From: a virus
IMG/VR virus record: IMGVR_UViG_3300031343_000319
Span: 1-23,334 of that record
Length of the DNA stretch: 23,334 nt
Reading direction: 5' to 3' (one strand)
Below the pieces are notes generated by a model. That model had not been told where the DNA came from and did no database searches. It saw only the letters and a list, made by a program, of their open reading frames with translations. This document shows positions 1 to 23,334 of this stretch, in pieces (positions within the stretch are counted from its first letter, which is position 1; each line of letters starts with the position of its first letter). The position numbers were made by a program, and so were the translations under genes.

Positions 1-1
1 G

Positions 2-253
2 CGATTAGGGTTTCCTGCCTTCGCTACATTTGGAATTGAGTATACTGAGGTTCAGGTGCGAATTATTGCTCATGCATTTAAACGTGTTACCGTAATATTC
101 GATGACGAACCACAAGCTCAAAGACAAGCACAGAAACTCGTGGCCGAGTTAAAATTCAGAGGGGTTGATGCATGGAATGTGAAAATAAAAGGAGACCCCG
201 GGAAGTTGTCTCAATGTGAAGCAGAGGAATTAGTAAAATCAATTTCAAAATAA
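2..253 (+). CDS. DNA primase, C-terminal Toprim fragment (5' end outside window)
   Basis: The reading frame is open from the left edge, so this is the 3' end of a longer gene; the GTG at 56 is not taken as a real start. The visible 83 residues read GFPAFATFGIEYTEVQ near the start, then VTVIFDDEP, then KGDPGKLS. That order matches the Toprim part of phage DnaG-like primases: a glycine-rich first strand, the xDDEP strand carrying the acidic metal ligands, and the DPG motif. The protein would make RNA primers for lagging-strand synthesis. Zinc-finger and RNA-polymerase domains are not visible because the gene is cut. It heads the same-strand run that continues into the helicase and replisome genes. 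The Toprim call is quite firm; full domain content cannot be judged. Confidence 0.7.
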   Translation, partial: RLGFPAFATFGIEYTEVQVRIIAHAFKRVTVIFDDEPQAQRQAQKLVAELKFRGVDAWNVKIKGDPGKLSQCEAEELVKSISK

Positions 254-262
254 ATAAAAGTT

Positions 263-598
263 ATGGAAAAATTTAAAACAAAAAGAGTAACATTTGAGCA
301 GTTCAAAAGTATGGTGTCGGAATGTCCTGGCATGGATGTAAATTTAACATTTTCAGATTATAAAGAAATAATCCAGATGGCAAAATATTTCCTAAAAGTA
401 CAAAATGCTTATATTAAAGAGTCAAATTTTGATGATCCTATTAAAACAATATCTGCGTTTGACTCCGAAAAAAACGAAGTAAGGACTTTAGGCATTTTTG
501 CAAACCGACCTTTAAATTTCATTCAATGGATGAAACTACAAATTGCGGATTCCTGTTATTGTAACAAAAAAGAGATAAAAAACTTTGTTAAAATTTAA
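263..598 (+). CDS. Hypothetical protein, 111 aa
   Basis: I do not recognise this protein. It starts at an ATG 9 nt after the primase stop and is soluble and lysine-rich, with no membrane segment. The middle (about residues 28-55) looks helical, and the last third holds a CYC cysteine pair in a lysine-rich context. Its position directly behind the primase, on the same strand with a short gap, suggests co-transcription with it. A-rich sequence and no Shine-Dalgarno precede the start, as for most genes here. Length and codon use look like a genuine phage gene, but nothing points to a function. Confidence 0.6.
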   Translation: MEKFKTKRVTFEQFKSMVSECPGMDVNLTFSDYKEIIQMAKYFLKVQNAYIKESNFDDPIKTISAFDSEKNEVRTLGIFANRPLNFIQWMKLQIADSCYCNKKEIKNFVKI

Positions 599-618
599 AA
601 TAAAAAACGGAGGTTATT

Positions 619-720
619 ATGATGTTCCCACAATGTATCGCGTGTATATACTTATTACTCTTAATCTTGATAGTTATAGTGATTGGTTATCTTGCATATA
701 AAGATATTAAAGTACAATGA
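619..720 (+). CDS. Small single-pass membrane protein, 33 aa
   Basis: This short gene starts MMFPQCIACIY, runs through about 16 hydrophobic residues rich in L, I and V (residues 10-26), and ends in a short charged tail (YKDIKVQ). It therefore looks like a one-helix membrane peptide. It is supported by a strong ribosome binding site, GGAGG at 609-613, unusual here because nearly all other starts lack one. It precedes a 290-nt non-coding region. A role at the membrane, for example exclusion or a holin-like activity, is possible but there is no direct evidence. Confidence 0.55.
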   Translation: MMFPQCIACIYLLLLILIVIVIGYLAYKDIKVQ

Positions 721-732
721 TTTACTATCACC

Positions 733-805
733 AACCGACAGGTTCTGTTTATCGTAAGAAAACAGGAGGTTTTTATAATTTTTAACCTTGACATACCTGT
801 CAGTT
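733..805. repeat. Inverted repeat in the non-coding region
   Basis: AACCGACAGGT at 733-743 and ACCTGTCAGTT at 795-805 are reverse complements at 10 of 11 positions, separated by 51 nt. The spacer holds a smaller hairpin (CTGTTT 745-750 with AAACAG 760-765). The right arm runs into TTTTTT. A 12-nt direct repeat, ATCGTAAGAAAA, occurs at 751-762 and 834-845, the second copy touching the promoter-like motif. It could be paired operator half-sites or a weak transcript end for the small upstream gene. Confidence 0.35.
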
Positions 806-841
806 TTTTAAAAATCTATTTTTAAAATAAAAAATCGTAAG

Positions 842-859
842 AAAATTTGTATTATATAA
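842..859 (+). promoter_or_regulatory. Putative phage promoter motif P1
   Basis: The 17 nt AAAATTTGTATTATATA at 842-858 recur exactly at 4692-4708, and a near copy lies at 14014-14028. All three sit in short gaps directly before genes, which argues for a promoter. If TATTAT (850-855) acts as the -10 element, transcription would start near 862, giving a leader of about 150 nt before the initiator gene. No shared -35 element is visible. Confidence 0.5.
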
Positions 860-882
860 ATGATATAATTAATTTTAACGCA

Positions 883-1014
883 ATGAATTTAAAAGGACGT
901 CGTAATACAATTAAAAATATATTTGGCCAAGTTTTGACCCGGAGTAATTGCGATGTCCTTTCAAAAACGCTCCGGGTCTTTTTTTGTTTAATTTTTAATC
1001 CAGAGAAGTTATGA
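883..1014 (+). CDS. Possible leader peptide ORF, 43 aa
   Basis: An ATG at 883 opens a frame (MNLKGRRNTIKNIFGQV...) that reads through the terminator-like hairpin and ends with TGA at 1012-1014, overlapping the ATG of the initiator gene by 4 nt (ATGA). That overlap is the usual spacing of coupled genes in this genome, so translation is possible. Against it, the frame crosses two strong RNA helices and a T tract, and the peptide has no recognisable features. It may be a leader peptide that helps control the terminator, or chance. Confidence 0.25.
   Translation: MNLKGRRNTIKNIFGQVLTRSNCDVLSKTLRVFFCLIFNPEKL
892..961 (+). promoter_or_regulatory. Leader RNA helix competing with the terminator
   Basis: AAAGGACGTCGTAAT (892-906) pairs with ATTGCGATGTCCTTT (947-961) over 15 consecutive positions, 13 Watson-Crick and 2 G-U. 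The loop (907-946) contains the left arm of the downstream terminator, and the right arm of this helix lies inside the terminator loop. The two helices are therefore interleaved: they would exclude each other or form a strained pseudoknot. Placement between promoter P1 and the initiator gene resembles an attenuator or riboswitch. No known riboswitch class is recognised. Confidence 0.5.
936..985 (+). terminator. Intrinsic terminator in the leader of the initiator gene
   Basis: GACCCGGAG (936-944) and CTCCGGGTC (970-978) form a perfect 9-bp GC-rich stem followed by seven T residues (979-985). The loop is 25 nt, large for a simple terminator, because it contains half of the competing helix. It lies 25 nt upstream of the initiator start, so it would abort transcripts from P1 unless it is disrupted. 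Confidence 0.65.
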
Positions 1015-2294
1015 GTTTAAAACACAAGAATATCAATCTCCCAGATGCCATCAATTGTAGTATTTCAAAAGAATACACTCAAATTCCAAACAAATTGTTA
1101 AAAAGCCCTGAAATCTCAGGAAAAGGAAAAGCATTGCTCTGTCTTCTATTAAGCAACAAAGAAGGATGGAAATCTTGTTTATCCGGTATTTCCAAAATGA
1201 TGAAAGAAGGATCAGATGCAATCAACTCAGGCATTAATGAATTGGAAGAATATGGATACTTAATACGGGTTCGTTATCGCGACAAGAAAACCAAAGTATG
1301 GAAAGGTTCTTTTTGGGCATACTCGGATGAACCTTATTCATTCGACATCCAAAAAAATATTCATTGGATTGATTCCAATGAATTAGAAATTTATCTGGAT
1401 GGAAGAACGAAACATAATTTAGGTATGGAAAACCCAGATATGGAAAACCCGGATATGGAGACCCTGGATATGGAAAACCAGGGGCTAATAATATATAATA
1501 ATAATAATATTAATACTAATAAAATTAATTCTAATATTAAATTACATTCCCCGGAACAAAAAAGTTCCGGAGTAAGTGATTCTCCCAAATCAAATAAATC
1601 TACTATTTTGGAAAGGAATAAACAATACCTTCCAATATGTAGTAAATTAAGTAGAATCATTCAATCCAAGAAAAATATAAAACATACCCCGGCTCAGTTT
1701 AGGAATTGGTCAGATGAAATACGCAAATTAGTTGAAGGGAACAAAATATCCATTAAGCGAATTAATATAGCTCTGGACTGGTATAAGAATAGGATTGGAG
1801 AAAAATATATTCCAGTTGTCGAGTCAGGAGCATCGTTAAGAGAAAAATTCACCAGGCTGGAAAATGCAATGAAACGAGATGATGATTATAAAGTTGGTAC
1901 TCCTTTATTCACTCCAGACGAAATCCTAAGTTCCCATTTTGATTCTGATTGGTTATTGAGAGCAATGAAAAACAATTATGAGCAAGTCAATCAATTAGTA
2001 GTAAAAGATGATAAATCAGAGCTTGCCAGTAATTTTTGTAAATTATATGATTGGATTCGAGAAAACCAATCCCTGGAAGTCCTTACCAAAGTAAACGATA
2101 ATGTCAACCCTTCCGGATTAATCAAACAATACATTTTCTGGTTAAAATCGCAAGGATGGTTAGATGGAATATCCTCCCAAACATTTAGCCCTCGTAATAA
2201 TTTATTCAAGAAAATGTTTTTAGGAGCAAAAAACAAAGAACTAAACACAAATGTATTAACCGGAGAATTTGTACCTTCTTATGAGACGAGGTAA
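1011..2294 (+). CDS. Replication initiator-like protein with winged-helix N terminus
   Basis: The N terminus (about residues 18-105: YTQIPNKLL, ISGKGKALLCLLL, then GINELEEYGYLIR followed by a basic wing) has the layout of the helix-turn-helix/winged-helix domain of phage replisome organisers. The middle (residues 139-158) is four copies of a five-residue unit of the type MENPD, followed by an Asn-rich linker encoded by a very AT-rich tract. The C-terminal half is helical, with no motif I can name. The gene lies directly before the methyltransferase and DnaB-like helicase, as expected for a protein that loads helicase at an origin. It starts at ATG 1011 behind the attenuator-like leader. DNA binding is inferred from the domain pattern, and the initiator role from position and the lambda-O-like gene structure. 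Confidence 0.6.
   Translation: MSLKHKNINLPDAINCSISKEYTQIPNKLLKSPEISGKGKALLCLLLSNKEGWKSCLSGISKMMKEGSDAINSGINELEEYGYLIRVRYRDKKTKVWKGSFWAYSDEPYSFDIQKNIHWIDSNELEIYLDGRTKHNLGMENPDMENPDMETLDMENQGLIIYNNNNINTNKINSNIKLHSPEQKSSGVSDSPKSNKSTILERNKQYLPICSKLSRIIQSKKNIKHTPAQFRNWSDEIRKLVEGNKISIKRINIALDWYKNRIGEKYIPVVESGASLREKFTRLENAMKRDDDYKVGTPLFTPDEILSSHFDSDWLLRAMKNNYEQVNQLVVKDDKSELASNFCKLYDWIRENQSLEVLTKVNDNVNPSGLIKQYIFWLKSQGWLDGISSQTFSPRNNLFKKMFLGAKNKELNTNVLTGEFVPSYETR
1425..1570 (+). other. Candidate replication origin inside the initiator gene
   Basis: Four tandem 15-bp units related to ATGGAAAACCCGGAT lie at 1425-1439, 1440-1454, 1455-1469 and 1470-1484; the third and fourth are diverged. An AT tract follows directly (1486-1546), with only three C residues in 61 nt. 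Then comes a hairpin, CCGGAAC (1551-1557) and GTTCCGG (1564-1570), with an A6 loop. Iterons, an AT-rich unwinding region and a hairpin inside the initiator gene match the layout of the lambda origin inside gene O. Origin function is inferred. Confidence 0.5.
2276..2290 (+). repeat. Direct repeat flanking the methyltransferase gene (left copy)
   Basis: TTCTTATGAGACGAG here recurs as TTCTTATGAGACAAG at 3091-3105, with 14 of 15 positions identical. The left copy contains the methyltransferase start codon and the right copy contains the helicase start codon. The repeat brackets the methyltransferase exactly, as expected if that gene was added at the junction between initiator and helicase genes. 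Confidence 0.5.
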
Positions 2295-3099
2295 TAAAAT
2301 AGATATACGATGTTGTGATAATCTTGAATTGATGGCAGAAATTGAAGATAACACAGTTGATTTAATTTACTGTGATGTACTTTATGGAACAGGCAGAAAA
2401 TTTACCGATTACCAAGATTTAAAGCCTAAACGAGAAATAATAGAAGAACATTATATACCAAGAATTAAAGAAATGCACCGTATTTTAAAAGATACAGGAA
2501 GTATTTATTTACAGATGGACACTAAAATAAACCATTGGTTGAGGTGTATTTTAGATGATGTTTTTGGTTATGGTAATTTTTTGAATGAGATAATTTGGTG
2601 GTATTATAACAGCCAGTCAAATGTTAAAAACAACTACAAAAGTAAGCATGACAATATATTGTACTATAAAAAAAGCAATAAATACACTTTTAATTTGAAT
2701 GATATAGGATTAAATTATAATGAAAAACAAATTAAACGCTTTAGCAAAGAAGATGAAAACGGCAAATATTACAACAACGTTACTCAACAAGGTAAAAAGG
2801 TTAAGGTTTATTTTGATGATAAGAAAGTGATAAATTTGCAGAATGTTTGGGATATACCTATTTCACAAAAAACTGAATATTCAACACAAAAACCAAAAGC
2901 ACTAATTGAACGAATAATAAAAGCAAGTAGCAACGAAGGGGATTTAGTAGCAGACTTTTACGCTGGTAGTTTTACAACTGCTGAAGTTTGTAAAGATTTA
3001 AATCGTAGTTTTATAGGTTGTGATATTTCAGAAAAAGCCGTAGAGATTGGATTGAAAAGAGTAAATAAAATTAAAATAAAACCATTCTTTTTCTTATGA
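2281..3099 (+). CDS. Beta-class DNA methyltransferase-like protein with altered motif IV
   Basis: Motif order is that of beta-class N6-adenine/N4-cytosine methyltransferases: motif IV early (residues 28-38), a variable target-recognition region, then STQKPKALIERII (201-213) and motif I VADFYAGSFTTAE (223-235). The catalytic DPPY tetrad is replaced by D32-V-L-Y35, although the following GTG is normal, and the usual GSGTT of motif I reads GSFTT. The enzyme may be inactive, or may belong to a phage subfamily with a different catalytic loop. ATG 2281 is preferred over the TTG at 2269; it overlaps the initiator gene by 14 nt. Base composition looks more AT-rich than the neighbours, and a 15-bp repeat flanks the gene, suggesting a later insertion. 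Probable roles are self-protection from host restriction or timing of origin use. Confidence 0.72.
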   Translation: MRRGNKIDIRCCDNLELMAEIEDNTVDLIYCDVLYGTGRKFTDYQDLKPKREIIEEHYIPRIKEMHRILKDTGSIYLQMDTKINHWLRCILDDVFGYGNFLNEIIWWYYNSQSNVKNNYKSKHDNILYYKKSNKYTFNLNDIGLNYNEKQIKRFSKEDENGKYYNNVTQQGKKVKVYFDDKKVINLQNVWDIPISQKTEYSTQKPKALIERIIKASSNEGDLVADFYAGSFTTAEVCKDLNRSFIGCDISEKAVEIGLKRVNKIKIKPFFFL

Positions 3100-4682
3100 G
3101 ACAAGATGAAGCAATTGAACGCCGGGTAATCACCGGCTTAATAGTATCCACTGATTACATCAAACAAGTGCGTTTAGGATGGAAAAGTAAATTACTTCAG
3201 TCCAAAACAGCCCGTATGTTAGCTACCTGGTGTATTGAATATTTTGATAAGTATGAGAAAGCACCTGGTAAGGATATTGAGAATATCTACATTCAAAAAC
3301 TTCATAGCAATAACCTAACGGATGAGCAAGGACAGGATATAGAAGAAATTCTGGAAGATTTGTCCGATGAGTATGAACGGGCTGATAAGTTCAATGTTGA
3401 TTATCTGTTGGATCAAACCAATACGTATTTCGATGAGCAGAATTTAAAAGATTTTACCACCGAAATCCAATCACATATTGATAGAGGGAATCTTTCAGAA
3501 GCAAAACGTCTTGCTGGGGAATATAAACCAGTCTCTGGTAATACTAAGAGAATAGGTATTGATTTTGGGGATGAGGAGACTTTGATGAATACTATTGAAA
3601 AAGCATTCACTTACAGTCAGCAGCCTGTAGTAAGATATCCTCGTCAGTTAGGTCAATTCCTGAATGACTTACTTGTAAGAGATAGTTTGGTAGGGATAAT
3701 GGGAAGTGAGAAACGAGGAAAAACATTTTGGCTACTGGAATTTGCAATCCGGGCGGCTCGACAACGATCAAATGTTGCATTCTTTGAAGCCGGAGATATG
3801 TCGGAAGGACAGATAACGAGACGGATATCCATCTACTTGGCGAAACAATCTGATAAGGAAAAGTATAGTGGAAAGATGTTCCAACCTGTCCGGGATTGCA
3901 TTTGGAACCAAATGGATCTTTGTGATAATCCGCAGAGAGAATCTGATGAAGGTATATTTCCAATCCGGAATGATGAAGAAAAGAAAAATATATTGAATCA
4001 TATCCGTCATGAGATTACCATTGAAGAATTGCAGGAGAAATATAAGGAGTTTCCAAATTATCAACCATGTTATAACTGTCCAAAATATTGGAAGGGTAAA
4101 CTGGGGGCTGTCTGGATAAAACAAATAGATGCCGGGCCTCCACTGGAATATCCAAAAGCTCAAAGTGTGGCGAAAGAGTTTTTCATCAATAAGAATCGAC
4201 GGTTTAAACTATCTTGCCACCCCAGTTTCACTCTAACGATAAAAGAGATGAAAACCATTCTGGATATCTGGGAGAAGCAAGATGGGTTTATTCCGGATAT
4301 GATTGTGGTGGATTATCCGGATATTCTTGCTCCAGAGATTCAAGGAACATTGCGGGATCAGGAGAATGATAAGTGGGCAAAACTTCGAGGGTTGTCAGAA
4401 GAGAAACATTGTTTGGTTATTGTCGGCACTCAGGCTGATGCCGCGAGTTATAAAAAGAATTGGTTGCATTTAGATAATTTTGCAGAAGATAAACGCAAAT
4501 ACGGACATGTAGTGGCAATGATTGGATTGAACCAGGATCCCGATGGAAGAGAAAAAAAGTTGAAAGAAATGCGGTTAAATAAGTTAGTGGTTAGGGAAGA
4601 GGATTTCATCAGTGAGGAAGGGATAGTTGTTTTACAGAACCTTCATAGAGGTCAACCATATTTATCAAGTTTTTTTACTTAA
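3096..4682 (+). CDS. DnaB-like replicative helicase (SF4)
   Basis: This ring helicase would unwind the fork ahead of the phage polymerase. Visible motifs are Walker A GSEKRGKT (residues 203-210), a Glu-containing strand after it (AFFEAGDMS, 228-236), Walker B DMIVVDYPD (401-409), and the motif H3 Gln in VIVGTQAD (442-448). A C-terminal segment, VVAMIGLNQDPDGREKK, resembles the H4 loop before the arginine finger. Compared with DnaB, about 150 residues are inserted between the H1a strand and Walker B. They carry four cysteines, C268, C276, C325 and C328 (the last two as CYNC), a possible zinc site. The N-terminal 150 residues are helical but not clearly a DnaB N-terminal domain. ATG 3096 overlaps the methyltransferase stop by 4 nt (ATGA). 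Confidence 0.8.
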   Translation: MRQDEAIERRVITGLIVSTDYIKQVRLGWKSKLLQSKTARMLATWCIEYFDKYEKAPGKDIENIYIQKLHSNNLTDEQGQDIEEILEDLSDEYERADKFNVDYLLDQTNTYFDEQNLKDFTTEIQSHIDRGNLSEAKRLAGEYKPVSGNTKRIGIDFGDEETLMNTIEKAFTYSQQPVVRYPRQLGQFLNDLLVRDSLVGIMGSEKRGKTFWLLEFAIRAARQRSNVAFFEAGDMSEGQITRRISIYLAKQSDKEKYSGKMFQPVRDCIWNQMDLCDNPQRESDEGIFPIRNDEEKKNILNHIRHEITIEELQEKYKEFPNYQPCYNCPKYWKGKLGAVWIKQIDAGPPLEYPKAQSVAKEFFINKNRRFKLSCHPSFTLTIKEMKTILDIWEKQDGFIPDMIVVDYPDILAPEIQGTLRDQENDKWAKLRGLSEEKHCLVIVGTQADAASYKKNWLHLDNFAEDKRKYGHVVAMIGLNQDPDGREKKLKEMRLNKLVVREEDFISEEGIVVLQNLHRGQPYLSSFFT

Positions 4683-4691
4683 AATTGAAAT

Positions 4692-4709
4692 AAAATTTGT
4701 ATTATATAT
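4692..4709 (+). promoter_or_regulatory. Putative phage promoter motif P2 before queD
   Basis: This exactly repeats 17 nt of P1 (AAAATTTGTATTATATA, 4692-4708) in the 39-nt gap between helicase and queD. If TATTAT (4700-4705) is the -10 element, the 5' leader would be only about 10 nt. It would give the 7-deazaguanine cluster its own transcript. Confidence 0.55.
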
Positions 4710-4721
4710 TAAAAGAAAGAT

Positions 4722-5087
4722 ATGTTTACAATCACAAAAGAATTTGAATTTAGCGCTTCTCATCAATTAAATGAATTGGAAGAAGGTCATCCATGTAGTC
4801 GTGTTCACGGACATAACTACAAAGTAAAAGTGGAGTTAAAAAGTAATGAACTTAATCATAAAGGAATGGTTCAGGATTACAGAGAATTAAAGCCGATTAA
4901 AGATTGGATTAATTCTAATTTAGATCATCAACATTTGAATGATATTATTCCAGGTCCAGGCAATCCCACAGCGGAAAATATTGCCAAGTGGATATATTAC
5001 AGATGGAATTCTCGCAAATGTGGTCCTCTACTTTCAGCCGTGGAAGTTTCGGAAACCGATAAGACCAATGCCCGTTATGAGCCTTAG
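4722..5087 (+). CDS. queD: 6-carboxy-5,6,7,8-tetrahydropterin synthase QueD
   Basis: QueD converts 7,8-dihydroneopterin triphosphate to 6-carboxytetrahydropterin, the second step towards 7-deazaguanines. The 121 residues match the family length. The zinc ligands are visible as H14 (FSASHQL) and H29 and H31 (RVHGHNY), the catalytic Cys as C25, the second active-site cluster as D68-H69 with H71 (LDHQHLND), and the pterin-anchoring Glu as E85 (PTAENIA) or E111 (EVSET). No key residue is missing. It lies 39 nt after the helicase behind promoter motif P2 and 66 nt before queE. In phages, queD with folE, queE and a DpdA gene is the hallmark of DNA base modification rather than tRNA queuosine synthesis. 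Confidence 0.92.
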   Translation: MFTITKEFEFSASHQLNELEEGHPCSRVHGHNYKVKVELKSNELNHKGMVQDYRELKPIKDWINSNLDHQHLNDIIPGPGNPTAENIAKWIYYRWNSRKCGPLLSAVEVSETDKTNARYEP

Positions 5088-5153
5088 TATGGTCGATACC
5101 CTTTAATCTACGAGATATTATTCAAGTAAGAAATAGCGTTAAAACTAAGGAAA

Positions 5154-5918
5154 ATGAGTCAACAAATAATTAAAGCATTTCAAAAGCGGGGAAATTTTCC
5201 TTCCATTACAGCTGATAGTCGGTATCTGGATATATCCGAATTCTATTTTGATACTATCCAGGGAGAAGGTATTAACACAGGAGTACCTGCGGCATTCCTC
5301 CGATTACAAAGGTGTCATCTGGGATGTGTGTATTGTGACACAACCGAAGTTTGGCGATTTGGCAATCCTTATTCATTTGATGAATTATTTCAGATGATGG
5401 AAGAATCCGGATTGGTAGATAGATTAAGGGAGGATCAACATCTTATCATAACCGGAGGTAGTCCTTTACTACAAGAATACCGTATTTTTCTTTTCTTACA
5501 TGAATTTAAAGAAAGGTATTCCTTTCCCACTATTACAGAAATTGAGAATGAATGTGTACTGAATCCTTCTTTGCTACTGAATTACATATCTGTTTGGAAT
5601 AATTCACCAAAGTTATCAAGTAGTGGAGTGCATCGTAGAAAGAGATACAGGCCAGAAATTATATCTTATATGTCTTCATTAAACAATTCCTGGTTTAAAT
5701 TTGTAATTGAATGTGAAAAAGATTGGGAAGAGATTCAAATGGATTTCCTGAATTCAGGATTGATTAGAAAAAATCAAATAATACTTATGCCACTTGGTAG
5801 TACGAGAAAAGAGTTATTCAAACATCAGGAAGAGACTGTAGATTTAGCAATCAAACATAATGTAAGATACTGTTCCCGGGAGCATATTGTTCTTTGGGAT
5901 AAAAATGTTGGAGTTTAA
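5154..5918 (+). CDS. queE: 7-carboxy-7-deazaguanine synthase QueE (radical SAM)
   Basis: QueE converts 6-carboxytetrahydropterin to 7-carboxy-7-deazaguanine (CDG) using a [4Fe-4S] cluster and S-adenosylmethionine. The cluster-binding CxxxCxxC is C54, C58 and C61 (RCHLGCVYCDT). The family N-terminal motif FDTIQGEG is at residues 32-39, the SPK motif at 151-153, and a C-terminal LWDKNVGV resembles the usual QueE ending. The SAM-binding TGGEP motif reads TGGSP (100-104), so the normal Glu is Ser. At 254 residues it is slightly longer than small bacterial QueE, with extra sequence around residues 155-180. The ATG start follows AAGGA. The enzyme is probably active, but the Ser substitution is worth testing. 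Confidence 0.88.
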   Translation: MSQQIIKAFQKRGNFPSITADSRYLDISEFYFDTIQGEGINTGVPAAFLRLQRCHLGCVYCDTTEVWRFGNPYSFDELFQMMEESGLVDRLREDQHLIITGGSPLLQEYRIFLFLHEFKERYSFPTITEIENECVLNPSLLLNYISVWNNSPKLSSSGVHRRKRYRPEIISYMSSLNNSWFKFVIECEKDWEEIQMDFLNSGLIRKNQIILMPLGSTRKELFKHQEETVDLAIKHNVRYCSREHIVLWDKNVGV

Positions 5919-5939
5919 TTAATTAATAAAAAAAGTAAA

Positions 5940-6758
5940 ATGAAAAAAAGGTTAAGTACAATGAGTAATGAAGTACGTTTAAACGTACTTCGAGAAACCG
6001 CGCTTGAATTACAAGAGATATGTAAATTCAATCCTCCGTTTCGCTCAAAAGGGAAAACTGAAGAGCAAGTAGTTGATTGGTTGAAGGAAGCTGCTCCGTT
6101 GCTTGAGCTAAATGATGTGGCTGAGATTTCGGCGGATACGAAAGATATACTGGAGCAACTTGGATTTTGGAAGTTTGAAGACAGTAACGAGATTGAAGAT
6201 GCAGAAGAAGTTGAGGAAGAAGAAGAAACCGTAGCGGATAATCTTGATATCATAGCTGAGATTGAGACCGCTCCCTCGGTGAGGGAATTGAAGGATGTTG
6301 CCCGGACGTACGCTGAATTCAAATCCATCCGTGGGAATTTGAGTTCCTATAAAAAAGCAGAGGATTTGAGGGAGTGCATGATAGGGATTCTTAATCCTGG
6401 TGCTGAAAAACCGGAAAAAGAAGTAAAGTTGAAAGTGAAGTCGAAAGCAAAATCAGAACCCTCTCCAAAAGAAAAGAAACCGGAGGAAGAGAAACTTGCT
6501 GAGAAGAAGAAACCGGAGCCAAAAACTGAAAAGAAAAAAGAATCAAGTCCTTCCAAAAGAACAAAAAAAGCTGTAGTAGAAGAAATGATCAATTCTAAAA
6601 CTGGAGCAACAATCGAGGAAATTGCTCAAAAAATCACAGACGAAAAGATTGATCTGGATTATTCTAAAAATTATGTGGTTGCCAAACTATGGCTCAGTAA
6701 AATGAGATTTGATGTAAAAAAAGCAGCTATTGCAAAAAATCCAAAATTCAAAAAATAA
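5940..6758 (+). CDS. Charged low-complexity protein with possible C-terminal HTH
   Basis: I do not recognise this protein. Residues 1-80 are a helical domain. An acidic run follows (about 84-97, EDAEEVEEEEE), then a second helical part (about 105-150), a long linker of K, E and P residues (about 155-205), and a C-terminal segment (about 207-272). The latter reads MINSKTGATIEEIAQKI with later helices and a basic end, and could be a winged-helix or other DNA-binding fold. It sits inside the 7-deazaguanine cluster, 21 nt after queE, and its stop overlaps the methyltransferase start by 1 nt (TAATG). A second ATG at 5961 could also serve as start. A perfect 22-bp palindrome lies within its first codons. 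Confidence 0.6.
   Translation: MKKRLSTMSNEVRLNVLRETALELQEICKFNPPFRSKGKTEEQVVDWLKEAAPLLELNDVAEISADTKDILEQLGFWKFEDSNEIEDAEEVEEEEETVADNLDIIAEIETAPSVRELKDVARTYAEFKSIRGNLSSYKKAEDLRECMIGILNPGAEKPEKEVKLKVKSKAKSEPSPKEKKPEEEKLAEKKKPEPKTEKKKESSPSKRTKKAVVEEMINSKTGATIEEIAQKITDEKIDLDYSKNYVVAKLWLSKMRFDVKKAAIAKNPKFKK
5970..5991. promoter_or_regulatory. Perfect 22-bp palindrome in a coding region
   Basis: The half-site GAAGTACGTTT is followed immediately by its exact reverse complement, with no spacer, at codons 11-18 of the preceding entry. A gapless 22-bp palindrome is not expected by chance in 23 kb. Such symmetry usually marks a site for a dimeric DNA-binding protein. It lies 52 nt downstream of queE, so it could be an internal operator. 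Confidence 0.5.
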
Positions 6759-7612
6759 TGAGTTCTGAGCGTAAAATAGTTCATAAAATAGAAGAAGGAG
6801 AAAATCCAAAAGATGTGTATTGTACTACATATCAGATGCGAAATTTTTATGCTCAATTCGCAGATGGATTTTTTTCTTCTTTGGATGTAATGAATTACAT
6901 CCAGCATCATGCAGCTGTTTTAAAAATGAAAAAAAATTGGAGGGTGTTAGATGTTTGTTGTGGTCGGGGATTACTTCTTCCTCTTATTCGTTATTATAGA
7001 AGGAACATATCAGAATATGTTGGCATTGATATATCTGAGTCAAATATCGGAGAACAAAAAAGAAGATCTGGAATAAAAAAAATAAAAGACATAAAAGAAT
7101 ATTACCCGTTTAAGATATCTCATGTAATAGGTAGTGTGGAAAATATGAATACATACTTCCATGATAATTCTTTTGATTTTATTGTGTATACATCTTCAAT
7201 AGAACATATGCAACGAGATATAGGGTATAAATCCTTACAGCATTGTTTTTCTATATTAAAACCCGGACAGGAAATGTTTTTATCTTGTCCAAATACCAAT
7301 GATAAGCAAGATCCATACGATACTCAATATGCCGCTCACATATACGAATGGGGCATTAATGAATTAAAAGATGCTGTAATTGATATTGGTTTTGAAATTT
7401 CTTCGGAATATGGATTAGTTGGAAAAGTGAAAGATTTTGAAAAGTGGATAAATAATCAATCAGAAAATAAGAAACAGCAATATTTTTCATTAAAGGAATA
7501 TTTGCCTTCCACTTGGTTGATGGCCTTTGCTCCTATTTTATATCCGGAAGCCGCTGCGGAATTACTGTTGATATTAAAAAAACCAAAAGAGAAGAAAAAC
7601 TCATTTTTTTAA
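6758..7612 (+). CDS. Class I SAM-dependent methyltransferase
   Basis: A Rossmann-fold methyltransferase is shown by motif I VLDVCCGRG (residues 63-71), the acidic residue after strand 2 in YVGIDISE (D91), the motif IV-like FDFIVYTSSIEH, and the post-I pattern ILKPGQEMFLSCPN typical of UbiG/Methyltransf_11 proteins. There is no DPPY or PCQ motif, so it is not a usual adenine or cytosine DNA methyltransferase. It lies between queE and folE with 1-nt and 9-nt junctions, so it is probably part of the modification pathway. It might act on a 7-deazaguanine base, nucleoside or DNA residue. That substrate is inferred from position alone; an unrelated small-molecule substrate is possible. Confidence 0.75.
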   Translation: MSSERKIVHKIEEGENPKDVYCTTYQMRNFYAQFADGFFSSLDVMNYIQHHAAVLKMKKNWRVLDVCCGRGLLLPLIRYYRRNISEYVGIDISESNIGEQKRRSGIKKIKDIKEYYPFKISHVIGSVENMNTYFHDNSFDFIVYTSSIEHMQRDIGYKSLQHCFSILKPGQEMFLSCPNTNDKQDPYDTQYAAHIYEWGINELKDAVIDIGFEISSEYGLVGKVKDFEKWINNQSENKKQQYFSLKEYLPSTWLMAFAPILYPEAAAELLLILKKPKEKKNSFF

Positions 7613-7621
7613 AAGTATATT

Positions 7622-8203
7622 ATGTCAAAAGAAAAAGCTGAACAATTGATTTATTCTCAACTTCAATATATTGGAGAAGATCCAAATCGTCCTGGACTGA
7701 TAGGAACTCCTGATCGAGTCGTTAGAATGTGGAAAGAGATATTTAGGGGGTATGATCCAAAGAAGAAACCAGGTATAACCACATTCAGAAACGACTCTGA
7801 TGGATTAGTATATGATCAAATGATTATAGATTCCGGAAAATTTTACTCCTATTGTGAACATCACATGGTGCCGTTCTTTGGTAAGTATTGGTTTGGATAT
7901 ATTCCTTCCTTTGACGGGGCTATTGTAGGATTATCCAAAGTCGCAAGGTTGGTGGATTATCATTCTGCCCGTCTTCAAATACAAGAACGATTAGTATATG
8001 ACATTGTGGAAGACATTTGGAATACATTGAGTAAAGATAATCCTCCGCCGCTGGGTATGGGATTAGTTATGGAAGCTGAACATCTTTGCAAGACTATGAG
8101 AGGAGTCAAGAAAAAAGGAAAAATGACTACTATTAAACTGAAAGGAGCTTTCTTGGATAATGCTAATGTAAAATCAGAATTCCTGCAAAGATGTTCGGTA
8201 TAA
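7622..8203 (+). CDS. folE: GTP cyclohydrolase I FolE
   Basis: FolE opens GTP and makes 7,8-dihydroneopterin triphosphate, the entry step for both folate and 7-deazaguanine synthesis. Family motifs are intact: CEHHMVPF (residues 78-85, zinc ligands C78 and H81), GLSKVARLVD (103-112), the QIQERL helix (119-124), and AEHLCKTMRGV (152-162), which supplies the third zinc ligand C156 and a conserved His. Length, 193 residues, is normal. The gene is coupled to the methyltransferase upstream and the dpdA group downstream, so its likely job here is to feed QueD rather than folate synthesis. Confidence 0.95.
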   Translation: MSKEKAEQLIYSQLQYIGEDPNRPGLIGTPDRVVRMWKEIFRGYDPKKKPGITTFRNDSDGLVYDQMIIDSGKFYSYCEHHMVPFFGKYWFGYIPSFDGAIVGLSKVARLVDYHSARLQIQERLVYDIVEDIWNTLSKDNPPPLGMGLVMEAEHLCKTMRGVKKKGKMTTIKLKGAFLDNANVKSEFLQRCSV

Positions 8204-8207
8204 GGCT

Positions 8208-8372
8208 ATGAAAATTTATTTAGCAGGAACCCCAGGCACTGAACAGAGAGAGAGAGAGTGGCAAAGAATAGCTTCAAAAAGACTACTTTCTTTTTGGGAT
8301 ATATTAAACAATCAATTCTCAGTCCCTTATGCGTTTGATTTAATAAAGAAAAAGAAATGCAAATCCACTTAG
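8208..8372 (+). CDS. 54-aa protein resembling the DpdA N terminus
   Basis: This small gene starts 4 nt after folE and overlaps dpdA by 16 nt. Its N terminus, MKIYLAGTPG followed by QREREWQRIASKRLLSFW, parallels that of the next gene (MQIHLAGVPG, KRERELNPFWEKRLWSYYW). Both have an identical (AG)7 tract at matching places, 8245-8258 and 8409-8422, encoding the RERE segment. It ends YAFDLIKKKKCKST, with no catalytic part. It may be a remnant of a tandem duplication of dpdA, or a real small partner protein. The open frame and tight spacing favour expression. Confidence 0.6.
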   Translation: MKIYLAGTPGTEQREREWQRIASKRLLSFWDILNNQFSVPYAFDLIKKKKCKST

Positions 8373-9415
8373 CTGGAGTTCCTGGAGGAGGATCTTCCGG
8401 AGATTGTAAGAGAGAGAGAGAGTTAAATCCTTTTTGGGAAAAAAGATTATGGTCATATTATTGGATAATTAAAGATAAAGGAAAAATGCCTAAAGAAAAC
8501 AAAATTGATCTTTTCATGGACTCGGGAGCATTCTCTGCCTGGACGCAAGGAAAAGACATAAACATCAATGAATACATCCAGTTCATTAAAGAAAACCAGG
8601 ATGTGATTAATATCTACGCTAATCTGGATGTGATTGGTATAGGTGGGAAACAACCTAATAAATTAACAGCGGAAAAAACATTGGAAAATCAAAAGATAAT
8701 GGAAAAAGCTGGATTATCTCCAGTACCAGTGTTTCACTTTGGAGAGCCTTTTCCGTATTTAAAAGATTATTGTGATAAATATGAATACATCGCTTTGGGA
8801 GTAGCTGGAAATATTGGGGCTAAATTAATTCCTTGGTTAGATAAATGTTTTTCCGAATTTATTTGTGATGAAAAAGGGTATCCAAAAGCAAAAATACATG
8901 GATTTGCCGTAACTTCTCTAAAATTGATGCTTCGGTATCCATGGTATTCTGTTGATTCTACTTCCTGGGTAATAACCGGAAGAATGGGATCCATATTCGT
9001 TCCCTGTGGAACGAAAGGGGAATGGATATACAATAAAACTCCTCGAAAAATTAGTGTATCCCTTCGTAATCCGAATATAAAAGATGAAGGACAACATATT
9101 AATACTTTTTCTCCAATGGAGCAAGAAGTAATTCTTTCATACATTCACAAGAAAGGATACTGTTTGGGTAAGTCTAAATTTAAAGAGGTTGATCAATCTT
9201 ATGAACTACAAAAAAACGAGCGGTGGTTTGAAAAGAAACCAGTTGATAAATTAGAGAAAAGAGAAGTGGAAGTGATTATAGAGGATGGTATATCCAATCG
9301 GTATCAACTCAGGGATGAGATGAATATCATTTATTTTCTTGATCTTGAAAAATCAATGCCGGAATGGCCGTGGCCTTTTACTCAACATCGAAAAATGAAA
9401 AAATTTGAGTTATGA
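8357..9415 (+). CDS. dpdA: DpdA-type DNA 7-deazaguanine transglycosylase
   Basis: DpdA proteins are relatives of tRNA-guanine transglycosylase that exchange guanine for a 7-deazaguanine base in DNA. Features supporting this are MDSGAFSAW (D55), the paired Asp region YANLDVIG (D91), HGFAVTS (181-187), and SVDSTSW, whose D200 is the candidate nucleophile. GVAGN (148-152) resembles the glycine loop that holds the base. The CxCxxC zinc site of bacterial tRNA enzymes is absent, as expected for phage DpdA. The start at 8357 follows from the MQIHLAG motif shared with the flanking genes. Immediate neighbours folE, queE and queD supply the substrate. Which 7-deazaguanine it inserts cannot be read from the sequence. 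Confidence 0.8.
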   Translation: MQIHLAGVPGGGSSGDCKRERELNPFWEKRLWSYYWIIKDKGKMPKENKIDLFMDSGAFSAWTQGKDININEYIQFIKENQDVINIYANLDVIGIGGKQPNKLTAEKTLENQKIMEKAGLSPVPVFHFGEPFPYLKDYCDKYEYIALGVAGNIGAKLIPWLDKCFSEFICDEKGYPKAKIHGFAVTSLKLMLRYPWYSVDSTSWVITGRMGSIFVPCGTKGEWIYNKTPRKISVSLRNPNIKDEGQHINTFSPMEQEVILSYIHKKGYCLGKSKFKEVDQSYELQKNERWFEKKPVDKLEKREVEVIIEDGISNRYQLRDEMNIIYFLDLEKSMPEWPWPFTQHRKMKKFEL

Positions 9416-9591
9416 AAATTTACTTCGCTACCTGGCTTTTTGATAAGACGTTGGATTGGAATTTGACAAAGAAACGAGGAAATACCCGACTTATTAGTTA
9501 TTATTTTCTCCGAGAACAGGGAATAGATTCTCAACAATTGAAAACATATTGTAAATTAGGACGAATATACAGAAATAAAACAAAGAAATGA
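9412..9591 (+). CDS. 59-aa protein resembling the DpdA N terminus
   Basis: The start overlaps the dpdA stop by 4 nt (ATGA), and the stop overlaps the clamp gene in the same way. It begins MKIYFATWLF and continues with KKRGNTRLISYYFLREQG, matching the early dpdA block (RLWSYYWIIKDKG) in order and spacing. The rest (SQQLKTYCKLGRIYRNKTKK) is basic. With the gene at 8208 it makes three neighbouring proteins that share an MKIY(L/F)A start and an RL-S-(Y/F) helix. Catalytic aspartates are absent. Both tight overlaps argue that it is translated. Confidence 0.6.
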   Translation: MKIYFATWLFDKTLDWNLTKKRGNTRLISYYFLREQGIDSQQLKTYCKLGRIYRNKTKK

Positions 9592-10607
9592 AAATTAACA
9601 AAGATCAATTACAAGAAGCCCTGACAATAGTACAGCCAGGATTGGCAAGCAAAGACATCATCGAACAAGCTAATTCATTTGCTTTCCTTGATGATAAAGT
9701 AGTAACTTATAATGACCGGATCAGCTTATCTCATCCAATCGAAGGATTGGATATCAGAGGAGCAATCTACGCTGAGGAACTATACAAGTTACTACAAAAA
9801 ATTAAAGAAGGGGAAATCAATATCTCTATTGATAAAAATGAGGTAAATCTCAAGTTTGGAAAAGGATCCGCCCGTCTGACTCTTCAAGAGGAGATCAAAA
9901 TACCGCTTATACCTATAAAAGGGGAATGGGAAAAATTACCTGATAATTTCAATCGTTTTCTAAAGTTTGCTATGAGTGCCTGTTCAAAAGACATGTCTCA
10001 GCCGGAATTAACTTGTGTGAATGTTAAAACGAATGGAATTATTCAGGCTACGGATAGTTATAAAATTTCTCATTGTGATTTAAAAAAACCAATGCCGGTT
10101 GAAGATTTTTTACTTCCGGCATCCATGACAAAAGATGTGATAAAAATTAATCCAACTCATGTCAATAAAAAAGGAGATGATAAATGGATTCATTTTAAAA
10201 ATGAAAAAGGAACTGTAATTTCTTGTCGCTTGATGGAGTCTGAAAAAGATTATCCAACCTTACAAAAACATCTGAATATTGAAGGAGAACAGATTCAGCT
10301 CCCTAAAACTACCGCTGAAATACTTGGTAAAGCATGGGTGTTTGCTAAACGGGATAATCTATTAGAAGAAACAATTAGAATTAGTATTGAAAGCAAAAGA
10401 ATGGTGGTTTTCAGTCAATCGGAAACAGGGAGTTTCTCTGAAAAAACATTAATTCATTACGAAGGTAATCCAGTTGAATTCCTGATTGCTCCTCACTTAC
10501 TGATTGATATTCTGAAAGAAACCAATCAATGTATACTGAATGAAAATTTTATTAAATTTGAAGGAGAAGGGTGGCAGTATGCCAGCGCTCTACAAAGTGA
10601 AGAATAA
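9588..10607 (+). CDS. DNA polymerase sliding clamp, DnaN-like
   Basis: The 339 residues fit the three-domain beta-clamp plan, though sequence is diverged. Clamp-like stretches are the first-domain helix LQEALTIVQPGLASKD, a middle region with QATDSYKISHCDL, LPASMTKDVIKI (about 177-188), the YPTL turn before the third domain (about 224-227), and FLIAPHLLIDILK (about 295-307), which parallels the FNxxYLLD helix of DnaN. The C terminus ends with GEGWQYASAL rather than the normal LPM tail. It would hold the phage polymerase on DNA and be loaded by the AAA+ protein at 14277. The start overlaps the preceding small gene by 4 nt. Assignment rests on pattern and context. Confidence 0.72.
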   Translation: MKINKDQLQEALTIVQPGLASKDIIEQANSFAFLDDKVVTYNDRISLSHPIEGLDIRGAIYAEELYKLLQKIKEGEINISIDKNEVNLKFGKGSARLTLQEEIKIPLIPIKGEWEKLPDNFNRFLKFAMSACSKDMSQPELTCVNVKTNGIIQATDSYKISHCDLKKPMPVEDFLLPASMTKDVIKINPTHVNKKGDDKWIHFKNEKGTVISCRLMESEKDYPTLQKHLNIEGEQIQLPKTTAEILGKAWVFAKRDNLLEETIRISIESKRMVVFSQSETGSFSEKTLIHYEGNPVEFLIAPHLLIDILKETNQCILNENFIKFEGEGWQYASALQSEE

Positions 10608-10939
10608 TGAAAAGAATGAAAAGATTTTTTGAAACTGAAAAAGAAGCCACATTCAACGAAAAGTTGAAGTGGGCGTTTATCTGGTTGATGGGAGCTTGTC
10701 GTGTGGTTGAAGGGGATAAAGAAGGTTATTATATGTGGAATAAAGGCCTTCGGGTGAGAAAATACTTTAGGAAAGCCATATTCATTTTACCTGAAAACAT
10801 GCCTACTTCTCCTTGTGATGATCTATCTATTTCAATTGAGGATGACATAGCTATCATTGAACTGTCAAATGCAAAGTACACGTTTCATTTAAGCATGATT
10901 CTGTATGTTTGGAAAAAGTTAAAACCGGTTTTGAAATGA
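10607..10939 (+). CDS. Hypothetical protein, 110 aa
   Basis: I do not recognise this protein. Its start shares 1 nt with the clamp stop (TAATG) and its stop overlaps the next gene by ATGA, so it is embedded in the replisome operon. It has a basic start (MKRMKRFFE), a short hydrophobic helix (LKWAFIWLMGAC, about residues 20-31) and a mixed C-terminal part ending VWKKLKPVLK. The hydrophobic part is too short and mixed for a clear membrane span. Its place between clamp and polymerase suggests a replication accessory role. Confidence 0.55.
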   Translation: MKRMKRFFETEKEATFNEKLKWAFIWLMGACRVVEGDKEGYYMWNKGLRVRKYFRKAIFILPENMPTSPCDDLSISIEDDIAIIELSNAKYTFHLSMILYVWKKLKPVLK

Positions 10940-12156
10940 AAGGTTTTTTTGAGGTAAAGCAAAAACAGAAAACCAAAGCCATGAGTAGTAAAAATACACT
11001 GAGTTGTGTTTCTTGTGGACTGTATAAAGATGTGGTTTCTACTATGATTCAACCTTACGGAAATTTCCGCAAACGAATTCTAAATATAGGAGAAGCACCT
11101 GGTGTAATTGAAGATGAAAGAGGTAAACCATGGCAAGGAAAGATGGGTCGTCTGTTGAAAAAAACATACCGGGAATTGGGAATAGATTTGTTTGAAGATT
11201 GTTTGAATGTGAACGCCGTGAATTGTAGACCTCCAGGGAACAAAACTCCGACTAAACAACAGATCGCTTGTTGTAGAAAAGTAATGGTTGAGAAAATTAT
11301 AAAGGAGTACGCCCCGGACATCATCATTCTACTTGGTGGGTCAGCTGTTAACAGTTTTCTTGATCTCCGGTGGAAAAAGAATCTTGGTGGAATAATGAGA
11401 TGGAGAGGTTGGGCTATACCTGATCGGGATCTCAAAGCATGGGTTTGTCCTACATTCCATCCATCATACGTGGAACGAATGCAGATGGATGGAATTACTA
11501 ATATCTGGAAGGAAGATTTATGGCAGGCGTTTTCTAAGATAGGTGAAAAGCCTCCTATTTTTAAACCTCCGATGATTGATATAATTGATGACCTTCGTCA
11601 TCTCGATGGTATTAATACCGATATAGTGGCGTTTGATTATGAAACCACCGGGATAAAACCACACGCAAGAAGCCATCGGATTGTTTCCTGTGCAGTAGCA
11701 GATAGGGAAGATCACGCTTACGCTTTCCTGATGCCTTCATCAAAAGAGAAACGCAAACCACTTGTCAATCTTTTTCAAAGTAACAAGATTATGAAAGTTG
11801 CTCATCACATGAAGTTTGAAGATCATTGGACTAATAAACGCCTGTATACAGAAATAAATAACTGGGGTTTTGATACTATGCTGTCTTCTCATATTCTTGA
11901 CAATAGAGAAGGAGTGAGTAGTTTGAAATTTCAATCCTATGTGAATTTTGGGATTGTTGGATATGATGATGAAATAACCTCTTACCTCCAATCTAACGAC
12001 AAAAGTGCAAATGCTATGAATAAGATATATGAATTACTTAAGAAACCAGGAGGAAAGGAGAAACTACTTACATACAACGGATATGATGCTGTATTGACCT
12101 TGCGTCTTGCTACCCAGCATATTCATCAAATTGAACATGATTTTTTACCATTTTAA
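10936..12156 (+). CDS. Family 4-type uracil-DNA glycosylase fused to 3'-5' exonuclease (PolA proofreading part)
   Basis: Residues 20-200 are a uracil-DNA glycosylase of the iron-sulfur type. The cluster cysteines are C24, C27, C97 and C112 or C113; motif 1 is GEAPG (52-56) and the second active-site motif is HPSYV (175-179). Residues 215-406 are a DnaQ/PolA-type exonuclease: FDYETTG (D234, E236), HHMKFED (D296) and YNGYD (Y380, D384) are Exo I, II and III. The polymerase domain is a separate downstream gene, so the phage DNA polymerase I is split. The glycosylase might stop copying at uracil or remove uracil as DNA is proofread. ATG 10936 (ATGA overlap) is preferred over TTG 10909. Confidence 0.85.
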   Translation: MKGFFEVKQKQKTKAMSSKNTLSCVSCGLYKDVVSTMIQPYGNFRKRILNIGEAPGVIEDERGKPWQGKMGRLLKKTYRELGIDLFEDCLNVNAVNCRPPGNKTPTKQQIACCRKVMVEKIIKEYAPDIIILLGGSAVNSFLDLRWKKNLGGIMRWRGWAIPDRDLKAWVCPTFHPSYVERMQMDGITNIWKEDLWQAFSKIGEKPPIFKPPMIDIIDDLRHLDGINTDIVAFDYETTGIKPHARSHRIVSCAVADREDHAYAFLMPSSKEKRKPLVNLFQSNKIMKVAHHMKFEDHWTNKRLYTEINNWGFDTMLSSHILDNREGVSSLKFQSYVNFGIVGYDDEITSYLQSNDKSANAMNKIYELLKKPGGKEKLLTYNGYDAVLTLRLATQHIHQIEHDFLPF

Positions 12157-12168
12157 AAAACTTATATT

Positions 12169-12630
12169 ATGACAAAGAAAAAAACAACAAAAAAGTTTCA
12201 AATGAACGAAGGACGTAATAATATGCCAAAATATCAGGCGCCTCCACCTCCACCAAAACCAAACCCAGACCCAAAACAATATCAAGAAAATGCGAAAAAA
12301 TCCAGGGAAGCAATCCTGCAGAATTTGGATCTTATTTACACTACTTGCGAAAAAACAGCAACAAGTTTTAACACGGATAAAATTTCTTTACGTTTCTTGC
12401 GAATAGTTATTAATAGTGCCAGACCAAAATTTGTAGATAATAAATCTGTTAACCAATTGATTGAAGCGTATCATCAAACTTTAAATGAATTATATCAGGC
12501 TTGTGAATCCCGTGCCAAAATGATTAATAAGAACAACTCCGATGTATCACTCCACCGTATAAAATTTTTTATAGACTTCATTAAAAAAGAATACAAATCA
12601 GTATTAAAAGATGTACATATTGGAAACTAA
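12169..12630 (+). CDS. Hypothetical proline-rich protein, 153 aa, between the two polymerase genes
   Basis: I do not recognise this protein. The N terminus is basic (MTKKKTTKKFQ) and is followed by a proline run (about residues 24-36, APPPPPKPNPDP). The rest (about 42-150) looks all-helical, with a C-terminal amphipathic helix FFIDFIKKEYKSVLK. It separates the exonuclease and polymerase genes: 12 nt after the first, and overlapping the second by 20 nt. A bridging or accessory role in the split polymerase is an inference from position. The proline run looks like a flexible tether. Confidence 0.55.
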   Translation: MTKKKTTKKFQMNEGRNNMPKYQAPPPPPKPNPDPKQYQENAKKSREAILQNLDLIYTTCEKTATSFNTDKISLRFLRIVINSARPKFVDNKSVNQLIEAYHQTLNELYQACESRAKMINKNNSDVSLHRIKFFIDFIKKEYKSVLKDVHIGN

Positions 12631-14005
12631 AGATGCTTATAAACTCTTTCATCAAGGGACTCTTGCTTTGGCTCGGGCGGAACGACAAGGTATCCGGGTG
12701 GATATTGATTATATTCGCCAGAAAAAACAAGAATTAGATCAAAGAATTGAGGAGGTAGAAGAAGAATTAAAACAGACAAAATTCTACAGGCAGTGGACAC
12801 ATTCAAGAGGAGAACAGGGACCTAATATTAATAGTAATCCTCAGCTGAAACAGTATCTATACAAAGTTAGAAAAGAAACCCCTCCAAAAGAAACTGCATC
12901 CGGAGCCGGGTCAACTGATGAAAAATCTTTGAAAGAATTAAACATTCCGGGATTGAATTATATACTGGAAATTCGGAAGTTGAAGAAATTGAAAAATACT
13001 TATCTGGATCAGTTTGAAAGGGAGGCGATAGATGGATATATACATCCATTTTTCAACTTACATACAGTACAAACTTATCGTTCCTCTTCAAACAACCCAA
13101 ACTTTCAAAATATACCTGTGCGGGATGAAGAAGCAAAACTAATTACCCGACGGGCTTTGTTTCCGCGTCCCGGACATCAATTATTAGAGATTGACTATAG
13201 TGGATTGGAGTTCAATATCAATGCTTGTTATTCAAAGGATCCGGTGATGTTGGAATATTGTAGGAATCCAAATTCCGACCCTCATGCTGATGTGGCAGAA
13301 CAAGTATTTCTCATTAAGTATGATCCTTCCATTACAGGACACAAAGTGTTAAGAAGTGCGGCAAAGAATGGGTTTACTTTTCCGGAATTATATGGAGATT
13401 ACTACAAAAATTGCGCTATTGGTTTAGCATGTAACTGGGGAGAATTGAAGCCTGCTGGTAGATGGAAGAAAAAGCAAGGAATTGAATTAGAGGATCTCTC
13501 CCTTTCTGATCATCTTATCAACAACGATATAAAGTCATTGTTTGAATACACGGATCACATTAAGAAAGTAGAAGGGAATTTCTTTGATCGGTTTGCCATT
13601 CACAGAAAATACATGGAGGAGACTTATAATGATTACCTTGAAAACGGAGTAGTTAAATTCTACACTGGGTTTTCATGTAAAGGAGTATTGACAAGAAACC
13701 AAGTATTAAATTGTAGAATTCAAGGGAGTGCTTTCCATATACTTTTGAAAAGTTTCATTAAGTTAGATGCTATAATGAGACAAGAGAATTGGGATACCCG
13801 GTTGATAGGGCAGATTCATGATTCAATTGTATTTGATGTTCATCCGGACGAACTGGAACAAGTAACAAAAACCGCACATGAAATAACCACGAAAGAAGTA
13901 CCAGCAGAATGGACTTGGATTATTGTTCCACTAAAAATAAATATGGAATTAAGTCCGGTTGATTGTAGCTGGGCAGATAAAAAAGATTATAATTTTTCTA
14001 AATAA
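12611..14005 (+). CDS. DNA polymerase I (family A), polymerase domain only
   Basis: The 464 residues hold only the polymerase part. Motif A is LLEIDYSGLEFNI, with metal-binding D195. Motif B is R248-SAAK252 followed by YG at 261-262, one residue longer than in E. coli PolA. Motif C is IGQIHDSIVFDV, where the usual HDE is HDS (403-405) and D404 is kept. A thumb-like segment, YRSSSNNPNFQNIPVR (156-171), precedes motif A. No exonuclease signature is present; proofreading is encoded by the gene at 10936. ATG 12611 lies within the end of the preceding gene (20-nt overlap), pointing to translational coupling. Confidence 0.9.
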   Translation: MYILETKDAYKLFHQGTLALARAERQGIRVDIDYIRQKKQELDQRIEEVEEELKQTKFYRQWTHSRGEQGPNINSNPQLKQYLYKVRKETPPKETASGAGSTDEKSLKELNIPGLNYILEIRKLKKLKNTYLDQFEREAIDGYIHPFFNLHTVQTYRSSSNNPNFQNIPVRDEEAKLITRRALFPRPGHQLLEIDYSGLEFNINACYSKDPVMLEYCRNPNSDPHADVAEQVFLIKYDPSITGHKVLRSAAKNGFTFPELYGDYYKNCAIGLACNWGELKPAGRWKKKQGIELEDLSLSDHLINNDIKSLFEYTDHIKKVEGNFFDRFAIHRKYMEETYNDYLENGVVKFYTGFSCKGVLTRNQVLNCRIQGSAFHILLKSFIKLDAIMRQENWDTRLIGQIHDSIVFDVHPDELEQVTKTAHEITTKEVPAEWTWIIVPLKINMELSPVDCSWADKKDYNFSK

Positions 14006-14012
14006 TAGAAAT

Positions 14013-14030
14013 AAAAATTGTATAATATAA
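14013..14030 (+). promoter_or_regulatory. Putative phage promoter motif P3
   Basis: AAAATTGTATAATAT (14014-14028) matches the P1/P2 core at 13 of 15 positions, with similar flanks (GAAATAAAA before, TAAAAGAAA after). TATAAT (14021-14026) fits a -10 element, with a start of transcription about 12 nt before the next ATG at 14045. It would drive the clamp-loader segment. Confidence 0.5.
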
Positions 14031-14044
14031 TAAAAGAAATAATC

Positions 14045-14269
14045 ATGAAATCAATACTGGAAGAAATAAAAGAGTTGAACTTTAGAAAAGAACTTGAGAT
14101 ATATGTGACTGCTAACAATAAATTTCTACGGGAGAGAGTAAAAACAATGAGTTACCTCCAACTTTTGAGAAATAGCCATCCAGCATATCGTAATAATTAT
14201 GCCCGGGATTGTTATAAAAAAGAATTGATAACAAAAGTAGAAGCTGCAGAATTTGGAATAATAAATTAA
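14045..14269 (+). CDS. Hypothetical protein, 74 aa
   Basis: I do not recognise this small protein. ATG 14045 is chosen because the earlier TTG at 14018 lies inside the promoter motif. It is predicted to be mostly helical and charged (KSILEEIKELNFRKELEIY, then VKTMSYLQLLRNS) with a basic middle (AYRNNYARDCYKKE). It is the first gene after promoter motif P3 and 7 nt upstream of the clamp loader. No motif or membrane span is visible. Confidence 0.55.
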   Translation: MKSILEEIKELNFRKELEIYVTANNKFLRERVKTMSYLQLLRNSHPAYRNNYARDCYKKELITKVEAAEFGIIN

Positions 14270-14276
14270 ATAGTAA

Positions 14277-15191
14277 ATGGGTTTATATCAAAAATACAGA
14301 CCATCAACATTAGATGAAGTGCAGGGGAATAACGAGACTATTGATTCTCTGAAATCAATGCTTTCCAATCTTGAAAAATGCCCACATGTATTTCTCCTGC
14401 ATGGACAAACAGGATGTGGAAAGACTACTGTAGGTCGGATTATAGCCAATGAAGTAGGTTGTAAAGGAATAGATTACAAAGAGATTAATACCGCAGATTT
14501 TCGAGGTATTGATACAGCGAGGGAGATAATTCGGAATGCTTATCTTCTGCCTATTGAAAGCAAAATGAGAGTTTGGTTAATCGACGAATGTGGAAAATTA
14601 ACAAACGAAGCACAGAATGCTCTACTGAAAATATTGGAGGATACTCCGAAACATGCTTACTTCATTTTTTGTACTACAGAACCCTGGTCCCTCTTAAAAA
14701 CTATTCGTGGAAGATGTATGCAATTACAGATGAATCCTCTAAGTGACCAGCAGATGCATCAAGTATTGAGAAGGGTGGTGAAAGGAGAAGGAGAAAAGAT
14801 AACTAAATCTGTATACGATCAGATTATCCAGGATTCATTCGGGTTGCCTCGAAATGCTATACAGATATTAGAAAGTGTATTGAAGGTACCAGCTGAACGT
14901 AGATTGGAAATAGCTCATCAAACAGCGGAAGTAAAGAGTGAATCAATTGAATTATGTAGAGCATTAATGAAACCTACCCCGTGGAAGAAAGTAAGTAATA
15001 TACTCAGCGGGTTGAAAGATGAAGACGCTGAAAGGATCCGTCGTCATATACTTGGATATTGTCAATCGGTATTGCTGAATGGAACGAATGATAGAGCGGC
15101 GGGAATTATAGAAAAGTTTTGGGATCCATTATACAATATTGGATTTTCAGGACTTGTGCTTGTATGTTACTTAATTATTAATGAAGAATAA
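14277..15191 (+). CDS. DNA polymerase clamp loader AAA+ subunit (DnaX/RFC-like)
   Basis: This AAA+ ATPase would open the sliding clamp (9588) and place it on primed DNA. It opens with YQKYRPSTLDEVQGN, the start of DnaX and RFC small subunits. Walker A is GQTGCGKT (residues 43-50), Walker B VWLIDE (99-104), sensor 1 is the FCTTEP region (131-136), and TIRGRC (142-147) corresponds to the SRC arginine-finger motif. The C-terminal 120 residues are helical, like the collar domain. The zinc-binding cysteines of bacterial DnaX are absent, as in RFC-like phage loaders. It is the only loader gene in the window, so a homo-oligomer is possible. Confidence 0.85.
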   Translation: MGLYQKYRPSTLDEVQGNNETIDSLKSMLSNLEKCPHVFLLHGQTGCGKTTVGRIIANEVGCKGIDYKEINTADFRGIDTAREIIRNAYLLPIESKMRVWLIDECGKLTNEAQNALLKILEDTPKHAYFIFCTTEPWSLLKTIRGRCMQLQMNPLSDQQMHQVLRRVVKGEGEKITKSVYDQIIQDSFGLPRNAIQILESVLKVPAERRLEIAHQTAEVKSESIELCRALMKPTPWKKVSNILSGLKDEDAERIRRHILGYCQSVLLNGTNDRAAGIIEKFWDPLYNIGFSGLVLVCYLIINEE

Positions 15192-15204
15192 AAAATGAAA
15201 AGAA

Positions 15205-15723
15205 ATGCAAGAAAAAGAAATTAATTACAAAGAAGATGTTAAAATTGATTTTGACAATCTGGATCTGGAATGGATTGATCAGGCCGAGTTAGCCAGACGA
15301 TATGCCAAACATGTATCAACTTTGAAAAAGGAAGTACGTCGGTTAGAAGAAAAAAAGAAAACAATTCGTTCTATATTAATCGACAAAATTAATCGAGACC
15401 CGGAGACCCTTACGGGAAAAGCAAGGCCAAACGCGGCAGATATTGAAGCTGCATACCGAACCAATGAAGAATATATTGAAACAGTAGATGAATTACTTGA
15501 TGCTCAGGAAGAGGCTGAGTATGCTGAATATGTCTATCAAGAGATTTCCTGGACAAGAAAAAAAGCACTGGAGCAACTTGTAACTCTTCATGCTCAGATG
15601 TACTTTGCCGGCCCGAGCGTGCCTCGTAATCTTAGGGATGAGTATTTGAGGAAGAAAAAAGAAGGAGAAGAAAAACAGAAAAACGTGAATAAAGGAATCA
15701 AAAGTAAACTTCAAAGAAAATGA
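15205..15723 (+). CDS. UvsY-like recombination mediator (tentative)
   Basis: The 172-residue sequence is largely alpha-helical. DLEWIDQAELARRYAKH (residues 20-36) is followed by a coiled-coil-like segment of charged helices (38-55), a DPETLTGKARP loop, a second helix pair, and ARG-AL-rich RKKALEQLVTLHAQMYFAGP (118-137) before PRNLRDEY. This order is what I recall for a phage protein family annotated as UvsY-like mediators, which load RecA on SSB-coated DNA. The place directly before SSB and RecA fits. I cannot confirm it without a profile search; a general phage structural helper is the alternative. The stop overlaps the next small gene by 4 nt. Confidence 0.55.
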   Translation: MQEKEINYKEDVKIDFDNLDLEWIDQAELARRYAKHVSTLKKEVRRLEEKKKTIRSILIDKINRDPETLTGKARPNAADIEAAYRTNEEYIETVDELLDAQEEAEYAEYVYQEISWTRKKALEQLVTLHAQMYFAGPSVPRNLRDEYLRKKKEGEEKQKNVNKGIKSKLQRK

Positions 15724-15872
15724 ACAGTATATGGTTAACATTATTAATTGTTGTAATTATTTTCATAGCAATTCCAATACTTGTATTTATATACAGTTTT
15801 ATATTCACTTGCGGAGTTATAAACGCAATTGAAAAGTATTTTTTAAATAAACATCAAAAAAGTGAAAAATGA
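15720..15872 (+). CDS. Small membrane protein, 50 aa
   Basis: The ATGA overlap with the preceding gene and a second one with the SSB gene show it is translated in the operon. Residues 5-36 are nearly all hydrophobic (WLTLLIVVIIFIAIPILVF continuing to FIFTCGV), a single membrane span, followed by a basic tail (EKYFLNKHQKSEK). No signal-peptide cleavage site is evident. Its role is unknown, and its presence inside a recombination operon is unexpected. Confidence 0.55.
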   Translation: MNSIWLTLLIVVIIFIAIPILVFIYSFIFTCGVINAIEKYFLNKHQKSEK

Positions 15873-16960
15873 GAAAACGAAGTAAAAGTCCAAATTTTAA
15901 AGGGAAAATTGGGAAAAATGCCCAGCGTCAAAAAAGAGAAGGAAAAAGTTATGGTTACCTTCTTTTGCCCAAAGATGTTAGTATTTTCAAAGAAGAAGCA
16001 ACCTCAGGAAGAGCCAGAATTGAAGTGGATATCCTCCCTTACCTGGTCTCCGCGTCAAATCATCCAGATAAAGAGGAAGGTGCTGAGAAAGGTGAATACT
16101 GGTACCGTCGCCCTTACTGGGTGCATTATGGAGTAGGTGCTGAAAACAAAACAATGGTTTGTCCTAAAACATTCGGGAAACCTTGTCCAATCTGTGAATA
16201 CAGACAGAAGCAGTTCAGTGATCCGGATATCGGGAAAGAAGACATAATCTCAAAACCACAGCAAAAAAACATATATGCTGTGATTGTGTTAAATCACAAA
16301 GATTATGAAAAAGATAAAATTTACTTGTGGGATATTGCACAAGGCAACTTTCAAAGTACTCTTATTGATGATCTTGCTGAACGCCCGGAACTGGAAATAT
16401 TCCCTAATCTGGAAGATGGATTAACATTGAGTATTCGGTTTAATGAAGAAACATTCAATCGAAGCAAGTTTGCCCAAGCTGGAAGGATAGATTACGTTGA
16501 AAGAGATTACTCCTACCCAGAAACTATTTTAGATGGGGTTCCTCAATTAGATGAGGTTTTGAAAGTTTATTCTTACAAAGAGATAGAGACGGCTTTTCTT
16601 GAGCTTGATGAAGAGGATGTGGATAACGAGGAAAAAGAATCAGATGATAACCAGGAGCAGGAAGAGGAAAAAGAAGAAAAGACCCAGTCCCGGCGAAGAA
16701 AAACTATACCTCGTGTTTCAAAACAAGAACCGGAAGAAGAACCGGAAGAAGAACCGGAATCGGTTTCTAAATTATCTCGGTCTGACAAACCACAAAGACG
16801 CCGTTCTGAAAGAAGAAAGGAAAAAGAAGAAGAACCATCTCAAAACGAGGAAGAATGTCCTAACGAACATGAACTGGGAAAAGATTGGGATGATTTTGAA
16901 GACTGCGAAGGCTGCAAGTTATTTGAAACTTGTGGAGAAAAATACGAACAGTTAAATTAA
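15869..16960 (+). CDS. Single-stranded DNA-binding protein, gp32-like
   Basis: The protein would coat single-stranded DNA at the fork. The T4 gp32 zinc pattern is present as H86, C98, C106 and C109 (CPKTFGKPCPIC), spaced much as H64, C77, C87 and C90 of gp32. The N terminus is basic (MRKRSKSPNFKGK), which in gp32 drives cooperativity. After the core comes a long acidic linker with EEEP repeats (about residues 245-330; the DNA carries a 12-bp tandem repeat around 16727-16757). A C-terminal C330, H334, C346, C349, C355 cluster suggests a second zinc site. It is followed by the gene at 16974 and lies just upstream of recA. Confidence 0.85.
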   Translation: MRKRSKSPNFKGKIGKNAQRQKREGKSYGYLLLPKDVSIFKEEATSGRARIEVDILPYLVSASNHPDKEEGAEKGEYWYRRPYWVHYGVGAENKTMVCPKTFGKPCPICEYRQKQFSDPDIGKEDIISKPQQKNIYAVIVLNHKDYEKDKIYLWDIAQGNFQSTLIDDLAERPELEIFPNLEDGLTLSIRFNEETFNRSKFAQAGRIDYVERDYSYPETILDGVPQLDEVLKVYSYKEIETAFLELDEEDVDNEEKESDDNQEQEEEKEEKTQSRRRKTIPRVSKQEPEEEPEEEPESVSKLSRSDKPQRRRSERRKEKEEEPSQNEEECPNEHELGKDWDDFEDCEGCKLFETCGEKYEQLN

Positions 16961-16973
16961 ACAATTAATAAAA

Positions 16974-17330
16974 ATGAGTATCTTTTTTAAAGACAAAAAG
17001 AAGGAGCGGCGGGGGACTTTAACTAAAAGTCGCTCCTTCTTAGGAGTAATGGTTGATCCAGAGGTTGATTCTTACTTCATTATTCAATCAAAGATTTCCA
17101 ATTCCACGAAAAGTGAAAAAGTGCGGGAAAAATTACAGAAGATATACAATGATAATATCATGGATGCTATCAGAAATATGGTAAGAAAAATTCTTATCAG
17201 TATTAATTCTTCTACAATAAATCGGGAAGAAATATGTAAAGAATTGAAGCATCAAGGAATTCATAAAAATCATGTTGAACAGATAACAGAATTATTGTGG
17301 AAAGAGCTGGAAAAAAATCAAAATCATTGA
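16974..17330 (+). CDS. Hypothetical protein with ribbon-helix-helix-like segment, 118 aa
   Basis: I do not recognise this protein family. Residues about 22-55 (FLGVMVDPEVDSYF then a helix with STKSEKVREKLQ) resemble a ribbon-helix-helix DNA-binding domain, with a basic N-terminal arm (KDKKKERRG). The C-terminal part (60-118) is helical. The RNA around its first codons forms a long hairpin (see that entry), so the protein may control its own expression or that of ssb and recA. Its stop overlaps the recA start region. Function is inferred only from the weak domain resemblance. Confidence 0.5.
   Translation: MSIFFKDKKKERRGTLTKSRSFLGVMVDPEVDSYFIIQSKISNSTKSEKVREKLQKIYNDNIMDAIRNMVRKILISINSSTINREEICKELKHQGIHKNHVEQITELLWKELEKNQNH
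16998..17041 (+). other. Long hairpin just inside a coding sequence
   Basis: AAGAAGGAGCG (16998-17008) is the exact reverse complement of CGCTCCTTCTT (17031-17041). A further inner stem, GACTTT (17015-17020) with AAAGTC (17026-17031), makes a bulged hairpin of about 16 bp. It begins 24 nt after the start codon, and no T tract follows it, so it is not a standard terminator. It could lower translation of the gene or be an operator. Confidence 0.4.
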
Positions 17331-18367
17331 AAACTCAGGTTAAAGAGAAAGTAAAGGAGTCATCCCGGTTAAAACGAGGAAAGGAAGAACTGGAAGGTGA
17401 TCCAAACATGATGATCTCTACCGGATCTACATTGCTGGATTTGGCTTTGAGTGGAGGAAGAGTTAGAGGAGGAGGTCTTTTGGCTGGTACAACAGTTGAG
17501 ATATTCGGACCTGAAAGCATTGGTAAAAGTGTATTGCTAAGTGAAATTGCCGGAGCTATTCAACGACAAGGAGGAGAAGCCCTATTCAATGATACTGAAT
17601 CCCGGTTTGATGAAGTATTTGCCCGTATATTTGGTTATATCTTGGAACAAGATAATTATTTCAATCCAAATACAGTAACAGAAGTTTTTCAAGGCATTGA
17701 AAAGTGGAAACCAAAAACCTTAGATGTAGTAAATGGTATCATTACGGATTCTCTTGCTGCTCTTTCCACCAACTTGGAGATGGATAACGAAGAAGGGGAT
17801 AAAATGGGGATGAGACGAGGAAAGGAATTCAGTGCCGGGTTTCGGAAGAATGCTCGTCTGATTAAAAAGAACAACTACCTGATGGTATGCTCAAATCAGA
17901 TAAGGGATACCGGTAATACTTTCGGAGCAAAAACGAATACCCCCGGAGGATGGGCAACTCGTTTCTACAGTTCGGTAAGAATTGACTTATCCAAACTTAT
18001 GCAAGGGCATAAACTGATAAGGAAAAAAACCATACATGGAAAAGAAACAACCCGAATAGAAGGGATTAATATCATTGCCAATATAGTTAAGAATTCTACT
18101 TGGAAACCACACCGCTCCGCCTTGATAACTATACTGTATGATTATGGAATAGATGACATCCGGCAGAATCTTCAGTTTGTGAAAGATTATACAGATAATT
18201 CTGTTTATACCATAAACGGAGAAGAGTTAAGTAATAAGTTAGAGAATGCTATATTGAAAGTAGAGGACTTGGAATTAGAAACTGAACTTCGGGAGCAGGT
18301 GATTGATTTATGGGAAAGTATTGAAGAAAAATTTAAGGTTAATCGTAAAATAAAAAAGAGATGGTAA
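17297..18367 (+). CDS. recA: RecA-type recombinase
   Basis: RecA/UvsX-type strand-exchange protein. The core shows STGSTLLDLALSGG (residues 41-54), Walker A GPESIGKS (71-78, Ser in place of the usual Thr), a Glu-containing NDTESRFD (98-105), Walker B as NGIITDSLA (D151), and the SNQIRDTG region with Q201 for ATP sensing, followed by GGWATRFYSSVRI. Length (356) is close to RecA. The start is uncertain: GTG 17297 gives a basic N-terminal extension, while TTG 17327 would give the 4-nt overlap with the preceding stop seen elsewhere. It is grouped with SSB, the mediator candidate, RuvC and Mre11/Rad50 genes, implying recombination-dependent replication or repair. Confidence 0.9.
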   Translation: MERAGKKSKSLKTQVKEKVKESSRLKRGKEELEGDPNMMISTGSTLLDLALSGGRVRGGGLLAGTTVEIFGPESIGKSVLLSEIAGAIQRQGGEALFNDTESRFDEVFARIFGYILEQDNYFNPNTVTEVFQGIEKWKPKTLDVVNGIITDSLAALSTNLEMDNEEGDKMGMRRGKEFSAGFRKNARLIKKNNYLMVCSNQIRDTGNTFGAKTNTPGGWATRFYSSVRIDLSKLMQGHKLIRKKTIHGKETTRIEGINIIANIVKNSTWKPHRSALITILYDYGIDDIRQNLQFVKDYTDNSVYTINGEELSNKLENAILKVEDLELETELREQVIDLWESIEEKFKVNRKIKKRW

Positions 18368-18546
18368 TAGTTACTATTACATGGAAAAGTAAGAACATCT
18401 CCAGTGAATTTAGATGTGAGGATTATCAAATTATTCATGAATCCCGGCTTCTTATTCTTCAAAATAAAAAAGGGGGTTGGGAACAGGTGATTAACTTAAA
18501 TGAAGTGACAATAGTTTATTTTGAGTATAAGGAAGAGAAGAAGTAA
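18361..18546 (+). CDS. Hypothetical small protein, 61 aa
   Basis: The ATG at 18361 overlaps the recA stop by 7 nt. The peptide alternates short beta-like stretches (MVIVTITWKS, SRLLILQNKKGGW, VTIVYFEYKE) with a charged C terminus, suggesting a small all-beta fold. I see no motif. The inserted element begins 5 nt after its stop. Confidence 0.5.
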   Translation: MVIVTITWKSKNISSEFRCEDYQIIHESRLLILQNKKGGWEQVINLNEVTIVYFEYKEEKK

Positions 18547-18674
18547 TTTATAAAACGGAGCGTAAAACCCATTGGTCTGGCTCAGCCAATGGGATGTTAG
18601 TGACTCCTATTACACTTACATTTTGTAAAGATAATATAATTTTGAGAATGTTTGTTTTTTGTTTAAAATAATTG

Positions 18675-18682
18675 TATATTTG
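18675..18682 (+). promoter_or_regulatory. Bacteroidota-type promoter of tnpB
   Basis: TATATTTG matches the Bacteroidota -7 element TAnnTTTG, with TTTG at 18651-18654 as the -33 element, 20 nt upstream. Transcription would start at about the tnpB ATG. This differs from the phage motif at P1-P3 and is the clearest host-range clue in the window. Confidence 0.5.
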
Positions 18683-18686
18683 CCAT

Positions 18687-19862
18687 ATGTTTAAAGCGAA
18701 TAAATACAGAATATATCCTACCAACTCACAAAAAGAGTTGATTGCTAAACATATTGGCTGTAGTAGATTCACATATAATTTTGCCCTTGAAACAAAAAAC
18801 TCTGTATATTTAGGTTCTAAACAAAACTTATCTTCTTTTGATTTAATAAAAAAACTACCTGAATTAAAGAAAGAGCACGAATGGTTAAAAGAAGTCAATA
18901 GCCAATCTTTGCAGCAGTCAATCCAAAATATGGATATTGCTTTTAAGAAGTTTTTTAAAGGTGCTGGTTTCCCTAAATTCAAATCAAAACATAAAGGCAG
19001 ACAATCTTTTTCAGTACCACAGAATGTAATAGTGGAAAACGACTTATTGATAATCCCCAAGTTTAAAGAAGGTCTTGATATTGTTTTGCACCGTCCAATT
19101 AAAGGAACAATAAAGAGTGCAACTATTAGTGTTACACCTACAGGAAAGTATTTTGCTTCAATATTAGTTGATACAAATGAGATTATTCCGCAAAAAGCAG
19201 CAATTAAAGAAAATACAACTATCGGAATTGATTTAGGTATCAAAGATTTTGCTATTACTTCTAATGAAGAGGTATTTGAAAACCAAAAAAACCTACGCAA
19301 AGCCCAAAGTAAATTAAAATATGTACAACGTAAATATTCAAAGAACAAAGGTAAGCGGACAAAACAACGTCTTGCCTTATTACATGAGAAAGTAGAAAAC
19401 AAACGCAAAGATTTTTTACATAAAACTTCAACTAAGTTAATTCGTGAGAACCAAACGATAGCTTTAGAAACGTTAAATGTAGCAGGAATGGTTAAAAACC
19501 ATTGTTTAGCACAAGCAATTTCAGATGTAAGCTGGTCAACTTTTGTAACTATGTTAGAATACAAAGCTGATTGGTATGGTAAAAACATCCTAAGAATAGG
19601 TCGTTTTGCCCCCTCATCGAAGTGCTGCAATATCTGCGGAACTATCAATAAAGAACTAACACTAAAAGACCGTGAATGGACTTGTCCTAAGTGTAATTCT
19701 GTTCTTGACCGTGATGTAAATGCTTCCATTAATATTAAATCATTTGCTTTAAAAAATAATTTGAGTAAGGAACTTACTCTTAAAAATCGGAACGAACTGC
19801 CTCGGTTACGAGGAGTGCTGACTTCCGAAGCCCATCCCACCGCCTTTGGCGTGGGTGGGTAG
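18687..19862 (+). CDS. tnpB: TnpB RNA-guided nuclease of IS605-type element
   Basis: TnpB is the RNA-guided DNA endonuclease ancestral to Cas12. Its RuvC catalytic residues are all present: D182 (GIDLGIKDFA), E261 (ALETLNVAGM) and D343 (DRDVNASINI). The zinc ribbon is C314 or C313, C317, C333 and C336 (CNIC, CPKC). The N terminus MFKANKYRIYPT and the GCSRFTYN helix are typical of the family. Length (391) is complete. ATG 18687 is chosen over TTG 18672, which lies inside the promoter. The 3' end of the coding sequence runs into the right-end hairpin, where the guide RNA of such elements is encoded. With no TnpA, it could only be moved in trans by another element. Confidence 0.9.
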   Translation: MFKANKYRIYPTNSQKELIAKHIGCSRFTYNFALETKNSVYLGSKQNLSSFDLIKKLPELKKEHEWLKEVNSQSLQQSIQNMDIAFKKFFKGAGFPKFKSKHKGRQSFSVPQNVIVENDLLIIPKFKEGLDIVLHRPIKGTIKSATISVTPTGKYFASILVDTNEIIPQKAAIKENTTIGIDLGIKDFAITSNEEVFENQKNLRKAQSKLKYVQRKYSKNKGKRTKQRLALLHEKVENKRKDFLHKTSTKLIRENQTIALETLNVAGMVKNHCLAQAISDVSWSTFVTMLEYKADWYGKNILRIGRFAPSSKCCNICGTINKELTLKDREWTCPKCNSVLDRDVNASINIKSFALKNNLSKELTLKNRNELPRLRGVLTSEAHPTAFGVGG

Positions 19863-19867
19863 TTCAC
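19720..19867 (+). ncRNA. Predicted omega RNA of the tnpB element (approximate ends)
   Basis: In TnpB elements the guide RNA scaffold overlaps the 3' end of tnpB and ends at the element's right end. The structured hairpin (19831-19859) and the terminal TTCAC fit this. The guide would be the flanking phage sequence starting at 19868. The 5' end is a guess. Confidence 0.4.
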
Positions 19868-19883
19868 CCTAAAGATAAGTACT

Positions 19884-20096
19884 ATGTTTTTACATGGAAA
19901 TTCAGCAGTAAAAGTAAATGCGAAAAAGGTGATGTGGGGTATTACAGACAAAGCCAGACTGTATGATATTGACGGAGGTGAGAAATGGATCCCCAACTCA
20001 TTGTGTAAGTATAATGATGAAGAAAAAACACTGGTGATTGAGGAATGGTTTTACAATAAATTATTTGAAAATGAAACGGGAAAGACATCTACTTGA
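19884..20096 (+). CDS. Hypothetical protein, 70 aa
   Basis: I do not recognise this protein. It starts 16 nt after the proposed right end of the tnpB element and overlaps the resolvase gene by 26 nt. Beta-rich sequence (MWGITDKARLYDIDGG, then KTLVIEEWFYNKLFEN) suggests a small domain. Its intact start supports insertion of the element in the gap before it rather than inside it. Confidence 0.5.
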   Translation: MFLHGNSAVKVNAKKVMWGITDKARLYDIDGGEKWIPNSLCKYNDEEKTLVIEEWFYNKLFENETGKTST

Positions 20097-20643
20097 GGTT
20101 GAAAAAACAATTCATTTTATTGATGAGATTAAAATACTTGCTAATGACCCATCTTTTACAGCGTGGGGATGGGCAGTGATTGATATGCAGGGAAGTGTTG
20201 TAGATACGGGCTGTATCAAAACTGAACCAATGAGTCAAAAACTCAGAATTCGTAAAGGGGATGATATGGTACATAGAATAGGCGAGATTAATTATCAATT
20301 GTTGAAAGTTATCGCAGAAAACAACATCCAGATTATTTTATCCGAACTCCCTCATGGTTCCCAAAACGCCAAAGCGGCAGTGATGATAGGAGCAGTAGCT
20401 GGCATCATTCAAACCATCAGTGATTGCAAAGGATTGCCCATTGACTGGTACAGTGAAGGAGACGTAAAAAAACATCTGTTAAATAAACGTTCAGTTACAA
20501 AAGATGAAACAATTAAAGCGATATCCGAAAAATATGAAGTGCAATGGACAGGGATAAAATATAAAGATGAGGCTGTAGCGGATGCAATAGCAATATACCA
20601 TGTAGCAAAAAGTCAAAGTCCCCTTCTAAAAATGAATGTGTAA
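20071..20643 (+). CDS. RuvC-like Holliday junction resolvase
   Basis: An RNase H-fold nuclease that would cut Holliday junctions. The first catalytic Asp is in ANDPSFTAWGWAV (D26), the Glu in IILSELPHG (E92), and the C-terminal acidic cluster in YKDEAVADAIAIYH (D166, E167, D171). These match the DExD pattern of RuvC, and the protein length (190) is close to RuvC. ATG 20071 is chosen over TTG 20038. The stop overlaps the next gene by TAATG. Context with recA and Mre11/Rad50-like genes supports a recombination role, such as debranching DNA before packaging. Confidence 0.75.
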   Translation: MKRERHLLEVEKTIHFIDEIKILANDPSFTAWGWAVIDMQGSVVDTGCIKTEPMSQKLRIRKGDDMVHRIGEINYQLLKVIAENNIQIILSELPHGSQNAKAAVMIGAVAGIIQTISDCKGLPIDWYSEGDVKKHLLNKRSVTKDETIKAISEKYEVQWTGIKYKDEAVADAIAIYHVAKSQSPLLKMNV

Positions 20644-21689
20644 TGATTAATCAAATTCAGATAAAAAACTTTCAAAGTCATAAAGATACTATACTTACTT
20701 TCAGTCCGGGAGTTAATGTAATCACCGGATCGAGTGATCATGGTAAGTCAGCAATCATAAAAGCTTTACGGTGGTTGATATGGAATAAACCTTCCGGGGA
20801 TGACTTTCGTAGTCATTGGGGAGGAGATACTGAAGTCACTGCAAAGTTAGAAGATGGAGTTGTCGTAAGTAGAATAAAGAAAGGATCCGAGAATCTATAC
20901 AAAGTTGATAATCTATCATTTACTGCTTTCGGGGCAAGTGTCCCGGAGGAGGTTGAGAAAATTCTGAATCTGACTGATATAAATCTTCAACAACAACTCA
21001 ATCTACCTTTCCTTCTGACTGAAACGCCTGGCAATGTTGCAAAACATTTCAATAGAGTTGCTAAGATTGATAAAATAAATAAAACGGAAAAGAAGATTAA
21101 TAGTGAAATTTCTCAAATCAACCTCACTATCGGAAAACACGAAGATGACATTCAAAAGTACGAATTGGAATTGAAAGAGCTTCCTAATCTTGAAAAGATT
21201 GAAATTAAACTTGAAAAGATTGAAAAAATGGAAAGAAAGAGGAATACCCTTTCAAAAAACATAAGTGATTTAAGAGTCTTAATTCGTCATATTGATATAG
21301 TAGATAGTGAGATTATAGAAGATTCAAAACTATTGACTTTTGAAAAGAAAATTGATCAATTAATTGCCAAAACTAATGAACGGGACTCAATCGAAGATGA
21401 CATGTCCCGGTTAGATAGTTTGATGACGGATATTAGGGAGACTGATTTCAAAACAAGCCAATTCAATAGAAAAACACAACATGAAGGGCAAGTAAATAAT
21501 ATTTTAATCAAAATTGAAAAAAGAAGGATAATTACAGCCAATGTAAAAACTTTACAAATAGTAGTAGATAAAATATATTACTCAGACAAAAAACTTGTTA
21601 AAACTAAAGAAAACGTCGTTACAATGGAAGTTCGGTTTAAAGAGGAAATGGGGGATGTTTGTGTCTTATGTGGGAGTAAGTTGACCTAA
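20643..21689 (+). CDS. Rad50/SbcC-like ATPase, N-terminal half with terminal zinc hook
   Basis: The N terminus is a Rad50-like ATPase lobe: IKNFQSHKDT (residues 7-16) and Walker A GSSDHGKS (29-36), then a Q-loop-like region (NLQQQLNLPFLL). A long charged coiled coil follows (about 145-330). The protein ends with the hook-like CVLCGSKL (C340, C343). Full Rad50/SbcC proteins continue after the hook through a second coiled coil to the signature and Walker B lobe, which is missing here. It starts at the stop of ruvC (TAATG). It probably works with the Mre11-like nuclease at 22012. Whether the shortened form hydrolyses ATP is unclear, because the other half is not found nearby. Confidence 0.8.
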   Translation: MINQIQIKNFQSHKDTILTFSPGVNVITGSSDHGKSAIIKALRWLIWNKPSGDDFRSHWGGDTEVTAKLEDGVVVSRIKKGSENLYKVDNLSFTAFGASVPEEVEKILNLTDINLQQQLNLPFLLTETPGNVAKHFNRVAKIDKINKTEKKINSEISQINLTIGKHEDDIQKYELELKELPNLEKIEIKLEKIEKMERKRNTLSKNISDLRVLIRHIDIVDSEIIEDSKLLTFEKKIDQLIAKTNERDSIEDDMSRLDSLMTDIRETDFKTSQFNRKTQHEGQVNNILIKIEKRRIITANVKTLQIVVDKIYYSDKKLVKTKENVVTMEVRFKEEMGDVCVLCGSKLT

Positions 21690-21712
21690 AAATATTTTAA
21701 AAATTAGAAATT

Positions 21713-22009
21713 ATGAAAAAAGTACCATTACGTAGAGGAGACTCACCAGTGATGACTCGTGGGGACAAATCAAAACAAGTGAAGATTGAAAAACCACCAA
21801 CTCCACGACGATTACCGGTTCCAAAATGTTTCCGTAGGGATATACGAGCGAAAAAGAATCAAAATGGCCAACGAAGAAATGATGGGGCTTCTATGAGAAC
21901 AGGACGTATAATAGGGATGAACTGGGATCCAGGGGCAATACATTTCCCTAAACATAAAAAACTGAAAGGATGGAAAAAAGAAAATCGAAAATATCGTAAA
22001 GTATCGTAA
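21713..22009 (+). CDS. Small basic protein, 98 aa
   Basis: I do not recognise this protein. It is extremely rich in Lys and Arg (for example MKKVPLRRGD, RRDIRAKKNQN, KKENRKYRK), with almost no acidic residues, which usually means nucleic-acid binding. A central IGMNWDPGAIHFPKHK (about residues 67-82) is the only region that might fold. It lies between the Rad50-like and Mre11-like genes, 2 nt before the latter, so it may belong to that nuclease complex. The three-gene order is notable because Mre11 and Rad50 genes are normally adjacent. Confidence 0.5.
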   Translation: MKKVPLRRGDSPVMTRGDKSKQVKIEKPPTPRRLPVPKCFRRDIRAKKNQNGQRRNDGASMRTGRIIGMNWDPGAIHFPKHKKLKGWKKENRKYRKVS

Positions 22010-22011
22010 AG

Positions 22012-22941
22012 ATGGAAAGAACCAAAATAGTAGAAACAATCCCAAAACCGGACGCTATCCTTTGCTCAGATATCCACCTACGGGAAACAATCCCAACTTG
22101 TAGAATAGATGGTTTCTGGCAAGCTCAATGGGATAAATTAGATTTCATTTCAGAATTACAAGCAGAGTATAATTGTCAGGTATTACACGCTGGGGATTTA
22201 TTCCATCATTGGAAACCCAGTCCGTATCTCTTAAGTATGGCAATGGAACATTTACCTGAAAGATTCCTTACAATATACGGTCAACATGACTTACCCCAAC
22301 ACAGTATGGAATTGAAAGAAAAGAGTGGTATTTATACGCTAAAAAAAGCTGGAAAATTAGAGGTATTAAATAGTTGTAGCTGGGGACAAACTCCTGATAA
22401 ACCATCATTGTGGAATGAATATTCAGAAAATACTGAAAGGAAGATTTTAGTCTGGCACAACTTTACTTACATGGGAAAAGAACCATGGCCGGGATGTACA
22501 GCAACGCAAGCTCATATCTTGTTAACAAAATACAAACAGTTCGATTTACTTGTCTTAGGGGATAATCATCAATCATTCACTGTTCGTGGGGTTGATGGAA
22601 ATTTACTTGTTAACCCAGGAAGCATGACAAGACAATCTGCCGATCAAATTGATTTTCAACCAAAAGTTTACCTCTGGTATGCGGAAGGGAATATAGTAGA
22701 AACTGTTGATATACCTATTGAGAAAAAGGCAGTTACTCGTGAACATCTTGTTGAAAAGCAAGAATTGGATAAAAGAATTGAAGCATTTGTCAGTAGATTT
22801 AAAGAAGAGTGGGAGGGATATTGGGATACTTCACAGGCTCCTAAATCTTCAACCTTTGAAGAAAGTTTAGAGCGGTTTTTTGAAAAGAATAGAATCAGAC
22901 GAGAAGTCCGAGAAATAATTTATAAAGTGATGGAGGATTAA
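22012..22941 (+). CDS. Mre11/SbcD-like metallophosphoesterase nuclease
   Basis: A calcineurin-type phosphoesterase of the SbcD/Mre11 class. Metal-binding motifs in order: CSDIHL (D20, H22), HAGDLFHHW (D62), IYGQHDLP (Q91, H92), VWHNFTY (H149) and LGDNHQS (H186). The third motif is normally GNHD with an Asn ligand; here it is Gln. The penultimate motif normally reads GHxH and here is GDNH. The C-terminal 70 residues are helical and charged, fitting a DNA- or partner-binding cap. It probably pairs with the Rad50-like protein (20643) to process DNA ends for recombination. Nuclease activity is inferred. Confidence 0.78.
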   Translation: MERTKIVETIPKPDAILCSDIHLRETIPTCRIDGFWQAQWDKLDFISELQAEYNCQVLHAGDLFHHWKPSPYLLSMAMEHLPERFLTIYGQHDLPQHSMELKEKSGIYTLKKAGKLEVLNSCSWGQTPDKPSLWNEYSENTERKILVWHNFTYMGKEPWPGCTATQAHILLTKYKQFDLLVLGDNHQSFTVRGVDGNLLVNPGSMTRQSADQIDFQPKVYLWYAEGNIVETVDIPIEKKAVTREHLVEKQELDKRIEAFVSRFKEEWEGYWDTSQAPKSSTFEESLERFFEKNRIRREVREIIYKVMED

Positions 22942-22943
22942 TT

Positions 22944-23249
22944 ATGAAACAATTTGCAGATGGATTATTCATTAAGAATGATGATAATGGAAAACCTTGT
23001 CATATTGGGGACAATATTAAAGTGATAGTTGAAGAAGGAAATATGTATGAGGAAGGTGGAGGATATGCGGGAGGATATGCGGGAGGATATCTTCCAGAAG
23101 ATGAATACATTGGTATCTTAGTTTTATTAAAATCAAAAGGAGTCGCAATAAGGTTAGGGAATGGGGATTATATATTCCCTCGATTGACAAATAAGAGTAT
23201 TAGAAAATGGAAATGGGAAAGATTGGAGGTGAAAAAGGATAATACGTAA
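22944..23249 (+). CDS. Hypothetical protein with Gly-Tyr repeats, 101 aa
   Basis: I do not recognise this protein. It starts 2 nt after the nuclease gene, with a GGAGG-containing sequence just upstream (22932-22936). The N-terminal half looks like a small beta barrel (HIGDNIKVIVEEG). A repeated GGYAGGYAGGY segment follows (about residues 39-49; the DNA is a 12-bp tandem repeat at about 23058-23090), then YIGILVLLKSKGVAIRL, again beta-like. The repeat makes a flexible loop. Function unknown. Confidence 0.5.
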   Translation: MKQFADGLFIKNDDNGKPCHIGDNIKVIVEEGNMYEEGGGYAGGYAGGYLPEDEYIGILVLLKSKGVAIRLGNGDYIFPRLTNKSIRKWKWERLEVKKDNT

Positions 23250-23334
23250 AATCCCTTACGAATGTCCTATATGTAATGTAATGAAATATAATATCAAAAT
23301 GATTATAAGAATAAATAATTTGTTGGAAAGAAAT
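23250..23334 (+). other. Right edge of window, no clear gene
   Basis: Shortly after the preceding stop, one frame reads YECPICN then MKYNIKMIIRINNLLERN, open to the window end, with a start possible at ATG 23281. The CPIC pair hints at a zinc-binding small protein whose beginning has no normal start codon, so a later start or an unusual one is possible. The gene, if real, is cut by the window. Confidence 0.2.

Follow-up and report, generated by a model that had tools for sequence, protein, structure and literature searches.

The leader RNA at positions 862–1010 of the window, by which we mean the complete 23,334-base virus record IMGVR_UViG_3300031343_000319, is a divergent relative, and not a canonical member, of a family of 51 distinct leaders found in Bacteroidota-type phages, mostly ahead of replication genes. 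The reading that we favour, tentatively and at a little under even chance, is that it belongs to this cis-acting phage family as a transcription attenuator gated by the pairing of a hairpin loop with an upstream stretch of the same RNA. The promoter motif, the covariation of the stems, the loop complementarity, the U-run and the position are the sequence-based parts of this reading; we infer that the U-run terminates transcription, that the loop contact changes termination, and that some factor shifts it.

Results and Discussion

As the sequence-only reading had proposed, the leader stands before a replication initiator: the gene at 1011–2294 (+ strand) encodes a 427-aa, HTH_36-like replication-initiation protein that matches phrog_428 with E 5e-16 and that would be the regulated gene, and downstream of it come a DNA methylase and then a DnaB-like helicase. 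Four plus-strand arms make up the structure. Arm a (892–906, AAAGGACGTCGTAAT), near the predicted 5′ end, pairs with arm c (947–961, ATTGCGATGTCCTTT), the loop segment of a terminator-like hairpin, in a 15-bp helix that includes two G–U pairs (899:954 and 903:950). Arms b (936–944, GACCCGGAG) and d (970–978, CTCCGGGTC) are the 5′ and 3′ strands of that hairpin and form a perfect 9-bp stem, which a U–G pair at 945 lengthens to 10 bp and which is followed by a T7 run (979–985, + strand), a U-run as in an intrinsic terminator. The two helices are interleaved in the order a-b-c-d, and their arms share no nucleotides. Both helices, the T7 run and the interleaving had been read from the letters with correct coordinates, and the terminator-like hairpin is real: among 2000 dinucleotide shuffles of 862–1010, a helix as strong as a:c arose in 4, a stem as strong as b:d in 47 and two comparably strong interleaved helices in 1, while the loop pairing a:c has p 0.001. 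Scanning the 23-kb window for loop-paired terminators ranks the leader first, at 58.4 vs 41.2 for the next site; a simple terminator scan did not pick up the b:d hairpin because its loop exceeds 8 nt. The folding energy of 862–1010 as a whole is ordinary (z −0.42, with 59 of 200 shuffles folding equally well). Within the hairpin, GAGTA (942–946, + strand) follows directly upon a 6-bp outer stem (936–941:973–978), at the site of the GAGUA that is conserved in the family (alignment A6).

Rfam 15 gave nothing at gathering score in the window and nothing meaningful at E up to 5, in keeping with the earlier statement that no known class of riboswitch is recognised. Searches of 50,697 phage and 72,556 plasmid records with the leader DNA returned nothing similar, and among 19 related virus records it yields short scattered DNA matches only; sequence similarity is therefore absent, and structure alone is kept.

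Relatives were gathered as virus contigs via helicase, polymerase and initiator proteins. The nearest of them, L018, has an initiator 51–52% identical over its N-terminal part and carries a canonical leader at the same place, with the same a-b-c-d order in unrelated letters: the loop of a 9-bp hairpin reads GTACCCG and that of the larger hairpin CGGGTAC, its exact complement. Further leaders have a conserved core in the larger hairpin: GAGTA and GAAA stand on opposite sides, and beyond them come an inner stem and a 6–7-nt loop. Seeds were collected by two pattern scans of the virus collection (11 loci and 86 loci) and by a structure-based regular expression run over the fetched loci. The latter gave 14 matches, of which 11 entered the seed; L041 and L044, both on the minus strand, and L146 were left out, their loop complements of 5, 0 and 5 nt being known at the time, and their inclusion would put the loop count at 10/14. 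Covariance model R1 was built from the 11 seed hairpins and R2 from alignment A7, which holds 58 model matches from 56 source loci after removal of duplicate contigs. For the set of 51 members, 54 of the 58 A7 rows were used (the near-duplicates L201, L189 and L202 and a weak second match in L205 being omitted) and three duplicates were then dropped. The order of elements in the family is a sigma-ABfr-type promoter, hairpin I, hairpin II, a U-run and the start codon, with hairpin II composed of an outer stem, a GAGUA/GAAA internal loop, an inner stem and a 6–7-nt loop.

All 14 pairs covary in the seed, both partners of each pair being seen to change; pairing extends to 92.9% of cells, and the covariation score of 0.932 compares with 0.254 for shuffled alignments and with at most 0.349 when the alignment is slid. 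A7, an alignment fitted to the model, likewise has 14 covarying pairs, with 95.3% of cells paired and a score of 0.861 vs 0.196 shuffled. The inner stem, for instance, occurs as GGTG/CACC, CGGG/CCCG, GCTG/CAGT and CCTT/AGGG, and the U-run after the stem recurs in the relatives. Compensatory changes, the absence of which the sequence-only reading had named as the test against itself, are present: stems and loop pairing are kept with wholly different letters, and that objection therefore fails decisively. Of 49 virus records, 28 have an R2 match, as a rule a single one; two records carry two strong copies each, and one of these two pairs of copies (L216, L244) has differing loop words, each matched in cis. 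Some close initiator relatives, L087, L067 and L066 among them, lack such a leader.

The pairing between the loop of hairpin II and an upstream word recurs throughout the family. Upstream, the loop has a perfect complement, 6 nt or longer, in 47 of the 51 members, against 2 members downstream and 1 in sense orientation, with 36 distinct loop words among the 51; four members are without a 6-nt complement. Three loci without upstream loop pairing were set aside, namely L134 (GCGAAAGC tetraloop, R1 E 0.0065), L142, which precedes a likely homing-endonuclease gene, and L135, whose loop complement lies downstream; L134 is not among the A7 rows, and counting it makes the loop pairing 47/52. A 20-member set, comprising the 11 seeds and 9 model matches picked regardless of loop pairing, contains 17 members whose loop finds a perfect complement, 6 nt or longer, in the 80 nt upstream, and none with one downstream or in sense orientation. 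The second pattern gave 54 places, of which 19 met the stem criteria, all 19 being paired; the 35 that failed these criteria were paired in 19 cases, with 6 downstream and 3 sense complements. As a raw count with no chance control, 16 of the 20 members have a hairpin I (stem of at least 5 bp) that carries the upstream word in or at its loop, the stem overlapping arm a in four of those 16.

Outside these virus records the family was sought in three places. The exact first pattern occurs at 17 places in cellular genome contigs, none with a convincing loop partner; R1, run with strict filters and without a positive control, matched 0 of 395 Bacteroidota genomes; and R2 found no convincing copy in ten cultured Cellulophaga, Flavobacterium, Tenacibaculum and Bacteroides phages, the best being a 42-nt match with E 8.5e-4. 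In 15 source entries taken from relatives, L130 and L132 among them and some entered twice, no leader matched Rfam at gathering score. By E-value, a search with four short stretches returned a TEG147-like match in L132, and a long AT hairpin of L137 gave microRNA-like matches to Rfam as well. Away from its leader, the phage contig L075 contains a permuted tmRNA (RF04321, 55.9 bits, above threshold) at 6822–7056.

With filters off, the best R2 match in the window is 933–989 (+ strand, 21.9 bits, E 0.016), the next scoring 16.6 bits; the outer stem, the 25-nt interior and the U-run align and the inner part does not. R1 finds no match in the window up to E 5. The window leader keeps the family's position immediately ahead of a replication-initiation gene and in sense orientation, the outer stem of about 10 bp around a loop region of about 25 nt, the U-run behind it, the GAGUA and the pairing of the loop with the 5′ end, here over 15 bp. 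We call it a divergent relative because GAAA and the 4-bp inner stem are absent; it also lacks hairpin I, there being no stem of at least 5 bp around 892–906. These losses bear on the suggestion that the region has the shape of a riboswitch, which finds no support: the only conserved letters are those of the GAGUA/GAAA internal loop, half of which is lost in the window. Two relatives resemble the window, L036 and L072, with loop-pairing p values of 0.037 and 0.004; R2 gives a marginal match to the former (E 0.15) and none at the leader of the latter. L071 has neither an R2 match nor a marked loop pairing (p 0.16). Arm a is close to the predicted RNA start in the window, L036 and L072, and these three sequences thus suggest a possible variant in which the RNA 5′ end itself is paired into the loop.

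A predicted Bacteroidota-type promoter lies at 846–877 (+ strand) of the window, with TTTG at 846–849, a 20-nt spacer and the box TAATTTTA at 870–877, from which the RNA start is predicted at about 882–884. The spacing is that of the family motif TTTG-N20-TAnnTTTG, and the box deviates from TAnnTTTG in its last letter only. Among the 51 members, TAnnTTTG occurs upstream of hairpin II in 36, vs 7.4 expected from shuffles, and the bipartite TTTG-N19–21-TAnnTTTG in 10, vs 0.23 expected, 8 of these having N20. In the member-by-member listing the box is mostly directly ahead of hairpin I, so that the RNA of the family probably begins just before this hairpin. TTTG/TAnnTTTG is given as the sigma-ABfr consensus of Bacteroidota in the description we draw on (PMC7366714), and since the promoter follows it the hosts are probably Bacteroidota; the relative L239 has DNA stretches in common with Flavobacterium and Cellulophaga phages. 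A scan for sigma-70 motifs was uninformative (14 sites vs 14.5 expected). As regards a counter-transcript over the leader, promoter-like sites are no commoner than in shuffles, and there is only a weak minus-strand terminator-like site at 939–925.

Several other elements of the window deserve mention. The stretch 4722–9415 encodes members of the 6-pyruvoyl tetrahydropterin synthase (QueD-like), radical SAM (QueE-like), GTP cyclohydrolase and queuine tRNA-ribosyltransferase families and is likely a 7-deazaguanine DNA-modification cassette. AAAATTTGTATTATATA occurs exactly at 842–858, before the initiator leader, and at 4692–4708, right before the QueD-like gene, with a third copy carrying two mismatches at 14013–14029; at least three matches arise in 4 of 100 shuffles, and the word is likely a shared promoter element. 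L018 has, at 5196–5262, a terminator-like hairpin of 12 bp with a loop of 43 nt and a T-run; it lies between a similar promoter-like motif and a QueD-like gene, the leader of which may carry an attenuator of its own. Upstream of the initiator leader, the inverted repeat AACCGACAGGT / ACCTGTCAGTT (733–743 / 795–805) is a possible operator. Two frames, 10909–12156 and 12611–14005, match successive parts of the DNA polymerase profile phrog_17 with a 153-aa frame between them, and 10909–14005 is, as judged from these profile matches, a split polymerase gene.

Scanning one downstream gene per member (51 proteins, with overlapping PHROG memberships) gave replication-initiation, helicase-loader and replisome PHROGs as the commonest families: phrog_428 in 13 of 51, phrog_186 in 11, phrog_270 in 10, phrog_678 in 8 and phrog_4880 in 7. 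The other products include helicases, DUF6291, HNH and GIY-YIG proteins, an antirepressor domain and a Mom-like protein. HNH/GIY-YIG-like proteins, so labelled from sequence beginnings and family tallies, come right after the leader in L123 (3609–3995), L239 (8936–9610), L209 (3041–3544), L205 (5286–5687) and L212 (5204–5860); in L123 the endonuclease-like gene stands between leader and initiator, and the leader may be a homing target.

The distance to the downstream gene is short, the start codon lying 5–40 nt past the end of the stem in 47 of 50 members, and the U-run often touches the start codon and so could serve translation instead. On this proximity rests the strongest rival to attenuation, which we nonetheless regard as unlikely: a translation or mRNA-stability leader in which the loop-paired hairpins would shield the 5′ end and the U-rich stretch would be a landing site for ribosomes, in line also with the Bacteroidota-type promoters directly upstream, which would give a short structured 5′ UTR. 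It has to contend with three leaders in which the start codon is distant (104 nt in L137, 93 nt in L075 and 67 nt in L206) and the U-run is nevertheless fixed to the stem, as expected of a terminator.

On the attenuator reading, RNA polymerase would start at the sigma-ABfr-type promoter and make arm a first, in most relatives as the 6–8-nt loop of the small hairpin I; next would come the large terminator-type hairpin with its U-run, immediately ahead of the replication operon's first gene. With such a hairpin and U-run between promoter and first gene, expression of the initiator would therefore need read-through. The hairpin loop c would pair with a in the same RNA, as a 6–7-bp kissing contact in most relatives and as a 15-bp helix with the RNA 5′ end in the window, and this contact would set the frequency with which polymerase halts at the U-run and thereby the amount of initiator.

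How the two helices relate to each other is where the sequence-only reading fares less well, in that it took them to be probable alternatives. The corresponding mechanism is a switch in which a:c and b:d exclude each other, a:c forming first as an antiterminator and the terminator forming once a:c is opened. In the window, both strands of a:c have been made by about nt 960, when arm d is still to come, and the two nested folds of the leader are nearly equal in total energy (−24.9 and −23.8 kcal/mol, the helices a:c and b:d themselves scoring −17.6 and −16.2 kcal/mol); exchange could for these reasons still take place there. We nevertheless judge the switch unlikely, as the arms do not overlap in sequence, the 8-nt linker may yet span the 15-bp helix if the 5′ end is free, and the pairing in most relatives is a 6–7-bp loop–loop contact which, involving a short hairpin I, is compatible with the terminator stem. 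One composite structure is likelier than two exclusive states, because in canonical members an inner stem closes the loop and lets contact and terminator form together. In the window, where the predicted 5′ end adjoins the helix arm, pairing of a free 5′ end into the loop may be all that happens.

The 43-codon frame noted earlier does exist (883–1014, + strand), ending in ATGA at the initiator ATG (1011), but is doubtful as a gene: it has no Pfam or PHROG match, and it would be leaderless given the predicted RNA start at about 882–884. Bacteroides 5′ UTRs shorter than 10 nt make up about 3.7% in the data described (PMC7366714). Translation of this frame could in principle open or close the helices and couple to the initiator start via ATGA. 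In the window as in L036 and L072, an ATG close to the predicted 5′ end begins a frame that stays open through the hairpin, and the three leader frames have in common a short motif like RIYNI/TIKNIF at residues 8–13, noticed by eye in these three sequences. Such leader-peptide control is highly improbable in our estimation: an open ATG frame through hairpin II is present in 7 of the 51 relatives only and is no general feature, the motif-bearing trio was picked by eye, and the frame would lack a leader.

Within the attenuator reading, the candidates for the factor that shifts the effect of the loop contact are the initiator, a host protein and the leader RNA itself. We give little credence to the last in its strongest form, in which the terminated leader would be a diffusible self-antisense RNA, a and c pairing within one molecule or between two. 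If true, leader RNA from many phage genomes would bind nascent leaders and adjust their termination, and the system would serve as a copy-number gauge and a barrier to superinfection, with the fast-changing loop words as specificity codes.

The closest known systems each differ in one or more respects. In the plasmids pT181 and pIP501 a terminator also lies between promoter and replication initiator and loop contacts decide termination, but the partner is a separate antisense RNA, whereas that of the window leader lies in the same RNA. The repZ leader of IncI-alpha and IncB controls a replication initiator by a pseudoknot and the repY leader peptide; this is translation activation in plasmids, with an antisense RNA and without a terminator hairpin. 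TAR–TAR* and ColE1 RNA I–RNA II offer hairpin loops of 6–7 nt fully paired to each other, though between two molecules and not within a terminator leader. HK022 put, a two-stem nascent RNA made after an early phage promoter and acting on termination (PMC9378689), provides a further rival: the folded leader would bind RNA polymerase, which would then ignore the leader's own and later terminators. The family leaders are likewise two-stem RNAs of about 70–100 nt just after the promoter, usually with one copy per record. A put-like role is improbable all the same, for put, compared here by its description, is presented there with a triplex and non-canonical pairs and with neither kissing loops nor an attached U-run of its own (PMC9378689).

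The nearest structural likeness is to TEG147 (RF03535), the model of which has the layout of hairpin II of L132, that is, a 9-bp outer stem, GAGUA, a 4-bp stem, a loop, CGAAA, the outer stem and a U-run. The L132 match reaches 22.4 bits, far below the gathering score of 56.1, and the TEG147 model has no match in the window. TEG147 is described as a 60-nt S. aureus RNA among bona fide sRNAs (PMC5826253; see also PMC3053349) and is said to have become an Rfam family in a course (PMC7779021); Rfam lists it as Cis-reg. Neither a loop partner nor a function is given in the portions of these descriptions that concern it. Our literature search found no described phage leader with kissing loops in the portions of the sources that it returned.

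Conclusions

The leaders form a covariation-supported RNA class that stands at the head of replication operons and has no Rfam family at threshold, and they may link to S. aureus TEG147 through the same hairpin layout. The loop pairing is testable by simple loop swaps, for which nature offers many matched loop pairs. For phages of Bacteroidota, dominant in gut and water, the timing of replication is to our knowledge little understood. Dozens of other phages carry a similar leader in different letters, and it is probably a little-known switch on phage replication.

Follow-up and report, generated by a model that had tools for sequence, protein, structure and literature searches.

A deazaguanine cassette downstream of the replicative helicase gene

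The window analysed here, i.e. the whole stretch of DNA under study, is the entire IMG/VR record IMGVR_UViG_3300031343_000319; it is 23,334 bases long and probably represents a fragment of a phage genome (none of the virus records used in this work is marked complete). Its plus strand carries replication genes encoding a DnaB-like helicase (3096-4682), a UDG-exonuclease fusion, a family A polymerase, a clamp-loader-like ATPase and RecA, and directly after the helicase gene lies a deazaguanine cassette (4722-9415) of six closely spaced plus-strand genes, all of them open. Gene identities were assigned with Pfam, PHROGs and NCBIfam models. The cassette begins with QueD, the 6-carboxytetrahydropterin synthase responsible for the second step to 7-carboxy-7-deazaguanine (CDG) (4722-5087; PF01242, 1.6e-34; TIGR03367, 99.3 bits against a cut-off of 89.25), followed by QueE, the radical SAM enzyme CDG synthase (5154-5918; phrog_2076, 1.5e-44), and ends with FolE, the GTP cyclohydrolase I of the first step (7622-8203; PF01227, 4e-49), and a DpdA-type DNA guanine transglycosylase (8357-9415; phrog_887, 2.1e-58). 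Between QueE and FolE are encoded a charged protein with a weakly DUF3489-like C-terminal part (5940-6758; PF11994, 6.3e-5, under the cut-off) and then a class I SAM-dependent methyltransferase (MTase) (6758-7612; PF13489, 1.8e-14), the ATG of which overlaps the charged-protein stop codon by one base.

Catalytic motifs were identified in QueD (HPCSRVHGH), QueE (CxxxCxxCDT), FolE (YCEHH and HLC) and DpdA (DSGAF and VDSTSW), the two DpdA motifs also being kept in close relatives. A previous sequence-only reading of this DNA had described FolE, QueD, QueE and DpdA as present and mostly intact, with a methyltransferase and a charged protein lying among them; model matches, open frames and catalytic motifs bear out this description, and the four enzymes are intact.

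The methyltransferase occupies the position of QueC in related phages

Neither QueC (PF06508) nor Gat-QueC, nor any QueC domain, was found in the window, and the gene content agrees with the earlier proposal of a 7-deazaguanine DNA modification cluster from which QueC is missing. As the record comprises just 23,334 bases, this absence proves little when taken alone, and gains meaning through relatives of the window. Accordingly, the closest relatives were gathered by DpdA and their gene order was mapped. Two sister phages (L001 and L019) have the order QueD-QueE-charged protein-QueC-FolE-DpdA, whereas in the window and in five relatives (L013, L015, L020, L029 and L031) the order is QueD-QueE-charged protein-MTase-FolE-DpdA, such that the MTase of the window lies in exactly the slot taken by QueC in L001 and L019. 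Homologues of the charged protein occupy the corresponding position both in relatives with QueC and in those with the MTase (L001, L013, L015, L020, L029 and L031). The sequence-only reading had also raised the prospect of a queC gene beyond the cluster; none was found in the rest of the record, nor anywhere along the contigs (15-69 kb, including ones of 37, 65 and 69 kb) that represent the five window-type relatives, using a search that returned strong scores for L001 and L019 and for which E. coli and other controls were positive.

A third group of relatives (L016-L018 and L021; 41-58 kb) holds a carbon-nitrogen hydrolase in the same slot, and no QueC. Since one slot can contain QueC, the MTase or a carbon-nitrogen hydrolase, the site between the charged protein and FolE looks, on gene order, like an exchangeable position for an enzyme that may decide the fate of CDG.

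The QueE of the window belongs to a phage subfamily with GGSP in place of the GGEP present in most QueE compared. This feature is common to the window, L020, L029, L031 and Chryseobacterium phage MA9V-3, to whose QueE that of the window is 49% identical; it was dropped as a possible sign of the MTase route, because L013 has the MTase yet reads GGEP, and MA9V-3 reads GGSP but has no MTase.

The methyltransferase family is linked to DpdA

The MTase family was collected by its own alignment, with no use made of DpdA. A search with the single protein yielded zero viral relatives, and alignment searches were needed to find the family, which was seen in viral contigs and in contigs of bacterial and archaeal genomes (the latter from one genome), these bacterial and archaeal contigs probably being prophages or viruses. 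Clustering at 85% identity sorts the 62 loci obtained into 43 clusters. Of these, 34 have a DpdA or TGT-like gene in the same locus, usually adjoining the MTase gene, and most of those with none are truncated where the contig stops or are flanked by divergent genes. The full set of FolE, QueD and QueE is found in 26 MTase clusters, 20 of which are without QueC and six with it; whole-contig searches agree on QueC absence, e.g. in contigs of 45, 49, 64, 85 and 98.7 kb. For comparison, the loci examined here that contain no MTase divide into 11 with QueC and four without (Fisher p 0.003, on counts that ignore kinship). A contiguous DpdA-MTase-QueD-QueE-FolE arrangement occurs in at least five lineages (L037, L067, L068, L069 and L088). 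Whilst the sequence-only reading had seen the MTase in the cluster, it missed that this is the distinctive element.

The six clusters that contain both MTase and QueC (L032, L038, L044, L086, L087 and L092, four of which also have a DUF6884-like gene) indicate that the MTase is no simple replacement for QueC, and strict replacement of the one by the other was dropped as an explanation. Different again are prophage-like loci from Faecalibacterium and Gemmiger (L039, L041 and L043, the last two from cultured Faecalibacterium strains), which comprise only ParB-like, DpdA and MTase genes. The host genomes contain TGT but gave no match to QueD or QueF, and the QueC model produced only weak partial matches, to ORFs of other lengths; the base used there must therefore be imported, and CDG is unlikely to be the MTase substrate in the Faecalibacterium loci.

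No close relative of the MTase was found among 50,697 deposited phage records, the sole matches being 22-28% identical, and the stretches around two of these contain no annotated queuosine genes. The family appears to be undescribed, and frequent in uncultured phages.

Methyltransferase sequence and fold

Fifteen members of the family share an N-terminal block (TYQMRNF...MNYIQH), the SAM motif D.CCGR, and the motifs YTS..EHM and QY.AH.YEW. An AlphaFold2 model generated from these 15 sequences (pLDDT 84.7), which replaced a poor earlier model based on four sequences (pLDDT 65.8), has a class I fold, for which the closest solved structures are a mix of small-molecule MTases and guanine-N7 cap MTases; cap MTases are also prominent among the matches in a viral structure library. 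At the sequence level the mRNA cap guanine-N7 MTase model PF03291 scores 35.1 bits on the window MTase (cut-off 26.6), over residues 39-141 only, and matches all 15 family members at E 0.01, mainly in the SAM-binding core. The likeness to cap MTases extends to the SAM-binding half of every member, but UbiG-like and other small-molecule MTases match the window protein equally well and other MTase models outscore PF03291 on it. DNA methylase models gave a marginal match only, to one of the 15 members (E 0.0069). The neighbours in sequence and fold are in keeping with, though no proof of, an enzyme in which a guanine-like base is bound so that its position 7 faces SAM.

The DpdA base-binding loop

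In TGT enzymes the GGLAVGE loop touches the base near its position-7 side chain. A loose HMM alignment, of low probability but with the motifs in register, places the LGGMV of DpdA on the IGGLAV of TGT; a DpdA profile search of solved structures gave no match. The corresponding loop of the window DpdA reads ALG-VAGN, with one glycine of the GG pair missing, and the same loss (LG-VAG) is found in L013, L020, L029, L031 and the distant L037. GG(M/L)V is kept in QueC-bearing relatives and isolates with the exception of L092 (GAxV/GAMA), and the DpdA of the QueC-less Mycobacterium phage Bipper has GK in place of GG. Such an altered loop would accord with the use of a different base by these phages. 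Because L015, L017 and L022 are QueC-less and keep GG, as does the Faecalibacterium type, the loop was dropped as a strict indicator that QueC is missing. A tree in which the MTase-type DpdAs are monophyletic to the exclusion of the QueC-bearing L001 was weakly rejected, with a borderline AU p of 0.044.

A putative pathway and its alternatives

Our preferred reading, which we put forward tentatively and at slightly under an even chance, is that the QueC-less cassette makes CDG, which is tailored by the MTase, most likely to a methyl ester, and inserted by DpdA. FolE, QueD and QueE would convert GTP to CDG, at which point the phage pathway would stop; the class I MTase, as a dedicated partner of DpdA, would methylate the position-7 side chain of the CDG-type base, the most likely methyl acceptor being the carboxylate, which would become a neutral methyl ester. 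Methylation might target the base while it is still free or once it has been inserted by DpdA, which would exchange guanine in the phage DNA for the methylated CDG-type base, and this uncharged, bulky substituent, lying in the major groove, may shield the DNA from restriction. The sequence-only reading had listed direct use of CDG, use of preQ0 made by host QueC, and decoration of CDG, for example by methylation. Comparison with relatives favours methylation, given that the MTase lies in the QueC slot and that its family is associated with DpdA and mostly accompanies FolE, QueD and QueE without QueC, and makes host QueC less likely, given that QueC absence recurs in many lineages and that the DpdA loop differs in the window group. 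A generalised form, i.e. a widespread and hitherto undescribed pathway wherein a dedicated class I carboxyl MTase converts CDG to its methyl ester and 7-methoxycarbonyl-7-deazaguanine is inserted by a DpdA whose base pocket has been reshaped, we regard as possible but doubtful. The six QueC-bearing clusters and the Faecalibacterium loci count against an MTase role confined to CDG; a unifying view would be that of a position-7 side-chain MTase, its putative substrate being CDG in phages able to synthesise it and a base with another side chain elsewhere.

Several other explanations have to be weighed against this. The host could supply QueC (and perhaps QueF), with the phage genes serving to raise CDG flux, DpdA inserting preQ0 or preQ1, and the MTase methylating either elsewhere on the base or the preQ1 amine. 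That some MTase-bearing phages have their own QueC, that the Faecalibacterium prophages must salvage a base, plausibly preQ1 or queuine, and that a methylated preQ1 reportedly occurs in phage DNA all speak for such a route; nevertheless, we consider it rather unlikely, since QueC alone is absent from the 20 clusters that hold the other three synthesis genes and the DpdA base loop of the window group differs from that of the QueC-bearing relatives. Nor did QueF searches of 14 records and genomes, all other than the window, give a match that reached the cut-off; the matches below it are probably to FolE, which has a related fold. A QueF-like neighbour, just under the cut-off, is present only in L100. 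Alternatively, QueC may reside in an unsequenced part of the phage, such that ordinary dPreQ0 is made and the MTase has a side role. The fragmentary nature of the window is compatible with this, but the closest relatives of the same gene order are without QueC on contigs of up to 69 kb, and QueC forms part of the cluster in the isolates examined as well as in L001 and L019, making this a decidedly improbable explanation.

The remaining alternatives assign the MTase to a different substrate. Plain dCDG, which Cui and colleagues are said to have reported in phage DNA in 2023, could be the modified base, with the MTase acting for some other purpose on ordinary DNA, RNA or protein. The cluster of Bipper offers a precedent, as it contains FolE, QueD, QueE and DpdA and neither QueC nor an MTase of this kind (PMC6884629). 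However, the ties of the MTase to DpdA or TGT-like genes across unrelated phages, bacterial genomes and one archaeal genome, the existence of a DpdA-MTase unit even where synthesis genes are missing, and the marginal nature of the DNA methylase matches render this improbable. It is also conceivable, by analogy with the cap guanine-N7 MTases, that DNA guanines are methylated by the MTase at N7, which would weaken the glycosidic bond for exchange by DpdA, and both the cap MTases among its sequence and fold neighbours, with PF03291 matching throughout the family, and its linkage to DpdA rather than to the synthesis genes would accord with such a role. We nonetheless judge this very improbable, because the likeness is mostly to the SAM-binding core, where other MTases score equally well or better, and because neither TGT enzymes nor the 9g DpdA need such a step.

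Comparison with known systems

Tailoring of phage 7-deazaguanines has reportedly been described for a dPreQ1 methyltransferase, DpdM, and a CDG decarboxylase, DpdL, in the same 2023 work by Cui and colleagues that is said to have found both dCDG and methylated preQ1 in the DNA of phages; DpdM was reportedly discovered in a phage isolate, with a fold not seen before in nucleic acid methylases. The activity proposed for the window MTase would resemble those of DpdM and DpdL, one of which gives a methylated base, whereas its ordinary class I fold would set it apart from DpdM as reported.

A QueC-less cluster was noted as early as 2019 in Bipper (KU728633), with CDG suggested as the possible inserted base, in a study that found 65 phages in two groups with synthesis genes, two without queC (Hutinet et al. 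2019, PMC6884629). Bipper resembles the window in having FolE, QueD, QueE and DpdA, no QueC and an altered DpdA base loop, but its cluster is without the MTase and its DpdA is only distantly related. QueC-less clusters and tailored phage 7-deazaguanines being already known, the new part appears to be the undescribed MTase family together with a possible new base: the recurrent MTase-DpdA neighbourhood suggests a methylated DNA base that has so far not been described. Should the MTase indeed tailor the inserted base, this would constitute a second way of finishing a 7-deazaguanine, in which the charge of CDG is masked rather than the nitrile formed by QueC, and would add one more base to the DNA modification repertoire and provide a function for the MTase family.

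CAjan and Rosebush (dPreQ0) and 9g (dG+) have the same FolE, QueD, QueE and DpdA functions as the window, but phages of these types carry QueC or Gat-QueC, and the window has neither. The window DpdA falls in phrog_887, the PHROG of phage queuine tRNA-ribosyltransferases, and the nearest deposited DpdAs are approximately 35-40% identical to it.

Genes accompanying QueC and its absence

Of the six methyltransferase-family clusters that carry QueC, four also have a gene for a DUF6884-like protein, namely loci L032 (11867-12382), L038 (9457-9957), L044 (10813-11316) and L092; in the QueC-less methyltransferase clusters no such gene was detected, save for a weak match in L075. In the cluster of locus L002 a divergent QueC-like protein has a radical SAM protein nearby (6062-8081), which is conserved also in L003, L023, L024 and L026.

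In the phage group L016-L018 and L021, which lacks QueC, the position of that gene is occupied by a carbon-nitrogen hydrolase (L017, 8246-9280; PF00795, 4.1e-10). In L022, a 112 kb phage that also lacks QueC, two proteins stand between FolE and DpdA (7142-9843), one of them a radical SAM protein and the other glycosyltransferase-like, and this pair is a candidate for hypermodification. A compact unit of ParB-like protein, DpdA and methyltransferase is present in Faecalibacterium genomes (L041, 8500-10843, and L043); neither QueD nor QueF occurs in these hosts, and no convincing QueC. Immediately 3' of DpdA and the methyltransferase in L100, a QueF-like protein is encoded (10732-11124; PF14489, 1.8e-5, slightly under the cut-off).

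Intein-like insertions interrupt the DpdA active-site region in L020 (9914-11893) and, immediately past the CxxxCxxC motif, QueE in L015 (2811-4415).

Other genes of the window

Within 10909-14005, a UDG domain and a 3'-5' exonuclease form a single fused gene; the family A polymerase is encoded separately, with a 153 aa gene between the two. A TnpB-type IS605 OrfB (18672-19862; PF01385, Cas12f1-like TNB domain) stands alone amid replication genes, and no TnpA partner was seen for it. The window also encodes an N6/N4 DNA methylase (2269-3099; PF01555, 3e-47), by which the phage DNA may undergo ordinary methylation as well.
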